64,000 nucleotides of DNA from positions 1-64,000 of the forward strand of contig JASEFS010000004.1 in assembly GCA_030018495.1 (NCBI GenBank), written 5' to 3'. Of this stretch, positions 1 through 64,000 are shown piece by piece. Position 1 is the stretch's first letter, and every line of letters begins with the position of its first letter. Below the pieces are notes generated by a model. That model was not told where the DNA came from and did no database searches. It was given only the letters and a program-made list of their open reading frames with translations. Source of the stretch: Deltaproteobacteria bacterium (GTDB lineage: Bacteria > Desulfobacterota > Desulfobaccia > Desulfobaccales > 0-14-0-80-60-11). The position numbers and the translations under genes are program-made.

Positions 1-1
1 C

Positions 2-283
2 GCGGCCCCCAAGCCCGAGGCTGCGCCCGCACCCGCCGCGGCCCCCAAAGAGGCCCTGGTGGCCGGCGAAGTGCCCCTTCGGGCTCCCATGCCGGGCATG
101 ATCATCAGCTATAACGTCAAGGTGGGAGACAAGGTCAATACCGGCGACCTGGTGTGCGTGTTGGAAGCCATGAAGATGCAGAACTCCCTGCCCTCCCCGG
201 CCTCCGGCACGGTCAAAGCCATCAACTTCGAACCCGGCGCCAGCGTCGCCAAGGACGCGGTGATCATGGTGATTGCCAAGTAG
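2..283 (+). CDS. Biotin carboxyl carrier protein / biotinyl domain (5' end outside window)
   Basis: Only the C-terminal 93 residues are visible; the reading frame is open to the left edge, so the real start is off-window. The segment begins with an Ala/Pro-rich linker (about residues 1-20), followed by a complete biotinyl-lipoyl domain with the biotinylation motif E-A-M-K-M near the middle and the usual Gly/Val turns on either side. The Lys in that motif carries biotin, which shuttles CO2 between a carboxylase or decarboxylase and its carboxyltransferase. The flexible Ala/Pro linker is typical of acyl-CoA carboxylase, oxaloacetate decarboxylase and methylmalonyl-CoA decarboxylase carrier subunits; which of these applies cannot be decided without the upstream genes. 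The gene is last in its unit because a strong terminator follows within 30 bases. Confidence 0.88.
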   Translation, partial: AAPKPEAAPAPAAAPKEALVAGEVPLRAPMPGMIISYNVKVGDKVNTGDLVCVLEAMKMQNSLPSPASGTVKAINFEPGASVAKDAVIMVIAK

Positions 284-308
284 CTTTCCCAGCCGTGAGA
301 TTTATTTG

Positions 309-335
309 GGGCGACCGCCAGGTCGCCCTTTTTTT
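309..335 (+). terminator. Rho-independent terminator after the biotinyl protein
   Basis: Perfect 8-bp stem GGGCGACC/GGTCGCCC with a 4-base loop, followed by a run of seven T. It lies 25 bases after the stop codon. Confidence 0.9.
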
Positions 336-482
336 GCCTTAAAGGCAAGCCTTAAACTTTTCACCTCTTCAAGCTTTTTTTCAACCGCCGATATCTTTCC
401 TTTAACTATTCCAAGCCTGCCTTTATCTAATTAATCACAGAGGTGAAGATGGGGTAATCAACCAACGGAGGGGAAAGATAAC

Positions 483-848
483 ATGTACATGAAAAGCTTC
501 GGCATTATTCTTTTGGTGGCCATCCTGCTGGGCGGCTGTGCCTCGGCTCCCCAACAAAATCCCTACCTGTACACCGGTGCGGGTCTGGGCGCGGCTCTGG
601 GGGCCGGCATCGGGGCCGGCGTCAACCACAGCAACCCCTGGAAGGGCGCAGCCATCGGCGCTCTGCTGGGCGGCGCGGCCGGCGGCCTGGCCGGAGAATA
701 CTACGGCCGCTCCCACCCTTATTACCAAACCGGGCAGCCCCCCCAGAGTCAGGGGTATTACGGGCCGTCCCAACAACCGAGCTATGGTTACGACTCCCCC
801 CAGCCTAACTACAGCTATGCACAGCCGTCTTATCAGAACGCATACTAA
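483..848 (+). CDS. Glycine-zipper lipoprotein (first of a tandem pair)
   Basis: 121-residue predicted outer-membrane lipoprotein of unknown function. The N-terminus is a lipoprotein signal peptide ending in the lipobox L-L-G-G-C (Cys about residue 19). Residues about 30-75 form a glycine zipper, with Gly/Ala at every third or fourth position, interrupted by an N-P-W-K-G motif; the last about 45 residues are rich in Tyr, Gln, Pro and Ser. Glycine-zipper domains usually pack as membrane-associated helix pairs. A good ribosome site (GGAGGGG) precedes the ATG. The next gene, 24 bases on, is a clear paralogue with the same order of signal peptide, zipper and Tyr-rich tail, so the pair probably arose by tandem duplication and is co-transcribed. 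Confidence 0.82.
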   Translation: MYMKSFGIILLVAILLGGCASAPQQNPYLYTGAGLGAALGAGIGAGVNHSNPWKGAAIGALLGGAAGGLAGEYYGRSHPYYQTGQPPQSQGYYGPSQQPSYGYDSPQPNYSYAQPSYQNAY

Positions 849-872
849 CAGGGAGTTCTTAGAGGGGGGATA

Positions 873-1298
873 ATGTTCTGCAAAGCATTGCCCGGGGTGC
901 TCATAATAGTGGCCGTTGTCGGCATGGTTGGCGGCTGCGCCCACCAGTCGCCGTACACGGCCACCGGCGCCGCGGTGGGCGGAAGCCTCGGCGCGCTCAC
1001 CGGGGCAGCCATTGACGATAAAAACCCCTGGCGCGGTGCGGCCATCGGCGGTGCGGTGGGGACAGTGGCCGGCGGGGTCGCCGGGAATGCTGCCGGTCGG
1101 TCACGTTCTTATCAGGAGGGCTACTATAATCAGCCCGGCTACGGGTATTCCCAAGGCCAGCCGTATGACCGCAATTACGGGTACCATGGCGGCTATTACC
1201 CGCCGCCGTCCAATGATGACTACGGCCGTCCTTATCCCCCCTCGGGGTATGAACCTTATCCGCCATACGCGGAGCCAGGCCCTGATTATAGCTACTAA
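873..1298 (+). CDS. Glycine-zipper lipoprotein (second of a tandem pair)
   Basis: 141-residue paralogue of the preceding lipoprotein. The signal peptide ends in the lipobox M-V-G-G-C. A glycine-zipper segment (about residues 30-75) contains the shared N-P-W-R-G-A-A-I-G core, and the C-terminal half is a low-complexity tail of Tyr, Gly, Pro, Gln and Ser. The start is supported by a strong GAGGGGGG ribosome site. A rho-independent terminator follows at about 1394, closing this two-gene unit. No enzyme motif is present. A structural or envelope-stress role is plausible from the zipper, but nothing in the neighbourhood fixes it. Confidence 0.82.
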   Translation: MFCKALPGVLIIVAVVGMVGGCAHQSPYTATGAAVGGSLGALTGAAIDDKNPWRGAAIGGAVGTVAGGVAGNAAGRSRSYQEGYYNQPGYGYSQGQPYDRNYGYHGGYYPPPSNDDYGRPYPPSGYEPYPPYAEPGPDYSY

Positions 1299-1393
1299 AT
1301 TAACTGGTTCGACTCGCGCTGCTGCCTGAGGACGGCAAAGGGACCTACGATTCAATAAGAGCTTAAATTTCCACTCAATCTTTTGCATAATGA

Positions 1394-1434
1394 AGCCCGG
1401 GGCCGACTCGATGGAATCGGCGCCCGGGCTTTTT
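1394..1434 (+). terminator. Rho-independent terminator after the lipoprotein pair
   Basis: A 13-bp stem (AGCCCGGG plus GCCGA on the left arm, with one unpaired G on the right arm) is followed by five T. It separates the lipoprotein pair from the ParB-like gene. Confidence 0.9.
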
Positions 1435-1464
1435 GTCTAATATAATTGGTATCTGGAGAGTGCC

Positions 1465-2427
1465 GTGGCCAGGATCCAGGAAGTCCCGCTGAGTGATATA
1501 GATTTAGACGACCACCCCTTCGCAGTCGCCTCTTCGGCAGATATCAGCCCTCTTTCCGCTTCAATGGCTGAGGTGGGGCTTCTGAATCCCCCCTGGCTGC
1601 GAAAAAAAGCCGAAGCTGGGTGGCAGGTGGTAACCGGCCTGAAGCGCCTTAAAAGCGCGGCTCGCCTGAGATGGGAGAAGATCGCGGCTCATACCTTGTC
1701 CGCGGAAACGCCGGATTCCCGCTGTCTGTCCATCGCGCTGCAGGATAACGCCTTCGGCCGGAGCTTCTCCCCCGGAGAGCAGGTTTTTTATATTAACCGG
1801 CTTACAAAGCATTGGGACGAAGCTCAGATTGTGCAGCATTTTCTCCCTCTCCTGGGCCTGCCTCCCAGCGCTAAAATACTGCACCGCTTTTTGGCTGCGG
1901 GCTCGCTTGAGGAAGCCTGGCAGGACTTGCTGGTGAGCGGCCGCCTGGCCCTTACCGCCGCGGCCCGCCTGGCCGCCTGGCCCGCCGCGGCGCGTCGGGC
2001 TGCCTTCCCCTTTTTCCGGGACCTGCCATTCAGTCAGAGCAAGCAGGAGGAATTACTGAAATGGCTGGAGCTCCTGGCGCGCCGGCAGGATAAGGCTCTG
2101 GAAGACTTTCTGCTCAAGCCGGAGCTGACCGCCTGCCTTGAAGATCCCGCCCTAAATCCCCAAGAGAAAGCCCAACGAGTGCGCCGTCGGCTTAAAGACT
2201 GGACCTTTCCCCGCCTGAGCGCGGCTCTGCGAGCCTTCGAACAAGGTCTGGCAGGTTTGGGCCTGGCCCAGCACCCCCGAGTGCGCCTGAGTCCGCCTCC
2301 GGCCTTCGAAGGCCCGGATTTTCACCTGGAAATCAAATTCCGGGATGCCGACGAATTGCGTTCGCTTCTCGATACTCTCACCAGCCTGGCCCGGCAGGAG
2401 GACTTCTCGGCCCTCACTGCCATCTAA
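1465..2427 (+). CDS. ParB/Spo0J-like N-terminal domain protein, orphan
   Basis: 320 residues, GTG start preceded by a GGAGAG ribosome site. The first about 95 residues resemble the ParB N-terminal (ParB/sulfiredoxin) fold: an I-x-L-D-D-H-P-F opening, S-M-A-E-V-G-L-L-N-P-P-W for the usual I-x-x-x-G-x-x-x-P motif, and V-V-T-G-L-K-R-L-K-S-A in place of the CTP-binding G-E-R-R-x-x-A box. The Glu and first Arg of that box are therefore not conserved. The remainder is helical and Ala/Leu-rich, with no obvious helix-turn-helix of the ParB type. No parA and no parS-like repeats are nearby, so a role in chromosome segregation is not supported; a ParB-like regulator or nuclease-fold protein is more cautious. 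Confidence 0.65.
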   Translation: MARIQEVPLSDIDLDDHPFAVASSADISPLSASMAEVGLLNPPWLRKKAEAGWQVVTGLKRLKSAARLRWEKIAAHTLSAETPDSRCLSIALQDNAFGRSFSPGEQVFYINRLTKHWDEAQIVQHFLPLLGLPPSAKILHRFLAAGSLEEAWQDLLVSGRLALTAAARLAAWPAAARRAAFPFFRDLPFSQSKQEELLKWLELLARRQDKALEDFLLKPELTACLEDPALNPQEKAQRVRRRLKDWTFPRLSAALRAFEQGLAGLGLAQHPRVRLSPPPAFEGPDFHLEIKFRDADELRSLLDTLTSLARQEDFSALTAI

Positions 2428-2588
2428 ATTCCTTCCGGGCCTATCTTGCAGATGGCGAGGCTCCCGGCCCCGCTCCGCCGATTGTCTTGCAATCCGCCTT
2501 TACAACCTTAACTTTAAAGGCATATGATGAGACCATCTGATAAACTTTCTTCCTAAGGCGTTCCGAAATGTCCAGAAAGGATGCACTC

Positions 2589-4664
2589 ATGTCCCAACCG
2601 GGCAAGCCCAACCGTTTGGCCGAGGCCACCAGCCCTTATCTCCAGCAGCACAAATACAATCCCGTGAACTGGTTTCCCTGGGGGCCGGAGGCCCTGGAAA
2701 AAGCCAAACGGGAGGATAAGCCTATCTTTCTCAGCATCGGCTATTCCACCTGCCACTGGTGCCACGTCATGGCGCATGAGTCTTTTGAAGATGAAGAAAT
2801 CGCCGCGGTGATGAATGAACACTACGTGAGCATCAAGGTGGACCGGGAGGAGCGGCCCGACCTGGACGAAATCTATATGAACGCGGTGACCATGCTCACC
2901 GGCCGGGGCGGCTGGCCGATGAGCGTTTTTTTAACCCCCGATTTAAAGCCCTTTTATGGAGGCACCTATTTTCCGCCTGAGGATCGGGGCGGCATCCCGG
3001 GTTTTCGCCGGCTCTTAGTGGCTTTGGCCAATGCCTATAAGGAAAACCGCGCCCCTCTGCTGGACATGGGCGCCAAAGTGACAGAGCGGCTGAAAATTCT
3101 GGGGGATATGCCCGGACAGGTTCAGGAGCCTCAGCTTGATCAGATTAAGGCCGCGGCCGAAAATCTGAAAAAAGATTTTGACGAGGTGCACGGCGGTTTC
3201 GGCCGCGCCCCCAAATTCCCGCGTTCATTGGAACTCGCATATTTGCTGCACTTTTCGCATATTCAAAACGATCCCCAGGCCTGGGAAATTTTCTCCTTCA
3301 GCCTGGAAAAGATGGCCCGGGGCGGCATCTATGATCAGGTGGGGGGCGGCTTTCACCGCTACACGGTGGATGAGAAGTGGGTCATACCGCACTTTGAAAA
3401 GATGCTTTATGACAATGCTTTGCTGGCCCCCCTTTATCTGGCCCACTATCAACTCACCGGGAGCGACCTGTCCCGGCGCATTGCCCGGGAAACGCTGGAT
3501 TTCGCCTTGCGGGAAATGGAGGCTCCGCAGGGAGGTTTTTATTCAGCCTGGGACGCGGACAGCGAAGGCGTCGAAGGCAAATTTTACGTGTGGAGCGCCG
3601 AAGAATTCAGCCAGGCCCTGCCCCCGGACCTGGTCGCCCTGGCCGCCGCGGCCCTGGGCGTGACGCCGGAGGGCAATTTTGAGGGGAAAAACGTCCTCAC
3701 CCGCCCTTTTACTGAAGCGGAACTGGCTGAACGCCTTTCCCTCACCGAAGAAAAGGTCAGGCTGGGTCTTAGGACGGCCTTGGAACGACTCTTCATGGCC
3801 CGGCGCCGACGCGTCAAACCCCACCGCGACGAAAAGATCATCGTTTCCTGGAACGGTTTGATGTTCACGGCCATGTGCCTGGGGACCCAAATCCTGCGCG
3901 ACGGCATTTATTATGAGGCTGCGGACCGGGGCGCCAAGTTCATATTCGACAACCTGTTTAAGGAAAACCGTCTCCATCGTATCTGGTCAGGCGGCCAGGC
4001 GGCGGTTCCCGGTTTTCTGGACGACTACGCCATCCTGGCCAACGCCTGCCTCGATCTCTATGAGACGGATTTCAACCCCGAGTGGCTGGCCGCGGCCCGG
4101 CATCTGGCGGCCTTGATGGAGCGCCTGTTTCTTGATGAAGCGGACGGCACCTTTTTCTATGTGGACTCTGACCAGGACGTCACCCTGGTGCGGGGTAAGA
4201 GCGTTTACGATCAGGTCATCCCCTCCGGAAATTCCATGGCGGCCCGGGTCTTCTGGCGTCTTTACCGGTTTACCGATGAATCCCCTTACCTGGATAGGGT
4301 CAAGGCGGTGGTTAACCGATTTATGGGAAACGCCCTGGAGAACCCCTGGGGGTTCGCCCATTTTCTGACCGTACCCTTGCTGTATCTGACTCCGCCCCTG
4401 GATCTGACCTTTGTCGGCCCTGCCGGCCATGACCAGATAAAGGAAATGTTGACGGAAACCTATCGGCGTTTCCTGCCCCAGCGGCGGCTGATTCTCAAGG
4501 ACCCCGAAGATTGCGCCCGCCTGGAAGAACTGGCGCCGCCGGCCGGGGTTTATGCGCCGGCAGCCGAGGGGCCGGTGGCTTATCTCTGTTATGATTACAC
4601 CTGTCAGCCGCCGGTGAAGAATGCTAAGGAACTGGCGGCCCGGTTGAATCAAATAAAGTCATAA
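2589..4664 (+). CDS. DUF255 thioredoxin-domain / glucosaminidase-like protein (YyaL/SSP411 family)
   Basis: 691 residues, close to the family norm. The N-terminal thioredoxin-like domain (residues about 1-165) has the family signature N-R-L-A-x-x-x-S-P-Y-L-x-Q-H and a C-H-W-C active-site pair (Cys55 and Cys58) followed by H-V-M. The rest is an alpha/alpha-toroid region resembling N-acylglucosamine epimerase and cellobiose-epimerase folds, with the conserved [14 protein letters not shown] and D-A-D-S-E-G blocks. The family is widespread, but its biochemical role is unsettled. The ATG at 2589 has an AAAGGA ribosome site 7 bases upstream and fits the family N-terminus; an in-frame ATG at 2568 is the alternative. 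It stands alone between 250-base non-coding gaps. Confidence 0.9.
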
Positions 4665-4917
4665 AGGTTTGCACTACCTCCCGGCACCGCGCCGCACCCG
4701 TGCAAGCGGTCGGAAATTACTGCCTGGACAATCTCAAGTTCACCGACTTCCTCTTCCAAACATGCCCTCTGTTTGTGAGCAAGCTTGTCACTGAAAAATA
4801 TTACTTCTTCTTTTTGCCCGGACTAAATAATTGAAGCCTCTTTCCCAGTATGCTCTATTGTGATGAATATAAAGAAAATCAAACACCTTATGAGTACGTC
4901 CTTGCCGAGGGGGCATA

Positions 4918-5652
4918 ATGGGCTGGGAAGACAAATTGCCGGTGGTAAAAAGCCTTACCAAAGCCGTGCTCGAGACTTTGGCCCCTCAAAACCTGGCCGG
5001 ATTTGAAGAGGAATTCGCGCCGTTTGTCCTGGCCCAAGGTGCGCCTCAGGCTCAGGAACGGACCCGGCTTATAAGAAATCGAAATCAGGGCCTCGACATT
5101 ACCTTAGTGGCCGGCATGTTCTTCCAGGTGCTGGTGGAAGCCGAACAACTGCCGACCGGCACCACCGAACGGGTCTCGTATGTCCGGAAACGGGCCAAGA
5201 CCTATTTGGTGAACCGCCTGTCCGGGCAAATTTCCATGTCCCAATTCTTCCGCCTGTTGAACCTTATCGACCATCAGGTCCAGCAATATTTTGCCCAGTG
5301 CAGGAGCAGTTGGACCGGCGGGCCCCCGGGCCTGCTGTCGCCGGCCCAAACGCCGCCGGAACCCCTGAGGGCGGAAGCCTTGCAACAAGACCTTGCCCAA
5401 GTCGCTATGGAGCCCAGGGGGCGCCGGAAGCTTACCCAGGAAAAATTGCTGGAATTTCTCCTGCAAACCGGGGGCAATTGGTTCAAGCTGCTGGATTTTG
5501 AGACCCACTTCCAGGTGAACAAGAAAACCGCCTGGGCCTGCCTGAATCAATTGCTGGAGGAAGGCATCCTTATCCACAACGGCGAGAAAGCCAACAAGGC
5601 GCGCTATATCGTGGCGAGCCGGTTCCGCCGCGCCGATACGAAAATAAGCTAG
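4918..5652 (+). CDS. Unknown protein with C-terminal winged-helix-like domain
   Basis: 244 residues, not recognised. The start has a GAGGGGG ribosome site. Residues about 1-130 are mainly helical and contain a basic segment (E-R-V-S-Y-V-R-K-R-A-K). A Pro/Gln-rich linker (about 135-165) leads to a C-terminal segment (about 170-235) whose pattern, K-L-L-D-F-E-T-H-F-Q-V-N-K-K-T-A-W followed by L-N-Q-L-L-E-E-G-I-L and a short I-x-x-N-G-E hairpin, reads like a winged helix-turn-helix. A DNA-binding or regulatory role is possible but unproven. The gene is followed by palindromic repeats rather than by a partner gene. Confidence 0.6.
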   Translation: MGWEDKLPVVKSLTKAVLETLAPQNLAGFEEEFAPFVLAQGAPQAQERTRLIRNRNQGLDITLVAGMFFQVLVEAEQLPTGTTERVSYVRKRAKTYLVNRLSGQISMSQFFRLLNLIDHQVQQYFAQCRSSWTGGPPGLLSPAQTPPEPLRAEALQQDLAQVAMEPRGRRKLTQEKLLEFLLQTGGNWFKLLDFETHFQVNKKTAWACLNQLLEEGILIHNGEKANKARYIVASRFRRADTKIS

Positions 5653-5676
5653 CCAAGCCGTCAATTCTTCCTTCAT

Positions 5677-5811
5677 GTTCCCAAGCTCCTGCTGGGGAAG
5701 GCAATTATGAGCCCAAGCTCTGCTTGGGGAATCGTCTTTTGGAATTTCATGGGCTCTCTCATCAAGCTGAGCTTAAAAAGCATGGGGTTCTCAAGCAGGA
5801 GCTTGGGAACC
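5677..5811. repeat. Cluster of GTTCCCAAGCTC-type palindromic repeats
   Basis: Three imperfect palindromes of about 24 bases built on TTCCCAAGCTCCTGCT and its complement lie at 5677-5700, 5709-5731 and 5786-5811. The third is in inverted orientation to the first and can pair with it over 13-15 bases. No protein is encoded; an open frame over this stretch is rich in rare-context residues and lacks a ribosome site. This fills most of the 366-base gap between the two flanking genes. Confidence 0.75.
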
Positions 5812-5925
5812 AGGATAAGCCTGGGAATCAGAATAAATTTTTTTCGCCTGATTTACCGGCCCTTACCTGCAAAGCTCTCCTGCCTGGTTATCTTTAAAAC
5901 CCGACCTTTCACTCCCAGAAAAATC

Positions 5926-5953
5926 TTGTGTAAAATTAAACAGTGACTATATT
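5926..5953 (+). promoter_or_regulatory. Possible sigma-70 promoter for the 81-aa gene and uvrA
   Basis: TTGTGT and TATATT separated by 16 bases, about 66 bases before the start of the small gene. The -10 matches five of six positions and the -35 only four. Judged by eye only. Confidence 0.35.
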
Positions 5954-6018
5954 TTTAACTTGGGGATATGAACTTCCAAACAAACAAGCTTTTATAAGCG
6001 CACGACAAGGATGTTGGC

Positions 6019-6264
6019 ATGGCCAAAGAAAGGAATAAGAATAACCTGGGGGCTAAGCTAGAAATTAAAGTAATCCCCCCTAGTTACCTGGATATGCCGC
6101 TGGCGGAAATCACCCGGATACTGGGGGACGGCCCGCTGCTGTGGCCCGGCGGTGCGGGCCGCTCCCAGGGAATCAAGTTTGTCCATTATGAAATTAAGAA
6201 AAAGCGGGGCCGCAAACCCAAGGCCTTGAAAAACAATAAAGATTCTGGTAAACCCTCGCCTTGA
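6019..6264 (+). CDS. Small basic unknown protein with AT-hook-like tail
   Basis: 81 residues, not recognised. An AAGGA ribosome site precedes the ATG. The C-terminus contains K-K-K-R-G-R-K-P-K, which has the R-G-R-K-P core of an AT-hook minor-groove-binding motif. The central part (P-S-Y-L-D-M-P-L-A-E-I-T-R-I-L-G) is probably a short helix. The gene lies 52 bases upstream of uvrA on the same strand and may be co-transcribed with it. A nucleic-acid-binding role is suggested only by the basic tail. Confidence 0.6.
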   Translation: MAKERNKNNLGAKLEIKVIPPSYLDMPLAEITRILGDGPLLWPGGAGRSQGIKFVHYEIKKKRGRKPKALKNNKDSGKPSP

Positions 6265-6316
6265 TCACCCGCCGCAGAGCCAAGCGACAGGCAGCCCAGC
6301 AAGCATGTAATCAGCA

Positions 6317-9127
6317 ATGTCCACTGACACGATCGTAATTCGCGGCGCCCGGGAGCATAACCTCAAAAATCTGGACCTGGAATTGCCGCGGCATCAGTTT
6401 ATTGTAATTACCGGGGTTTCCGGCTCCGGCAAGTCCACCCTGGCCTTTGACATTCTCTATGCCGAAGGCCAGCGGCGCTACGTGGAGAGCCTCTCGGCCT
6501 ACGCCCGGCAGTTTCTGGAGCTTATGGACAAGCCGGACGTGGACTATATCGAGGGGCTGTCGCCGGCCATCGCCATCGAGCAGCGCAGCGCCTCCAAGAA
6601 CCCCCGCTCCACCGTGGGCACCGCCACGGAAATTTACGACTACCTCAGGGTGCTTTTCGCCCGCGTAGGCCTGCCTTACTGCTATCAGTGCGGCCGTCCC
6701 ATAGCCTCTCGTTCTGTGCCCCAAATGGTCGACCAGCTCATGGAATTGCCCGTGGGAGCCCGCATCACCATCCTGGCTCCCATAGTGGTGAACCGCAAGG
6801 GCGAACACCAGAAACTCCTGGAACGCTTGCAGCGGGAGGGTTACAGCCGCATCCGCCTGGACGGCGAAATCGTCGAACTGGAGGAGCTGCCCGTCCTGGA
6901 CAAAAACAAGCGGCACACTATTGAAGCGGTGGTGGACCGGCTGGTGATCAAGGAGGACTTGGCCGCCCGCCTGACGGATTCCCTGGAGCTGGCCCTGAAA
7001 CTGGCCGAAGGCCTAGTAAAAATCGCGGTGGCGGGCGGTGAGGAGATCCTCTTCAGCGAGAAGTTCGCCTGCGATGTCTGCGGGGTTAGCCTGCCGGAAA
7101 TCAATCCCCAGCTCTTTTCCTTCAACAGTCCCCAGGGCGCTTGCCCGTCTTGCTCAGGGCTGGGGAGCCGCATGGTCATCGACCCGGACCTGGTGGTCCC
7201 CAATCCGGAATTGTCGCTGCGGGAGGGCGCCGTGCGCCCCTGGGCCAAGCAGCACACCCTGCGGCACCAGCAGATGCTGGAAGCCCTGCAGGAACATTAC
7301 CGCTTCTCCAGCCGCACGCCCTTCAAGGATCTGGACGAAGTGATCAAACGGGCCCTGCTGCATGGCTCGGGCCCGACCTCCATCAACTTTTTCTATGAAC
7401 AGGGCGGCCGCCGGGTTTTTGTGCCGCGGCCCTTCCCCGGCGTCATCCCCATGCTGGAGGAACGCTACAATGATACTGAATCCTGCGCGGTGCGGGAGGA
7501 CATCGAACAATACATGTCCATGAGGCCCTGCCCTGATTGCCAGGGAGCGCGCCTGCGCCGGGAAGCCCTCTCGGTCAAACTCGGGGGCCTCAATATCAGC
7601 GAAGTCACGGCCTTAAGCGTAGCCCGGACCCTGGAATGGTTCCAAAGCCTGCAACTTTCCCCCCGCCAGGCCGAAATCGCCCGCCGGGTCATCAAAGAGA
7701 TCACCGAGCGCCTGGTCTTTCTTATGGAGGTGGGACTGGATTACCTCACCATGAACCGGCCCACCGCCACCCTGGCCGGCGGGGAGGCCCAGCGCATCCG
7801 GCTGGCCACCCAGATCGGCTCCAAGCTCTCCGGGGTGCTTTATATCCTGGATGAGCCTTCCATCGGCCTTCACCCCCGGGACACCCAGAGGCTTCTGACT
7901 ACTCTCAAGGTTTTGCGAGACTTGGGGAACACGGTGATCGTGGTGGAGCACGACCCGGAAACCATCCGCCAGGCCGACTTCGTGGTGGACATGGGGCCGG
8001 GCGCGGGCCGGGAAGGAGGCCAAGCGGTTTTTGTGGGACCGCCCCAGAAGCTGCTGAAGTCCAATACCCTGACCGGCTTGTTTCTGTCAGGCCGCCGGGA
8101 GATTTTCCTTCCTCAGAAACGCCGCGTCCCCAACGGCGGTCTCCGCCTCACCGGCGCCAGGGGCTATAACCTGCAAGGGCTGTCCGTGGATATCCCGCTT
8201 AAGGTGCTTACCTGCGTCACCGGCGTCTCCGGCTCCGGCAAGAGCACCCTCATTATGGATACCCTGTACCCGGCCCTGCGCCAGAAGCTTTACCGGGCCA
8301 GAATTGCCGCCGCGCCTTTTGATGATCTTACCGGCGCCGAACAATTGGACAAGGTGATCAACATCGACCAGAACCCCATCGGCCGGACCCCCCGCTCCAA
8401 TCCCGCCACCTATTCCGGGGCCTTCACTATGATCAGGGAGCTCTTCTCCCAGGTGCCCGAGGCCCGGCTCAGGGGCTACAAACCGGGGCGCTTCAGCTTT
8501 AACGTCAAAGGCGGTCGCTGCGAGGCCTGCCGGGGCGAAGGCATCAACAAGATAGAGATGCACTTTCTGCCGGACGTGTACGTGCGCTGCGAAGTGTGCC
8601 GGGGGCTGCGCTACAACCCGGCCACCCTGGAGATCCGCTATAAAGGCTACACCATCGCGGAAGTGCTGGAGATGACCGTGGAGCAGGCCCTGGAGGTCTT
8701 CGGGCCGGTGCCGGCCCTGCGGGACCGCTTGCAGACTTTGGTGGACGTGGGCTTGGGCTACGTGCAGCTCGGCCAGTCGGCCACCACCCTGTCAGGGGGC
8801 GAGGCCCAGCGCCTGAAGCTCTCCCGGGAGCTCAGCAAGCGGGCCACGGGCCGGACCCTTTATATTTTGGACGAACCCACCACCGGCCTGCACCTGGCGG
8901 ATATCGAAAAGCTGCTGTCGGTCCTGAACCGCTTGGTGGACGCGGGCAACACCGTGATCATCATCGAGCACAATCTGGATGTCATCAAGACCGCTGACTA
9001 CCTCATCGATTTGGGTCCCGAAGGCGGCGACAAGGGCGGCCGCCTGGTGGCCGCGGGCACGCCGGAGGAGGTGGCCGGACATGCCGAGTCCCATACGGGC
9101 CGTTTCCTGCGCCAGATGATGCATTAG
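6317..9127 (+). CDS. uvrA: UvrABC excision nuclease subunit A
   Basis: 936 residues, normal length for UvrA, the damage-recognition ATPase of nucleotide excision repair. It dimerises, loads UvrB on lesions and dissociates. Two ABC ATPase modules are complete. Module I has Walker [10 protein letters not shown] at residues 33-41 and signature [10 protein letters not shown]; module II has a second G-V-S-G-S-G-K-S-T and signature [10 protein letters not shown] with L-D-E-P-T-T-G-L-H. Both zinc modules are present: C-D-V-C...C-P-S-C inside ATPase I, and C-E-A-C...C-E-V-C in ATPase II. There are no breaks or missing motifs. The gene mfd, which also recruits UvrA, is about 28 kb away in the same window. 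Confidence 0.98.
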
Positions 9128-9362
9128 CCCGCGCCTTACATTAATCTTTCAATAACTTGAAGCAAGGGCGGCGGGTCTCTGCCACGCCGCCGAAAATGCC
9201 CAGGTACGGCCGCCCCACCGAAAGCCTCCGGCTTCTTTTGGACGGAAAGCAGTAAGTGCTTGAATCACCCTTCAGCAAAAGGGCGGCCGAAGCGGCGCAG
9301 CCAACATTTTTGTGTGGGAGCTTGCGGCAACTGGGGGATGGAGTACAGGACCCGGCCAGCGG

Positions 9363-10010
9363 TTAAGTGTTCCCCATGGTCAGGTGGTAGGCCAGATTGT
9401 CCAGCTTGACGGTGAAGTCCACATTTTCCACCGCCATGCCTTCGGGCACCTGGAGCTGGGTGGGGGCGAAGTTGAGGATGGCCTTGATGCCGGCCTGAAT
9501 CAGACGCTGGGCCACAGCCTGGGCCTGGCTGGCCGGGGTGGCGATGACGCCGATCTCCACGTCTTTGTCCTTAATGGCCTGCTCCAATTCATCCAGGTGG
9601 TGGATAAGCTGACCGCTGGGCAGCCGCCGCCCCACCTTGGCGGGGTCCACGTCGAACACCGCCGCGAACTCGTAACCCTGGCGGATGAAATTCTGGTGCG
9701 CCAGCAGGGCGGAACCCAGATTCCCGATCCCTATCAGGGCCATCTTCCAGGACTTGTTAAGTCCCAGAATGCGCTTGATCTCGAAAAGCAGTTCCTTGAC
9801 GAAATACCCCACGCCCCGAATGCCGAACTCACCGAAGTAGGCGAGGTCCTTGCGGATTTGGGCCGGATTGATGCCGCACTTCTGGGCCAGCTTGTCGGAG
9901 GCGATGATCTTCACCCCTTCTTGAGCCAGGGCCTCCAGATAGCGGGAATATATGGACAAGCGAGTGATGGTGGCAGTGGGAATTTTGGAGAATTTCATCG
10001 GTTGTCGCAT
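9363..10010 (-). CDS. rex: Redox-sensing transcriptional repressor Rex
   Basis: 215 residues, full length. The N-terminal winged helix (about residues 5-80) has the typical I-P-x-A-T-I-x-R-L-S-x-Y-x-R-x-L opening and the R-K-D-L-A-Y-F-G-E-F-G-x-R-G-V-G-Y recognition region. It is followed by a Rossmann NAD(H) domain with G-I-G-N-L-G-x-A-L and an A-x-F-D-V-D acidic turn. Rex senses the NADH/NAD+ ratio and represses fermentative and respiratory genes when NADH is low. A GGAAG ribosome site supports the start. It lies downstream of the F0 genes, but a terminator between them suggests independent transcription. Confidence 0.96.
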   Translation of the reverse strand: MRQPMKFSKIPTATITRLSIYSRYLEALAQEGVKIIASDKLAQKCGINPAQIRKDLAYFGEFGIRGVGYFVKELLFEIKRILGLNKSWKMALIGIGNLGSALLAHQNFIRQGYEFAAVFDVDPAKVGRRLPSGQLIHHLDELEQAIKDKDVEIGVIATPASQAQAVAQRLIQAGIKAILNFAPTQLQVPEGMAVENVDFTVKLDNLAYHLTMGNT

Positions 10011-10067
10011 AGGTTAGCTTCCAAGCAGGACGGCAGCAAGTGGAAAAATGCACAAATCCCGGCAGTT

Positions 10068-10092
10068 AAAAGGGGGAGCGTCGAGCTCCCCC
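10068..10092 (-). terminator. Rho-independent terminator after atpE
   Basis: 8-bp stem GGGGGAGC/GCTCCCCC with a 5-base loop; read on the minus strand it is followed by TTTT. It lies 20 bases after the atpE stop. Confidence 0.75.
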
Positions 10093-10112
10093 GACTAAGT
10101 AAAAACGCTTGC

Positions 10113-10487
10113 TTAAACCTTCAGTCCCAGAGCCGCCGCGATGGGCCGGGCCATGGGGTAGGCGTACAGGATGATGAGCGCCACGACCAAAGCGTAAATA
10201 CAAAGAGACTCGATCATGGCCAAACCGATGAGCATGGTCACGGTGATCTTACCGGAAGCTTCGGGATTCCGGGCGATGCCTTCCACCGACTTCTGGATGG
10301 CGATGCCCTGGCCGATGCCGGTGCCGAAAGCGGCGATGCCGATGCCGAAGCCGGCAGCCATTACCGCGTAGCTGAAAAACGTGCCCAGACCGTTGGCCGA
10401 GGCGCCGGCAGCACCCGGCTCAGCCGCCATTGCCAGAGAAGCCCAGAGCAAGGATACCAGTAAGGTCAAACCGATTTTAACCGCCAT
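10113..10487 (-). CDS. atpE: ATP synthase F0 subunit c, with N-terminal signal sequence and sodium-type ion site
   Basis: 124 residues from the ATG that follows GAGGAGG; a longer reading start lacks such a site. It is the rotor-ring proteolipid. Residues 1-21 form a cleavable-looking signal peptide ending A-M-A, then come two transmembrane hairpin helices joined by the R-N-P-E loop. Ion-site residues are visible: Gln60, Glu93, Ser94 and Tyr98. Their spacing matches Gln32, Glu65, Ser66 and Tyr70 of the Ilyobacter tartaricus sodium ring, while the Val63 position is Met and the Thr67 position is Leu. This suggests, but does not prove, sodium coupling. It is last gene of atpZ-atpI-atpB-atpE. Confidence 0.95.
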
Positions 10488-10540
10488 GTGATCATTCCTC
10501 CTCACGAGATGTTATATGTTGATTGGCCTTCTTCCATAAA

Positions 10541-11218
10541 TCAGTGGGCGTGCTCCATGGAACCCGCAAAATACATCATGGAGAGCAAGGTAAAGATAAA
10601 GGCTTGCACGGTGCTGGTGAATACCGCCAAAAACATCATGGGCAGCGGCGCCAAAAACTTGCCGGCCAGGAGCAGGAGGATCATGAGAACCAAATCCTCA
10701 CCCATGACGTTGCCGAAGAGACGGAGTGTCAGGGAGAGCACCCGGGCCACGTGGCCGATGAGCTCAATGGGGAAAAACAGGGGCGCCAGCCATGGAATAG
10801 GTCCCAGGAAGTGCTTGATATACTTGACCCCGTGAAACTTGATGCCCAGGTAATGCGTGAAAACAAAGGTGCACAACGCCAGGGCCAAGGGGGTGTTGAT
10901 ATTTGATGTAGGAGACAAAAACCCGGGGATGAGACCGGCAAGGTTGCAGAACAGGATAAAGAGGAAAACCGTGCCGATATAAGGAAAGAAGGCCCGGCCC
11001 TCTTCACCGGTGATTTCCACCATGAACTCTTCCAGCCCGCCGACAATCAACTCCATGACGTTCTGGGCGCCCGCCGGCACCAGCGCCACCCGGCGGCTGG
11101 CCATCACACCCAGGAGCACGAGAAAGCCCATGATCAGCCAGGAGTAGGTCACATGCGGCGGCACATGAACACCGAACTTGCCTAAGATGACATCAAGAAA
11201 CAAGATGGGATGTTCCAT
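10541..11218 (-). CDS. atpB: ATP synthase F0 subunit a
   Basis: 225 residues, membrane stator subunit that forms the ion half-channels against the c-ring. Five to six hydrophobic helices are visible. The essential Arg is in L-S-L-T-L-R-L-F-G-N (Arg166), with the nearby conserved helix F-P-I-E-L-I-G-H-V-A-R. The sequence is slightly shorter than in enterobacteria but normal for the short delta-proteobacterial/Chlorobi type. The 5' end overlaps the upstream AtpI-type gene by 26 bases, which implies translational coupling. Subunit b and the F1 genes are not in this window. Confidence 0.97.
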   Translation of the reverse strand: MEHPILFLDVILGKFGVHVPPHVTYSWLIMGFLVLLGVMASRRVALVPAGAQNVMELIVGGLEEFMVEITGEEGRAFFPYIGTVFLFILFCNLAGLIPGFLSPTSNINTPLALALCTFVFTHYLGIKFHGVKYIKHFLGPIPWLAPLFFPIELIGHVARVLSLTLRLFGNVMGEDLVLMILLLLAGKFLAPLPMMFLAVFTSTVQAFIFTLLSMMYFAGSMEHAH

Positions 11219-11624
11219 GAGAAGGGTTTGCCTCCTTTTTCTTAAGCTTGATTATTTCGTTGACCGCAGCCAGTATCAGGGTTAGAACCACGGTGGAAAG
11301 CCCCAGCACCAATCCGAGGATATTGACCCAGCCGCTACTGACCAGCAGGTAAATAATAAAGAGCAACGCAAAAAACCGCAGTATTTGCCGGACTGCGAAA
11401 AAAGCCTTGGCTTGGCCCGCCGCGCCCTCGGGAAGCGCTTGGGCCCGCTCCACGAGAACTCGCAGCGCCTGGTGCAGCAGGTGAAAATTAATTACCGCCA
11501 CCAGCCCGCCGGCCAGCACTCCCAAGGCGAACTCCCCGCCTTGCCAGACATAGCCGACCCCCACCAGGATGGCCAATATCAGCCAACTGGCCGCCTTCAG
11601 GTGGCGCGGCGACATCAGCTCCAT
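11193..11624 (-). CDS. atpI: ATP synthase subunit I (AtpI family)
   Basis: 143 residues with four hydrophobic segments (about residues 12-30, 34-55, 78-100 and 102-125) and a basic C-terminus, matching the ATP synthase I family (PF03899-like). These proteins help assemble the c-ring. The 3' end overlaps atpB by 26 bases and the gene begins 7 bases after the stop of atpZ. The assignment rests on membrane topology and position directly before atpB; the family is poorly conserved in sequence. Confidence 0.82.
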   Translation of the reverse strand: MELMSPRHLKAASWLILAILVGVGYVWQGGEFALGVLAGGLVAVINFHLLHQALRVLVERAQALPEGAAGQAKAFFAVRQILRFFALLFIIYLLVSSGWVNILGLVLGLSTVVLTLILAAVNEIIKLKKKEANPSHGTSHLVS

Positions 11625-11631
11625 TCGGCCC

Positions 11632-11856
11632 TCAGGGTTTGTACCGCTTCCCCATGATATAAAGGTTGCGGAAACCGGCGATTATTCCCAAAATCAGGCC
11701 GATATAAAAAAAGATCACGTTGTCAAAGACTCCCCAGAGCCAGTAGCCGATAAGGCCGCCGATGGCGATGGCCAGCACCAGGGACAGGCCGATGGACGAA
11801 GCCTTCCAGCCGCCTTGCAGCAGTTCCTTTATAAAGTTTTTGGTTTCTTCCTTCAC
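11632..11856 (-). CDS. atpZ: AtpZ-type F0 accessory membrane protein
   Basis: 74 residues with two transmembrane helices joined by a short turn: S-I-G-L-S-L-V-L-A-I-A-I-G-G-L-I-G-Y, then I-F-F-Y-I-G-L-I-L-G-I-I-A-G-F. The G-G-x-x-G-Y and I-G-L-x-L-G-x-x-A-G blocks are the hallmarks of the AtpZ (putative F1F0 accessory, PF09527) family. It is the first gene of the F0 operon. AtpZ and AtpI have been proposed to form a magnesium/calcium channel or to assist c-ring assembly; the sequence does not decide between these. Confidence 0.82.
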   Translation of the reverse strand: MKEETKNFIKELLQGGWKASSIGLSLVLAIAIGGLIGYWLWGVFDNVIFFYIGLILGIIAGFRNLYIMGKRYKP

Positions 11857-12072
11857 TGCGGCAGGTTCTCTCCAGGGAACTTTATGATTCTTTTCACATG
11901 TGCCTAACTATCACACCCTAGAAATCAAGTCAATATTTTTTCCGAGGCATCAGGCAAGAAAACCCGGCTGTTCCCGGCAATTCAATAAATGAAGGTCAAT
12001 GCGGGCCGGCAAGGTCCGGGCGGCAATCCGGCTTCAGGAAATTGAGGCCACAGATTTTGTGCCTTTTTTCTT

Positions 12073-14541
12073 TTAGCCGTCGGCCGAGCCGCGCTGTCCC
12101 TCTTTATAAACCGGCAGTTCGATGACAAAGGTGGTGCCTTGGGGGCCGGTTTCCGCCACATAGATGCGGCCCAGATGTTTCTGAATGATGCTGTGGCTTA
12201 TAGACAGGCCCAAACCAACGCCCCTGCCCACCTCTTTGGTGGTGAAAAAGGGATCGAACAGGCGGTGCAGGTGGCTTTCCGGAATTCCCGGACCGGTATC
12301 CTGAAAGCTGACCCTGACCAAGTCGCGTTCCGGCGCCAGAGAAGTTGAAACCACCAGCCGCCCCATTCCCTCCATAGCTTCGCCGCCGTTCATGAGGAGA
12401 TTGATAAACACCTGCTCCAGCCGGTTTTTGTCGCCCAATACCGGCGGCAGGGCCGCGTCCAGATCCTTTACCAGGTCTATGTATTGGAAGAGCAGATGAT
12501 CCTCCACCAGAAAGATGACTTCGTCCAGGATGGCGTTCAGATTGAGCGGCGCCATCTTGGCGGGCATATAGCGCGAGAATTCCAGCAAACCCTGAACGAT
12601 CTCTTTGCAGCGGGTCGCTTCCCGCACAATTTTTTCGATCTGGGCCCATTCAGGCCGGCTTTTATCAAGGTCTTCCAGCAGCAGGTAACTTAAAACCAGA
12701 ATGCTTCCCAGGGGGTTGTTGATTTCGTGGGCCACGCCCGCGGCCAGGTGGCCCAGGGCGGCCAGCTTTTCGGTGCGGGCCAGATGCTCTTCCAGTTGCT
12801 TTTTATGGGTGATATCCCTGATATGAGTCTGGCTGGCCGGCTGGCCGTCATAGGTAGTGGGGAAGGAAATCACTTCCAATTCAAATTTACTGCCGTCCTT
12901 TTTGACTCCCTTGATTTCAAAAACCCGGGGGCGAGGGCCGCCCCGCAGGAAATGGAGAAGACGCCGCGCCGCCGAGGTCTGGGGAGGCAGCTCCACAAAC
13001 TGGCGCACATCCCGCCCCAGCATTTCTTCCGGATCCTCATAACCGAACATGCTGACGCAGGCGCGGTTGACATAAAGAAGCTTCAGTTTGCTGTGCAGGA
13101 TGATGCCGTCCAGGGAGGACTCCACCAGTTGGCGGAACTTTTCCTCGGAAATTTTCAATTCCCGGGCCAACTGTTCCCGCTCGGTCAGGTCCACGATGGC
13201 CTGCACTGCCCCCTGTATTTGCCCCTTCTCATCATAGATGGGCGAGGAGGTATTATAAAAATAGCGCTCCCGGCCCTGAAAATCGGGGAAATACTCATAG
13301 GCCTCAAAGGCTACCGGCAGGTTCGGGGAACGCTTGAGGTTTTTGTTGCCGAAGAATTTTTCCAGGGCTTTGAAGTTCTGCTCCACCACCAAAGAGGCCA
13401 TGCTGGGACCTTCGTGGGAATAGAAGGGCAGCCAGTAACTGTAGGCGCCCACCATTTCCTGGCGAGAGCAGCCCGTGAGCTCCTCACAGGCCCGGTTCCA
13501 GTAAATGATGCGGTGGTTGCAGTCAATGACAAAAGTGGGAATGGGCATGCCCTCCAAAATACCTTCGGTGGTCTTCTTTTCCCGCAGCAGTTCCACTTCG
13601 GTGCGCTTGCGTTCGCTGATATCTTTGATGAACCCCTCGTATCCCGCCACCTTGTTGTCTTTATGCCGGCGGATAATGCCGGTGAGGAGCACCGGCACCT
13701 CTCCCCCGCCCTTTTGTTTCAAAGACATCTCCAAATCCCGGGCAAACCCTTCGGCTTCGACAGTCAGTTGAAAGCGTTCCCAATCATAAGGGTTCTGAAA
13801 AATCTCGCGGATATTCAAACGCTCCAGGATTTCAGATTTGGAATCAAAGCCCAGCAATTCCACCCCGGCGGGGTTCACGTCCAGGAAACGGCCCTGCTGG
13901 TCGGTGACAAAGATCATGTCTTTGAAGCCTTCAAAAATCCGGCGGTATCGGGTTTCCGAGCGGCGCAGGTCCTGGTACAGGCGGGCGTTGGCGGTGGCCA
14001 GACCCACCTGGTTCCCCAGGATGCTGTAAAAATCAGGAGGAAAGGCCCGGAAGGTGGCCGGGTCGTTGGCCGCCAGGTTAAGGAACCCGGTGACCTGATC
14101 CCGGTATTTCAGGGGAATGCTGACCACTGAAGTGAAGCGCGGATCGGCTTGGATCAATTCCGAGAACGTGGAGGTGGCCAAGCGGTTATCGGCATGAATA
14201 TCATCGATTACCAGGGGCAGATAAGCACGGGAAAGATAAGGGCCGATTATGTTCTCCAACTGGCGGCCGGAAAGCTGTTCCAGATATTCCGACAGAAAGC
14301 CCTGAGCCGCCACATTGCTCAGGTGTTTCCGGTCTTTGTCCCAGAGCAGCAGCAAACCGGCATCTATCTGGAAAAAATCCAGGACGGACTCGAGCACCAG
14401 ATTGACGATCTCCTGCAGGTCTATGGCAAAAGCGGAGATAATGGCCAGTTCATTAAAAAGCGCCAGTTCCCGGCAGTGGATGTGCAATTCCCGGCCGAGT
14501 TTCGCTCGCGCTTTAACATCGCTACGGGCTATGGGCTTCAT
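12073..14541 (-). CDS. GAF-PAS3 sensor histidine kinase, cytoplasmic
   Basis: 822 residues. Order: GAF-like domain (about 25-195), three PAS domains (about 196-315, 320-455 and 465-585, the first two each followed by a D-I-S-E-R or D-L-T-E-R PAC end), then HisKA and HATPase_c. The phospho-acceptor is His605 in V-A-H-E-I-N-N-P-L-G. The N box reads N-L-L-M-N-G-G-E-A, with Gly for the common Ala, and the G1/G2 boxes D-T-G-P-G-I-P and G-V-G-L-G-L-S are intact, so it should be active. No transmembrane segment or signal peptide is seen, so it senses an intracellular cue. No receiver gene is adjacent; its partner is unknown. A GTGTCA-N5-TGACAC palindrome lies about 40 bases upstream of its start. 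Confidence 0.92.
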   Translation of the reverse strand: MKPIARSDVKARAKLGRELHIHCRELALFNELAIISAFAIDLQEIVNLVLESVLDFFQIDAGLLLLWDKDRKHLSNVAAQGFLSEYLEQLSGRQLENIIGPYLSRAYLPLVIDDIHADNRLATSTFSELIQADPRFTSVVSIPLKYRDQVTGFLNLAANDPATFRAFPPDFYSILGNQVGLATANARLYQDLRRSETRYRRIFEGFKDMIFVTDQQGRFLDVNPAGVELLGFDSKSEILERLNIREIFQNPYDWERFQLTVEAEGFARDLEMSLKQKGGGEVPVLLTGIIRRHKDNKVAGYEGFIKDISERKRTEVELLREKKTTEGILEGMPIPTFVIDCNHRIIYWNRACEELTGCSRQEMVGAYSYWLPFYSHEGPSMASLVVEQNFKALEKFFGNKNLKRSPNLPVAFEAYEYFPDFQGRERYFYNTSSPIYDEKGQIQGAVQAIVDLTEREQLARELKISEEKFRQLVESSLDGIILHSKLKLLYVNRACVSMFGYEDPEEMLGRDVRQFVELPPQTSAARRLLHFLRGGPRPRVFEIKGVKKDGSKFELEVISFPTTYDGQPASQTHIRDITHKKQLEEHLARTEKLAALGHLAAGVAHEINNPLGSILVLSYLLLEDLDKSRPEWAQIEKIVREATRCKEIVQGLLEFSRYMPAKMAPLNLNAILDEVIFLVEDHLLFQYIDLVKDLDAALPPVLGDKNRLEQVFINLLMNGGEAMEGMGRLVVSTSLAPERDLVRVSFQDTGPGIPESHLHRLFDPFFTTKEVGRGVGLGLSISHSIIQKHLGRIYVAETGPQGTTFVIELPVYKEGQRGSADG

Positions 14542-14580
14542 AATCCCGGCTCCCAGCAGGGTGAGGCCTGCTTAATGCTT

Positions 14581-14597
14581 GTGTCACTCTCTGACAC
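14581..14597. promoter_or_regulatory. Perfect palindrome upstream of the sensor kinase (possible operator)
   Basis: GTGTCA-N5-TGACAC, a 6-bp inverted repeat with a 5-base centre, lies in the 139-base gap between the kinase start and the gmk stop. Its size and position would suit a dimeric regulator, but no promoter elements were convincing around it. Confidence 0.35.
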
Positions 14598-14680
14598 GGG
14601 CGGCAAAAAATCCCGCTATGACCGACTTCAAGTTGAATTAATAGTAACAAAACCGGAGTCTGTGTGAAAGGCGAAGAAAG

Positions 14681-15280
14681 CTAGAGGAAACGCGGGGCGA
14701 GGTGCGGCCAGACGCGGCTGGTCCGAAGGCGGCAGGCGGTAAGAATGGCTCCGAGCTGCTCCAGCGCCTGCTCTACCTCATCGTTTATCACCAGAAAATC
14801 ATAGCGCGGAACCTCCTTGAGCTCAGCCCGGCCCTGTTCGAGCCGGCGGGCCAGCTCAGCCGGTGCCAAATCGCCCCTGGCGCTAAGACGATGCTCCAGT
14901 TCTTCCAAGTCTGGAGGCAGGATGAAAATCAGCACAGCTTCGGGAAAGTGCCTTTTAATGGCCTCAGCCCCTCGGGTGTCCAAGTCAAAGACCAGATCGC
15001 TTCCCTCGGTCAGCGCACCTTTAATCCACTCAATGGCAGTGCCGTACCAGTAACCGAACTGCTCCACCCACTCGGCCAGGTCTCCCTGCTCCTTAAGACG
15101 GTGAAATTCCTCCGGACTGACAAAAAAATAGTCCCGGCCGTGAACTTCTCCGGGACGCGGCGGGCGGGTTGTGTAGGAAACCGAAAATCTCAGGCGGTTG
15201 TCCGTCTTTAATAATCTTTTAAGAAGTGTGGTTTTCCCCGTACCCGAAGGAGCGGTGATGACAAATATGTTGCCGGCCAC
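14681..15280 (-). CDS. gmk: Guanylate kinase
   Basis: 199 residues, full length; converts GMP plus ATP to GDP plus ADP. The P-loop A-P-S-G-T-G-K-T-T is at residues about 9-17, followed by the GMP-binding segment S-V-S-Y-T-T-R-P-P-R-P-G-E and G-R-D-Y-F-F. The start is a GTG that directly abuts the stop codon of remA, with a GAGG ribosome site inside the end of remA, so the two are translationally coupled. The order yicC-remA-gmk is common in Desulfobacterota and Firmicutes. Confidence 0.96.
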   Translation of the reverse strand: MAGNIFVITAPSGTGKTTLLKRLLKTDNRLRFSVSYTTRPPRPGEVHGRDYFFVSPEEFHRLKEQGDLAEWVEQFGYWYGTAIEWIKGALTEGSDLVFDLDTRGAEAIKRHFPEAVLIFILPPDLEELEHRLSARGDLAPAELARRLEQGRAELKEVPRYDFLVINDEVEQALEQLGAILTACRLRTSRVWPHLAPRFL

Positions 15281-15565
15281 CTATGCCTCTTTCATCAGGG
15301 CCTCCAGGCGGGTGGAGCCGAGATGGTTGCCGTTAAGCCGTTGAGAAATGGTTTCCACATGCACTGCTGAGAGGATTACATGATTGCTGTCTGTAATAAT
15401 AATGGAGCGGGTCCTGCGGCCGTGGGTGGCGTCTATCAGGCGCTGGCCGGTCCGGGCTTCCTCCCGGAGGCGCTTGCTGGGGGCCGAATTGGGCAAAATT
15501 ACGGCCACCACCCGGCTGGAGAGCACCGTGTTGCCGAAGCCGATGTTGACTGAGCGTTCCTCCAT
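15281..15565 (-). CDS. remA: RemA-family DNA-binding protein (DUF370)
   Basis: 94 residues, with the family core [21 protein letters not shown]-x-G-R-R-T-R and [13 protein letters not shown]. RemA is a small oligomeric DNA-binding regulator; in Bacillus it activates biofilm matrix genes. Its role outside Bacillus is not established, but the gene is regularly found between yicC and gmk, as here. An AAGGAGGG ribosome site fixes the start. Confidence 0.93.
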
Positions 15566-15703
15566 AGTCCCTCCTTATTGGTTTATGCCAGATTGCCCTT
15601 CAAAAGAACCGAAGATATGCAGGGGCCGGTCCACGTGTCGACCCCCTGCCGGGCAGGACACGCACTGTCCTCCCCTATGAAAATTGTTAAACGCGACTTG
15701 CTG

Positions 15704-16597
15704 TTACTCGATATTCTGCACTTGCTCACGCAGCCGCTCCAGACAACCTTTAACTTCCACCACTGCCTGGGCGATCACCAGATCGTTGGCCTTGGCTCCT
15801 ATGGTGTTAACCTCCCGGAGCATCTCCTGCAACAGGAACTCCAATTTTCGGCCTACCGGCCCAAGTTCTTCGCCGTTTTGCAAGTTTTCCCAAAATTGCA
15901 CCAGATGAGATTCCAGCCGGGTGAGCTCCTCGGTGATATCCCGTCGTTCCGCCAGAAAGGCCACTTCCTGGGCCAGACGGGTTTCATCCACCCCTCCCGT
16001 CTCCGCCAGTATTTCCGCCGTACGGGCCTTGATTTTATCCTGCCATTGCAAGGGCAAAGTTTCGGCCTGGACCTTGACACGCGCCACCGTCTGCTCAATG
16101 TCCTTTACATATTTCCGCATTTCTGCGGCCAGAGCCGCGCCCTCGTTGATTCGCATCTGATCCACAACGTCCAGGGCCTGGCTCAGGGCCTGGGCCAGAA
16201 ATCCCCAGACCTCCTCTATTTCCGGGATTTCCCGCTCCTTGGTGATAAAAAAGTCCGCGAACCTGAGATAATGCTCCAGCCGCAAGGGCTCTTCAAGCGC
16301 GGCGGCTGCGGTCAGTTCCGTCAACATTTTACGCGTTTCATTTACCAGGCTTGGATCCAGCTTGAGAGAGAAGGCAAATTCCGGTTTGCTTTCCCAGGAA
16401 AGCTGCATCTCCAGACGGCCTCTCTGGAGGCGGCTCTTGATGGTTTTCCGAAATCTGTCCTCCAGAGCCCATAAGTGCTTGGGCAGGTTGAGGGAAAGGT
16501 CGAGAAACCGGTGGTTAAGGGTGCGCAGCTCAACAATCCATTTTTGGGCTGGGGATTCCGCCTCTCCCCGCCCATATCCAGTCATACTCTTGATCAT
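15704..16597 (-). CDS. yicC: YicC-family endoribonuclease
   Basis: 297 residues, full length. The N-terminal block M-I-K-S-M-T-G-Y-G-R and E-L-R-T-L-N-H-R-F-L-D and the C-terminal E-x-x-R-L-x-x-H-L and G-R-K-L-E-F-L-L-Q-E-M-x-R-E-x-N-T-I-G-x-K-A motifs (the last typical of DUF1732) are all present. YicC proteins are metal-dependent RNases, shown in E. coli to act on RyhB and in B. subtilis as YloC. The gene begins one base after the stop of the DUF4416 gene. Confidence 0.95.
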   Translation of the reverse strand: MIKSMTGYGRGEAESPAQKWIVELRTLNHRFLDLSLNLPKHLWALEDRFRKTIKSRLQRGRLEMQLSWESKPEFAFSLKLDPSLVNETRKMLTELTAAAALEEPLRLEHYLRFADFFITKEREIPEIEEVWGFLAQALSQALDVVDQMRINEGAALAAEMRKYVKDIEQTVARVKVQAETLPLQWQDKIKARTAEILAETGGVDETRLAQEVAFLAERRDITEELTRLESHLVQFWENLQNGEELGPVGRKLEFLLQEMLREVNTIGAKANDLVIAQAVVEVKGCLERLREQVQNIE

Positions 16598-16598
16598 A

Positions 16599-17129
16599 TT
16601 AAGCCAGAATCTGTAACTGCCAGAGATATTTGCGCCGGATCAAGCCCAACAAGGCCGACATTTCCTTTTCGGCGTAATCTGGATAGCTCCACGGCAAAGC
16701 CTGAAACTCACCTTGCGAGTAAACCAGGGTCACCTCGCCGAAAATGCCGTGCTTCAAATAGAGACGGTGGGTGTAATTCTTGCCCGTGGCCAGCACCAGG
16801 CGTTCTTTGGCCACATAGCCGATATCAATGTTGACGAGACGCCGGCCGCCCAGGGAGAATTCCTTCTCCACGCCGTTAGTGAGGACCTTCCACCGGGCCA
16901 GACAGGCAGGGTCGGCCAGGTGAAGGAAAGAAGTGCAGCGCCGAACCAGGTCCGGACCCATCTCCCGGTCGTAATATTTGGTGGCCGTAAAAGGCCGCCA
17001 GGGCCCCAGCAGATCCGGGGGACCAAAAAAATCGGCCAAGTGGCGCATTACTGGTTCGCCGATATCCCGGCGGGCCATAATCAAACTGGCTATGGGCTTC
17101 ACCGGCAGCGGCGGCCTGGGCTCACTCAT
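16599..17129 (-). CDS. DUF4416 family protein
   Basis: 176 residues. It matches the general pattern of DUF4416: P-V-K-P-I-A-S-L-I-M at the N-terminus, T-K-Y-Y-D-R-E-M-G, R-R-L-V-N-I-D-I-G-Y, L-A-T-G-K-N-Y-T-H-R and a Trp/Tyr-rich end (W-S-Y-P-D-Y). The function is unknown. The family is largely restricted to Desulfobacterota, Nitrospirae and relatives, and its genes often sit next to yicC, as here with a one-base gap. It is the first gene of DUF4416-yicC-remA-gmk, with a plausible promoter just upstream. Confidence 0.85.
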   Translation of the reverse strand: MSEPRPPLPVKPIASLIMARRDIGEPVMRHLADFFGPPDLLGPWRPFTATKYYDREMGPDLVRRCTSFLHLADPACLARWKVLTNGVEKEFSLGGRRLVNIDIGYVAKERLVLATGKNYTHRLYLKHGIFGEVTLVYSQGEFQALPWSYPDYAEKEMSALLGLIRRKYLWQLQILA

Positions 17130-17151
17130 TGCTTACCCTGATAAGGATAAT

Positions 17152-17180
17152 ATCATAGGCAAAGCAGCTTCAGAAATCAA
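17152..17180 (-). promoter_or_regulatory. Probable sigma-70 promoter of the DUF4416-yicC-remA-gmk operon
   Basis: Reading on the minus strand: TTGATT, 17-base spacer, TATGAT (four of six and five of six consensus bases), with the start codon 23 bases past the -10 element. Confidence 0.5.
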
Positions 17181-17505
17181 TGAAATTTTCTTGTGAAAAC
17201 TTGCACATTTAGATTTTGCCCCCAGGAATTTCCTTAGTCAAAAATAAGATATTATGTGGCATTAAAAGATCAATATAGAAGAGTGCAAAGGAAATTCTGT
17301 TCTCTTGTGATAGTCTTCTCTAAGTATGGTTCAATTGGGGGTAAAGCTGAAAATCGAAATCAGTTACGGAAGTTGCCGCGCTTAAAATACGACTTCAGGT
17401 TTGTGAGGGTGGGTTGTGTCCCAAAAATTCTTCCTGGCAGGATGATAAATTGTTATATTTGGAAGCGGCGGCGCCGAGCCGACTTGCCGCGTTCAGGCAG
17501 CGAAG
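17181..17505. other. AT-rich intergenic region between divergent operons
   Basis: The 376-base gap between the DUF4416 gene and hypA is clearly more AT-rich than its surroundings. Apart from the minus-strand promoter at its left edge I find no gene, terminator or RNA in it, and no convincing plus-strand promoter for hypA. Confidence 0.5.
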
Positions 17506-17880
17506 ATGCACGAATACGCTTTTATGCAGGAAGTCATCAACGCCATATTGGCGCAAATTTCAGAGGCCGCTTCTCCCCCCATTGCCGAAGTGGTCCTCAG
17601 GGTAGGAGTGTTTGAGATTCATTCCGAAGCCGCAGCCCGGCAGGCTTTCACGGTGCTGGCCCAGGGAACCCCTCTGGAGCGGGCGCGGCTCAGACTGACG
17701 GTCATCCCGCCCCGCTGCGAGTGCCGGTCCTGCGGCTATGCGGCTCCCTTCGCCCTTGAACATCACCATCATCACGAGCCGTTCCCGGTGGCGGAGTGCC
17801 CTCAGTGTGGCCTGTTGGCATCACTGACCGGCGGCCGCGGCGTTGAGTCCTTAGAGCTGATTATGGAAGATGCCGAATAG
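17506..17880 (+). CDS. hypA: HypA-like nickel/zinc metallochaperone with histidine-rich zinc domain
   Basis: 124 residues. The conserved nickel ligand His2 (M-H-E start) is present, followed by the Q-E-V-I-N-A-I helix. The zinc site is C-E-C-R-S-C-G and C-P-Q-C-G. Between the two CxxC pairs is E-H-H-H-H-H-E, an extra histidine run not seen in ordinary HypA proteins. HypA delivers nickel to [NiFe] hydrogenase with HypB. No hydrogenase or other hyp gene is near; the gene is 11 bases upstream of queE. The start ATG has only a weak ribosome site, but His2 argues for it. Confidence 0.85.
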   Translation: MHEYAFMQEVINAILAQISEAASPPIAEVVLRVGVFEIHSEAAARQAFTVLAQGTPLERARLRLTVIPPRCECRSCGYAAPFALEHHHHHEPFPVAECPQCGLLASLTGGRGVESLELIMEDAE

Positions 17881-17891
17881 GTCCGGCAGCT

Positions 17892-18533
17892 ATGCCTCTC
17901 GAAATCTGCGAAACCTTCTTCAGCATCCTGGGAGAATCCACTTATGCCGGCCTGCCGGCCTTTTTTATCCGCCTGGCCGGCTGCAATCTGCGCTGTTCCT
18001 ACTGCGATACGACCTATGCCTATGAACCGGGCCGGGTGCTGCCGGAGGAGGAGGTGCTGGCCGCCGCCCGGGCCCACCAGCCTCAATATGTCCTGGTCAC
18101 CGGCGGCGAGCCGTTGCTGCAAAGCGGCACTTTAAGGCTGCTCACCGCCCTGGCGGATGCGGGCTACACGGTGCTTCTGGAAACCAACGGCTCTCTTCCC
18201 ATTCACCGGGTTGATCCGCGGGTGCACCGCATCCTGGATGTAAAGTGCCCGGGCAGCGGCATGGCCGACCGCAATTATTGGCAGAATCTTTCTCTGTTGA
18301 CCGGCCGGGACGAAATCAAATTTGTCGTCTCCGACCAGGCGGATTTTGACTGGTCCCTGGACATCATCAGACAGCACCGCTTGGCCGAGCGCTTGCCGGT
18401 GCTCATTTCTCCGGTTTTCGAGAAGTTTTCCCCCCGGGAGGCAGCCCGCCTTATCCTGGCCGGCGGCCTGCCTCTGCGCCTCAATATGCAGCTGCACAAA
18501 TACATCTGGGGTCCGCATGCTCGCGGAGTTTGA
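17892..18533 (+). CDS. queE: 7-carboxy-7-deazaguanine synthase (radical SAM)
   Basis: 213 residues, normal for the short QueE class. It rearranges carboxy-tetrahydropterin to 7-carboxy-7-deazaguanine in queuosine synthesis. The radical-SAM cluster motif is C-N-L-R-C-S-Y-C (residues about 31-38), preceded by the substrate-binding E-T-F-F-S-I-L-G-E-S-T-Y-A-G. The SAM-binding V-T-G-G-E-P-L and the L-E-T-N-G-S block follow. The C-terminus H-K-Y-I-W-G is typical. No other queuosine gene is in view. It is likely co-transcribed with the HypA-like gene. Confidence 0.94.
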   Translation: MPLEICETFFSILGESTYAGLPAFFIRLAGCNLRCSYCDTTYAYEPGRVLPEEEVLAAARAHQPQYVLVTGGEPLLQSGTLRLLTALADAGYTVLLETNGSLPIHRVDPRVHRILDVKCPGSGMADRNYWQNLSLLTGRDEIKFVVSDQADFDWSLDIIRQHRLAERLPVLISPVFEKFSPREAARLILAGGLPLRLNMQLHKYIWGPHARGV

Positions 18534-18610
18534 CCTCGGGACAAAGGCGCAACAAACTCAGGGGAATTGCCGTCGGCAAGCCCAGGGTTTGACTTATTCC
18601 AAGGGCGGGC

Positions 18611-19036
18611 TCAATTGACGAGTTTTTTGGGAAGCCGCTTCTTGGGGGGCTTTTTGGCCTGACTGTGCCTGACCATAGTGAGCACCTCCCAGCCTTCAAA
18701 CGGCGCCAGCAGGCAGGCGTATATGCCGATCTCCATGGCTTCTTTGATTATATCCCGATGGTTTCCATGGGACTTGTCACAGAGAAGCACCACCCGGCAG
18801 TCAGGGCAGGCCACTTTGATCTTGGAATAAATGCCCGGCCCGTACAGCGGCACGGACTCACAATCCAGGAATACCGTGGCGTACTGGTGCTTTTTCAACA
18901 CCTGCACCAAGTCAGCGGGACCGCTTACCACGGCTGGCGCATAATTATGCTCGTGCAATAAATTTATCAAATAATCCCTGGTCTTGATGTTGCCCACCAG
19001 TAAGAACAGAGGGATATCTTTATTAGCAGGAACCAT
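18611..19036 (-). CDS. Degenerate receiver-domain protein
   Basis: 141 residues with the alternating beta/alpha pattern of a response-regulator receiver domain. The central phospho-acceptor Asp is kept in T-V-F-L-D-C-E (about residue 58). The acidic pair expected after the first strand is missing (F-L-L-V-G-N-I), and the conserved Lys-Pro of strand 5 is replaced by L-A-P-F. It probably cannot be phosphorylated in the usual way and may act as a pseudo-receiver. A short very basic tail (P-P-K-K-R-L-P-K-K) ends the protein. No output domain or kinase is adjacent. Confidence 0.65.
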   Translation of the reverse strand: MVPANKDIPLFLLVGNIKTRDYLINLLHEHNYAPAVVSGPADLVQVLKKHQYATVFLDCESVPLYGPGIYSKIKVACPDCRVVLLCDKSHGNHRDIIKEAMEIGIYACLLAPFEGWEVLTMVRHSQAKKPPKKRLPKKLVN

Positions 19037-19114
19037 AATTACATATACGAATGCCTGATCCTTTACTGGTTGTTTACCGCGGGCAGACAGCAGTTCTCCC
19101 CAGGGGCCGGCGCG

Positions 19115-19155
19115 AAAAAAGAAAAAAGCCCCACGTATTTTTTCAGGCGTGGGGC
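19115..19155 (-). terminator. Rho-independent terminator on the minus strand
   Basis: 8-bp stem GCCCCACG/CGTGGGGC around a 12-base loop. On the minus strand it is followed by TTTTTTCTTTTTT. It isolates the degenerate-receiver gene from the MBL-TPR gene upstream. Confidence 0.9.
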
Positions 19156-19384
19156 CATGTCAAATGACACAATTATGATTCTATCAGGAGGTCATTCAGC
19201 TTTATCAGATTGCAAGTTCCAAGCCAGTCACAATCATTGGAGGTTTGGGGGAAAATCCGCCCTTCCGCCTATTCCTTTCTGTATAGATTACGACCCAATA
19301 CCATAAAAAATTTTAAGAGATTCAATATTTCCCCTGCTTGTATCATATTCGACTTTTTGTCGAATTTCATACATGAAATCCCGG
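19156..19384. other. Non-coding gap downstream of the MBL-TPR gene
   Basis: AT-rich stretch between the MBL-TPR stop and the terminator. The only structure I see is a small hairpin ATTCGAC-T5-GTCGAAT at 19347-19365 without a following T run on the minus strand. No gene is supported. Confidence 0.45.
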
Positions 19385-20560
19385 CTAAGATTTGCCTTTG
19401 CTCAGTTTCTCCATTTCCCCTTTAAATTTCGTGGCAAATTCAGTCTTGAAGGCTTCCAGGTCCATGGCTTCATCCACCCGGCCGGACAGATAAAGGGCCA
19501 TACCCTTATAGACTTCCACTTCCTTAAGTTGGGGGTTGCGCTTGAGGGCATCCTCGAAGCAGGGCAGGCTTTCCTCGTAGCGGCCAAGCCCCAAAAGGGC
19601 GCAACCCTTGCCCATGAGGATATAAGGCTGCTCTTCGTCACCGGCCAGAATGGCGTTGAACACCTCCAAAGCCTCTTGGTTGCGGCCTAAATCATTGAGC
19701 AGGAAGGCCTTGAATTCTAAAGCCTTAGAATCTTCGGCGTTGGCCTTGAGTTCCTTGTTCACGTAAAACAGGGCTTCTTCCAGCAAGCCTTTTTGAGCCA
19801 GTTCCGCCGCCCCTTCCATTAAGGGCGTCTGGACCCCTACAACCTTTTTGATCAAGCCGTCATAGGTTTCTTCCACCACAAAGCGGCCGATATTGGGTGC
19901 AACGCCGCCATGCCCGGCCAGCACGTGCTCAATATCCAGCTTCAAAAGAGATCTCAACGCATATAAATAATGATCCAAGCGGCCGCCGGCTCCTTTGTCA
20001 TCGACCTCAGCAATGGCCAGCGGCATGACGGTGTCTCCCGAAAAAAGAGTCTTGGTGGGCGCATGATAGAAACTGAGACCGTCGATGGTGTGGCCCGGGG
20101 TGTAGATCACCTCAAAATCAAAGCCGCTCAGGTTAATGGTTTCCCCGCCTTTGAGCTCGGTGATGCGGTAGCCCAGGTCTTTCACGATTTGTTTGAACTC
20201 CACAGGCCCGGCCGCGTGCATGAAGACTTCCACGTCCAGCTGGTCAGCATAGCCGCGGTGACCGCGGTAGAGCTCAATGGCCCCCATGACGTGGTCATGA
20301 TGACCGTGGGTAAGGGCGATCTTCTTGATATCGGTGGGCTTGATGCCCATTTCGAGAAGCTGCACGAAGGCATGGTAATCGTTGCCCGTGTCAATGAAGG
20401 AGCAGTGCTCTCCCTGAAGCAGGTACATATTGGAAGAGAAATCATAGCCCAACAGGAACAGGGTTTTCTCGAAGAGCGGATTGGAAATATTGGTCAATTC
20501 GGCCACAGACTGCCACTCTTCCGAGCCTTGATGGCTGGGGAACCACACATCGTCGGTCAT
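19385..20560 (-). CDS. Metallo-beta-lactamase-fold hydrolase fused to TPR repeats
   Basis: 391 residues. The N-terminal MBL domain (about 20-225) has the complete two-metal signature T-H-G-H-H-D-H, a downstream P-G-H-T metal His, F-S-G-D-T for the bridging Asp, and a final A-G-H-G His. The C-terminal part (about 245-365) holds three or so TPR units, for example A-L-E-V-F-N-A-I-L and G-R-Y-E-E-S-L-P-C-F-E-D-A-L. It may be a thioester or glyoxalase-II-like hydrolase assembled with partners through the TPRs. A terminator at 20644 separates it from the CoA-transferase cluster; a TATAAT box at 20606-20611 may serve as its own -10. Confidence 0.85.
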   Translation of the reverse strand: MTDDVWFPSHQGSEEWQSVAELTNISNPLFEKTLFLLGYDFSSNMYLLQGEHCSFIDTGNDYHAFVQLLEMGIKPTDIKKIALTHGHHDHVMGAIELYRGHRGYADQLDVEVFMHAAGPVEFKQIVKDLGYRITELKGGETINLSGFDFEVIYTPGHTIDGLSFYHAPTKTLFSGDTVMPLAIAEVDDKGAGGRLDHYLYALRSLLKLDIEHVLAGHGGVAPNIGRFVVEETYDGLIKKVVGVQTPLMEGAAELAQKGLLEEALFYVNKELKANAEDSKALEFKAFLLNDLGRNQEALEVFNAILAGDEEQPYILMGKGCALLGLGRYEESLPCFEDALKRNPQLKEVEVYKGMALYLSGRVDEAMDLEAFKTEFATKFKGEMEKLSKGKS

Positions 20561-20643
20561 ATGCTCAGGTCTCTCTCAAGGGATTTTTACGGACGCTTAA
20601 GAATTATTATAAATTCCGTGGCAATGCAAGCATGCGGAGGGCC

Positions 20644-20686
20644 AAACAAAACCCGGCCCTCACCACTTTTGAGGGGGAGGGCCGGG
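20644..20686 (-). terminator. Rho-independent terminator ending the CoA-transferase cluster
   Basis: Perfect 10-bp stem CCCGGCCCTC/GAGGGCCGGG with a 15-base loop. On the minus strand it runs into TTTTGTTT. It begins 23 bases after the stop of the 144-aa gene. Confidence 0.88.
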
Positions 20687-20708
20687 GCAGTAAGCTTAGG
20701 TCGTCACC

Positions 20709-21143
20709 TTACGGCGCGGCGTAGGGCAGGTAGTAGCTGAGCTTCATCTTCCCGTCCGGCCACCACTTCCGCTGCTTGGTCTCACCGGGATAGATGTCGA
20801 TTATCCCTTTGTCGACACGCACGATATGCGTCAGTTCCACTTCGATGAAGTGAAACTCGGTGAGTTCGTACTTGGTGATGATTTCAGCGGGAATCAACAC
20901 CGCGTAGCCGGTCTCCTTGGAGGTGGACCATTCAAAGGTTTCGTTGCCTTCAAAAGTCCTCTCCTCTTTGGGGTTGATGACCGCCTGCAGTTTCCCCTGA
21001 ATCTTGTCACCGATTTGCACGTCGTAATCTTCATAGAGCTCATCGGGGAGGTAGAACCACAAGGCTCTGAACCCGGTTTTGACATAACCCCGCACGAGCA
21101 TAGGATCGAAGCCACACACACTTACACGACATTTTTCGGGCAT
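20709..21143 (-). CDS. Unknown protein of the CoA-transferase cluster (144 aa)
   Basis: 144 residues, not recognised. The sequence is rich in beta-strand patterns. Residues about 75-100 (A-V-L-I-P-A-E-I-I-T-K-Y-E-L) resemble the swapped-hairpin AbrB type strand-turn-helix, but this is only a visual likeness. Two Cys near the N-terminus (C5 and C10) and an aromatic C-terminus (W-W-P-D-G, S-Y-Y-L-P-Y) stand out. It is the last gene before a strong terminator and lies 60 bases after the preceding small gene, so it should belong to the same transcript as the CoA-transferases. Confidence 0.6.
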   Translation of the reverse strand: MPEKCRVSVCGFDPMLVRGYVKTGFRALWFYLPDELYEDYDVQIGDKIQGKLQAVINPKEERTFEGNETFEWSTSKETGYAVLIPAEIITKYELTEFHFIEVELTHIVRVDKGIIDIYPGETKQRKWWPDGKMKLSYYLPYAAP

Positions 21144-21203
21144 GCTTACTCTCCTATGGAAAACTTTAACTAGTAAGTCACTATGCCTTTTCCAGGACCC
21201 TCT

Positions 21204-21509
21204 TTAAAAAGGAGGGCCACTCTCGAGGCCGAGGTGCTCAGCCACCTCCAGGACCTGCTGGTAGCAGAAGTCCATGAACTGAGCCCCCTCCTCCCGGGTT
21301 ATATGTTCAGTTACAATCAGCCGCTGCACGTAGGGGTAGAGGTATTCCTCGATCTCGAACACAAACTCCCGGCACAGGAAGAAATAATCGCCTCCTCCTC
21401 CGGCAGGAGCTTGACGGAGATAATCCTCCTTCCAGAGCCCGATGCGATAGCGCAGGTGCTCGAGCTCCTCCACCCCGTGCTGGCGGACGACTTCAGGAGA
21501 TGGGCTCAT
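21204..21509 (-). CDS. Small helical unknown protein of the CoA-transferase cluster (101 aa)
   Basis: 101 residues, acidic and mainly helical, rich in Glu, Tyr and Phe; not recognised. It contains a short glycine run (A-G-G-G-G-D) that splits two helical parts: E-E-L-E-H-L-R-Y-R-I-G-L-W-K-E and a longer C-terminal set with R-E-F-V-F-E-I-E-E-Y-L. The start overlaps the end of the upstream gene by 17 bases, which implies translational coupling. It may be a structural partner of the neighbouring Cys-rich protein or of the CoA-transferase. Confidence 0.6.
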   Translation of the reverse strand: MSPSPEVVRQHGVEELEHLRYRIGLWKEDYLRQAPAGGGGDYFFLCREFVFEIEEYLYPYVQRLIVTEHITREEGAQFMDFCYQQVLEVAEHLGLESGPPF

Positions 21510-21726
21510 AGGCGTAGCACTTCTTGACTACATCATTCTCATGGATGCACCAATAATGCGGCCAGTGGATTTTCTTGCACCAGCCGATGATGTCGGCCGG
21601 CGGAAAACCGGAGCCTTTGAGCACCCATTTGAGGTATTTGCACTTCCAGCAGAGATGGTCGGTTTGTTTTTCTGGCGTCAACACATGGGCCAGAAACTCA
21701 GCCGGTGTCCTTTTCTTGTCACTCAT
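21493..21726 (-). CDS. Cys-rich small protein, glycyl-radical-enzyme small-subunit-like
   Basis: 77 residues with a GGAGGGGTGA ribosome site. Five Cys occur in the order C-W-K-C, G-W-C-K-K, Y-W-C-I-H and K-K-C-Y-A-Y-E-P. The spacing and the ending E-N-D-V-V-K-K-C-x-x-Y are reminiscent of the small [4Fe-4S] subunits of glycyl radical enzymes such as benzylsuccinate synthase (BssB/BssC) and 4-hydroxyphenylacetate decarboxylase (HpdC). That resemblance is by eye only. No glycyl radical enzyme large subunit lies in the window. A metal or Fe-S site is likely; the partner is unknown. Confidence 0.6.
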   Translation of the reverse strand: MSDKKRTPAEFLAHVLTPEKQTDHLCWKCKYLKWVLKGSGFPPADIIGWCKKIHWPHYWCIHENDVVKKCYAYEPIS

Positions 21727-21741
21727 GCGTCACCCCTCCGC

Positions 21742-22227
21742 TTACCAGTCTTTAACTTCGCCCTTGGCGATTTTCTCCTGATATTCCGCCCAGACCTCAG
21801 GAGAGAGCTTCTCGATGTCCCAGTAATAGCCGAAAGAGCCGGCCACTCCGGCGGAGGGCGGCTGCGGCCGCCAGCCTCTTACCGGCCTTCCCCGGACACT
21901 GAATTTCACCATGTCGGCCTTGCCCAGGTAGATATGCCGGGGCAGGCAGTGGTAAGGCCGGGTGCGGCCCTCGATGCCGGGCAGGTAATTGGAGTAGCCG
22001 TCGTTGGGCTTGTCGGCGTAAAGGGGCAGAATATCCGGCTTCTCACCGGGTTTCTCGTCGGGCCCCGAGTACATGTGCCCCTGGATCATGTGGATGTAAT
22101 ACACTGTGCCACATTCGGCGCAGGCGACTTTGCCTTCCCAGTTCCAGAAGCAGTAGGGGTCCAGATAATTCACCGTGTCGCAGGGCTTGCCGCCCACGTC
22201 TTTTTTGCACCAGATGATATCAGTCAT
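21742..22227 (-). CDS. Unknown zinc-ribbon-like protein of the CoA-transferase cluster (161 aa)
   Basis: 161 residues, not recognised. The N-terminal 45 residues hold five Cys (W-C-K-K, K-P-C-D, Y-C-F-W and A-C-A-E-C-G), consistent with a zinc ribbon or small Fe-S site. The middle is Pro/Gly-rich and the C-terminus is aromatic and acidic. A GGGGGTGA ribosome site precedes the ATG, 17 bases after the stop of the second CoA-transferase. The close packing argues for a role in the same reaction or in assembly of the transferase. Confidence 0.62.
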   Translation of the reverse strand: MTDIIWCKKDVGGKPCDTVNYLDPYCFWNWEGKVACAECGTVYYIHMIQGHMYSGPDEKPGEKPDILPLYADKPNDGYSNYLPGIEGRTRPYHCLPRHIYLGKADMVKFSVRGRPVRGWRPQPPSAGVAGSFGYYWDIEKLSPEVWAEYQEKIAKGEVKDW

Positions 22228-22244
22228 GGTCAGTCACCCCCACC

Positions 22245-23672
22245 TTAGAGGATACCCTTGTCATAGAGTTCCTGGATTTTGCTCATGGGCACACCAAGGA
22301 GCTCGTGGTAGATTTTGACGTTGTCCGCGCCCACGGGCCGCCACTGCCAACGGTGCCGCCTCGGGGTCTTGGACATCAGGCCGCAGCTGTAGCCGCTGTG
22401 GACCAGGATATCGCCGAAGAGCGGGTCGTCATTCCAGCGGACGGTGCCCCGCTGGCGGTAGTGCTCGCACTCATAGACTTCCCGGTCGTTCATCACCGGC
22501 GCGGCCAGCAGGCCGTTTTCCTTAAAGATGCGCACCACTTCGGAGCGGCTCTTGTCCGCGGCCCAATCCTCAATGGCCTTGTAGATCTCGATCTGGGCCG
22601 GGGCCCCGACGCGATCTTTGTGGGTCTTATAGCGGCTGAAGAGGTCGGGCTTCTTGATGATGTTGCACAGTTCCTGGAAGTCGGCGTCCTGGAAAGCGCT
22701 CAGCATGACATAGCGGGTCTCGAACTTGTCCTGCGGGTTCTGGGCGTCAGGAAAGTCGGTCTTGCCGGTCATGATGATGCCGTGCACGCAGAGCTGGGTG
22801 TCCCAGTTGCCCCAGCGCTGGCGGACGATGCCGAAGCGGCCGTACAGCGGCGCGGTGTAGCCCAGGCAGCGGGTGGCCGCCTGCACCTGGGAGAACTCGA
22901 TCATGGTGCCGAGTCCGGTCTTGCGGCGATAATGCAAGGCCGCCAGGATGCACACGGTGATCTGGGTGCCGGAGTACCAGTCGATAACCCAGTTGGTGGC
23001 CTTGGTGGCGTGGCCGCCGAAGTCCTCATGCGCACCGGTGACGCTGGCGAGACCCGCGTGGGCCTGCCCCAGGATGTCATAGGAGCCGCCGAACATCTTG
23101 GGGCCGTAGCCGAAGCCGCCGCCCCAGACGTAGATGAACCGGGGGTTTATTTCCATGAGGGTGCGGTAGCCCTGCTTCCAACGATCAAAGGTGCCGTGCC
23201 GGTAGCACTCAGTCAGGCCGTCGCTCATCTTCACCAGATTGTAGAACAGCCGCTTGGCTTCGGGCACGTGGTAGTCCATGGTGATGTAATACTCGTTGAC
23301 GTTGGCGTTGGTGAACCCCAGTCCGGTGCCGGTCATGGGCCGGGTGTCGTGCAGGGGATAGAGATAGGCCTCGTTGAAGGGGGAGGTGTGGCGCATGGGG
23401 TCGCCCATACGGGGCATCTCGACCTTGATGCACTCGGCGCCCAACTCCGCCAGGTTGGCCACGGAATGGGGCGTGAAGATGTACATCGTGGTGCTCAGCC
23501 AGCGGATGCCCTTCAAGGCCTCGGGCTTCACCATCTCGTTGCCCACGTCGAAGGCCTTCTTGCAGTACTCCTCGAAGGGAGCCTTCATCTCATCCAGCTC
23601 TTCCTTGCTCTTGGGCCCGGGAAGTTCGTCGAAGTCACAAACCTTGAGTTTTTTGATGTCTTCTTCAAACAT
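22245..23672 (-). CDS. Class III CoA-transferase, long form, subunit 2
   Basis: 475 residues; CaiB/BaiF (formyl-CoA transferase) family. Seen: the N-terminal [13 protein letters not shown] block that binds CoA in this family, and N-W-V-I-D-W-Y-S-G followed by [14 protein letters not shown], where the Asp lies at the position of the catalytic aspartate that forms the mixed anhydride. Ordinary members have about 400-430 residues, so this one is longer by roughly 50. Its start codon directly abuts the stop of subunit 1, with a GAAGGGGG ribosome site. A paired arrangement is known for succinyl-CoA:benzylsuccinate CoA-transferase (BbsEF), but those subunits are shorter and the substrate here is unknown. 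Confidence 0.88.
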
Positions 23673-25169
23673 TTAGATTACCCCCTTCGCCTTGAGTTCC
23701 CGAAGCTTCATGGGACCGTAGCCCAGGTATTTCTTGTAAACTTCCCCGTTGTCGTGTCCCAGGGGCCGGCCCAAAGACTTCACCCGGGCCGGGCTGCGAT
23801 GCTGAAAAGCGCCGCAGGACTCAGAGTACATCACGGTGCCGTACTGCTCGTCCTCAATAGTGTTGACCCAGGGGCGATATTTGAAGTGCGGGAATTCGGC
23901 TACTTCGTCAATGTAAAGCACCGGACCGGCGGCGATTTCGTATTCCATCAGCTTGGTTTCCGCCTCGATGCGGTTGATGTCCCGCAGCCACTTGGTGGTC
24001 ACGGTATAGGTCTTGATCAGGGCCTGCAAGGCATTCCGGGCCGCCATTTCTTTGAGCAGCGGGTCTTCATGAATGAGGCGCCCGAACAACGGCAGCTCCC
24101 GCTCAATGCACATGCCGATGCGGTACCACAGCCGGTCGGTCTGGCCGCCGATCATCATGTAACCGTCTTTGCAGGGGTTCCACTCGTACTGGTTCAGGTT
24201 GGGGTCCCAGGCGCCGGTTCTGGCCTTAATGGAGGCGTTGAAGCCGTACCAGGTGATATCGAAGTCCAGGATGTCCATGAGGGCTTCCGCCGCGGTGGTC
24301 TCGATGAACTGGCCGCCGCCGCCGAACTGATCACGATAGTACAGGGCCGCCAGGATATTAACCGCAGCCTGCTCGCCGGCCACATAGTCATCCAGCCACA
24401 CGCCGGAGCGCATGGGGTCGCCGCCTTTGCCGCCCCGGGGGCACTGGTCCGGCGGGAAGCCGGTGTTGGACACCCAGGCGTTGGCGCAGGCGCCGAAGGG
24501 CGACAGCATCCACTGCCCGTATTTGGAGAGCTCGTCCTTCATCGGACCCCACTGGCCCCGCTGGCCGATCCAGCAGTACACCAGGTTGGGGTTAAGCTTG
24601 GAGAGGTGGCGGTAACCCAGACCCAGGGAATCCATATAGCCCGGGGGATATTCTTCCACAATGACATCCACCAGCATGGCCAGCTTCTTGTAAATCTCCC
24701 GGCCTTCAGCGGTTTCAATATTCAAGGTGATGGACTGGGCGTTCCTGAGCTCATGGAGGAAGTCCAGGCCGCAAGGGGTGCCGGTGGCCGCGTCCTTGAG
24801 CATATACTCTTCCCGTCCAAACGGGGTGAGCTGCCGGGCCGGGTCGCCGGTGGGCGGCTCGATGTTGATGAATTCCATCCCCTGCTCAGCCAGGAGGCCG
24901 GTGCAGAACTTGTGGCCCATGCGCCACAGGCCCATGCCCAGCATTTTGAAGCCCTGAAGGGCCTCGGGTTTGTCAAAGACATAATCTAATCTCAGATTGT
25001 CTTCCAGGAATTGCCCAAACTCCTCCGCCTTCCGTTTGGCATAGACGTTTTTCATCACCCACTCGGGGTCCGGAGGCGGGGTTACGGGCCAGGGACGAAC
25101 ATCTGGCCCCATCAACGGCAGGGTATCGGCCCGACTGTTGATTTCAATGTCCCTTTTCTCTTTCGCCAT
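23673..25169 (-). CDS. Class III CoA-transferase, long form, subunit 1
   Basis: 498 residues from the ATG at 25169, which has a GGGAGG ribosome site; an in-frame ATG 15 bases upstream would place that site inside the gene. CaiB/BaiF family: [12 protein letters not shown] near the N-terminus, [12 protein letters not shown], and [10 protein letters not shown] followed by I-L-A-A-L-Y-Y-R. One of the two adjacent Asp is the candidate catalytic residue. It is about 70-90 residues longer than standard family members. First gene of a cluster with subunit 2 and four small proteins, behind a 524-base leader region and a sigma-54 activator gene. Confidence 0.88.
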
Positions 25170-25693
25170 GTTTCGGCCTCCCATTCAGCAATGTTGTTCT
25201 TCAAAGGGTCGAATCCAGTTCTTGCCGTCAGAAAGTGAAGACCGATTGTGTAATTCTTTTTAAAAATGGGCCTTCACGAGCCGATGTAATAATGCTTCAT
25301 GCCCCCCAAGATAAGATGATATGCGGGGAGCGGAAGGATTTTAACTCTCTCACCTCCTTTCCAACCAAATTGTTTTTACCGTTTTAGGTTTTTCACTCCG
25401 GTCGGCCAGACGCCCCGGGGCCCCACCACCGACGCGCCTGACCCTCCCGTACTGCATTACAAAAACCCTGCCATGAAAAGTTGTGACGCACCATAGCAGG
25501 TTTGACCACTGTTTTCAAATTGAATTTTAAAGGATTTTACGAAAAGTTTTGTTGCCAAGAATGCCAGCCGATCTGACGCAAATAGTTTTTCAAACTGTCC
25601 AGGATAAAGACTAAAGTCCCCGATGCAACAAAATATTCCTTTAAAAATAAGCTAGTTGAAAAATGTCCAAAATAAGACTCCCAATTTCTAAAT
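25170..25693. other. 524-base regulatory gap upstream of the CoA-transferase cluster
   Basis: No gene is supported. The gap is AT-rich towards the activator gene. A perfect anti-Shine-Dalgarno complement (AAGGAGGTGA on the minus strand, 25350-25359) has no start codon at a usable distance. Sites with the GG-N10-GC spacing of sigma-54 promoters occur at about 25294-25309 and 25453-25472 on the minus strand, but both match the consensus poorly. It presumably contains the promoter of the cluster. Confidence 0.5.
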
Positions 25694-28024
25694 TCATTCC
25701 AAGTCCCCATGTGAAATGCCGTATCGGCGAATCTTGCTGTACAAAGTGCTGCGGCTGACCCGGAGTCGCCGGGCCGCTTCGTGTTTATTCCAGTTGGCTT
25801 CCTTGAGCACCCGCTGGATCAGTCTTTTTTCGGTTTCCGCCAGCGACGTGGGAAAGATGTCTTCGTCGGAGTCTTTGAGAAAACGGGGCAGGTGCCGGCG
25901 CCTTATGATTTCCCCCGGGGCCAGGATCACCGCGTGGCTGATGGCGTTTTCCAATTGCCGGACATTGCCCGGCCATTCATAATCCATCAGGGCCTGCATG
26001 GCATCCGGGGAAAAACGGCCGATTTTCTTTCCTTCCTTCAAGTTGTACTTGTTTAAAAAATGCTGGCAGAGAAGCGGGATATCTTCCTTGCGCTCCCTGA
26101 GGGGCGGCAACTGGATGGTAATGACGTTCAGCCGGTAGTAAAGGTCGTCACGGAAGCGGCTCGTCTGCACCTCTTTATACAGATCCTTGTTGGTGGCCGC
26201 CAAAACCCGCACGTCGGTTTCAATGGTGGCCTCGCCCCCTACCCGCTCGAAGCAGTGGTCCTGGAGGAAGCGCAGCAGCAACACCTGGGTGGCCGGCGGT
26301 ATATCGCCGATTTCGTCCAGAAACAGGGTGCCGCTCTGGGCCAGTTCAAAGCGACCTTTTTTACGGCGGATGGCGCCGGTGAACGCCCCCTTCTCATGGC
26401 CGAAGAGCTCGCTTTCAAGCAGGGTGGGAGAATAGGCCGAGCAGTTGGCCACCACAAAGGGACCTCTATTGCGCTTGCTCTGGCGGTGGATGGTCCGGGC
26501 CACCAGTTCCTTGCCGGTGCCGTTTTCGCCGGTGATGAGCACCGTGGCATCAGTGCCCGACACCAGATCAATAAGCTGATAGACCTCCTGCATGGGTTTG
26601 CTTTGGCCGATAATCTCACCGTAGGAGAACTTTTCCGGCAAGTCAGCCCCGCCGAACCCTTTCTCCCCTTCCTGCCGGACCAGATAACGCATATAGCAGC
26701 CCACCTGGGCGAACAGGGCATGAAAGAAATGCAGGTCCTCCCGGGAGTAGCTCTGGTGACTGTTGGAGCCCAGGACAAAAAAGCCGATGCAGCTCTGTTT
26801 GGCAAATATAGGCAGTCCGAACCAACTGGGATAAATGGCTGAGATGACTTTTAAGAAAGGCGGCAGCGCGGCGCGGTCCGCAAAGGTGATGACGTTCTGC
26901 TCGGAGGTTGTTTTGATGTACTTGATGAAATCGGGAACCAAGCCGAGCTGCTCCCAGCGGCGGACCACCCGCCGCATCGCCTCGGTGAGCCGGGAAGGGC
27001 ATTCATCCAGAGGCAGGAGGCCTTTGTCTCCGTCCAGGAGCAAGAAGACGGCTTCCGAATCCGCGAAGGTCTCCGTAATCTTGCCGTGCAAAAAGTTGAC
27101 CAGCTCCGGAATGGAGCGCTTGTCGGTCCGTTCCCGGGAAACTTCAAAGAGCTTCTCCAACTGAAGCTGAGTTTTCTGCAACTCCCTGGACCGAAAGGCC
27201 AAGGCTTCCTCCATTTTGCGCCGGTCCGTCACATCCCGTTCCAGGCACACCACCAGATCGACCCTGCCGTGGGCATCGAAGTGGGGATACGTGGCGATCT
27301 GAAAGATGCGCTCCTGGCCCTGGGAATTGGCAAAGCTCTTATCGCTCAGCACGGATCGCTTCAGACGGGCTGTTTCCTGCACCGGGCAGTAAATGCCCTC
27401 CTCCTGGCAGGGGCCTTCCCGGCGATGCATAACCTCAAAGCAGGCCTTTCCCATAACTTCTTCGGGCTTCCAGCCGATCCGGGACAAAAACGAGGCGTTC
27501 GCCAACACCACCCGGCAATTGCGGGGATCGATGACAATAAGGTTATCCGTGATGCTGTTGATGATGGTGTCCCGGAAAGCGATGGCCGACTGCAGCTTGC
27601 CTTCCGCCTCTTTGAGATGAGAAATATCCGTGAATATGGCCAGAGAACCTAAATAAACGCCTTTCTCCATTATGGGTGTGGCGGAAATCAAACCGGAGAG
27701 AGGGCTGCCGTCTTTTTTTTGTAATTTCAGCTCATAGATGTCGGCCTGACCCCGCCGCCGGCGCTCCAACTGCAATTTGACCAGCTTGCCGGCATCTTCG
27801 TCCATAAAGGTGAAAATTGACCGGCCCAATATGTTCTCGGGGCGATAATTCAGCATCTGGGAAAAGCACTGGTTCGCAAAGGTAATCCGGCCCTTGGCGT
27901 CCAAAATGAACATGCCTTCCCGGGCCAGTTCCACCATGCTGCGATAGGGATCGGAGCCGGTTAACGGAAAGTCCAGTCTGTCGGAAAGGGATATCAGTGC
28001 CTTAGGACTTTTTTGGTAACCCAT
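25694..28024 (-). CDS. Sigma-54-dependent transcriptional activator with two PAS domains
   Basis: 776 residues. PAS domains at about 22-140 and 145-265, then a coiled/GAF-like region (about 285-445), an AAA+ domain (about 470-700) and a C-terminal Fis-type helix-turn-helix (N-K-H-E-A-A-R-R-L-R-V-S-R-S-T-L-Y). The ATPase is complete: Walker A G-E-N-G-T-G-K-E, the sigma-54-contacting G-A-F-T-G-A loop, and L-F-L-D-E-I-G-D for Walker B. There is no receiver domain, so it senses a ligand or redox state through its PAS/GAF parts. It is directly upstream of, and on the same strand as, the CoA-transferase cluster, its likely target. Confidence 0.94.
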   Translation of the reverse strand: MGYQKSPKALISLSDRLDFPLTGSDPYRSMVELAREGMFILDAKGRITFANQCFSQMLNYRPENILGRSIFTFMDEDAGKLVKLQLERRRRGQADIYELKLQKKDGSPLSGLISATPIMEKGVYLGSLAIFTDISHLKEAEGKLQSAIAFRDTIINSITDNLIVIDPRNCRVVLANASFLSRIGWKPEEVMGKACFEVMHRREGPCQEEGIYCPVQETARLKRSVLSDKSFANSQGQERIFQIATYPHFDAHGRVDLVVCLERDVTDRRKMEEALAFRSRELQKTQLQLEKLFEVSRERTDKRSIPELVNFLHGKITETFADSEAVFLLLDGDKGLLPLDECPSRLTEAMRRVVRRWEQLGLVPDFIKYIKTTSEQNVITFADRAALPPFLKVISAIYPSWFGLPIFAKQSCIGFFVLGSNSHQSYSREDLHFFHALFAQVGCYMRYLVRQEGEKGFGGADLPEKFSYGEIIGQSKPMQEVYQLIDLVSGTDATVLITGENGTGKELVARTIHRQSKRNRGPFVVANCSAYSPTLLESELFGHEKGAFTGAIRRKKGRFELAQSGTLFLDEIGDIPPATQVLLLRFLQDHCFERVGGEATIETDVRVLAATNKDLYKEVQTSRFRDDLYYRLNVITIQLPPLRERKEDIPLLCQHFLNKYNLKEGKKIGRFSPDAMQALMDYEWPGNVRQLENAISHAVILAPGEIIRRRHLPRFLKDSDEDIFPTSLAETEKRLIQRVLKEANWNKHEAARRLRVSRSTLYSKIRRYGISHGDLE

Positions 28025-28355
28025 TGTTGCTAGCGCTGAAATTGGTCCAAAAAGAAGACAAATATCCGGCTGCCATGCTCTTCAAGAGAAAAAACCGGAA
28101 TTAGGTGAGTTTATCTGCGCACAGGAAAAGAATTCAGTTGCTGGCTTAATTAGAACTGTATTTTTTTCAGACAGCATAGAGGAGAGGCTTGGTCTTTGTC
28201 AAGCCAATAAATAAAGGGGGATTAAATTTAAGAGTCGGATATTGGACGGTCATATTCAAAAAATTTTACCGGAGACCTGGATATCGGTTTGTTCCGGTAA
28301 TGCCGACAGGCGGGGCCGGCCTGAGACCTGCGACGTGCCGCCGTTTCATTGCAAT
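28025..28355. other. Non-coding gap between TPR protein and activator
   Basis: 331 bases separating the stop of the TPR gene from the start of the activator. I see no gene, hairpin terminator or promoter that I would defend. Confidence 0.45.
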
Positions 28356-29159
28356 TCAACTTTTCCCATTATCAGCGGCGTCAAGCTCTTTAAGCAGGCG
28401 CCGGGCCTCCCGCCGGTCATGCTCCACCCCCGGGGGCCAGACCGAGTGGGCGGTGGCCTCAAAAACGCGCTGCAGCGCGGCCCGGGCCTCGGCCGACCTG
28501 CCCATTTGCATGAGGGTGTAGCCCAGGAATAAATGATTGGTACTGTTTTCTGGGGCTATTTGCACTGCCAGGGCAAGATGATGCAGAGATTTATTTAAAT
28601 CTCCCACCGAAATGGGCCAGGCCGGGGCTTGGCCGAATATGCCCCCCAGGGACCGATGCGCCCCGGCTTGGTCATAGACTGGATCTATAGATGCAGCTTT
28701 GGCAAAAATCTTCACAAGTTCAGGCAGTGTCTGCAAGGCGAGACCGGCGCCGCCCACTTCGGCCATCCCGCCGAGATTTGTCCCCAGCCAGTAATGGCCT
28801 TCCACTCGCCCGGGCTCTTCCTTGACCAATATTTCCGCAAAAGATTTGCCCTTTTCATACCAGGCCAGCCGGTGGCGGTGTTCCGTCAGTTCCCCCAGAT
28901 TGAAGCAAACCCGGCTCAACCGGGTAAGAGCAGCCCGCCGGCCGCTTTTTGCCTTGGGCAAGTCCCTTTCATAGGCCTTCAGTTCTTTGAGGAATCGACT
29001 TATATAGGGCTGGGCATGCCGCCGGATGTACTCTTCATCCCGCAACTGGGCGAAACTTTCATGGGGGAACAAGGTTGCCGCGGCGGCCAGAAGAATGAAA
29101 ACACCTCCCAGCCGCACCGAGCCACAGAATCTTTTTTTCAAGCCAGGAACGCCGAACAT
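28356..29159 (-). CDS. Exported TPR-type protein (TatT-like)
   Basis: 267 residues from the ATG at 29159, which leaves a normal signal peptide: basic start, hydrophobic stretch V-F-I-L-L-A-A-A-A-T-L-F, then a cleavage-like S-F-A. A GTG at 29192 with its own ribosome site is an alternative start. The mature part is helical, with TPR-like segments such as G-H-Y-W-L-G-T-N-L and L-F-L-G-Y-T-L-M-Q-M-G-R-S-A-E-A-R-A-A-L. The arrangement resembles TatT, the periplasmic TPR protein of some TRAP transporters, but no transporter gene is adjacent, so this is tentative. Confidence 0.72.
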   Translation of the reverse strand: MFGVPGLKKRFCGSVRLGGVFILLAAAATLFPHESFAQLRDEEYIRRHAQPYISRFLKELKAYERDLPKAKSGRRAALTRLSRVCFNLGELTEHRHRLAWYEKGKSFAEILVKEEPGRVEGHYWLGTNLGGMAEVGGAGLALQTLPELVKIFAKAASIDPVYDQAGAHRSLGGIFGQAPAWPISVGDLNKSLHHLALAVQIAPENSTNHLFLGYTLMQMGRSAEARAALQRVFEATAHSVWPPGVEHDRREARRLLKELDAADNGKS

Positions 29160-29429
29160 TAGAAAGACTGCTCCCTTTACTCTCCTCTTCACCCTTATTT
29201 AACATAACCTTAGCTGATTTTGGCGCAATTGTCAGGAGTTCAAGGATATTCCGAAGTTTTTTTATGTTCTTGTTGTGGAAGGGGTTTTTAATGGGCTGCG
29301 GCGGTGCTTGAGCGACGGTAAGGCCTTAGAATGATGAGGTGCGTCTGTGGCCCTCAATCCAGCCTGACCCAGGAACACAAAGGGCTCAGGCCAAGAGACC
29401 CGAACCCTAACGTAACTGCTTGATTTTAC

Positions 29430-29517
29430 TGGTGCCGGAGGCGAGACTCGAACTCGCACAGGCGCGAGGCCCGGGGGATTTTGAGTCCCCTGCGTCTACC
29501 AATTCCACCACTCCGGC
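29430..29517 (-). tRNA. tRNA-Leu (CAA)
   Basis: Complete 88-base tRNA gene with encoded CCA. The acceptor stem GCCGGAG/CTCCGGC pairs fully, the discriminator is A, the anticodon stem GGGGA/TCCCC encloses C-T-C-A-A-A-A (anticodon CAA, reading UUG), a long variable arm is present, and the T arm contains G-T-T-C-G-A-G-T-C. The long variable arm is as expected for leucine. Confidence 0.97.
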
Positions 29518-29699
29518 AACCATGTTAATTTTATCGTGAGGCCTCTTTGGTTGGCAAGCCTTTTATCAGGCAAACTCGATGTGCGGCAGGAGCAAGGGTC
29601 GCATCCTTGCACGACCAGTGCAATCGGTGCCCGCGACCAACCTGAAACTGCATATTTAGGATATGTAATCTTGCGGAAACCCGAAATCAATAAGCACCT

Positions 29700-29721
29700 G
29701 TCCCGATATCTCTATCGGGAC
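29700..29721. repeat. Perfect 9-bp inverted repeat
   Basis: GTCCCGATA-TCTC-TATCGGGAC, a stable hairpin without a T run on either strand, 36 bases beyond the Spy-like stop. It could protect the 3' end of the minus-strand transcript or be an operator. Confidence 0.5.
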
Positions 29722-29756
29722 CGGTTCATCACGTGACATGCAGATTATCGGGCAAA

Positions 29757-30278
29757 TTACCGACTGGGGCGAACGACGGGGAGCTCCCGGGGCGGAGCTA
29801 TGGGCTTGGCTTCCTGGCGACTGCGAAGATTCATGGCCTCCTGGGCCATTTGTTTTCTCAGGCTCATCAGAAACATGAGATAACGGGCCTGCTGCACCGG
29901 CGTGAGGACGGCCATTTCTTCTTCAAGCTGGCGCTGCTGCAGATTGAGGGTTTCCCGGCGGTTCCTGATCATTTTGTCCAGAATGGCCCGCACCTGGTTT
30001 TCGGGGGGAGAAGGGTTGCGCATCACCTGCTGGAGATCCTGGTAAGCTGAAATTGCATCTCTTTTGGCCTGCTCTTTCAACGGCTTGTATTTATGATCGA
30101 TGTCGAGCAAACGGTTGACGGTGCCCTGGTCGACGCCCAAGGCCGGCCCCAGCTTCTGTCGTTTTATGCTCTCCTGATAGTGGCCGGCGGAATCAGGGGG
30201 GTCAAATTGGGCCCAGGCCAGGGCACCCGTCCCAGCCAGCAATAAGAGGCCGCACACCGAAAGGACAAAGTGCCGCAT
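29757..30278 (-). CDS. Periplasmic Spy/CpxP/ZraP-like protein (LTxxQ motif)
   Basis: 173 residues with a signal peptide (hydrophobic L-L-L-L-A-G-T-G-A-L-A-W-A). The mature protein is almost wholly helical and carries L-T-P-V-Q-Q, the LTxxQ motif of the Spy/CpxP/ZraP family, ahead of a helix rich in Arg, Met and Gln. Such proteins act as ATP-independent periplasmic chaperones or metal-responsive stress modulators. It begins 6 bases after the anti-sigma factor, so it is the third gene of a sigma / anti-sigma / effector unit and may be the sensor or the target of that envelope-stress pathway. Confidence 0.8.
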   Translation of the reverse strand: MRHFVLSVCGLLLLAGTGALAWAQFDPPDSAGHYQESIKRQKLGPALGVDQGTVNRLLDIDHKYKPLKEQAKRDAISAYQDLQQVMRNPSPPENQVRAILDKMIRNRRETLNLQQRQLEEEMAVLTPVQQARYLMFLMSLRKQMAQEAMNLRSRQEAKPIAPPRELPVVRPSR

Positions 30279-30284
30279 GATGCT

Positions 30285-30971
30285 TTATCTCCTTGAGGAC
30301 AAGTTTTCCACCAGAGTTTGCCGTTCCTGGGGGGATAAATCCGCGATCACGGCCTCCACGTCCCAACTGGGCACATCCTCCTGCCAGAGGCCGTCGTTCA
30401 AACCTACATAAAGAATCTGTTCAGGATCCACGCCGTTAGCGCCGGGCGCTTTTTGGTGGACCATCAGGACCTGATCGGCCTCGGCTTCGCGAAACCGCCC
30501 CATTTCAGGCGCAGGGGCAGGAGCCGGCTCTTTGGCCAACTCCAGCACGGGCTGCCTGGCGGCTTCCAGGGGCTGCTCCTGCTTCTGGCGCTCCGCCATT
30601 TGCCGGGGGGCCTTCCCCGGCAGTTGCTGGTTGACCAGATAGCTGGAAATAAAAACCAGGAGCACGGCCAGCGCCGGGGCCCCCACCAGGTAGGGCAATT
30701 TGCGGCGCCACCGCGGTTGAGCCGGAGCTTGATTCACTTGGGCCAGCTTTTGGTGCAGTTCACGGTTGAAAGCTTCCCAGAAATCCGCCTCTGGCATCGG
30801 CAGTGGATGCCGGCGGTAAATCTGCGCCGCCTCCTGGATTTCCGCCGATTCCTGCCGGCAGCCGGCGCAGACCCGGAGATGCGCCTCTAAGCGCCGCCGC
30901 CAGAAAGGGGAAAGCTCACCGTCGGGGTAGTCTGGCAGCCACCTTTGGAAAAGAACGCACCGCCATTTCAT
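30285..30971 (-). CDS. Membrane-anchored anti-sigma factor with zinc-finger-like domain
   Basis: 228 residues. The N-terminal ZAS-type domain contains H-L-R-V-C-A-G-C (the HxxxCxxC zinc motif) preceded by P-D-Y-P-D-G-E-L. A single transmembrane helix lies at about 90-110 (A-L-A-V-L-L-V-F-I-S-S-Y-L-V). The extracytoplasmic C-terminal half has Gln/Glu/Pro-rich segments. The start overlaps the sigma-factor gene by about 56 bases; the ATG at 30971 follows GAGG. It should bind and inhibit the upstream ECF sigma factor until an envelope signal releases it. Confidence 0.87.
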   Translation of the reverse strand: MKWRCVLFQRWLPDYPDGELSPFWRRRLEAHLRVCAGCRQESAEIQEAAQIYRRHPLPMPEADFWEAFNRELHQKLAQVNQAPAQPRWRRKLPYLVGAPALAVLLVFISSYLVNQQLPGKAPRQMAERQKQEQPLEAARQPVLELAKEPAPAPAPEMGRFREAEADQVLMVHQKAPGANGVDPEQILYVGLNDGLWQEDVPSWDVEAVIADLSPQERQTLVENLSSRR

Positions 30972-31506
30972 GTTCATCCTCACTCTTCAAATACTTTTTA
31001 AGTGTCTTAAGAGCCTGACAGTAATTGACCCGGGCGGCCCCGGACGTACCCCCGAGAACCTGGCTGATCTCCTGATAGGAAAGGCCCTGCTCCAGTTTCA
31101 GGGTTATTACGGCCCGCTGCTTGGGCGGCAATTTCTCCAGGGCTTCGTAAAGCCTTTGCCGGTCTTGCTCCGCCAGCAGGTCCTCTTCCGGGGAATCCTC
31201 CCCCACTATCTGCATTTCCTGCGGGTCCACCGGATCGCCGAATTTCTTTTTGCTTTTCAAGAAGTTGTAACATTGATTGATGGCGATTCTAAACAACCAC
31301 GTACGAAACTGCGATTGCTGCCGGAAGCCCCGGATATGGATAAAGGCCTGCAAAAACGCCTGCTGCGTCAAATCTTTGGCTTCCTCCTGGTCCATTACCA
31401 AGCGGCAGGCCAATCCATAAATCTCTCGTTGGTACTTCTTAACCAGTTCCTCGAAGGCCGGGAGGTCACCCTCTTGCGCCCGGGCCACGAGGTGAGGGTC
31501 CGTCAT
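30916..31506 (-). CDS. ECF (RpoE-type) sigma factor
   Basis: 196 residues. Region 2 has the typical F-E-E-L-V-K-K-Y-Q-R-E-I-Y and E-A-K-D-L-T-Q-Q-A-F-L-Q-A-F with F-R-T-W-L-F-R-I-A-I-N; region 4 has L-P-P-K-Q-R-A-V-I-T-L-K and Y-Q-E-I-S-Q-V-L-G. This is a standard group 4 sigma factor. A GAGG site supports the start. It is followed by its anti-sigma factor in overlapping frames and by the Spy-like gene, the usual layout for envelope-stress control. Confidence 0.94.
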   Translation of the reverse strand: MTDPHLVARAQEGDLPAFEELVKKYQREIYGLACRLVMDQEEAKDLTQQAFLQAFIHIRGFRQQSQFRTWLFRIAINQCYNFLKSKKKFGDPVDPQEMQIVGEDSPEEDLLAEQDRQRLYEALEKLPPKQRAVITLKLEQGLSYQEISQVLGGTSGAARVNYCQALKTLKKYLKSEDEHEMAVRSFPKVAARLPRR

Positions 31507-31560
31507 ATTTTTTCCTCACCCGGCTTCAGTTATTTAGACCTTAATCAATTTGTAAATGTT

Positions 31561-31595
31561 AAAAGGTCTTTTTCTCATTTTGAGAGAAAGAACCT
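31561..31595 (-). terminator. Possible terminator after the MFS transporter
   Basis: Imperfect stem pairing AGGT...TTTCTC with GAGAAA...ACCT, followed on the minus strand by TTTT. It lies between the MFS stop and the sigma-factor start. Confidence 0.35.
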
Positions 31596-31615
31596 GCCAA
31601 TATTTTTATATATCA

Positions 31616-32761
31616 TTATCGCATTTCCTGTAGGCCGGTCGCCAGAGGAAAACCGAGCAAAAGGAGTCCCAGGCCGACCACTCCAGGCCAACCGGCCAAG
31701 CTGTAGGCATAGCCGTTCAAAGTGATGCCCGCGGCACCCCCCAGGTAATAAAGTAAGACATACAAGGAATTAGCCCGCCCACGGCTGCCGGCAAGTTTGC
31801 GGTTCAGGGCTCCGGCCGCAGCCGCATGAATGGCGAAGAACCCGGCGCAAATCCCGATAAGGGCCAGAACCACCAGACCGATGGACTTGATCAGGGTCGC
31901 CAGCAGCGCTATCGCAAAAATCGCCGCGCCCAGGACCATGGTGCCGCCGTTGCCGATCCTGTTGCTGAGAGTGCCGGCCGCCGGGCCCATGACAATGCCG
32001 GTGATATAGGTAAGGTAAAGGAGAGTAATGAATTCGGTGGATTTAAAAAAGGGCGGCCCGGACAGGTAAAAAGGCAGGTAGTTGAACACCGAAGAGTACA
32101 CGAACATGGCCCCGAAGGCCACCCAATAGACGCGGAACAGCCCCGGCTGCCGAAAAAGCTTGAGAAAGCTGTCGGAGTCTTCGGTCCCTCCCCTGCCTTG
32201 CCGCTCCGGCGGCAGCCAACGCACCGCGGCCCAGGTGGCGCCCAGCAGGAGCAGGGAAGCCGTAAAAAAGGCGTAGCGCCAGTGCAGCGGCGGGTGAATC
32301 CAGCCTCCCAGGAGGCGGCCCCCCAGCCCTCCGGTCACGGTGGCCGAGACATAGGAGCCCATGACCACGTTAAGGCGCTCCAGCGGCAAAACCCCGGAAA
32401 GATACGCGGCCAGGCAGGTGGTCAGGGCGGGAATGAACAGGCCCTGCACAAAGCGGGCCCCCACCAGAACCCCCAGATTGTGGGTCAGGCCGCAGATGAA
32501 GCCGCAGACCGCGACGGCCACTCCTCCCACCAGGATAATGCGCTTGACCGGCAGCCGGTCCGCCAAGGCCCCGAAGGGGAGGTTGGCCAGGGCAATGCCC
32601 AAAATCACCGCCGAAACCGTCAATGAGGCCGTGGCCGCGGTCACCCCGAATTCGCTGCGAATCACCGGCAGCACCGGCTGGGTGATATAGACCGTGGTGA
32701 AGGCCGCGGCCACCAGGGCGAACACCAGGGCCTGGAGGGAGACAAAGGAAGTATTTTTCAT
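31616..32761 (-). CDS. MFS transporter, YnfM-like
   Basis: 381 residues with about twelve hydrophobic segments. The MFS signature between helices 2 and 3 reads G-A-L-A-D-R-L-P-V-K-R, and the N-terminus has Y-I-T-Q-P-V-L-P, as in the YnfM/AraJ-like drug and sugar efflux groups. The substrate cannot be read from the sequence. The C-terminus ends two residues after the last helix. It is the third gene on this strand after uspA and the DsbD-like gene, with a 140-base gap before it, so co-transcription is uncertain. Confidence 0.88.
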   Translation of the reverse strand: MKNTSFVSLQALVFALVAAAFTTVYITQPVLPVIRSEFGVTAATASLTVSAVILGIALANLPFGALADRLPVKRIILVGGVAVAVCGFICGLTHNLGVLVGARFVQGLFIPALTTCLAAYLSGVLPLERLNVVMGSYVSATVTGGLGGRLLGGWIHPPLHWRYAFFTASLLLLGATWAAVRWLPPERQGRGGTEDSDSFLKLFRQPGLFRVYWVAFGAMFVYSSVFNYLPFYLSGPPFFKSTEFITLLYLTYITGIVMGPAAGTLSNRIGNGGTMVLGAAIFAIALLATLIKSIGLVVLALIGICAGFFAIHAAAAGALNRKLAGSRGRANSLYVLLYYLGGAAGITLNGYAYSLAGWPGVVGLGLLLLGFPLATGLQEMR

Positions 32762-32901
32762 GAGAAAAACCAGTTAAACCCGATGCCAATAAAAGGCAGG
32801 AAAAACTCTTTTATAGAGTCTGCCGGCGAGGAGACAATTTCGGACTTTGCCACGAGACCGGAGAGTCCGGGAATACACCGCCAAGCTTTGCATTCCGAAG
32901 A

Positions 32902-34134
32902 CTAACTGAACATGAGGAGCTCCGGCTTGAATATAAGCAGGATACCTACCGCCAGTAGGACTACACCCCCTAGCAAATTGGAGAAGCGTTTGTACCTGGT
33001 GGCAAAGCCAAAATGCCGCAAGGTCGCCATGGAAACCACAAAGACAATCAGATCGTCCAACATAAATACCACAATATACAGGGTCAGATAGGCATAGTAT
33101 TGCCAAGCCGGCAGGCGGCTCAGGGTCAGTATCTGGGTATACACCACGGGCAGCCCCGCGGAGCAGAACAGTTCCACCAGGTTCACCGCCACGCCTAAGA
33201 GGAAAATGCCGCCGGCCGCCAGCCAAAAGCTTTTTTGCTCAATGGCGTTTTGGATCCTGGCCATCAAGCCCTGCCGTTTTTCCCCTCCCAACGGGCAACT
33301 GGCCTCTTTGCTGCGGAAGAATTCCCTGAGGTTTACCCCTGCCGCCACCAGGGCAAGAGCCCCGATGGCGACTCTGAGCCAGAAAATGAAGCCGAGAAAG
33401 AGAAAAAGGTTGAGCCAGGCGGCCATAAAGAGAAAATAAACCAGACCCGACCCAACGATAAAAAGACCGCCCAGGGCCCACATCCTCCTGGAGTTCTGCA
33501 TCCCCAGCAGCAAGCCGATGAGAAAAACCAGGGCCCACATGGCGCACGGATTGAAGCCGTCCAAGGCCCCGAACAGAACTGTCATAAGCCCCAGGGAAAG
33601 ATGTTTTATCTCCACCTCACCGATGATGGGCAAAACCAACTTTTCCGGTATCCGGGGGCCTTCAACCGTGGCCGGGGGAGGTCTTCCATCCGGCAGGAGG
33701 GGGGCTACGACATCGGGCAGGCGGCGTTGCCGGGCTTCCTCCAGGGCCCTTTCCAGCTCGGCCCCGGTAAAGGCCTCATCACGCCAGCCCACCACAGGGA
33801 TATTGCCTATTACCGTGAACGGGACCCCGGCAACCTCGACCCTCAAGAGACCGGCAACCTTTTGAAATATCGCCTGGTTCTCTTTGCTTTCGGTCAGGTC
33901 GATTTCCACCACCCTGATGTCGCTGTATTTCTTCTCCAGCCTGGCGAGAAATTTCTTTTCCTCCAGGCAATGGATGCAGCCTTTTACCGAAAATATGTAG
34001 ATGTTAATCCGGGCGGCGCCCCTGGCGGGAGACAGGACACCCAAAACCAGAAGAAAACCCGCCAGCACAAAACTGCTGAATCTGGCCAGAACCTTGGTTG
34101 TATTGAGAGGACGGGTCACCATGTAGCATAGCAT
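32902..34134 (-). CDS. Thioredoxin-like domain fused to a DsbD/CcdA-type membrane domain
   Basis: 410 residues. A signal/anchor helix (about 17-40) is followed by an exported glutaredoxin/thioredoxin-like domain with active-site C-I-H-C (about residues 53-56) and a cis-Pro in E-V-A-G-V-P-F. After a Pro-rich linker come six or so transmembrane helices. The two membrane Cys of the CcdA/DsbD electron relay are visible in G-F-N-P-C-A-M and E-L-F-C-S-A-G-L-P. It should move reducing equivalents from the cytoplasm to the periplasm. The order (thioredoxin domain first) is reversed relative to E. coli DsbD. It starts 17 bases after uspA; there is no clear ribosome site. Confidence 0.85.
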   Translation of the reverse strand: MLCYMVTRPLNTTKVLARFSSFVLAGFLLVLGVLSPARGAARINIYIFSVKGCIHCLEEKKFLARLEKKYSDIRVVEIDLTESKENQAIFQKVAGLLRVEVAGVPFTVIGNIPVVGWRDEAFTGAELERALEEARQRRLPDVVAPLLPDGRPPPATVEGPRIPEKLVLPIIGEVEIKHLSLGLMTVLFGALDGFNPCAMWALVFLIGLLLGMQNSRRMWALGGLFIVGSGLVYFLFMAAWLNLFLFLGFIFWLRVAIGALALVAAGVNLREFFRSKEASCPLGGEKRQGLMARIQNAIEQKSFWLAAGGIFLLGVAVNLVELFCSAGLPVVYTQILTLSRLPAWQYYAYLTLYIVVFMLDDLIVFVVSMATLRHFGFATRYKRFSNLLGGVVLLAVGILLIFKPELLMFS

Positions 34135-34151
34135 GTCTAAGGCGGCGGATT

Positions 34152-34619
34152 TTAAATAAATTCTTTCAGTTGGCCCTTAAGGAGCGGAGGCTCCCGGTAA
34201 AGGATCCGAAAAAGCATTACCGGCACCGTGGCATGGGTGACCACTTTCTCCGCGGTGCTTCCCAGCAGCCAGGCGACTTCGCCTTTGCCATGGGTGGCCA
34301 GAGCAATCAAATCCATCTTGTGCTGGTCGGCGTAATCAATTATGGCCTTGGCCGGAATGCCTTTCACACAGGCCCAGGCAACCTCAATTCCCTGGCCCTG
34401 GAGGTCTTTGCCGATCAAAGCCAGGTAGGCTTCACAAAGTCTCTGCTCATCCGGAAAAACTGCCGGCCTTGAAGGGGCGCTCTCCCCCGTCTCTTCAGGC
34501 CGGCACACATGGAGAAGCGTCAGCCGGGAATTGCATTTTTGGCATAGTTCAACCACTTGAGGCAGTATGCTGGCAGCTAATTCGGACCCATCCAACGGAA
34601 CCAGGATATTTTCGAACAT
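34152..34619 (-). CDS. Universal stress protein, UspA family
   Basis: 155 residues. The N-terminal I-L-V-P-L-D-G-S-E-L-A strand-loop and a C-terminal G-x2-G-x9-like stretch (A-T-H-G-K-G-E-V-A-W-L-L-G-S-T-A-E-K-V) define a UspA domain; the latter is the ATP-binding pattern. The ribosome site GAGAGGG is well placed. The gene precedes the DsbD-like gene by 17 bases, so a redox or respiratory-stress link is possible. Confidence 0.92.
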   Translation of the reverse strand: MFENILVPLDGSELAASILPQVVELCQKCNSRLTLLHVCRPEETGESAPSRPAVFPDEQRLCEAYLALIGKDLQGQGIEVAWACVKGIPAKAIIDYADQHKMDLIALATHGKGEVAWLLGSTAEKVVTHATVPVMLFRILYREPPLLKGQLKEFI

Positions 34620-34738
34620 AACAGGCCCTCTCTTCAGGAGCGATTAGGGGGGTGTCGTTTTCCCGGACGGCAGGCGTAGATTATTTATATAGCACATGAT
34701 TCGGCGATATTCGGCTGCTTCATCATTTCTCTTCTATT

Positions 34739-36046
34739 TTACGGGTACAGCCGGTCGATGAGCCGCGGAAACGGAATGGCCTCGCGGACGTGCTTCAAGC
34801 CGCAGAGCCAGGCCACGGTGCGCTCTATCCCCAAGCCGAAGCCGCTGTGTGGGACAGAGCCGTAGCGGCGCAGGTCCAAGTACCATTCCAAGGGTTCCCG
34901 GGGCAGATTGTGCTCCCGGAGGCGTTCCAGAAGGATTTCCAAGTCGTCCTCCCGCTGGGAGCCGCCGATGATCTCACCGTAGCCTTCCGGGGCCAGCATA
35001 TCCACGCACAGCGCCAGGTCCGGGTTGTCAGGGTCGGCCTTCATATAAAAAGCCTTGGCTTGGCGGGGGTAGCGGTGCACCATGACGGGTGCGTCGAACA
35101 TGCGGGAAAGCGCGGTTTCCTCGTCGCCCCCCAGGTCGTCCCCCCAAGCCATCTCCACCCCCTGCTCCCTGAGCTTGGCCACCGCGTCGGTGTAGCTTAT
35201 ACGGGGAAACGGCCGGGCCACCGCCTCAAGGGGAGCGGGGTCCCGCTCCAGCAGCGTCAGCTCCGGTTCACGATTTGCCAACACCCGCACCACAATAAAG
35301 CGTACGAAGTCCTCCACGAGATTGAGCAGGTCCTCCAGGGTGTAAAACGCGGCTTCGGCCTCCACCATCCAGAATTCCGTCAGGTGGCGGCGGGTCTTGG
35401 ATTTTTCGGCCCGGAAGGTGGGCCCGAAACAATAGACCTTGCCCAGGGCCATGGCCGCGGCCTCCAGGTAAAGCTGGCCGCTCTGGGACAGATAGGCCTT
35501 GCCCCGGTCCAGGTAGTCGGTCTCAAAGAGATTGGTGGTGCCTTCGCAGGCCGTGGGGGTGAGAATAGGGGTGTCGATGAGCACAAAGCCCCTGTCGTGG
35601 AAAAAATCCCGGCAGGCCCGGCAGACTTCATCCCGCACCCGCATAATCGCCTGCTGCCGGGGGGATCTCAGCCACAGGTGGCGCTGGTCCATCAGAAAGC
35701 CCACACCGTGCTCCTTGGGCTGGATGGGGTATTCCTGGGCGATGTGGATGGGCGTCAGGCCGGTGACCTGCAATTCGTAACCCCCGGGCGCCCGGGGTTC
35801 GGCCTGGACCAAGCCGGTCAGCTGAAGGGAAGACTCCAGGGTCAGGTCCTCAAACGCGTCAAAATCCTTTTCCGGGAGATGGCCCTTTACCAGCACGCCC
35901 TGGGCTAGGCCGCTGCCGTCCCGCATCACTACAAAACGGATTTTGCCGCTGGAGCGCAAATGCGCGACCCAGCCCCGCAGGCTTACCTGCTGGCCGATAT
36001 ACCGGCTGAGCCGGGAGATTTCAACGATTGGGAAATATTCCGACAT
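34739..36046 (-). CDS. asnS: Asparaginyl-tRNA synthetase
   Basis: 435 residues, class IIb synthetase. An N-terminal OB-fold anticodon-binding domain (about 10-100; [11 protein letters not shown]) is followed by the class II catalytic core: motif 2 in [16 protein letters not shown] and motif 3 in G-F-G-L-G-I-E-R. The H-L-T-E-F-W-M-V-E block is typical for AsnS rather than AspS. The length is slightly below the common 460. The start is uncertain: ATG at 36046 or GTG at 36055, neither with a good ribosome site. Confidence 0.93.
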
Positions 36047-36084
36047 TGTGAGCACGAAATAGCTTTAGTTCGCGAGAAGGAGAC

Positions 36085-37041
36085 TTACATCATTATTTTG
36101 ATATGCGCCTTGTCCCTGAGGGTCTTGACATATTCGGAAAACTGCTCGCCCAGTTTCTTGTGCATCAGGATTCTGCGGATTTCCGGCTGGGCTTCTTCGA
36201 AGGATTTGGGCGTGCCGCCGCGGCGTTCCACCACCTGCACTAATTGAAAGCCCTGGGGCGTTTCTATGGGTCCCACTTGACCGGGCTTGAGTTGTTGCAG
36301 AAATTGCGCCAAATTCCGGTCCAGGTCCGATTCCGCGATGAATCCCAGGTCCTGCATGGGAAGAGAGTGTCTCCTCCTGAGTTCATCCAAAGAGACTCCT
36401 TGCTGGTACTCCTTCAGGATAATCTCCGCCTTCTTCCGGGTCTCATCCTTCTGCTCCGGGGTGGCGCCGGGAGGATAAAGCATGGGGACGATTTGCAGGT
36501 GCACCTGGGAGCCGGCCCCCGTCTTGGGATATTCCTGTTCATAGAACCGGCGCATTTCCTCGTCAGTGAGCGTCACCTTGGAGCCCACGGTCATCATCAT
36601 GAGGCGTTCCCGAATCAACTGGTCCGTAATGCGCTGTTTCAGTTCATTCATGGTCATGCCGGCCTTGGCCAGGGCTTGGGCCAAGGCCGCGTCGTCCGGC
36701 AGATGGTTCTGCTTTTTGAAATCCTCCAGGGCCTCCGCCACTTCCTTATCGGTGACTTCGATGCCCCGGCGTTTGGCTTCGGCTCTGGCCAGTTTCTGGT
36801 CAATCAGGGCCTCCAACATCTGGCGCCGCAGGGCTTCCCCGCTGCCCAAGCTGCCGACGCCCGGTTGGGCCTGGAGCGATTTGGCCATCATCTCCACTTC
36901 CGAGAGGCTGATAACCTCATCATTGACTACCGCCACCACCCGGTCCACCACTTCCGCGGCCCCGGCCCCCACCATAAACACTGCCATAAGGACAGCCCCG
37001 AACAGGCCCCTGCTGAGACTGCCAACCAAGATTTTTGCCAT
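36085..37041 (-). CDS. SurA-type periplasmic peptidyl-prolyl isomerase
   Basis: 318 residues from the ATG with a GAGGAAAG site. An N-terminal signal sequence (F-G-A-V-L-M-A-V-F-M-V-G-A-G-A-A) is followed by the SurA N-domain opening V-V-D-R-V-V-A-V-V-N-D-E-V-I-S. A helical chaperone region (about 30-160) leads to a PpiC-like parvulin domain (about 165-290), with a short V-H-L-Q-I-V-P-M entry and an F-Q-L-V-Q-V-V-E strand near the end. It has one parvulin domain rather than two. It likely assists folding of outer-membrane proteins. It sits 13 bases after mfd. Confidence 0.88.
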   Translation of the reverse strand: MAKILVGSLSRGLFGAVLMAVFMVGAGAAEVVDRVVAVVNDEVISLSEVEMMAKSLQAQPGVGSLGSGEALRRQMLEALIDQKLARAEAKRRGIEVTDKEVAEALEDFKKQNHLPDDAALAQALAKAGMTMNELKQRITDQLIRERLMMMTVGSKVTLTDEEMRRFYEQEYPKTGAGSQVHLQIVPMLYPPGATPEQKDETRKKAEIILKEYQQGVSLDELRRRHSLPMQDLGFIAESDLDRNLAQFLQQLKPGQVGPIETPQGFQLVQVVERRGGTPKSFEEAQPEIRRILMHKKLGEQFSEYVKTLRDKAHIKIMM

Positions 37042-37054
37042 ATGTCTTTCCTCT

Positions 37055-40000
37055 TCAGTCCCCCTTAACAAATGTCGCCACTTCTTTCAAGCACTTTTCC
37101 AATCGCGCCCAGGGGGACCCCGATTCCGCCAGACGCAGACGCAAACTTTGGTCCGGCGTCAGGCGGATGCTTTTAGGACGCTCCTGCACCAGTTCCAGCA
37201 GGCGCTTCATGTCAAGACGCTCCGGGTCGGCGAACTGCACCACGGCTGTACTGTCCTGCATATCCAGGCGTTTGATCCCCAACTGACGCAGCGTATGCTT
37301 AAGGCGCACCACGTGCAAGAGATCGCGGCTTTCCTGGGGCAGGGGGCCGAAACGGTCCAGAAGCTCCTCTTCCAGTTCGTCCACCATTTCCGGGGCCAAA
37401 CGTCCGGACAGGCGGCGATAAAGGGCCAGGCGCTGCTGGATGTCGGGAACGTAGTCCTCCGGCAGATAGGCCGCCAGCGGCAGACGGATTTCCGGCTCCG
37501 GCGCCTCCTCCGGCGCCTCCCCCTTGAATTCCCGGATAGCCTGCTCCAAAAGCTGCAAATAGAGCTCATAGCCCACATCGGCCAGGTGGCCGGACTGGGC
37601 CTGCCCCAACAAATTGCCGGCGCCCCGGATCTGGAGGTCGTGGAAGGCTATCTTGAAGCCGCTCCCCAGCTCCGTAAACTCCATAAGGGCTTTCAGGCGC
37701 TGCTGGGCCTCGGTGGACAGGCCGGCTTCATCAGGCACCAGCAGATAGGCGTAAGCCTGGGCCTGGCTCCGGCCCACCCGGCCCCGGAGCTGGTAGAGCT
37801 GGGCCAACCCCAGAGTATGAGCCCGGTTGATGATGATGGTGTTGGCCGCGGGGACGTCCAGGCCCGCCTCAATGATCGCGGTGCACACCAGCACGTCCAC
37901 GTCGCCGCGCCAGAAGCGCACCATGACCCGTTCAAGCTGCCGTTCCGGCATCTGGCCGTGGGCCATGGCCACTCTGGCCTCGGGCACCAGTTCCTGCACG
38001 AAGCGGGCCCAGCGCGGCAGGGTCTGCACCCGGTTGTGCACGAAGAAGACTTGGCCGCCCCGGGCCAACTCCCGCCGTATGGCCGTCTGGAGCACCTGCT
38101 TCTCCGGCCGGCACAGGTACGTGCGGATGGCCCGCCGGTTCTCCGGCGGCGTGTTGATCAGGCTAAGCTCCCGGATGCCGCTCAACGAGAGCTGCAGCGT
38201 CCGGGGGATGGGGGTGGCCGTCAGCGTGAGCACGTCCACGGTTTTGCGCCATTCCTTGAGCTTTTCCTTCTGTTTGACCCCGAAGCGCTGTTCCTCATCC
38301 ACAATGACCAGACCCAGGTCGCGAAATTTCACATCCTTTTGCAAAAGGCGATGGGTGCCGATGATGATGTCCACTTTTCCCTGAGCCAGGTCAGTCAGGA
38401 TGCTTTTCTGTTCCGCCGGGGACTTGAACCGGGACAGGACCCGCACCTCCAGGGGGTAATGGGCCAGCCTTTGGGAAAAGGTGTCATAGTGCTGCTCCGC
38501 CAGCACGGTGGTGGGCACCAGCACGGCCACCTGCTTGCCGTCCATGGCGGCCTTGAACGCGGCCCTGAGCGCCACCTCGGTCTTGCCGTAGCCCACGTCC
38601 CCGCAGATGAGCCGGTCCATGGGCTTCTCCGCGGCCATGTCAGAGAGCACTTCCTGGACGGCGCTGAGCTGGTCGGGCGTCTCCTCATGGGCAAAGGTGG
38701 CCTCAAATTCCTTAAATACTGGATCAGGCGGCGAAAAAGCATGGCCGGGGAGCACCCGGCGGGCGGCGTAAAGCTCCACCAGTTCCCGGGCGATTTTCTC
38801 CACCGCTTTTTTCACCCGGCCTTTGGTGCGCTCCCAGGACTTCCCGCCCAGGCGCTCCACCTTGGGGGCCACGCCCTCCACCCCCAGATATTTCTGCACC
38901 AGGTTGAGGCGGTCCACCGGCAGGAACAGCCGGTCCCCCCCCTGGTACTCAATGTCCAGGAAATCGTTGACCTTGTCCCCCACCGTCAGCTTGACCAGAC
39001 CCCGGTAAACGCCGATGCCGTGGTCCAGGTGGACGATGTAGTCGCCTTCGCTGAGGTCCGCCAGCGAAGTGAAATCTTCGAAGCCGGCCGGGGCTGCCTC
39101 CTGGCGGCGGCGGCGCTCGGGTTTGAGCCCCAGGGCCTCGTTTTCAGTGAGCACCACCAGTCCTTCGGGGAACAGGCGGAAACCCGCGGAGACCTCTCCT
39201 ACGGTGAGATGCACCTGGCCGCCGTTTTCCCACACCGGCTGGGGCAGGATGTCCGCGTCCAGCCCTTCCGCGGTCAGGAGCCCGGCCAGCCGCGCCGCCC
39301 GGTGGGCGTTGACGGAAACCAGCAGGATGTGGAACCCCTGGCTGCGCCAGTCGTTCAAACGCTGGGCCAAGGCCGGGATCACCCGGCCGTCGCCGCTGCC
39401 GGTCGCGGCCAGTTCCTGGGCCAGCCCGTCGTTGCGGCCCACCTTAAAGGTGAAGGTGTTGACGGCATCCGGCTCCCCCCAGGTCAGGGATTCGCCGCGG
39501 ATTTGCACAAAAGGCCGGATGCGGCTGTCCCAGGACTCCTGGTCCAGCCAGCCCGCAGGCTCGCCCGCGGCCAGCTCGGCCAGTTTGTCCAGCTCCTGAG
39601 CCACATTGAGGGGCTCCCATTCCACCACCAGCGTCTCCGCCGGCAGGTAGTCCCAGAGGGTGGCGGGTTCGGGATAGAACTCGGCCAGATGCCGCTCAAT
39701 GCCGGGGAAATGCAGGCCTTCTTGGACGTGGTGCCAGAATTTGGGGTCCCGCCGCCTGCTCTTGCCCGCCAACGCCAGGTCACGGGCCGCCTCATCCAAA
39801 ATAACTTCATTGACCGGCAGCACCGCCAGTTCTTCCAGGGAGCCCCGGGAGCGCTGGCTGGCCGGATCGAAAAACCGCAGCGACTCCACTTCGTCGCCGA
39901 AAAATTCCACCCGCACCGGTTGGTCATAAAGCGGCGGGAACAGGTCGATGATGCCGCCCCTGACGCTGAATTCTCCCCGCTCTTCCACGATGGGGCGGCG

Positions 40001-40510
40001 CTCGTAGCCCCCCATCTGCAGATGTTTGAGGAAAGAGTCGCGTTCCAGCTCTTCGCCGGCCAAGACATAGACGAACGCGTCTTTAAGGCGGGGGGCCGGG
40101 GGCAGTTTTTGCCGGAGGGCCAAAACCGGAGCCACCAGGAAAAAGGGGTCATTATAGGTCAGGGCGGCGAAGGCCGCGCCCACCCGGGCGGCCGCGGCCT
40201 CGGCGTCAAAGCCCAGGGTCCGGAAGGGCAGGAGTTCATGCGCCGGAAAGCCCAGGAGCCGGGGCCAGGTATGTGGTCCGGCGGCGACCTGCGGTCCCAG
40301 AAAAAACGCCAGGTCCTTGAGAAAACCCTCCTGGACCGCGGCGTCCGGAGTTACGAGGAGGATGGGCCGGGCCAGGCGCTCAAACAGCCGACTCAAAATA
40401 TAGGCCCCGGCCGCAGGAGTGAGGCCCGCGAGGGAAACCCGCCGGGCTCCCCCTGCCAGGGCCTGGAGCACTTCCTGCCGCCCGGCTCCCGGAGTGACGA
40501 TCTCTTCCAT
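37055..40510 (-). CDS. mfd: Transcription-repair coupling factor Mfd
   Basis: 1151 residues, full length. It removes RNA polymerase stalled at lesions and recruits UvrA. The N-terminal UvrB-like region is followed by the RNA-polymerase-interaction (CarD-like) domain around D-Y-I-V-H-L-D-H-G-I-G-V-Y. The RecG-like helicase core has Walker A G-D-V-G-Y-G-K-T-E and the D-E-E-Q-R-F-G box. It continues with motifs L-T-A-T-P-I-P-R-T and Q-L-R-G-R-V-G-R, and ends in the TRCF C-terminal domain. Nothing is missing. It overlaps no neighbour and probably heads the transcript mfd-surA-asnS. Confidence 0.98.
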   Translation of the reverse strand: MEEIVTPGAGRQEVLQALAGGARRVSLAGLTPAAGAYILSRLFERLARPILLVTPDAAVQEGFLKDLAFFLGPQVAAGPHTWPRLLGFPAHELLPFRTLGFDAEAAAARVGAAFAALTYNDPFFLVAPVLALRQKLPPAPRLKDAFVYVLAGEELERDSFLKHLQMGGYERRPIVEERGEFSVRGGIIDLFPPLYDQPVRVEFFGDEVESLRFFDPASQRSRGSLEELAVLPVNEVILDEAARDLALAGKSRRRDPKFWHHVQEGLHFPGIERHLAEFYPEPATLWDYLPAETLVVEWEPLNVAQELDKLAELAAGEPAGWLDQESWDSRIRPFVQIRGESLTWGEPDAVNTFTFKVGRNDGLAQELAATGSGDGRVIPALAQRLNDWRSQGFHILLVSVNAHRAARLAGLLTAEGLDADILPQPVWENGGQVHLTVGEVSAGFRLFPEGLVVLTENEALGLKPERRRRQEAAPAGFEDFTSLADLSEGDYIVHLDHGIGVYRGLVKLTVGDKVNDFLDIEYQGGDRLFLPVDRLNLVQKYLGVEGVAPKVERLGGKSWERTKGRVKKAVEKIARELVELYAARRVLPGHAFSPPDPVFKEFEATFAHEETPDQLSAVQEVLSDMAAEKPMDRLICGDVGYGKTEVALRAAFKAAMDGKQVAVLVPTTVLAEQHYDTFSQRLAHYPLEVRVLSRFKSPAEQKSILTDLAQGKVDIIIGTHRLLQKDVKFRDLGLVIVDEEQRFGVKQKEKLKEWRKTVDVLTLTATPIPRTLQLSLSGIRELSLINTPPENRRAIRTYLCRPEKQVLQTAIRRELARGGQVFFVHNRVQTLPRWARFVQELVPEARVAMAHGQMPERQLERVMVRFWRGDVDVLVCTAIIEAGLDVPAANTIIINRAHTLGLAQLYQLRGRVGRSQAQAYAYLLVPDEAGLSTEAQQRLKALMEFTELGSGFKIAFHDLQIRGAGNLLGQAQSGHLADVGYELYLQLLEQAIREFKGEAPEEAPEPEIRLPLAAYLPEDYVPDIQQRLALYRRLSGRLAPEMVDELEEELLDRFGPLPQESRDLLHVVRLKHTLRQLGIKRLDMQDSTAVVQFADPERLDMKRLLELVQERPKSIRLTPDQSLRLRLAESGSPWARLEKCLKEVATFVKGD

Positions 40511-40576
40511 TCTTTTAATTATCGTAAATATCCGCCGATTTTAAAAGGGAAGCGGTGGAAAGGCCGTAAACCGTAG

Positions 40577-40602
40577 GGCGGGAAAGCGAAGCGCATCCCG
40601 CC
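40577..40602. repeat. GGCGGGA...TCCCGCC hairpin repeat
   Basis: 7-bp stem around GCGAAGCGC, itself a short inverted repeat. A related element (core GCGAAAGCGACGCGCATCCC) recurs at 57903-57931, so this is a dispersed intergenic repeat. With the promoter at 40792 it accounts for what can be seen in the 341-base gap before flgF. Confidence 0.6.
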
Positions 40603-40791
40603 TTCTGCATTAAGACGGCAAAGGTGAGGTCACCTGTGCCCACCATCCTTTTCATGGTTTTGCGGGAGCCAACAGCTCATGGGCTGCTACTTTCATTAAT
40701 TGCCTGCCGGCATAGGTAAGTTTTTCCGGCGTCGCCCCCGAACTTCCCCTGGTCATGGAAAAAGAAATAGCATTTTCAGCAAGTTATGCCG

Positions 40792-40807
40792 TGGCATCGC
40801 CTTTGCA
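40792..40807 (+). promoter_or_regulatory. Sigma-54 promoter (-24/-12) of the flagellar operon
   Basis: TGGCAT-N5-TTGCA, matching ten of the eleven consensus bases of TGGCAC-N5-TTGCA with the correct GG-N10-GC spacing. It lies 45 bases before the flgF start codon, on the right strand, so transcription should start near 40819. Sigma-54 control of rod/hook genes is common in proteobacteria. Confidence 0.88.
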
Positions 40808-40851
40808 AAAATGATAAAGCGCAGTCGCAGCTTTTTTAAAGGAGCAGCCTG

Positions 40852-41574
40852 ATGCACGTGGGTTGGGACATGGCGGCCTATATGGGGGCCCGGGCCGTGC
40901 GGGAGTTGGAGATAGTCAGCCACAACCTGGCCAATGCCTCCACCGTGGGCTTCAAGCGGGAGCTTTTGAGCAACTGGCGCCTGCGCGACCTCGAATTGCC
41001 CGATCAGGAAGCCCGCCCCGCGTATTTGGACGTCCTCAGCCGTGACTTCAGCCAGGGAGGCCTGCACACCACCGGCAATGACACGGACCTGGCCATCGAG
41101 GGCCGGGGTTTCTTCAAGGTGGAAACCCCCCAGGGGCCCCGTTATACCAGAAACGGCTGTTTCCGGCTGTCCCCCGAACGCCAGATGGTTACCACCGAAG
41201 GCTATCCGGTGTTGGGGAAAAACGGCCCCATCACCCTGGACGCCACGGACCGGAAATTCAGCATCGATGAGCAGGGGGGCATTCACCTGGACAACTCGCT
41301 GTCAGATCAACTGGCGGTGGTGGATTTTCCCAATCCCCAGGATCTGCGGCCGCAAGGGCACAATTATTTTGCTCCCGGCCCTGAGGCCGGGGAGGAAATG
41401 GAGGCCAACGAGGCCAGGGTGCTCCAGGGGATGGTGGAGGAAAGCAACCTGGACCCGGTGGAAGAGGCCGTGAACCTCATCACCATCCAGCGCAATTTCG
41501 AAGCCTACCTGAAGGTGCTGGACGCGTTCGCGGCCAGCGACCGCAAGGTGGTGGAGGATATCGGACAGGTTTGA
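40852..41574 (+). CDS. flgF: Flagellar basal-body rod protein FlgF
   Basis: 240 residues. The N-terminal rod motif S-H-N-L-A-N-A-S-T-V-G-F-K-R-E is present, then the FlgE/F/G family block D-L-A-I-E-G-R-G-F-F and a C-terminal heptad helix N-L-I-T-I-Q-R-N-F-E-A-Y. It is shorter than FlgG and more divergent at the start (M-H-V-G-W-D), which is why it is named FlgF. FlgF forms the proximal rod. GGAG precedes the ATG by 7 bases. First gene of the operon. Confidence 0.94.
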   Translation: MHVGWDMAAYMGARAVRELEIVSHNLANASTVGFKRELLSNWRLRDLELPDQEARPAYLDVLSRDFSQGGLHTTGNDTDLAIEGRGFFKVETPQGPRYTRNGCFRLSPERQMVTTEGYPVLGKNGPITLDATDRKFSIDEQGGIHLDNSLSDQLAVVDFPNPQDLRPQGHNYFAPGPEAGEEMEANEARVLQGMVEESNLDPVEEAVNLITIQRNFEAYLKVLDAFAASDRKVVEDIGQV

Positions 41575-41575
41575 G

Positions 41576-41703
41576 CCGTCAGCCGTCAGCCTTCAGCCTT
41601 CAGCCTTCAGCTTAAAGCTGTTTCAATCTGAGGTTTTGGTTTAACGAAAAAAGCAACTGGCTACTGATTACTGACTGCTGACTGCTGACTGCTGACTGCC
41701 AGC
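41576..41703. repeat. Word-like repeats (GTCAGCC / CTGACTG) between flgF and flgG
   Basis: The 164-base gap holds about five copies of TCAGCCnT (41578-41612) and about five of CTGACTG (41664-41700). The two blocks are partly complementary and could pair as a long hairpin. No gene is present. Similar simple-word repeats lie after the RACo-like gene. Confidence 0.75.
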
Positions 41704-41738
41704 TATTCACGGCAGACTAAAGATAAGGAAGATGCAAT

Positions 41739-42521
41739 ATGTTTCGAGGCATGTTTTCCGCGGCCACCGGCATGGGGGCTCAGCAGTTGCGGCTGGATAT
41801 CATCGCCAACAACCTGGCCAACGTCAACACCACCGGATTCAAGAAAAGCCGGGGCGACTTCGAGGACCTGGTATATCAGACCCTGCGCCAGGCCGGGGGC
41901 GAGTTGCCCGGAGGCGGCCAGGTGCCCACCAGCCTCCAGGTGGGCCTGGGGGTCAGGCCGGTGGGCATCGCCAAGATTTTTTCCCAGGGCGATTACGTGC
42001 ACACGGAAAATGAGCTGGACCTGGCCATCGAAGGCAAAGGTTTCTTCAAGATCATGAGCAACGGCCAGGAGTATTACTCCCGGGCCGGCTCCTTCAAGAT
42101 CGACAAGGACGGCTTTATCACCACCCCGGCCGGCGACCGCCTCCAGCCCGAATTCAGCATCCCGGCGCAAACCGTCTACATCGCCGTCGACTTGAGCGGC
42201 CGCCTCACCTGCTTCGGCCCCAATAACCAAACCCTGGCCACCGGCCAGATCAGCCTCTACACCTTCCCCAACCAGGCCGGGCTGAGCAATGTGGGCCGGA
42301 ACCTCTTCCAGGTGACCGAGGCCTCGGGCGACCCTGCGGAGGGCACCCCGGGGGTGGACGGCGTGGGCACCATCGCCCAGGGCTACCTGGAAGTTTCAAA
42401 TGTCAACGTGGTGGAGGAGATGGTCAACATGATCATCGCCCAGCGGGCCTACGAACTCAATTCCAAGGCCATCCAGACGGCGGACGCCATGATGGAGCGG
42501 GCCTACCACCTCAAGACTTAA
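41739..42521 (+). CDS. flgG: Flagellar distal rod protein FlgG
   Basis: 260 residues, standard length. N-terminal A-A-T-G-M and N-N-L-A-N-V-N-T-T-G-F-K-K-S-R motifs, central D-L-A-I-E-G-K-G-F-F-K, and C-terminal V-N-M-I-I-A-Q-R-A-Y-E-L-N-S-K with Q-T-A-D-A-M. This is a classic FlgG, the distal rod subunit. It follows flgF after a repeat-filled gap and precedes flgA by 9 bases. Confidence 0.97.
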   Translation: MFRGMFSAATGMGAQQLRLDIIANNLANVNTTGFKKSRGDFEDLVYQTLRQAGGELPGGGQVPTSLQVGLGVRPVGIAKIFSQGDYVHTENELDLAIEGKGFFKIMSNGQEYYSRAGSFKIDKDGFITTPAGDRLQPEFSIPAQTVYIAVDLSGRLTCFGPNNQTLATGQISLYTFPNQAGLSNVGRNLFQVTEASGDPAEGTPGVDGVGTIAQGYLEVSNVNVVEEMVNMIIAQRAYELNSKAIQTADAMMERAYHLKT

Positions 42522-42530
42522 GGTGATGCC

Positions 42531-43502
42531 ATGCTCCGCATTCTGGGGCTCATTCTGCTGATCCTGCTGCTGGGGGCGAAGACGGCCAATCCCGCGACCG
42601 AGCCGCCCGCCGCCGAGCGCGTCAAATTCCGCACCGAAGCCGCAGCTGCCGGAGAATACATCTCACTGCAAGACTTGGCGGAACTTCCTCCGGAGCTGGC
42701 TCAAAGTTGCGGCCAGGTGCGGGTGTGGACCGCACCCCCGCCGGGGCAGGTTTACACCCTGACGCGGGAGTTTCTCGGCTACCGCTTGCATCAGTTAGGC
42801 CTGGCGGGGCTGGTCGAAGGGTCGGCTGTCCCTGCGGCCATTCATGTCCGCCAGTCCGGGGAACTGATCACCAAGGAGCAGATTGCCGCGGCCTTCCGCG
42901 GCTATATCCTGAAACACGGCCACTGGCCGAAAGAGCAGCTCCGCGTTGAAGTAATGCCCCTGGAAGAACCGGTGATCGTCCCGGATAAAGAGGTAATCCT
43001 GGAGGTGCTGCCGGGCAAAAGCGGGCCGCTGACCGGGGATGTCACTTTGGAAATGGCCCTCACCAGAAACGGGCAGATTTACAAGCGCTTCCAGGTGGCC
43101 GGCCGCGTGGCCCTGGAACAGGCCGTGGTTTGCGCCGTCAAGCCCCTGGCCGCGTCCGCGGTCCTGGGTCCTGATGATGTACGCGTGCAGCCGCGGGAAA
43201 TCACAGGATTAAGGTCGGGCGATTATTTCGTGTCCCCGGACCAGGTCCTGGGCCGCGTCTTGAGCCGGTCTGTCGGCCCGCAAGAAATGCTGACCCCGCG
43301 CCACCTGAGCCAGCAGCCGGTCATCAACCGGGGTGATGAAGTCACCGTGGTCCTGGACGACCACGGCCTGGCCGTCACCACCAAGGGCGTGGCCCGGGAG
43401 CCCGGCTATGCCGGACGGTTTATCCGCATCCTCAATCCCAAAAGCAAAAGGGAATTCCAGGCCAAAGTGGTGGACGCCAAAACCGTGCAGGTGACCTTGT
43501 GA
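42531..43502 (+). CDS. flgA: Flagellar P-ring assembly chaperone FlgA
   Basis: 323 residues with a signal peptide (I-L-G-L-I-L-L-I-L-L-L-G-A). The C-terminal about 130 residues form the SAF/FlgA domain: A-V-V-C-A-V-K-P-L-A, G-P-D-D-V-R-V-Q-P-R-E-I and a final G-R-F-I-R-I-L-N-P-K-S-K-R-E-F-Q-A-K-V motif typical for FlgA. FlgA assists FlgI assembly in the periplasm. Its stop overlaps the GTG start of flgH by 4 bases. Confidence 0.93.
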   Translation: MLRILGLILLILLLGAKTANPATEPPAAERVKFRTEAAAAGEYISLQDLAELPPELAQSCGQVRVWTAPPPGQVYTLTREFLGYRLHQLGLAGLVEGSAVPAAIHVRQSGELITKEQIAAAFRGYILKHGHWPKEQLRVEVMPLEEPVIVPDKEVILEVLPGKSGPLTGDVTLEMALTRNGQIYKRFQVAGRVALEQAVVCAVKPLAASAVLGPDDVRVQPREITGLRSGDYFVSPDQVLGRVLSRSVGPQEMLTPRHLSQQPVINRGDEVTVVLDDHGLAVTTKGVAREPGYAGRFIRILNPKSKREFQAKVVDAKTVQVTL

Positions 43503-44206
43503 ATACTTTTGTCCGATCATCTTTTTTGGCCCTCGGCGCGGCGCTCTTGGCCATTTGGGGATGCGGCGGGCCCGGCCAATCCCTGCAACTCCCGGCGGCG
43601 CCCCTGGCGGCCGCGCCCCTGCCCTTCGAGCAGCAGCCTCCTCAGGAGGGGTCTTTGTGGACCCCGCGTCATCTCGACGGCCTGGTGGCCGATCAAAAGG
43701 CGGCCAACGTCGGGGACATCGTCACGGTGAGCATCACCGAGTCCGCCAAGGCCAGCGAAATCGCCAACACCCAGACCAGCAAAACCACCGGGGTCAAGAG
43801 CAGCGTGGCTTCCCTGTTCGGCCTGAGCTTTCCCATGAAAGCCTTCACCAGCAGAGAGGTCAACGCCGAGACCGCGGTGGAGGGCGCGGTGGGCAACACC
43901 TCCAAGGGCGAAGGCAAGACCGAGCGGCAGAGCACCTTCACCACCTATCTGACCACCAGGGTCATGCAGATTTTGCCCAACAACAATCTGGTGATTCAGG
44001 GACAGCGGCATCTCAGGGTCAACAATGAAACCGAGGTGGTCACCCTGACCGGAGTGGTGCGCCCCCAGGACATTGACCGCAACAATATCGTGCCCTCCAC
44101 CAAGGTGGCGGAGGCCCGGGTGGAAATCGCCGGCGTGGGCGTGGTCTCCGACAAGCAGCGCCAGGGCTGGCTCACCCGCATACTGGATCATATCTGGCCG
44201 TTTTAA
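43499..44206 (+). CDS. flgH: Flagellar L-ring lipoprotein FlgH
   Basis: 235 residues, GTG start coupled to the flgA stop. The lipoprotein signal peptide ends in A-I-W-G-C. FlgH hallmarks: G-S-L-W near residue 52, V-G-D-I-V-T-V-S-I-T-E-S-A-K-A-S, and G-V-V-R-P-Q-D-I-D-R-N-N near the C-terminus. The L-ring sits in the outer membrane, confirming a Gram-negative envelope. It ends 11 bases before flgI. Confidence 0.96.
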   Translation: MNTFVRSSFLALGAALLAIWGCGGPGQSLQLPAAPLAAAPLPFEQQPPQEGSLWTPRHLDGLVADQKAANVGDIVTVSITESAKASEIANTQTSKTTGVKSSVASLFGLSFPMKAFTSREVNAETAVEGAVGNTSKGEGKTERQSTFTTYLTTRVMQILPNNNLVIQGQRHLRVNNETEVVTLTGVVRPQDIDRNNIVPSTKVAEARVEIAGVGVVSDKQRQGWLTRILDHIWPF

Positions 44207-44217
44207 CGGAGCTTCGC

Positions 44218-45369
44218 ATGAATTTGGACCGGCCTTCAAGACCAAAAATTCCGGGCCAAGCGGCCCGCGTATTGCTATGGGGCTTTATTGTCCTGATCGT
44301 CCTGGCCGGCCCTTGGGCAAGGCCTGGCTGGGCCATCCGCCTGAAAGACATCGCTTCGTTCAAGGGCGTGCGGCCCAACCAGCTTATCGGCAACGGTTTG
44401 GTGGTGGGCCTGAACGGCACCGGCGACGGCACCAATGTGGACTTCAACACCCAGGAACTGGCCAATTTCCTGGCGCAGTTGGGCATCAACGCCTCCAGGG
44501 ACAAGCTGAAAGTGAAAAATATCGCCGCGGTGGCCGTGACCGCGGTGCTGCCGCCTTTCGCCCGGGTGGGCTCCAGGATCGACGTCCTGGTGTCTTCCTT
44601 GGGCGACGCCAAGAGCCTCCAGGGCGGCACCCTCCTGCTGACTCCCCTCAAAGGGGTGGACGGCCAGGTCTATGCCCTGGCCCAGGGTCCGGTGTCGGTG
44701 GGCGGGTTTACCGCCGGCGGCGCCGCAGGGGGCGGGGTCACCAAAAACCACCCCACGGCCGGCCGCATCGCCAACGGAGCCACCGTGGAGCGGGAAATCC
44801 CCTTTGACTTCGCCGGCAAGGACGAGTTCATTTTGTCCCTGCACGACTCGGACTTCACCACTTCCCAGCGCATCGTCAAGGCGATCAACCATCACCTGCG
44901 GGGCAGTTACTCCCATTCCCGGGACGGCGGCACAGTCGCCATCAAGCTGCCCCCCGGCTATAAAGACCGCGCCATCCCCCTGCTGGCTTCCCTGGAAAAC
45001 CTGGAAATCACCCCGGACGCCGCAGCCAAAGTGGTGATCGATGAACGCAACGGCACCGTGGTCATGGGCGCCAACGTCCGCCTGTCCACCGTGGCCATCG
45101 CTCACGGCAATCTCATGGTGCAGATCAAGGAACGGCCCCGGGTATCCCAGCCCCTCCCCTTTTCCGAAGGCGAAACCGTGGTGGTGCCGGACACTTCGGT
45201 CACTATCAAGGAGGGTGAAAATCATCTCATGGTGCTGCCGGAGGGAGTGAGCATCGGCCAGGTGGTGCGGGCTTTGAACGCCATCGGGGTAACGCCCCGG
45301 GACCTCATCGCCATCCTGCAGGCCATCAAGGCGGCCGGGGCCCTCCAGGCGGAACTGGAGATTATTTGA
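44218..45369 (+). CDS. flgI: Flagellar P-ring protein FlgI
   Basis: 383 residues with a signal peptide (V-L-I-V-L-A-G-P-W-A-R-P-G-W-A). The FlgI core is complete: I-R-L-K-D-I-A-S-F-K-G-V-R-x-N-Q-L-I-G at the mature start, N-G-T-G-D-G-T, and the C-terminal V-V-P-D-T-S-V-T-I-K-E-G and A-L-N-A-I-G-V-T-P-R-D-L-I-A-I-L. FlgI forms the peptidoglycan-level bushing around the rod. Confidence 0.97.
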   Translation: MNLDRPSRPKIPGQAARVLLWGFIVLIVLAGPWARPGWAIRLKDIASFKGVRPNQLIGNGLVVGLNGTGDGTNVDFNTQELANFLAQLGINASRDKLKVKNIAAVAVTAVLPPFARVGSRIDVLVSSLGDAKSLQGGTLLLTPLKGVDGQVYALAQGPVSVGGFTAGGAAGGGVTKNHPTAGRIANGATVEREIPFDFAGKDEFILSLHDSDFTTSQRIVKAINHHLRGSYSHSRDGGTVAIKLPPGYKDRAIPLLASLENLEITPDAAAKVVIDERNGTVVMGANVRLSTVAIAHGNLMVQIKERPRVSQPLPFSEGETVVVPDTSVTIKEGENHLMVLPEGVSIGQVVRALNAIGVTPRDLIAILQAIKAAGALQAELEII

Positions 45370-45378
45370 GGTTTTATT

Positions 45379-45798
45379 ATGGTTAGTGTTTCCGGTCTGC
45401 CGTCCTGGGGGCCTTCCGGGGTCGGAATGCTGGACCCCTTAAACGGCATGAACCCAAAAAATCAGGGTCAGACCGACCGCCAGACCCTGGCCCGGGTGGC
45501 GGTCGAGGCCGAGACCGTTTTTCTGACCCAGCTTCTGGAAACCATGCGCCGGTCCATGGTGCAGGGGCTGGCTTCGCCTCAATCCCGGCAGATGCAGGGC
45601 TATCAAGCCCTGGCCGACCAGCACCTGGCCAGGGTCCTGGCCTTGGGCGGCGGATTGGGGCTGGCCCGCCGGATTTTTGCCGACCTGGCCGTCAATATTT
45701 CAGAGAATTCTAAAGAGGTTGCCGATGCAGACCAGCCGCAGCAGCAAAAACCAGACTTTGGGCCGGATGGAAATGAACCTCTACCGGGAGCTTCTTGA
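45379..45798 (+). CDS. flgJ: FlgJ-type rod-binding domain protein, without muramidase
   Basis: 139 residues. The rod-binding (FlgJ N-terminal) domain is visible: E-T-V-F-L-T-Q-L-L-E-T-M-R-R-S and Q-M-Q-G-Y-Q-A-L-A-D-Q-H-L-A-R. The C-terminal peptidoglycan hydrolase domain of enterobacterial FlgJ is absent, as in many delta-proteobacteria, so a separate muramidase should exist elsewhere. The last about 74 bases overlap the start of flgN in another frame. Confidence 0.88.
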   Translation: MVSVSGLPSWGPSGVGMLDPLNGMNPKNQGQTDRQTLARVAVEAETVFLTQLLETMRRSMVQGLASPQSRQMQGYQALADQHLARVLALGGGLGLARRIFADLAVNISENSKEVADADQPQQQKPDFGPDGNEPLPGAS

Positions 45799-46141
45799 TT
45801 GTCTTAAGGAGGAATCTCAAGCCCTGGTCTCCGCCCGGGAGGAGGCCATCCTGACCGCGGCGGGGAAAAAAGAAGAGCTGTTGGACCGCCTGCTCCGGAT
45901 CAAACAGGAGCGGGAAAGAGGGACTCAAGTGGCGGACGCCGGCTTGCCAGGTGAGCAACTGGCAAGCCTGCAAAGGCAGGTTGTTTCGGCCAACGCCAGA
46001 AACCGGGAAATCGCGGCCGCTTCACTAGAGTTGATTCAGGAATTTTTGGCCCTGCTTCTGCCCCCCGATCCGGGGCTGTATCGCCCGGCGGGACAAGCAA
46101 AACCGCTCCAGGAGGGGATATTCTTCCAGCGCCGGGCCTGA
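45725..46141 (+). CDS. flgN: FlgN-type chaperone for FlgK/FlgL
   Basis: 138 residues from the ATG with AAAGAGG upstream; in-frame starts at 45677 and 45773 are possible. The protein is a long helical coil with the FlgN-like core L-Y-R-E-L-L-D-C-L-K-E-E-S-Q-A-L and K-K-E-E-L-L-D-R-L-L-R-I-K-Q-E-R. FlgN binds the hook-junction proteins FlgK and FlgL, whose genes follow directly. The assignment leans on position, as FlgN sequences diverge strongly. Confidence 0.8.
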   Translation: MQTSRSSKNQTLGRMEMNLYRELLDCLKEESQALVSAREEAILTAAGKKEELLDRLLRIKQERERGTQVADAGLPGEQLASLQRQVVSANARNREIAAASLELIQEFLALLLPPDPGLYRPAGQAKPLQEGIFFQRRA

Positions 46142-46178
46142 ATGCATGGAAAAAGTCTGAACAGATAAGGATTCTCTT

Positions 46179-47894
46179 ATGTCGGGCATCACCCATATCC
46201 TCGATATGGCCGTCCGGGCCCTGATGAGCGAGCAGGTGGGCTTGGAGGTCACCGGCCATAACGTGGCCAATGTCAATACGCCGGGTTACTCACGGCAGCG
46301 GGTCAATCTCGAGACTGCCTATCCCCTGCCTTCCCCCTGGGGGCCCTTGGGCAATGGGGTGCGTGTCCGCAACATCGACCGGGCTTTTGATCCCTTCATA
46401 GCCGCCAGGCTGGACGAAAGGACCGCGGCCTTAAGCGAATACCAAAACCTCCAGGCCTTCCTGGAATCGGTGGCCGCCATTTTCAATGAAACCAACGAAA
46501 CGGCTCTGAACGACCGGCTCTCGGAGTTTTGGGCCTCCTGGCACGACCTGGCCGACAACCCCTCGGGCAGCGCTGAGCGCCAGGCCCTACTGCAAAATGC
46601 CCTTAGCCTTTGCGAAATCCTGAATTTTCAAGGGGACCGCCTGGTTCAGGAGCGCACTTCGCTGCTGCAGCAGGTAGGTCCGCTATTGGCTGAAATCAAC
46701 GGTCACGCCGCCCGTATCGCCGAGCTTAACCGGGAAATCCAGTCCACCGAAGCCGGCGGCCAGTCGGCCAATGATCTGCGCGACCAGCGGCAATTGGAAC
46801 TTACGCGGCTCTCCGAACTGGTGGGCATCCGCTATTACACGAGCGCTGACGGTCTGATAAACGTCAACCTGGCCCAAGGCACCCCCCTGGTGCAGGGCGT
46901 GGCGGCCTTTTCCCTGGAAGCCGGCCAGACCGCGAGTGATACCATCGCCGTTCTCTTCAACGGCCCCGGAGGGGTGCAGGAAGACATCACGGCGTCTTTG
47001 TACGGGGGAAAACTCACCGCGCTCCTGACGGTGCGGGATCATCTTATACCCGGCTACCTGGAGCAGCTGGACCGGCTGGCCCAGGAGCTCATCTTTACGG
47101 TAAACAGCCGGCACGCCCAGGGGGCGGGTCTGGAACTCTTCTCCGCGGCGACCGGCACGTACGCGGTCAACGATCCCGCCGATCCGCTCAATGCCGCGGG
47201 GCTGCCCTTCGGCGACCGCATCGCGGCCGGTGCTTTTGAAATTCTTGTGGAGCGAGACGGAGTTCATCTGGCAACAGGCAACATAGCAATCGCGCCGGGC
47301 ATGACTCTCAATGACGTGGTGAACGCCATCAACGCCGACCCGGCCATAGGCGGTCTGGTCACCGCCAGCCTGGACGGCAATAAATTAAGGATTGCCGCAA
47401 ACCTGGCCGGCGATGCCTTCGGCTTTGCGCGGGATGACAGCAATCTGCTGTCAAGCTTGGGCCTTAACACCTTTTTCACCGGTGACAAAGCCTATACTTT
47501 AACCGTTAATCCATGGGTGTTGGACAATCCGGAACACATTGCCGCGGGACAGTTTGACCCCGACGGGGCGCGGGCCCCCGGCGATAACCGCAACGCCCTG
47601 ATTCTTGCCGATTTGGAAGACGCCCCGGCAGGACCGGACGGCCTCACTTTTGCCGAGGCCTACCGCCGCCTGATCACCGACATCGGTCTGGACACCGAGC
47701 AGGCCGGCCAGGAGGCCGGTTTTCAGCAAAAGTTGGTGGAGCAACTGAGCCGGATGCGGGAAGCCGTTTCCGGGGTGTCCCTGGATGAAGAATTAGCCAA
47801 TCTCATCAAATTTCAGCGGGCCTACCAGGCCGCCGCCCGCCTGGTCACGGTGGCCGACGAGCTTTACCAGACCATCCTGGCAATGCGGAGGTAG
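46179..47894 (+). CDS. flgK: Flagellar hook-associated protein 1 FlgK
   Basis: 571 residues. Starts with the rod/hook motif N-V-A-N-V-N-T-P-G-Y-S-R-Q-R, contains E-F-W-A-S-W-H-D-L-A-D-N-P and S-A-E-R-Q-A-L-L, and ends with L-D-E-E-L-A-N-L-I-K-F-Q-R-A-Y-Q-A-A-A-R-L. FlgK joins hook and filament. The length is within the normal range. Confidence 0.97.
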   Translation: MSGITHILDMAVRALMSEQVGLEVTGHNVANVNTPGYSRQRVNLETAYPLPSPWGPLGNGVRVRNIDRAFDPFIAARLDERTAALSEYQNLQAFLESVAAIFNETNETALNDRLSEFWASWHDLADNPSGSAERQALLQNALSLCEILNFQGDRLVQERTSLLQQVGPLLAEINGHAARIAELNREIQSTEAGGQSANDLRDQRQLELTRLSELVGIRYYTSADGLINVNLAQGTPLVQGVAAFSLEAGQTASDTIAVLFNGPGGVQEDITASLYGGKLTALLTVRDHLIPGYLEQLDRLAQELIFTVNSRHAQGAGLELFSAATGTYAVNDPADPLNAAGLPFGDRIAAGAFEILVERDGVHLATGNIAIAPGMTLNDVVNAINADPAIGGLVTASLDGNKLRIAANLAGDAFGFARDDSNLLSSLGLNTFFTGDKAYTLTVNPWVLDNPEHIAAGQFDPDGARAPGDNRNALILADLEDAPAGPDGLTFAEAYRRLITDIGLDTEQAGQEAGFQQKLVEQLSRMREAVSGVSLDEELANLIKFQRAYQAAARLVTVADELYQTILAMRR

Positions 47895-47902
47895 GGGTTT
47901 TT

Positions 47903-49072
47903 ATGCGGGTCTCCATGTCAACAATTTTCTCCAGCATACAGTCTAATCTTCAGAGGTTGGCAGAGGACTTGCATTCCATCAATGCGAGCATTGCTTCCGG
48001 CCGGAAATATCAAAGCATTGCGGACCACCCCCTGGACGTGGGCGAGATTATGGGACTTGAAGCCGAAACCGGGCAAATTTCCCAACTTCAGCGCAATCTG
48101 GATACCGGCAGGAACTGGCTGGCGGTCACCGAGACCACCTTAAGCAATGTCAACGACATCGTCCGGGCGGCCATGGCCCTGGCGAACCAAATGGCCACAG
48201 GCACCTACAACGCCGCCCAAAGGGCCGCGGCCGCCCGGCAGGTCCAAGGATATCTGGACGAGATCGTGCAACTCGGCAATACCCGTCTGGAAGGGAACTA
48301 CATCCTGAGCGGCTACCGGATCGATACCCAGCCTTTTGTCCTCGGCGACTGGCAGGTGCAGGAGCCTTACATGAACCTTCAGCCCGGCTCAACCGGGGCC
48401 GTCACTGCCGGAGGGAGCTACGGAGGCTCCGTCAGCCGCACCTATTTAGTGGAGATTGTCTCAGGCGGCGCCACGGGGGCGGCCACCTTTCGGGTCTCCG
48501 CCGACGGCGGCCAGACCTGGGGTGCTGAAACGGCGACAGGGGCCGGAGTGTCCATCGGCTCGGACGGGGTCCTGGCGGACTTCAGCGGCGGCTGGCTGGC
48601 GGGAGACCGCTTTAGTATTTCCGTCAATCAACCGATTAATTATCAGGGCGATGAGCATACCCTGGAGATCAGCATCGGGGCTCAGAGCCGCCTGCCGGTA
48701 AGCCGGGTCGGAAGCGAAGTTTTAGGCGGGACAGGAGGCCTCCAAGATGTCTTCCAGATGCTGGCGCGACTCAAAAGCAGTCTGGAAGCCAACGATCCCC
48801 AAAGAGTGGGGGCCGGTCTGGAGGAGTTGCGGTCGTACCAGTCACATTTAACCGGCATACTGACCGGATTGGGGGCGGCTCACAATCGGGTGACTATCAA
48901 GAACCAGGTGTTTGAGACGATAAAGGGAGAACTCACCTCGAAAGCAAGCGCCAAGGGAGATACGGACTTGGTGGAAGCGGTGAATGCCTTAAAAACCAAG
49001 GAAACAGCCTACCAGGCAGCGCTGCTTGCTTCTACCAAGGTTATGAGCCTCAGTTTGCTCGATTATCTTTAA
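47903..49072 (+). CDS. flgL: Flagellar hook-associated protein 3 FlgL
   Basis: 389 residues. N-terminal flagellin-like D0 domain ([11 protein letters not shown] and [12 protein letters not shown]), a variable central region (about 140-280) and a C-terminal D0 helix with the family ending [17 protein letters not shown]. The central part carries an immunoglobulin-like or bacterial-repeat-like segment ([13 protein letters not shown]). It begins 9 bases after flgK. Confidence 0.95.
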
Positions 49073-49097
49073 AACACGGCTGCCAGGAAGGTGCCAT

Positions 49098-49337
49098 TTG
49101 CTGATATTGACCAGAAAACTCGGCGAAGGTCTGTTTATCGGTGATGATATCCGAATCACGGTGGTGGAAGTGAGGGGAAGACAGATTCGCTTGGGCATTG
49201 AGGCTCCGCCCCATGTCGTGGTCTTGCGGGAGGAAATCTATCAACGGGTCCGGGACCAAAACCTTCAGGCCGCGGCACTGGAAAATGTCAATTTAATGGA
49301 AGTCGTCAAATATTGGGGGAAGGAAAGCAAAGGATGA
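49098..49337 (+). CDS. csrA: CsrA translational regulator
   Basis: 79 residues, TTG start after AGGAAGG. The core [22 protein letters not shown] and R-L-G-I-E-A-P are diagnostic. CsrA binds GGA motifs in mRNA leaders and controls flagellin synthesis and carbon storage. It overlaps fliW by 4 bases (ATGA). Confidence 0.97.
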
Positions 49338-49804
49338 CGTCAAATCCCCTGAAGACTCCAACCGAACCCGGGACTTTTCAGATCAACAGCCGCAGATTCG
49401 GCCGGATTTCCGTGCGGCCGGACCAAATCATCATCCTCACTCCGGGCCTCCTGGGATTTTCAAAATATCATCGCTATATATTAATTGAACACCAGAAGGA
49501 ATCGCCCTTTCTCTGGCTTCAAAGCCTGGAAAACCCTGATCTGGCCTTTGTGGTCATCGATCCCGGTCTCATCATCCCCGGTTATAAACCAGGAAATCTC
49601 GAGGAGATCAGGCGGGAATTGGAAGCGGAAAAGGCGCAGGACATTAAGATCTTGGTAATCCTTACCATTCCCTCGGGCCGCCCCCAGGAGATGACCGCCA
49701 ACCTTATGGGACCGGTGGTCATTAACCTCAAAACCCGCCGGGGCAAGCAATTAATAGTCGAAGAACCGCGCTACAGCCATAAGCATCGCATACTGCCTAA
49801 GTAA
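49334..49804 (+). CDS. fliW: FliW, flagellar assembly factor and CsrA antagonist
   Basis: 156 residues from the ATG in the ATGA overlap with csrA. Contains the family blocks [28 protein letters not shown] and N-L-M-G-P-V-V-I-N. FliW binds CsrA until flagellin titrates it away, a partner switch first shown in Bacillus. It is last in the operon; a hairpin follows at 49843. Confidence 0.95.
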
Positions 49805-49842
49805 AGCGAATTAAAGGTTCATCTTGCGACTCTGACAAAGGA

Positions 49843-49866
49843 GCACGGGCATCTTGCCCGTGCTTT
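49843..49866 (+). terminator. Possible terminator after fliW
   Basis: 8-bp stem GCACGGGC/GCCCGTGC with a 5-base loop followed by only TTTC. It may instead be a repeat element. Confidence 0.35.
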
Positions 49867-49954
49867 CACAGGGGAAGCCTTTCCTCCCAATAAACATGGC
49901 TGCCGGAGCTCGGAGGGAGAGATTTACGGCCCAGGCCCCCAGTCCCAAAATAAC

Positions 49955-49985
49955 AAAGGCGGACCGAATGGACCGCCTTTATGTT
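49955..49985. terminator. Possible bidirectional terminator between fliW and the hdr operon
   Basis: 8-bp stem AAAGGCGG/CCGCCTTT with a 10-base loop lies between convergent operons. The short T runs on both sides are weak. Confidence 0.45.
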
Positions 49986-50001
49986 TTACAGTTTAGATAG
50001 C

Positions 50002-50814
50002 TTACATCGGTTTGGTTTCCAGGGTGACCTCGTCTCCCAGAAATTTCCATGGAGAGGTGCCGCTGGCCGGGGAGCCGGTTTCATAACCAAAGAGTTCTTT
50101 CACCAGCAAGTTGCCTTTCTTGTAAAGCACCCGCAACGGGATGTCAGCCGGGCAGGCTTCCTCGCAGAGGCCGCAGTCGATGCAGCGGCCGGCCATGTGG
50201 ATGGCCCGGACCAGTTGAAAAATGGAGTCGGGTGGAACCTTGCCGGTGGCCATCAGTTCGGGGTGCTCCAGGCTGCACTCTTTACAAAAGCACATGGGGC
50301 AGACGTCCCTGCAGCCGTAGCATTTGATGCAGCGCTCGAAGTGGCTCAACCATTCCTGATAAGCCTCTTCTTCGGCCATGGCTTCAATCCGGCTGACGCG
50401 CTGGCTTTGCAACACCGGCTCGCATTTTTCTCCATAATCAATAACCGAGGCCCAGGGGCCGGGGCACTCGCAATAGTCGGCCTGATCCTGGGGGCAGGCC
50501 ACGCCCACCAGCACCACTTTATCCGGATCAAGCTGGCCCCACTTATAAAGCTCATTCAATCCCCGCTCATCGCAGCCCCGCACCTGGATGGCAAAAGTAT
50601 CCTCAGGGTAAGCGGCCGCCAGGGACTGAAGTAGCTTATCCAATGGATAGCGGGCGTCGCCGGGAGGAACAATGGCGCGGTCCACCTCTTCCGGGCGGTC
50701 TTTTTGGAAAAAGTGCGGCAGGGGGTGGCCGCCCTCGGCCTCTATGTAGCCGATATAGCCCGCGATTTTATTATCCTTCAGCAAATTCCGGACCTTTTCA
50801 CGTAATTTGTCCAT
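50002..50814 (-). CDS. FrhB/FdhB-like iron-sulfur protein of the Hdr operon
   Basis: 270 residues. The C-terminal half has C-I-K-C-Y-G-C-R-D-V-C-P and C-I-D-C-G-L-C-E-E-A-C-P, two [4Fe-4S] ferredoxin motifs, with an extra M-C-F-C-K-E-C between them. The N-terminal half resembles the F420-hydrogenase/formate-dehydrogenase beta (FrhB/FdhB) fold. The recurrent Cys in V-G-V-A-C-P and Y-C-E-C-P fit that family. It probably feeds or drains electrons of the HdrA-MvhD module; the electron donor (formate, NADH or ferredoxin) is not readable. It lies 28 bases after mvhD. Confidence 0.8.
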   Translation of the reverse strand: MDKLREKVRNLLKDNKIAGYIGYIEAEGGHPLPHFFQKDRPEEVDRAIVPPGDARYPLDKLLQSLAAAYPEDTFAIQVRGCDERGLNELYKWGQLDPDKVVLVGVACPQDQADYCECPGPWASVIDYGEKCEPVLQSQRVSRIEAMAEEEAYQEWLSHFERCIKCYGCRDVCPMCFCKECSLEHPELMATGKVPPDSIFQLVRAIHMAGRCIDCGLCEEACPADIPLRVLYKKGNLLVKELFGYETGSPASGTSPWKFLGDEVTLETKPM

Positions 50815-50842
50815 GGTAAATCCTTCTTCCGGGATATCGGCG

Positions 50843-51271
50843 TTACGCCGCTTTCACTTGCTTGAGACGGGAAGGTCCCAGCTTTTTGATCTTTTCAGTG
50901 AAATTGCGCACGGTTTCCACAAACTTGGGCCCTTCCGCGGCGGAGATCCATTCCAGGTGCAATCTTTCCGGCTCGAAACCGGTGAATTTCAAGAGATCCT
51001 GCAAAAACCGGATGCGCTTGATGGTCATGAAGTTGCCCCTCAGATAGTGGCAATCGCCGATGTGGCAGCCGCCGATCAAAACGCCGTCGGCTCCTTTCTG
51101 AAAGGCGCGCAGGACGTGGTGAGGAGAAACGGTGCCGGAGCACATAACCCTTATCACCCTGATGTTAGGCGGATATTGCAACCGGCTGACCCCTGCCAGA
51201 TCAGCCCCGGCGTAGGTACACCAGTTACAGAAAAATCCCAATATTTTCGGTTCGAATTCTTTTTCTGGCAT
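50843..51271 (-). CDS. mvhD: MvhD/FrhD-type iron-sulfur subunit
   Basis: 142 residues. The [2Fe-2S] ligands are recognisable: F-C-N-W-C-T-Y, V-M-C-S-G and G-C-H-I-G-D-C-H-Y. This is the MvhD (methyl-viologen-reducing hydrogenase delta) family, which links HdrA to hydrogenase, formate dehydrogenase or other donors. In M. jannaschii one relative is a selenoprotein, but here all positions are Cys. It is between hdrA (33-base gap) and the FrhB-like gene. Confidence 0.93.
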   Translation of the reverse strand: MPEKEFEPKILGFFCNWCTYAGADLAGVSRLQYPPNIRVIRVMCSGTVSPHHVLRAFQKGADGVLIGGCHIGDCHYLRGNFMTIKRIRFLQDLLKFTGFEPERLHLEWISAAEGPKFVETVRNFTEKIKKLGPSRLKQVKAA

Positions 51272-51304
51272 ATTGTAACCCCTTGATCTGGATTCCTTGG
51301 GAAG

Positions 51305-54300
51305 TTAAGCTCCCGCCGCCTCTTCCATGGCCTCTTCCAATTCCGCCAGCGCCTCATCAACCTGAGTGTAGATCTGCTTGTGGCTGAAGCCGAAGAGCGT
51401 GATGCATTCCGATGGACAGTTGGCCGCACAGGTGCCGCACCCTTTGCACAGGGCTTGGTTGACTTCGCAAACATCTTCCCGTTCGTTGTAGGAGATGGCA
51501 CCGAAGGGGCAAACTCCCACGCAGGCCTGGCAACCGGAACACGCCTCCGCGTCGATCTCGGCCACCACGCCGCCGGCCCGGATGGCATCCTGGCTCAGTA
51601 CCAGAGCCGCTCGGGAAGCCGCGGCTTTGGCCTGGGCGACGGCTTCATCCAGGGGCTTGGGATAATGAGCCAAACCCGCGACGAAAACGCCGTCCGTGGC
51701 GAAATCCACGGGGCGGAGCTTCATATGGGCTTCCAGGAAAAAGCCGTCGTTGTTCAGAGGAACCTTGAACAGCATGGCCAGCTTTTCCTGTTCCTTGACG
51801 ATAATAGCGCTGGCCAGCCCCAGAATATCCGTGGTGATGTGCATGGGGATACCCAGGATGTGGTCAATGACCGACACTTTCAAGCGGCCATCTTCAAGCT
51901 GTTCGACTTTGGGTTTGTTTTCCAAGTCAAAGCGCACGAAGATGACGCCCTTTTCCCGGGCCTCCTTGTAGAGATTCTCTCTGAGGCCGTAGGTCCGCAA
52001 ATCCCGGTAAAGGATAAAGACGTCCATATCCGGATTTATTTTTTTCAGGGCCAGGGCGCTTTCCACGGAATGGGTGCAGCACACGCGGCTGCAATAGGGC
52101 CGCTCAGGCTCCCGGGAGCCGACGCACTGGATGAAGACCGCGGTTTTGGCGTTCATTACCAGAGGGTTTTTCTCCCGCAGGGCCTGGTCCATTTCCAGGG
52201 CCAGCATGATCCTGGGATTCTCGCCATAGAGATATTCCTTGGGCTTAAAGGAATGGCCGCCGATGGCAATAATGGCGGCGCCGTGTTCCACGTCGGTCTC
52301 GCGGCCTTCGGTGGCGATGGTGGTGACGAAGTTGCCCACGAACCCCTTGACGGCTTTTACTTCAGAGTTAAGATGCACTTCGATGAGGGGGTTCCCCTGC
52401 ACCCGCTTGATCAGGTCCTCCAGGTAAGGCGCAACGGGCTCGCCGGCCCAGGTATGATTGAGCTTTCGGGCGTGGCCCCCCAGAAAGTCCTTCTTTTCCA
52501 CCAGGAATACTTTGTAGCCTTGGCCGGCCAAACCCAGAGCGGCCTCCATGCCGGCCACCCCGCCGCCGACCACCAGCCCGGCCTTGGTGACGGGCAGGTC
52601 GAACTCCTTGAGGGGCGGCTGCAAGGCCACTTTGGCCACCGCCATGCGCACCTGATCCTTAGCCCGTTGGGTGGCGGCTTCCGGCGTATTTATGTGCACC
52701 CAGGCACCCTGATCCCGGATATTGGCCATTTCAAACAGATACTTGTTCAGGCCCGCTTCCTTGATGGTCTCCTGGAAGGTCGGCTCATGAGTACGGGGGG
52801 TGCAGGAGGCCACGACAACCCGGTTCAAGTTGTGTTCCCGGATACGCTCCTTGATCAGCCCCTGGGTGTCCTGCGAGCAGGCAAAGAGGCTGTTCTCCAC
52901 ATGGGCCACAAAGGGAAGGGTGGCGGCGTAATCCCGGACTGCCTGGACATCGACCACACTGGCGATATTAATGCCGCAATGGCAGACAAACACGCCGATG
53001 CGAGGCTCTTCCTGGGAAACATCCTTTTCTTCAAAAGTCGGTTTCTTCTTGGCCAGGGTTCCCCGGGCCGAGGCCAGCAATTCAGCGGCTGCGGCAGCCG
53101 CGGCTGACGCTTCCATTACCGACTGCGGGATGTCCTTGGGGCCCTGGAAGGCGCCGCACACATAAATGCCTTCCTTGTTGGCCGAAACCGGGGCAAAGGA
53201 GGAGGTCTTGACAAAATCCCCCTCCCCTAAATCAATCTGGAGATTTTTTGCCAGTTCTTTGAGGCCGGCATCAACTTCCATACCCACCGACAAGATCACC
53301 AGATCGAACACTTCCGTGAGCAGCTGCCCGTCTTCCCGAAGGTAGCGGATGGCAATGTCATCGGAGTCCGGCACCGGCTCGACGCTATGCACCCGGGAGC
53401 GGATGAAACGCACCCCGAATTCGTCCCGGGCGCGCCAGTAGTATTTCTCAAAGTCTTTCCCCGGGGTGCGCATGTCCATGTAAAAAATGGCCGCATCCAG
53501 AGGCTCGTGGCTGTGCTCTTTGGCGATGATCGCCTCTTTGATGGCGTACATGCAGCACACCGCGGAACAGTAACTGTTGTCGCAATGGTGCAGGTCCCGG
53601 GAGCCGACGCACTGGAGCCAGGCGATTTTCTGCGGCTCTTTGTGATCCGAGGGCCGGACCATATGGCCTTGAAAAGGTCCGGCGGCCGCCAGAATGCGCT
53701 CAAACTCCATGCTGGTGATGACGTTGGGGTACGCGGTGTAATGGTAGGCGCTGTACTTCGAGGGATCATAGGGCCTGAAGCCTGAGGCCAAAATGACTGC
53801 ACCTACATTGATGTCCCTTTCCACGTCCTCTTGGGAGAAATCGACGGCTCCGGTGGGACAGAATTTTTCGCAGGCCTTGCACTTGCCGCCCTTTAAGAAA
53901 TAAAGACAATTGGCCTTATCAATTACATATTTGGGCGGCACCGCCTGGGCATAGCCCAGGTACGCGGCTTTGCGCTTGGCCAAGCCCTCATTATATTCAT
54001 CCAGAACTTTCTTCGGGCATTTCTCCGCGCACACGCCGCAAGCGATGCACTTGTTCATATCGATATAGCGCGCTTTTTCGCGCACCCTGACCGAGTAATT
54101 CCCCTTTTCACCGTTAATACCGGTGACTTCCGCCGGAGCCAGGACCTCTATGTTAATGTGCCGGCCGACCTCGACCAGCTTGGGACTGATAATTCACATG
54201 GCACAGTCATTGGTGGGGAAGGTCTTGTCAAGCTGGGACATTACCCCGCCAATGGCCGGCTTCTTTTCCACCATGTACACATAGTATCCGGAGTTGGCCA

Positions 54301-54388
54301 GATCCAGGGCGGCCTGCATCCCGGCGATGCCGCCTCCGACCACCATCACGGCTCCTACCGGTTGGTTCTTGCCTGTTTTCGCTGCCAT
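51305..54388 (-). CDS. hdrA: Selenocysteine-containing double HdrA (heterodisulfide reductase subunit A-like)
   Basis: 1027 residues if the in-frame TGA at 54196-54194 is read as selenocysteine (residue 65); start ATG after AGGTGA. Module 1: FAD fold ([10 protein letters not shown]), the HdrA motif [15 protein letters not shown], ferredoxin Cys (C-I-A-C-G-V-C) and C-V-G-S-R...C-S-A-V-C-C for the non-canonical cluster. Module 2 (from about residue 460): the CHCG N-domain (G-V-F-V-C-H-C-G), a second FAD fold, a second C-S-R-V-C-C, and two C-terminal [4Fe-4S] motifs. HdrA carries the bifurcating flavin in characterised complexes. Homology continues without a gap across the TGA and a SECIS hairpin follows, so it is not a broken gene. 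No hdrB/hdrC is nearby. Confidence 0.93.
54160..54196 (-). promoter_or_regulatory. Bacterial SECIS element with UGA codon of hdrA
   Basis: After the TGA (54196-54194) come 14 bases and then a 7-bp stem GCTGGTC/GGCCGGC (two G:U pairs) at 54179-54173/54166-54160, enclosing the loop GAGGTC. The loop contains the G-G-U that SelB-recognised bacterial SECIS loops need (E. coli fdhF has AGGUCU), and the distance lies within the known range. Confidence 0.88.
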
Positions 54389-54481
54389 ATCGGTCACCTG
54401 TCTTCAATTATTTCCATACATTAATTTATTCAAATCTTGTGAAATAATCAACAAAAAACAACGGCATACGTCCTCTTCCGA

Positions 54482-54511
54482 TTTATAGAACACCCCGGTT
54501 ATTGGCGTCAA
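54482..54511 (-). promoter_or_regulatory. Sigma-70 promoter of the hdrA-mvhD operon
   Basis: Minus strand: TTGACG, 18-base spacer, TATAAA. The -10 is 94 bases upstream of the hdrA start. Confidence 0.65.
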
Positions 54512-54660
54512 GAAAAAATAAAACAGCCCCCACCCGGCGGGTAGTCTCTTGCTTGCCTGTCGCCGGGTTGTGCATCGCCGCTTCCGGGTGCTCTTCAGTC
54601 CATGTCTTTGAAACTCACTCGAAATACGCAGTAAATTTGCTTTTTCATTCAACAATTAAG

Positions 54661-54688
54661 TTGACATTCGGCGTATCGCCATTATACT
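54661..54688 (+). promoter_or_regulatory. Sigma-70 promoter of the small exported protein
   Basis: TTGACA, 16-base spacer, TATACT: perfect -35 and five of six at -10. Start of transcription should fall near 54695, giving an about 80-base leader. With the opposite promoter at 54482-54511 it occupies the 385-base divergent gap, in which I see no gene. Confidence 0.8.
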
Positions 54689-54773
54689 GAGTATAGTTTT
54701 CAATGGATGGTCGGCTTTTTCGGTACATCCCCAGGGGGGGAAGCCGGGTACAAATTAAAAAAGGAGGATGGGT

Positions 54774-55094
54774 ATGCGGTCGAAATTGGTAGTAGGTTTG
54801 ATACTGGCAGTAGTTGCAGTAATGTTAATCGCCTCCGGCGCCATGGCGCAAAAGCTTCTGTGCGTCTCCAAAAAGGAGCTTAAGGGCGAAGAAACCGTGG
54901 CTTCATGTCTGGCCAAAGGCGAGCGTTTCGCAATCGTTGACCAGTTTGGCATCGTCCGTATCTTGACCCCTGAAGAAGTAGAACTGACCAAGGCTTTTAA
55001 TCCCAAGGCCTTTGAAATGCGGGCCTTCGGACTCCAGTACGAGAAACTGGCTCCCAGAATCGAGCCGCTGCCGGTGCCCAAGGAAGCCCAGTAA
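54774..55094 (+). CDS. Small exported unknown protein (106 aa)
   Basis: 106 residues. The ATG at 54774 has GGAGG six bases upstream; an ATG six bases earlier would abut that site and is unlikely. A signal peptide (V-V-G-L-I-L-A-V-V-A-V-M-L-I-A-S-G-A-M-A) is cleaved before Q-K. The mature part is about 80 residues with two Cys (L-L-C-V-S and A-S-C-L-A) and a Pro/Glu-rich end. No family is recognised. A strong promoter, good ribosome site and terminator make it an independent, probably highly expressed gene. Confidence 0.8.
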   Translation: MRSKLVVGLILAVVAVMLIASGAMAQKLLCVSKKELKGEETVASCLAKGERFAIVDQFGIVRILTPEEVELTKAFNPKAFEMRAFGLQYEKLAPRIEPLPVPKEAQ

Positions 55095-55132
55095 CTCGGA
55101 AACTTAAGAATTTTGCCAGCCATGCTGGAGGA

Positions 55133-55163
55133 GCCCTCAAAGCCTGCTTTGAGGGCTTTTTTT
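55133..55163 (+). terminator. Rho-independent terminator of the small exported protein
   Basis: Perfect 10-bp stem GCCCTCAAAG/CTTTGAGGGC, 4-base loop, then seven T. Confidence 0.95.
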
Positions 55164-55218
55164 CTACATTTCCGCTCCTCCCTCCAGAGGCTCCAGTTAC
55201 AATTTAAGGAAGTAAGAC

Positions 55219-55950
55219 ATGTCCATGTTGCAAGTCAAGGACCTATGGGTCGATATTGAGGATAAGACGGTACTGAAGGGGATTAATTTGGAGATTCCCT
55301 ATGGTGAAACGCATATCCTCTTCGGCAAGAACGGCTCGGGCAAATCCACGCTGCTCATGACCATCATGGGTTTTGCCCGTTACCGCGTCAGGCAGGGAAC
55401 TATTTATTTTCAGGGGCGGGACATCACCCATGCCCCCACTTCCGAAAGGGCCCGGTTGGGATTGGGATTGGCCTTTCAGCGCCCTCCCACCATCCGCGGG
55501 GTGAAGACCGCCGACATTTTGCGAGCGTGTGCCGGTGACCGCGTCTCGTACCAGGCGTTGGCCGCGGCTTATGATTTCACTCCGTTTCTGGAAAGAGAAA
55601 TAAATTACGGTTTTTCCGGGGGTGAAATCAAACGCTCCGAACTGCTGCAACTGCTGGCGCAGGATCCGGCCCTGGTGATGCTGGACGAACCGGAGTCCGG
55701 CGTGGACATGGAAAATCTCCAGGTGGTCGGAGAGATTATCGGCAAGCTGCTGCAAAAAGACCGGCGCCGGCCACGTCGGGAAAAATCCGGTTTGATCATT
55801 ACTCATACCGGTTTCATTCTGGATTATGTCAATGCGGACACCGGCTATATCATGATGGACGGCCGGTTGCTGTGCTCCGGCAACCCCCGGGAAATTTTGG
55901 ACCACATCAAAAAATTCGGCTATGTGGAGTGTGAAAAATGCGGCAGGTAA
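55219..55950 (+). CDS. SufC-like ATPase of a minimal Suf (SMS-type) system
   Basis: 243 residues, cytosolic ABC ATPase of the SufC type. Walker A G-K-N-G-S-G-K-S-T at residues about 36-44, Q-loop F-Q-R-P, signature F-S-G-G-E-I-K-R, Walker B V-M-L-D-E-P-E-S-G-V-D and a switch His in I-T-H-T. The D-E-P-E-S-G-V-D form is characteristic of SufC rather than of transporters. It overlaps the next gene, a SufB/D-like protein, by 13 bases. No sufA, sufS or sufE follows, which matches the two-gene SMS (SmsCB) systems described for archaea and anaerobic bacteria. Confidence 0.9.
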   Translation: MSMLQVKDLWVDIEDKTVLKGINLEIPYGETHILFGKNGSGKSTLLMTIMGFARYRVRQGTIYFQGRDITHAPTSERARLGLGLAFQRPPTIRGVKTADILRACAGDRVSYQALAAAYDFTPFLEREINYGFSGGEIKRSELLQLLAQDPALVMLDEPESGVDMENLQVVGEIIGKLLQKDRRRPRREKSGLIITHTGFILDYVNADTGYIMMDGRLLCSGNPREILDHIKKFGYVECEKCGR

Positions 55951-57149
55951 GGGAGCGGGCCGAAAAAAGCCGCCACAAACCGGCCGCCTTGGGGCCGGAC
56001 CTCGACCTGGAGGCCTTTTCCCGCGTGGGCAGTACCCCGAAGTATGATCCGGACTATCGGGGATTTACCCCAGAAGAACGGGACCGCCTTCTCAAAGCCG
56101 GCATTGAACTCACGGACCAGGAGCATGCCGGCACCTTTTTCCAGGCTGACGCCGCGGTGGTGCACTGTCGGGGCAACCAGCCGGGCGTGGAAGTAAAAAC
56201 GATCGTGGAGGCGCTGCAGGAATATGATTGGCTGCCGGACCTTCTCTGGAGCCTGGTGGCGGTGGATGCCGACAAATACACCGCCAGGGCCGAACTTGCC
56301 CTGGATAACGGCTATTTCATCCGGGCCTTGCCAGGGGCGGTGCTCAAAGAGCCGGTGGAATCCTGCCTCTATCTCCGCACCGACCGCTTCTCTCAGCACG
56401 TCCACAACGTGGTCATCGTGGAGCCTGGAGCCGATTTGAATGTCATCACCGGCTGCACTACTCACCCGGCGGTGACCTCCGGACTGCACATCGGCGTGTC
56501 GGAATTTTTCGTCCGCCAAGGCGGGCGGCTCACTTTCACCATGATTCACAACTGGGGCGAAGACGTCCATGTGCGGCCCCGCACCGGCGTTTTGGTTGAG
56601 GAGAACGGCCAATATATTTCCAACTACATTCTTCTCAAACCTGTGAAGACGGTGCAGATGTATCCCACCGTGACCCTGGCCGGTGAGGGTGCCGTAGCCC
56701 GCCTGCAGTCAATCATCATCGCCCATCCGGGCTCCGAGCTCGACATAGGGGGGCGCGTCATCCTCCAGGCGCCCTACACCAGGGCCGAGGTTATCGCCCG
56801 AAGTATCACCACCGGCGGCGATTCCATAGCCCGGGGCCATCTCATCGGCTTGGCGCCGGAGATCAAGGCCCATCTGGAATGCCGGGGGCTCATTCTTTCG
56901 GAAAAGGGGCGGATGTATGCCGTCCCTGAACTGGAGGGCCGGGTGGCCGGGGTGGACATGTCCCACGAAGCCGCGGTGGGCCGCATTGCCCAGGAAGAAA
57001 TTGAATACCTCATGGCCCGAGGGCTGGACGAGGATGAGGCGGTCTCCACCATCGTGCGGGGCTTTCTTTCCGTCAAGATCGAGGGACTGCCCCCTGCTTT
57101 GGAAGACGAACTGGAGGCAGCCATCCAGGAGAGCGGCAAGGGCATGTGA
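55938..57149 (+). CDS. SufB/SufD-like scaffold of a minimal Suf (SMS-type) system
   Basis: 403 residues. The C-terminal beta-helix region has the SufB/D blocks R-S-I-T-T-G-G-D-S-I-A-R-G-H, A-H-L-E-C-R-G-L-I-L and V-D-M-S-H-E-A-A-V-G-R-I, where Cys and His lie at positions used in Fe-S assembly by SufBD. The C-terminal R-G-L-D-E-D-E-A-x-x-x-I-V-R-G-F-L is standard. The sequence is shorter than E. coli SufB (495) and lacks its N-terminal extension. It would form a homodimeric scaffold with the SufC-like ATPase to supply Fe-S clusters, of which this organism needs many (for example HdrA, MvhD and QueE). Confidence 0.9.
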   Translation: MRQVRERAEKSRHKPAALGPDLDLEAFSRVGSTPKYDPDYRGFTPEERDRLLKAGIELTDQEHAGTFFQADAAVVHCRGNQPGVEVKTIVEALQEYDWLPDLLWSLVAVDADKYTARAELALDNGYFIRALPGAVLKEPVESCLYLRTDRFSQHVHNVVIVEPGADLNVITGCTTHPAVTSGLHIGVSEFFVRQGGRLTFTMIHNWGEDVHVRPRTGVLVEENGQYISNYILLKPVKTVQMYPTVTLAGEGAVARLQSIIIAHPGSELDIGGRVILQAPYTRAEVIARSITTGGDSIARGHLIGLAPEIKAHLECRGLILSEKGRMYAVPELEGRVAGVDMSHEAAVGRIAQEEIEYLMARGLDEDEAVSTIVRGFLSVKIEGLPPALEDELEAAIQESGKGM

Positions 57150-57351
57150 GAAGCAGGGGCCAGAGGTCAGGGGCACTTTCACGGATCAAAGCTACTGGAA
57201 GATAATTCAAAGCCCCTCGATTCTTACACCCCCAAATGGGAGAGAGGAGCGAAAGAAGTCGAACCTTCAGCCGTGCAGCCTGCGGACTGGCTGCTTCGGC
57301 TGCTGCCGGGAAGCGAAGTTTTTAAACAACCCTTAATTCAGGCGGCTTTCT

Positions 57352-57391
57352 CCTCTCCCCTCTGGGGAGAGGGCAGGGTGAGGGGAGAGGA
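57352..57391. repeat. CTCTCCCC-TCT-GGGGAGAG hairpin repeat
   Basis: Perfect 8-bp stem with a 3-base loop, followed by GGCAGGGTGAGGGGAGAGG, a pattern typical of dispersed intergenic repeats. It lies in the gap after the SufB-like gene. Confidence 0.6.
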
Positions 57392-57413
57392 AATGACCGG
57401 CAATGGGTGGTAA

Positions 57414-57806
57414 TCACTCATCGCCGTCTTTCACCGGCACAAAGAGGTTGTCCCAGCCCTGGCGGCGGGTGAGACCCCCGGCATGGTTCATCAGGCTGGT
57501 CAGAAACCACTGCTGGCGGCCGTCCGGGCGGGTAAGGAGCTGAAAGCGGGCCTCATAAAGCAGCGGCTTCACCTCAGGATGCGCAGGACTGGCGATCAGC
57601 ACAAAGCCCACCAGGGTGCCCGTGCCGGTCTCGTGCACGCCATAAAATTCCTCCACCTTGCAAAATTGAGGGTTCCACCGATCCAAGGCGCGCCTGGCGT
57701 TCTTTATATCCAGCGGCAACTTCTCCTGAGGCGGCATGGCACAGCCCACCGCCATGATCACGAAGACAACCAGAAAAAATTTTGCCATCCGGCCTACTGT
57801 CTTCAT
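57414..57806 (-). CDS. Small lipoprotein, unknown function
   Basis: 130 residues. The signal peptide ends in the lipobox M-A-V-G-C (Cys about residue 22), giving a predicted lipoprotein. The mature part has a short R-R-A-L-D-R-W-N-P-Q-F-C segment and a beta-rich remainder; no family is recognised. AAGGAG is well placed upstream of the start. No clear operon partner: the next minus-strand gene upstream is the SPFH protein, about 250 bases away. Confidence 0.72.
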   Translation of the reverse strand: MKTVGRMAKFFLVVFVIMAVGCAMPPQEKLPLDIKNARRALDRWNPQFCKVEEFYGVHETGTGTLVGFVLIASPAHPEVKPLLYEARFQLLTRPDGRQQWFLTSLMNHAGGLTRRQGWDNLFVPVKDGDE

Positions 57807-57902
57807 AATCCCTTTCTCCTTATTGTCCCTGCCTCGCTATCCAACAGCCACTTGCGAAAAGTTCCATACGCAGCCTCGAGGATAACCCGGACCCTGAACA
57901 CC

Positions 57903-57931
57903 GGAGGGAGCGAAAGCGACGCGCATCCCTC
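57903..57931. repeat. GAGGGA...TCCCTC hairpin repeat, related to 40577-40602
   Basis: 6-bp stem around GCGAAAGCGACGCGCA. It shares the GCGAA...GCGCATCCC core with the element upstream of flgF. Confidence 0.5.
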
Positions 57932-58051
57932 TGAGGCATAAAATGACACGGGGAAGAGCCCTTGTGCACCATAACTCTTCATGGCTTCGACGGAGCCGAA
58001 GGCTCATGAACCGACTGCTTTCTTTTTTCCGAAACGGCTTTCCAGCATCGC

Positions 58052-58921
58052 CTATCTGCTTTCCGGTCCGGTATTCAGGATCAGGGGCAGACCGTCCCTG
58101 CCGCCGACAATGACTACTTTGGCGTTGCTTGAAGTAGCCAGCTTTTCGGTGGCCTCAATCCCCTTCCAGCGCAGGAGCTGGTCGGATATGCCTTGCGAAA
58201 CGATGCGCTGGAAGTCCTGAATTCCCTGGGCCTCCACGCGCTTGCGCTCGGCCTCCTGCCTTTCCTTGTCCAGAATAAAGCGCATGCGCTGGGCTTCCTG
58301 ATCCGCGGCCAGCTTGGCGTTGATGGCCTCCTCGATGGATTTGGGCAACTGCATGCGTCGCAGCAGGATCTTTTCCACTTCCACGCCGCGCTTGCGCAAA
58401 TCGCCGGCCAGGTCTTCGAAAATCTGATTGGCTATCAAATCCCGGCTGGAGGTGTACAGGTCTTTGGCTTCATGGCGCACCGTAATGCCCCGGATGGCCG
58501 AACGGAATTGCGGCTTCACTACGATTTCATCATATCTTGGGCCGATTTGGCGGTAGACCTTGTCCGCTTCCTCGGGCATGAGATGATAAAGGCAGGAAAC
58601 TTCCAGGACCACATTCAGGCCCTCTTTGGAAGGCGATTCCGCGTGTTCGAAAACCTCCTGGGTGCGCACATTCATAAGCTGCATGGAAACCAGCGGATTG
58701 ACGAAGTGAAGGCCCTCGGGGATGGCGCCGTATACCTTGCCGAACAGGATTAGCACCCCCACGTTGCCGGGCGGCACGATTTTTACCATGGACAGGGCCA
58801 AAAAGATCAGGACCACCGGAATGGCCAGCCACCATCGCAGGTATTGCCGCAGTTCGGGAAATTTTTGCCCCAAGACCGCCAGGGCAATAATGATAAAAAT
58901 TCCCAGTAGAATCAAACTCAT
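58052..58921 (-). CDS. SPFH/Band 7 (prohibitin-like) membrane protein
   Basis: 289 residues. Two N-terminal hydrophobic helices (about 2-16 and 27-47) are followed by the SPFH domain, starting V-P-P-G-N-V-G-V-L-I-L-F-G-K-V and containing R-S-A-I-R-G-I-T-V-R-H-E-A-K-D-L-Y. A charged helix rich in Glu/Arg (Q-E-A-E-R-K-R-V-E-A-Q-G) is typical of the flotillin/prohibitin coiled coil. SPFH proteins form large cages that organise membrane quality control. The ATG at 58921 has AGGAG upstream; the open frame continues farther but with unlikely composition. Confidence 0.9.
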   Translation of the reverse strand: MSLILLGIFIIIALAVLGQKFPELRQYLRWWLAIPVVLIFLALSMVKIVPPGNVGVLILFGKVYGAIPEGLHFVNPLVSMQLMNVRTQEVFEHAESPSKEGLNVVLEVSCLYHLMPEEADKVYRQIGPRYDEIVVKPQFRSAIRGITVRHEAKDLYTSSRDLIANQIFEDLAGDLRKRGVEVEKILLRRMQLPKSIEEAINAKLAADQEAQRMRFILDKERQEAERKRVEAQGIQDFQRIVSQGISDQLLRWKGIEATEKLATSSNAKVVIVGGRDGLPLILNTGPESR

Positions 58922-59097
58922 AAAACTTCTCCTGAAAGCGGATTCGTTGTCCCCGACAGGATACCGAAAAGACCGGCAATTTGCCAGGGTAAAGAAAGCC
59001 GCGGCGGCATGGCTTTCCGGCTCATTTCTTGCAAAATTTATCGGCTGAACAGAGATAGCCCTTGAGCTTAGGCGTTCATCTTGATAGCGGGGCGGAT

Positions 59098-59757
59098 ATG
59101 AAACGGCGGAGAAGATTTTTGGCCGGGCTGACCCTGGCGGCTTCGGTATGCGGCTGCACCTCGGTGCCGGGTGGTGACTGGTGGCAAACGGACGCCTTCC
59201 CGGCCCCTTCTTTGAATCCCCCTTTTCTGGCCGACCCCCTGGTGGCAGCCCAGGAAAAAATTTACCTGCAGCCTCCTTCTCCATATTATACGGCCAGAGC
59301 CGGGGTCTTTTATTTCCGCAGCACCTCCCAATTGGCGGATGCGGGGCAGGCCCTCACCCGGATTTTTCACCGCCAGCTTCTGGAAAAGCGGCCATTTCTG
59401 GAGGCGTTTCTGGTTCCTGAACCTTATGCTTCCATCAGCGAAGCTTCGGAGAAAGGCCGGGCTCGCGGCCTGGACGTGGTAGTCCTGGGCGAAGTCCCCT
59501 ATTTCCTGGACGGCGGCGGGTTGGGCAAATCCGGCCTGCAGGTCAATCTCAAGGTGGTGGAGGTCAAAACCGGCCGTCTGCTCTGGGAGATCACCGACGC
59601 AGCCAGCGCAGCTCAGCGCCCCCTGGTGGACCTGTGGGTCACCGAGACCCGACCCCGCCCCACCCCTTCCATCTATGCTCTGGCAGAAAGCCTGGCCGCG
59701 CGTATGTGCGAAACCCTCAAGAACGGCTCATATGCAGCAAGTACTGCAAAACGCTGA
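59098..59757 (+). CDS. Lipoprotein, unknown function (219 aa)
   Basis: 219 residues, start at M-K-R-R-R-R-F. A twin-arginine-like basic start precedes a hydrophobic stretch and the lipobox-like S-V-C-G-C. The body has a repeated beta-alpha pattern (V-V-V-L-G-E-V-P-Y, N-L-K-V-V-E-V-K-T-G-R-L-L-W-E) that resembles the CsgG/LpoB/GNA1162-type domain of envelope lipoproteins. That likeness is by eye only. The upstream SPFH gene is divergent; the 3' end is followed by a convergent gene. Confidence 0.7.
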   Translation: MKRRRRFLAGLTLAASVCGCTSVPGGDWWQTDAFPAPSLNPPFLADPLVAAQEKIYLQPPSPYYTARAGVFYFRSTSQLADAGQALTRIFHRQLLEKRPFLEAFLVPEPYASISEASEKGRARGLDVVVLGEVPYFLDGGGLGKSGLQVNLKVVEVKTGRLLWEITDAASAAQRPLVDLWVTETRPRPTPSIYALAESLAARMCETLKNGSYAASTAKR

Positions 59758-59852
59758 ATTCCCAGTCCATGTCTATTGGGATTTTTGGCTAGGGGCGGTT
59801 CACAAACCGTCCAAACAGAGAAATTTACCGTTTCCAAAGACGACCTACAGGG

Positions 59853-60473
59853 CTATTTCAGGAGCGAGCTGCGGGAGCGTCCGACATTGGCGAACACCGC
59901 CTGAAAATCCCGGTAAAGCCGCTTGTTGTCCTTAACCCGGTGGCACTTTTTTAGATAGGTTTGCGGGTCGGGATTTTCTGCCAGAATATCTATGCCCTGC
60001 CAGCGGTCCGGACGGGGATAGGCATAGTAGGGGTACTCTTTGGGGATGCCGCGCACGAACACCACCTGAGGCGCCACCCACTCCAGCCGGGCCAGGTACA
60101 CCCGGTGCATGCCGTCATTGATGAGAAGCGCCACCGTACCGTCAGCTTCGATGGACTCCTCGACAATAGGAGGATAAACGTCATAGGTGGCTTCGCTGCC
60201 GTCCTCTTCCCGGACCGTATACGTCACATAGCCGTCCAGGCGAAATAAATCCACCCCATGAGCGGCCAAGCCCCAGCGCAAATTCTGCACTTTGCGCAGT
60301 TCCGCCAGCCAGATGTAATTCTGGGGCGGGTTAAGAGAGTCGGTATGAATGCATTCCAGGGTGATCAGCGCGGTCTCGTAGATCAAAATATTCGGCTGAT
60401 TGAGCAGCGGGACCCGGCGCAGCTTGCTGATAAGCTCCTGAATTGAATGGCGTTCTATAGCAATGATGTCCAT
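59853..60473 (-). CDS. Unknown protein with ParB/sulfiredoxin-like N-D-G-x-H-R motif
   Basis: 206 residues, not recognised. Around residue 145 the sequence L-L-I-N-D-G-M-H-R-V-Y-L-A-R-L recalls the D-G-x-H-R box of the ParB/sulfiredoxin superfamily. The rest includes Y-V-T-Y-T-V-R-E-E-D-G and a P-K-E-Y-P-Y-Y-A-Y-P segment. It may be a small ParB-fold nuclease or ATP-binding protein, but the match is a single short motif. No ribosome site is strong. It stands alone. Confidence 0.55.
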   Translation of the reverse strand: MDIIAIERHSIQELISKLRRVPLLNQPNILIYETALITLECIHTDSLNPPQNYIWLAELRKVQNLRWGLAAHGVDLFRLDGYVTYTVREEDGSEATYDVYPPIVEESIEADGTVALLINDGMHRVYLARLEWVAPQVVFVRGIPKEYPYYAYPRPDRWQGIDILAENPDPQTYLKKCHRVKDNKRLYRDFQAVFANVGRSRSSLLK

Positions 60474-60602
60474 TTACCGGAACAATCTCCATCATTAATA
60501 TCCATAATCTGAACCGATATCCTGATGGCGCATGATAGCATCAACCGAGCAGGTTAGGTAAAGAAAAAGTGGGCGAGCGGCGCCATCCCTTAACCTTCCG
60601 CC

Positions 60603-60626
60603 AAAAAAAAGCACGGTCAACCGTGC
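60603..60626 (-). terminator. Rho-independent terminator of the endonuclease III-like operon
   Basis: 6-bp stem GCACGG/CCGTGC with a 4-base loop; read on the minus strand it is followed by eight T. It lies about 90 bases after the stop of the 85-aa gene. Confidence 0.85.
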
Positions 60627-60718
60627 CCTGTAAGCAAATAACCAAAGTGAGGATTTCTATCTTCCAGTTCGGGGGAAGGACCGGGGACCGCAGATTACCT
60701 CCCCTCAAATATATTAAC

Positions 60719-60976
60719 TTAGCACCTCCCCCTTAAAAAGCGGCTGGGGGGGCCCAGCAGAAAAGGCCCGAACCAGTCCTGGATGATAAAGCCCCGGGAT
60801 GGTTCCGAGCGGCTGTACGCCTCATCTCCCGGGTCTCCATCATCCCCCAGCAGGTAAATGCAGGTCTCCGCCAGGCCGTCCTCATGAGGGGCGCCGGCCA
60901 TCCACATCGCCAGCTCTCTTTCCGTGCCGATATATGCCATGGTCTTTTTCCTGGATGAATCATATGCAACATTCAT
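60719..60976 (-). CDS. Small unknown protein coupled to the endonuclease III-like gene
   Basis: 85 residues from an ATG that overlaps the upstream stop (ATGA), or 73 from M-A-Y-I-G at 60940, which has AGGA upstream. The sequence is acidic in the centre (L-L-G-D-D-G-D-P-G-D-E) and ends in R-F-L-R-G-R-C. No motif is recognised. Overlap with the DNA-repair gene and the shared terminator suggest co-expression. Confidence 0.55.
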   Translation of the reverse strand: MNVAYDSSRKKTMAYIGTERELAMWMAGAPHEDGLAETCIYLLGDDGDPGDEAYSRSEPSRGFIIQDWFGPFLLGPPSRFLRGRC

Positions 60977-61647
60977 TCCACAATTGCCGGCCCGCTTCCG
61001 TCAGGCCAGCCGAACAAAGGACAATCGGAGCATTTTGGCCGGGGCCGGCAGAATTCCTTGCCCACACGCACCAACAGGGCATGGTATTCCTGGAATAACT
61101 CGACATCCGCCGGCAGATGCTCCATGAACACCTGCCGCAATTCATCATATGATAACGGGTTTTCCACCAGACCATGACGGCTTAATATGCGAAAAGTATA
61201 GGCATCCACCACGAAACTCGGCTTGTGCAGGGCATACAGGAGTATGCTGTCAGCGGTCTCCGGGCCGATCCCCTTGACAGCCAAGAGTTCGGCGCGCAAA
61301 GCCCCTAGATCTTCAGCGGCCATGGAGGCCATGGAATCATGGTGCCGCTGGGCAAAAAAGGCCAGAAAATTTTTCACTCTGGCAGCCTTGATGTTGTAAT
61401 ACCCCGCCGGCCTGAGGCGCCGAGCCAACTCCGCGTCCGGCATTTTTCGCAAAATCACGGCATCCAGGGCGCCTTCGAGTTTCAAGTTATCGATTACTCG
61501 GGCTACATTCTGCCAATTGGTATTTTGAGTCAGGATAGCTCCCAGGGCCACCTCGAAGGGAGTCTCCCCCGGCCACCATCCCTGAGGGCCAAATCTGTCC
61601 CATAGTTTTTCATAAAGTTCGTGCAACAACTTGCGCATACGTGCCAT
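60973..61647 (-). CDS. Endonuclease III-like DNA glycosylase (MagIII-type)
   Basis: 224 residues. The HhH-GPD fold is clear: G-A-I-L-T-Q-N-T-N-W near the N-terminus, the hairpin L-A-V-K-G-I-G-P-E-T-A-D-S-I-L, and the catalytic Asp in F-V-V-D-A-Y-T-F. The Lys that gives endonuclease III its lyase activity is replaced (G-I-G-P-E-T-A), as in H. pylori MagIII, so it is probably a monofunctional glycosylase for alkylated bases. Of the usual four Fe-S Cys only three are evident (C-R-P-R-P-K-C-S-D-C), so cluster binding is uncertain. Confidence 0.85.
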   Translation of the reverse strand: MARMRKLLHELYEKLWDRFGPQGWWPGETPFEVALGAILTQNTNWQNVARVIDNLKLEGALDAVILRKMPDAELARRLRPAGYYNIKAARVKNFLAFFAQRHHDSMASMAAEDLGALRAELLAVKGIGPETADSILLYALHKPSFVVDAYTFRILSRHGLVENPLSYDELRQVFMEHLPADVELFQEYHALLVRVGKEFCRPRPKCSDCPLFGWPDGSGPAIVE

Positions 61648-61738
61648 GGCGACTTCGCTCTTTTGTTTGATCTTTCCCTACTTTACCATTTTTTTTGCCA
61701 GGTGCGTGTGATAACATTGGGCAACTCGAGACCGACCC

Positions 61739-63673
61739 ATGAGTAAAAAAATCACCTTCAAGCCCTACGACCTCACCATAGAGGTTGAGGACGGCGAAAA
61801 TCTGCTCAGAGCTGCACTCAGGGCCGGGGTGCATATCAACGCCTCGTGCGGCGGCAGCGGCGTGTGCGGCAAGTGCCGCATCATTCTGGAAGAAGGCTCC
61901 CTGGAATGCCCTCCTACCACGCTGTTGAGCAAGGAAGAATGGGAACTGGGCTATCGGCAGGCCTGCCAATGCGCCGTGACCTCCGACCTGGTGGTACGCA
62001 TTCCGCCCGAGTCCCTGCTGGACCGGAAGACTATAACCCGGCGCAAGGCTGGAATCACGTTGCGTCCGGCTCCCATAGATGTGCCTGCCTTGAGGCGGCA
62101 AGGCCTCTATGATCCTGCTTTTCAAAAGAAATTCCTCAAGCTTCCTCCGGCCACTTTGAGCGACAACGTCTGCGACCTCTCCCGTCTGGAAAACGGCCTG
62201 CACCGGCAATACGGCTTAAACAATCTTACTTTGGATTTTCTTCTCCTCAGAAAATTGGCCCGGGTGATGCGGCAGGACAACTTTGAGGTGACAGCCACTC
62301 TGGATTTCGCCCAACGGCGCTCCCGAAATCCCCGGCTGGTGGATATTGAACCGGGCGACACCACGGGCAAGCATTTCGCTCTGGCCGTGGATATCGGCAC
62401 CACCACTGTCTGGGTGCAGTTGCTCGATTTGGCCAACGGGGAGATCATCGGCCAGGCCGCGGATTATAACGGCCAGTTGAGTTATGGCGATGACGTGATC
62501 TCGCGCATCGTCTACAGCCAGAAAGAAAACGGCTTAAAAACTCTTCAAACGGCAGTGGTAGCCACTCTGAACAAGATTATCAAGAACCTGTTGCGGCGCT
62601 ACAAACTGCCGGTTGAAGAGGTTTCCCATATAACTCTGGCAGCCAACACCACCATGACTCACCTGCTTTACGCCATCGACCCCAAGTATATACGCCTGGC
62701 GCCATACACCCCCACCGCCTGCCATATCCCGCCCATGCGGGCCCGCCATCTGGGGTTGGAGGTGCCTGAGCACGTCTTTGTCTATTCCGTGAGCTCCGTG
62801 TCCAGCTATGTGGGCGGCGACATCGTGGCCGGGGTTTTGGCTTCGGGAATTTATAAGGAATCCAAGCTGACCCTTTACATCGACATCGGCACCAACGGCG
62901 AGATTGTCATCGGCAATCAGGAGTGGCTGGCCTGCGCCGCCTGCTCGGCGGGCCCGGCCTTCGAAGGGGGCGGCATCCGCCACGGCATGCGGGCGGCAAA
63001 AGGCGCGGTGGAGGAGGCCACCGTCAACCCCGAAACCGCGGAGCCGATGATTATGACTATCGACCTGGCCAAACCCAAAGGCATCTGCGGCTCCGGTCTC
63101 ATCAACCTGCTGGCCGCGCTCATGGAAGCGGGCATTGTGCTGCCCAACGGCAAGTTCCGGGACGACCTGGACACGCCCCGCATCCGCATGGGCGACAGCG
63201 GCCGGGAATATGTCATGGCCTACGGCGGCGAAACCGAAAGCGGCGAAGATCTGACCTTGTCCGAAGTGGACATCGACAACCTCATGAGGGCCAAGGGGGC
63301 CATGTTTGCCGGCTATGTGACCCTGCTGGACAACGTTGGTTTGAGACTCCAGGATTTGGAGCAGGTAATTCTGGCCGGCGCGTTCGGCAGCTTCATCAAC
63401 ATCGAAAATGCCATCGCCATCGGCCTCCTGCCGGACCTGCCCCGGGACCGCTTTCATTTTGTCGGCAACGGCTCCCTCACGGGCGCCACCCTGCTGGCTT
63501 TCTCCCGGGACCTGTTGGAGGAGGAGCGCCGGGTGGCCGACATGATGACCAACTTCGAACTCTCGGAGACCCCGGGCTACATGGATCAGTACATCGCCGC
63601 CCTGTTCCTGCCCCACACCAAGGAAGAATACTTCCCCACTATCACCGAACGCCTGCGGGCGGTGCGGAGTTAG
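61739..63673 (+). CDS. RACo-like corrinoid protein reactivator (ferredoxin + ASKHA domain)
   Basis: 644 residues. An N-terminal [2Fe-2S] domain has C-G-G-S-G-V-C-G-K-C (about residues 37-46) and a fourth Cys in the Q-A-C-Q-C segment. A linker is followed by a long ASKHA-type ATPase region: A-V-D-I-G-T-T-T-V, I-D-I-G-T-N-G-E-I, and G-I-C-G-S-G-L-I-N-L. This is the DUF4445/RamA-RACo family. It reduces inactive Co(II) corrinoid to Co(I) with ATP, as in the corrinoid iron-sulfur protein of acetyl-CoA synthesis or in methyltransferases. No acs gene is in view. Confidence 0.9.
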   Translation: MSKKITFKPYDLTIEVEDGENLLRAALRAGVHINASCGGSGVCGKCRIILEEGSLECPPTTLLSKEEWELGYRQACQCAVTSDLVVRIPPESLLDRKTITRRKAGITLRPAPIDVPALRRQGLYDPAFQKKFLKLPPATLSDNVCDLSRLENGLHRQYGLNNLTLDFLLLRKLARVMRQDNFEVTATLDFAQRRSRNPRLVDIEPGDTTGKHFALAVDIGTTTVWVQLLDLANGEIIGQAADYNGQLSYGDDVISRIVYSQKENGLKTLQTAVVATLNKIIKNLLRRYKLPVEEVSHITLAANTTMTHLLYAIDPKYIRLAPYTPTACHIPPMRARHLGLEVPEHVFVYSVSSVSSYVGGDIVAGVLASGIYKESKLTLYIDIGTNGEIVIGNQEWLACAACSAGPAFEGGGIRHGMRAAKGAVEEATVNPETAEPMIMTIDLAKPKGICGSGLINLLAALMEAGIVLPNGKFRDDLDTPRIRMGDSGREYVMAYGGETESGEDLTLSEVDIDNLMRAKGAMFAGYVTLLDNVGLRLQDLEQVILAGAFGSFINIENAIAIGLLPDLPRDRFHFVGNGSLTGATLLAFSRDLLEEERRVADMMTNFELSETPGYMDQYIAALFLPHTKEEYFPTITERLRAVRS

Positions 63674-63707
63674 GTTTTGGTTTTTGGTTTTTGGTTTTTG
63701 GTTTTTG
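63673..63707. repeat. Tandem GGTTTTT heptamers after the RACo-like gene
   Basis: About five copies of GGTTTTT in a row directly after the stop codon. The next block (63728-63755) contains AACCCAAAACC-like words that are nearly complementary. Confidence 0.8.
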
Positions 63708-63753
63708 AATTTCGATAACCGAATTCCCACCACCCAAAACCCGGAACCCAAAA

Positions 63754-63790
63754 CCTAGCCCCTGACCCTAGCCCCCTGACCCCTGACCCT
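63754..63790. repeat. Tandem TAGCCCCTGACCC-type repeats
   Basis: Four imperfect copies of CCCCTGACCC. Related GGGGTCAGG-like words occur at about 57155-57173, so this is a dispersed family. Confidence 0.6.
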
Positions 63791-63809
63791 TGGCACCTCA
63801 GGCCGAAAA

Positions 63810-64000
63810 CTACCTTAACTTCTTCAACAGCCAGGCAATGTTTTCCGCCAGCCCGGTTATCGTTTTCAGGCCTTCCTCGTCATTGACCACTTCCCCCGGC
63901 TTGAGGCCATAGGCAATGGGCCAATAGGTGGAGCCCGGCACGATCATGCCCATGATGGAGAAGAAAAACAGCAGTTGGGCATAGGTGAAGTTGACCCCGG
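63810..64000 (-). CDS. Flavodoxin-like NAD(P)H-dependent reductase (5' part outside window)
   Basis: C-terminal 62 residues of a protein that enters from the right edge. The visible part ends in M-G-M-I-V-P-G-S-T-Y-W-P-I-A-Y-G, V-N-D-E-E-G-L-K-T-I and L-A-E-N-I-A-W-L-L-K-K-L, which fit the C-terminus of the flavodoxin-family NADPH-dependent FMN reductases. The stop codon TAG is at 63812-63810. FMN binding and any Fe-S site lie outside the window. Confidence 0.75.
   Translation of the reverse strand, partial: GVNFTYAQLLFFFSIMGMIVPGSTYWPIAYGLKPGEVVNDEEGLKTITGLAENIAWLLKKLR

Follow-up and report, generated by a model that had tools for sequence, protein, structure and literature searches.

The window, a stretch of 64,000 nucleotides from a Deltaproteobacteria bacterium (contig JASEFS010000004.1), carries a gene for a small cysteine protein, p77, which travels with a pair of family III CoA-transferase genes, ctA and ctB. 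We give about even odds (a probability of roughly 0.5) to the reading that p77 serves a heteromeric CoA-transferase complex as an accessory subunit that binds a metal, most likely as one [4Fe-4S] cluster. The evidence comes from the conservation of p77 and its gene order, from two divergent versions of the same module, and from searches for the glycyl-radical enzymes whose small subunits p77 recalls. Modules of the window's own kind are referred to as type A.

The conserved gene run and its CoA-transferase pair

The genes are transcribed from the minus strand in the order ctA, ctB, p161, p77, p101, p144 and MBL-TPR, a conserved run of seven in which p77 is the fourth. These genes, and a regulator gene upstream of ctA, are as follows:

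Sigma-54-dependent PAS regulator, 25694..28024, minus strand: upstream of ctA
ctA, 23673..25184, minus strand: family III CoA-transferase of 503 aa (PF02515, E 1.9e-59)
ctB, 22245..23672, minus strand: family III CoA-transferase of 475 aa (PF02515, E 5.7e-66)
p161, 21742..22227, minus strand: Cys-ribbon-like protein
p77, 21493..21726, minus strand: 77-aa open reading frame with an ATG start, a four-Cys protein (C26, C29, C50 and C70)
p101, 21204..21509, minus strand: small protein whose start and the end of p77 share 17 bases
p144, 20709..21143, minus strand: conserved protein
MBL-fold hydrolase with TPR repeats, 19385..20560, minus strand (PF00753, E 1.1e-19)

Relatives were found in 17 of the 22 genomes of the window's own family (its own included) and at 44 loci from the named collection, including Desulfobacca, Desulfacinum, Desulfoferrobacter, Syntrophobacteraceae, Desulfobacterales, several 'Aquificota' and one Thermoplasmata bin. 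Gene order was counted only at loci with room on the contig; the 59 loci come from overlapping locus sets and do not equal 59 independent genomes (L024 was dropped because it lies on the same contig as L007, L061 was omitted because its p77 is cut by the contig end, and the window was entered once, as L001). On this basis, p161 adjoined p77 in 58 of 59 loci, and ctB and ctA were present upstream in 56 of 58 and 32 of 34, respectively. Downstream of p77, p101 was present in 55 of 57 loci (a 56th, at L027:8212-8490, was picked up by profile), p144 in 55 of 56 and the MBL gene in all 34. The exceptions to this order were L039 and L027, the latter from an archaeal bin.

Several individual loci should be mentioned in their own right. 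At L039:4861-5187, p77 has an N-terminal extension and no adjoining ctB or p161, and it lies near transposase-like open reading frames (read from translations), so that the operon looks broken or rearranged. At L027:7530-10067, in a bin labelled Thermoplasmata archaeon, the run p161-p77-p101-p144-MBL occurs without adjoining CoA-transferase genes, and a different small contig from that bin has a partial ctB (65% identity, residues 259-474) at its end (L189:2912-3565); this occurrence may represent transfer to an archaeon or bin contamination. In one genome, G146, the type A p161-p77 pair occurs twice (G146:C26 and G146:C243). At 10 loci, an AMP-binding ligase gene of one cluster lies close to the type A operon (for example, L040:1642-3288, assigned by Pfam, and L026:11715-13607); in all six of those listed it is on the opposite strand, and it recalls the ligase of type B described below.

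No family matched p101 or p161 in Pfam or NCBIfam at E<=1, and the sole match of p144 in these databases was a sub-threshold one to DinB (E 0.065). In p161, the second cysteine pair (C36-x2-C39) was present in 25 of 25 rows; the first pair is C-x8-C in the window, and of the 25 rows 18 have C-x8 to C-x9 or a similar spacing, six have C-x2-C and the type B row has C-x-C. Its AlphaFold model reached a mean pLDDT of 81, and neither its best Foldseek match (E 1.9) nor its best VIA-align match (Z 2.4) among PDB folds was meaningful; a likeness to the Tim15 co-chaperone (Foldseek rank 2, E 2.1) was not taken as evidence. The sigma-54 PAS regulator is a possible local regulator, its gene being present in part of the loci only; a sigma-54 promoter pattern upstream of ctA was absent from the window and present in 1 of 32 relatives, compared with an average of 0.26 in random stretches.

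The p77 gene itself is genuine, strongly conserved and under purifying selection. Three pairwise comparisons gave pN of 0.08-0.16 vs pS of 0.63-0.75, and matches to p77 were found in 34 of the 394 genomes sampled from the phylum (33 of type A and one of the distant type B); because pN is far below pS and the matches extend across the phylum sample, the pattern is beyond chance. The sequence-only reading had drawn attention to a cysteine order of C-x2-C, C, C, C-Y and to the end of the protein. That order is present in the window (C26, C29, C50, C60 and C70-Y, ending in ENDVVKKCYAYEPIS), but the conserved motif is a four-Cys and not a five-Cys one: C26, C29, C50 and C70 each occurred in 49 of 49 rows of the type A alignment (the window and 48 relatives), whereas C60 occurred in 42 of 49, with Ser or Val in the remainder. 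H24, H54 and W59 were likewise invariant (49/49). The spacing is C-x2-C-x20-C-x19-C, usually with Y/F-A after C70, and a V-[VI]-K-K-C-[YF]-A-[FY]-like end is mostly conserved within type A, whereas the E-N-D before it is not.

Both ctA and ctB are members of family III, with PF02515 scores of 202.1 and 223.5 bits, respectively, against a cut-off of 23.3, and they were the only matches to this family in the window's genome at E<=1e-4. The position aligned with Asp169 of Escherichia coli Frc, which we take to be the catalytic residue, is Asp in every one of the 50 type A rows of CtB, as well as in its aligned rows from types B and C. In CtA, it is Asp in 30 and Ser in 5 of 35 type A rows (35 of the 44 alignment rows, nine ctB rows being left out), while the CtA of the type B locus L160 has Glu. 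Since this Asp is invariant in CtB and variable in CtA, the alignments suggest that CtB is the catalytic subunit and CtA its partner. In a tree of 22 rows that included E. coli Frc and YfdE, CtA and CtB each formed a clade of their own (99/99 and 100/100) in which all three types were represented, and the two E. coli rows were long branches. In the PDB search of ctB at E<=1e-20, the BbsEF chain 9fn0_B ranked fourth of four (E 6.4e-21) behind a hydroxymethylglutarate CoA-transferase (5.5e-23), so no special kinship of ctB with BbsEF was seen in this search; the chain was absent from the three PDB matches of ctA at the same threshold.

It is conceivable that CtA and CtB use the transferase fold as a scaffold for a different reaction of CoA thioesters (isomerase, lyase or dehydratase-like), with the metal centers taking part in the chemistry. 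Such chemistry would have more need of a metal center, family III includes isomerases, and ctB weakly matched the NCBIfam model of 2-methylfumaryl-CoA isomerase (E 0.0049), while neither protein reached an NCBIfam equivalog cut-off. Nevertheless, the aspartate of CoA transfer is kept throughout the 50 type A rows of CtB, and we regard this alternative as unlikely.

Divergent modules and their carriers

A search with p161 identified 41 of the 394 genomes of the phylum sample. In addition to type A, it revealed two divergent groups, distinguished by their scores and frame lengths: type B (nine genomes) and type C (eight genomes). Twelve of these 17 places were read (eight of type B and four of type C). 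In all 12, a four-Cys small protein follows the p161-like gene, and in nine of them both ctA and ctB lie upstream; the contigs of the other three are cut, inside ctB (L163 and L164) or before p161 (L165). All 11 small proteins that were aligned fit C-x2-C-x14-20-C-x15-28-C. Thus, the core ctA-ctB-p161-four-Cys recurs in three divergent module types, and because types B and C keep it, the pairing of p77 with the CoA-transferases looks old and specific.

The small proteins of type A and types B/C also look related beyond their cysteines. In a profile comparison with hhalign, the probability was 85.4 and the score 32.6; none of 200 Cys-fixed shuffles was as good (best 32.1), and a sequence-wise control gave 0 to 2 of 500. 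The type A p77 profile at E<=0.001 retrieved a single small protein of type B (G399, E 7.8e-4), and none of type C. The link from type A to types B/C is based on gene neighborhood and profile comparison.

Type B modules continue with an AMP-forming ligase and a 4HBT thioesterase (L094 by Pfam, six more loci by similarity). At L155:9199-9840, one open frame spans both the four-Cys protein of type B and its successor, p125, through either a natural fusion or the loss of a stop codon. Downstream of type C modules lie two genes whose products, as read from translations, resemble an aldolase and a zinc alcohol dehydrogenase (L157:8917-10759, L158:9313-11239 and L159:8874-10739).

With regard to the carriers, a strong dsrA match (E<=1e-160) was found in 30 of the 33 type A genomes, which are therefore probably anaerobes. 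None of the nine type B carriers had a strong match (G316 had a weak one), and 193 of the 394 genomes were above the cut-off overall. It should be noted that the dsrA pattern tracks phylogenetic lineage and does not establish a connection with sulfate reduction.

Likeness to glycyl-radical-enzyme subunits and to other metal proteins

The sequence-only reading had likened p77 to the BssB, BssC or HpdC-type small subunits of glycyl-radical enzymes, without the enzyme, and had offered two explanations: a missing radical partner elsewhere, or reuse of the fold as a CoA-transferase subunit. The absence of the enzyme was borne out, as the Gly_radical domain (PF01228) had no match in the window's genome, which is 99.97% complete. 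At E<=0.001, the domain was also absent from 36 of the 41 genomes with a module and present in five. Furthermore, BssC (PF08201) occurred in 15 of 297 genomes searched, none of them among the 41 carriers. The idea of a missing partner was discarded on these results. We therefore consider it very improbable that p77 is the accessory subunit of a radical enzyme encoded elsewhere in the genome, even though its cysteine architecture and the ends of the protein resemble BssC and a weak signal remains when cysteines are held fixed. A toluene-type setting was also rejected: the dearomatizing hydrolase model TIGR03200 was above its cut-off in 1 of 41 carriers, and 14 of 41 matched at E<=1e-20, most of them far below the cut-off. 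In the window's own genome the only match was of 77.6 bits against a cut-off of 464.

The resemblance of p77 to BssC, BssB and HpdC is one of architecture, as far as the profiles tell. The CX2CXnCXnC motif of BssC/TutF is present in 49 of 49 type A and 11 of 11 aligned B/C rows; the searches against the three families all remained below curated cut-offs (PF08201, PF18512 and PF18524), with marginal results in Cys-fixed controls. PF08201 gave no match for p77 at E<=1, nor for any of 22 members at E<=10. PF18512 (BssB) was absent from the matches of the 22 members, and PF18524 (HPIP_like) was found in 4 of 22 at E<=10 with an insignificant best E of 0.024 (7.9 bits for the first member against a cut-off of 28.1). 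Across the 394 genomes, PF18524 never exceeded its cut-off, and no sub-threshold place coincided with the window's p77 gene. PknG_rubred was matched weakly by 5 of 22 members (best E 0.067, insignificant). No other family claimed p77: there was no Pfam or NCBIfam match at E<=1, and the PDB sequence search at E<=10 returned nothing for p77 or for the type A profile. With the joint A/B/C alignment, the best PDB profile match (E 0.29, common to ribosomal eS27 and PhlC) was unconvincing, as was a PhlC likeness of the L094 protein alone (E 0.11). The AlphaFold model of p77 had a pLDDT of 53.5, too poor to show a fold.

We also compared the profiles directly, using for BssC the PF08201 members from 20 loci and the solved BssC. 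The hhalign probabilities against BssC were 1.1, 6.5 and 5.0 for the A, B/C and joint profiles; of 200 Cys-fixed column shuffles, 21, 13 and 6 were as good by default, and 29, 20 and 4 with -mact 0. Against single sequences, the best value of 15 comparisons was a probability of 36.6 between the C-terminal half of HpdC and the B/C profile. When the three profiles were searched with hmmsearch, the Cys-fixed shuffles as good out of 1000 numbered 14-231 for BssC, 25-42 for the C-terminal half of HpdC, 63-133 for part of MasC, 251-760 for BssB (251, 760 and 268 for the three profiles) and 733-896 for one rubredoxin. Given that 15 comparisons were made, the BssC and HpdC signals may be considered weak hints, and no such hint appeared for BssB or rubredoxin. 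Membership in such a family is nonetheless possible, as a HiPIP fold has been described for MASS-beta without sequence similarity to BSS subunits (in the part of PMC12358834 consulted).

Four cysteines can equally bind zinc, and p77 and p161 might both be structural zinc subunits of the same CoA-transferase complex, without a redox or oxygen-sensitive center. The cysteine pattern of p161, C-x2-C or C-x8-C followed by C-x2-C, is ribbon-like, and the type A profile scored the p161 ribbon, our negative control, above the BssC family (15.8 vs 13.7 in hhalign). On the other hand, the C-x2-C-x20-C-x19-C spacing of p77 and the residues that usually follow C70 resemble those of HiPIP-like subunits more closely than those of a two-knuckle ribbon, the rubredoxin was equaled or beaten by most of its own Cys-fixed shuffles, and the type A carriers are, by their dsrA, probably anaerobes. 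On balance, zinc appears to us the less likely metal, although it is the strongest of the alternatives. It is considerably less probable that p77 is a free HiPIP- or ferredoxin-like electron carrier for some oxidoreductase and is only co-regulated with the transferases. Four cysteines in a small protein, and the archaeal bin in which no transferase gene adjoins, would suit such a carrier, but p77 follows p161 and ctB in nearly all loci, and the 22 largest neighbor clusters included one recognized oxidoreductase (iron alcohol dehydrogenase-like, by reading), at 4 loci.

Proposed role and comparison with known systems

Reuse of the small subunit by a CoA-transferase, as the sequence-only reading had suggested, was thus upheld with respect to the gene partnership and the core kept in three module types, whereas the likeness of fold stayed below profile cut-offs. 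The Fe-S part of the preferred reading is supported by the spacing of p77, which is of the CX2CXnCXnC kind as in BSS-gamma, where these cysteines hold a [4Fe-4S] cluster (PMC12358834, in the part consulted). The complex is supported by the conserved gene order, the core in types B and C, the Asp in CtB and the lack of Gly_radical in 36 of the 41 carriers; the archaeal bin, with p161-p77 on one contig and a partial ctB on another, was also counted for it. Counted against it were the lack of sequence-level membership in an Fe-S family, the equal suitability of four cysteines for zinc, the fact that gene neighborhood is no proof of a physical complex, and again the archaeal bin, whose p161-p77 has no adjoining CoA-transferases. 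The narrow reach of the type A p77 profile, the poor p77 model and the absence of a known metal requirement in family III also weigh on this side.

In the mechanism that we infer, a single [4Fe-4S] cluster would sit on C26, C29, C50 and C70 of p77. CtB would do the chemistry, a ping-pong CoA transfer via its conserved aspartate, with CtA as a paired subunit that is partly or wholly non-catalytic. As small metal-site subunits, p161 and p77 could stabilize the complex or restrict its activity to reducing conditions. This help is modeled on BSS-gamma (solubility) and BSS-beta (thiyl radical formation) in benzylsuccinate synthase, whose small subunits affect solubility and radical formation (PMC12590467, in the part consulted). 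The MBL hydrolase, together with the AMP-forming ligase and 4HBT thioesterase of type B, would serve the same pathway by forming or cleaving CoA thioesters, and the substrate would be some carboxylic acid.

Should p77 prove to be an Fe-S subunit of a CoA-transferase, helpers of the HiPIP-like kind would not be confined to glycyl-radical enzymes, and the reaction of family III CoA-transferases, which are not known to need a metal, would have a metal-equipped version in anaerobes. In practical terms, p77 marks a tightly conserved gene set, and a BssB/BssC-like cysteine pattern should not by itself be taken to indicate hydrocarbon activation. More tentatively, and with clearly less confidence than in the accessory role of p77, it is possible that the module represents an enzyme class of its own acting on CoA thioesters. 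It would be a heterodimer of the CoA-transferase fold with a HiPIP-like [4Fe-4S] subunit and a rubredoxin- or ribbon-like subunit, helpers of both kinds being otherwise known from alkylsuccinate synthase, with no radical enzyme and with three long-separated versions in sulfate reducers, in same-phylum relatives that lack dsrA and in one archaeal bin or more.

Among known systems, BSS-gamma (BssC/TutF, PF08201) and MASS-gamma (MasC) are like p77 in their small size (~60 aa), CX2CXnCXnC motif, similar spacing and accessory role (PMC12358834 and PMC12590467, in the parts consulted). Most rows also share a Phe at the third position beyond the last Cys. They differ in having a glycyl-radical enzyme as partner instead of CoA-transferases, in lacking the ~20 extra N-terminal residues of p77 and in giving no profile match. 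The gamma subunit of HPAD (HpdC, PF18524/PF18671) and BSS-beta (BssB, PF18512) are small [4Fe-4S] HiPIP-like subunits, as proposed for p77, but HPIP_like stayed below threshold and BssB gave no signal. MASS-delta (MasE), a rubredoxin-like small Cys protein beside a HiPIP-like one, may parallel p161 beside p77 (PMC12358834, in the part consulted), although the p161 model had no significant PDB match.

BbsEF, Frc and YfdE share family III and the conserved Asp with ctA/ctB, and BbsEF is a gene pair too, although the material consulted on it mentions no small metal subunits. The 'Magic' cluster of the benzene-degrading Desulfobacterota ORM2 (PMC13101534) has a type III CoA-transferase pair and an AMP-forming ligase in strict anaerobes, as here, but a flavoprotein/Fe-S trimer stands at its center; the BzS1 cluster (PMC13416013) also recalls the paired CoA-transferases and AMP ligase. 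In the parts of these two sources consulted, no four-Cys small protein is described for either cluster. Judged by titles, abstract openings and passages, none of the papers listed in literature searches describes the ctA-ctB-p161-p77 gene set. Compared with these systems, what is new here is a family III CoA-transferase pair with small Cys proteins of its own, which would probably bind a metal and join the pair in a complex.
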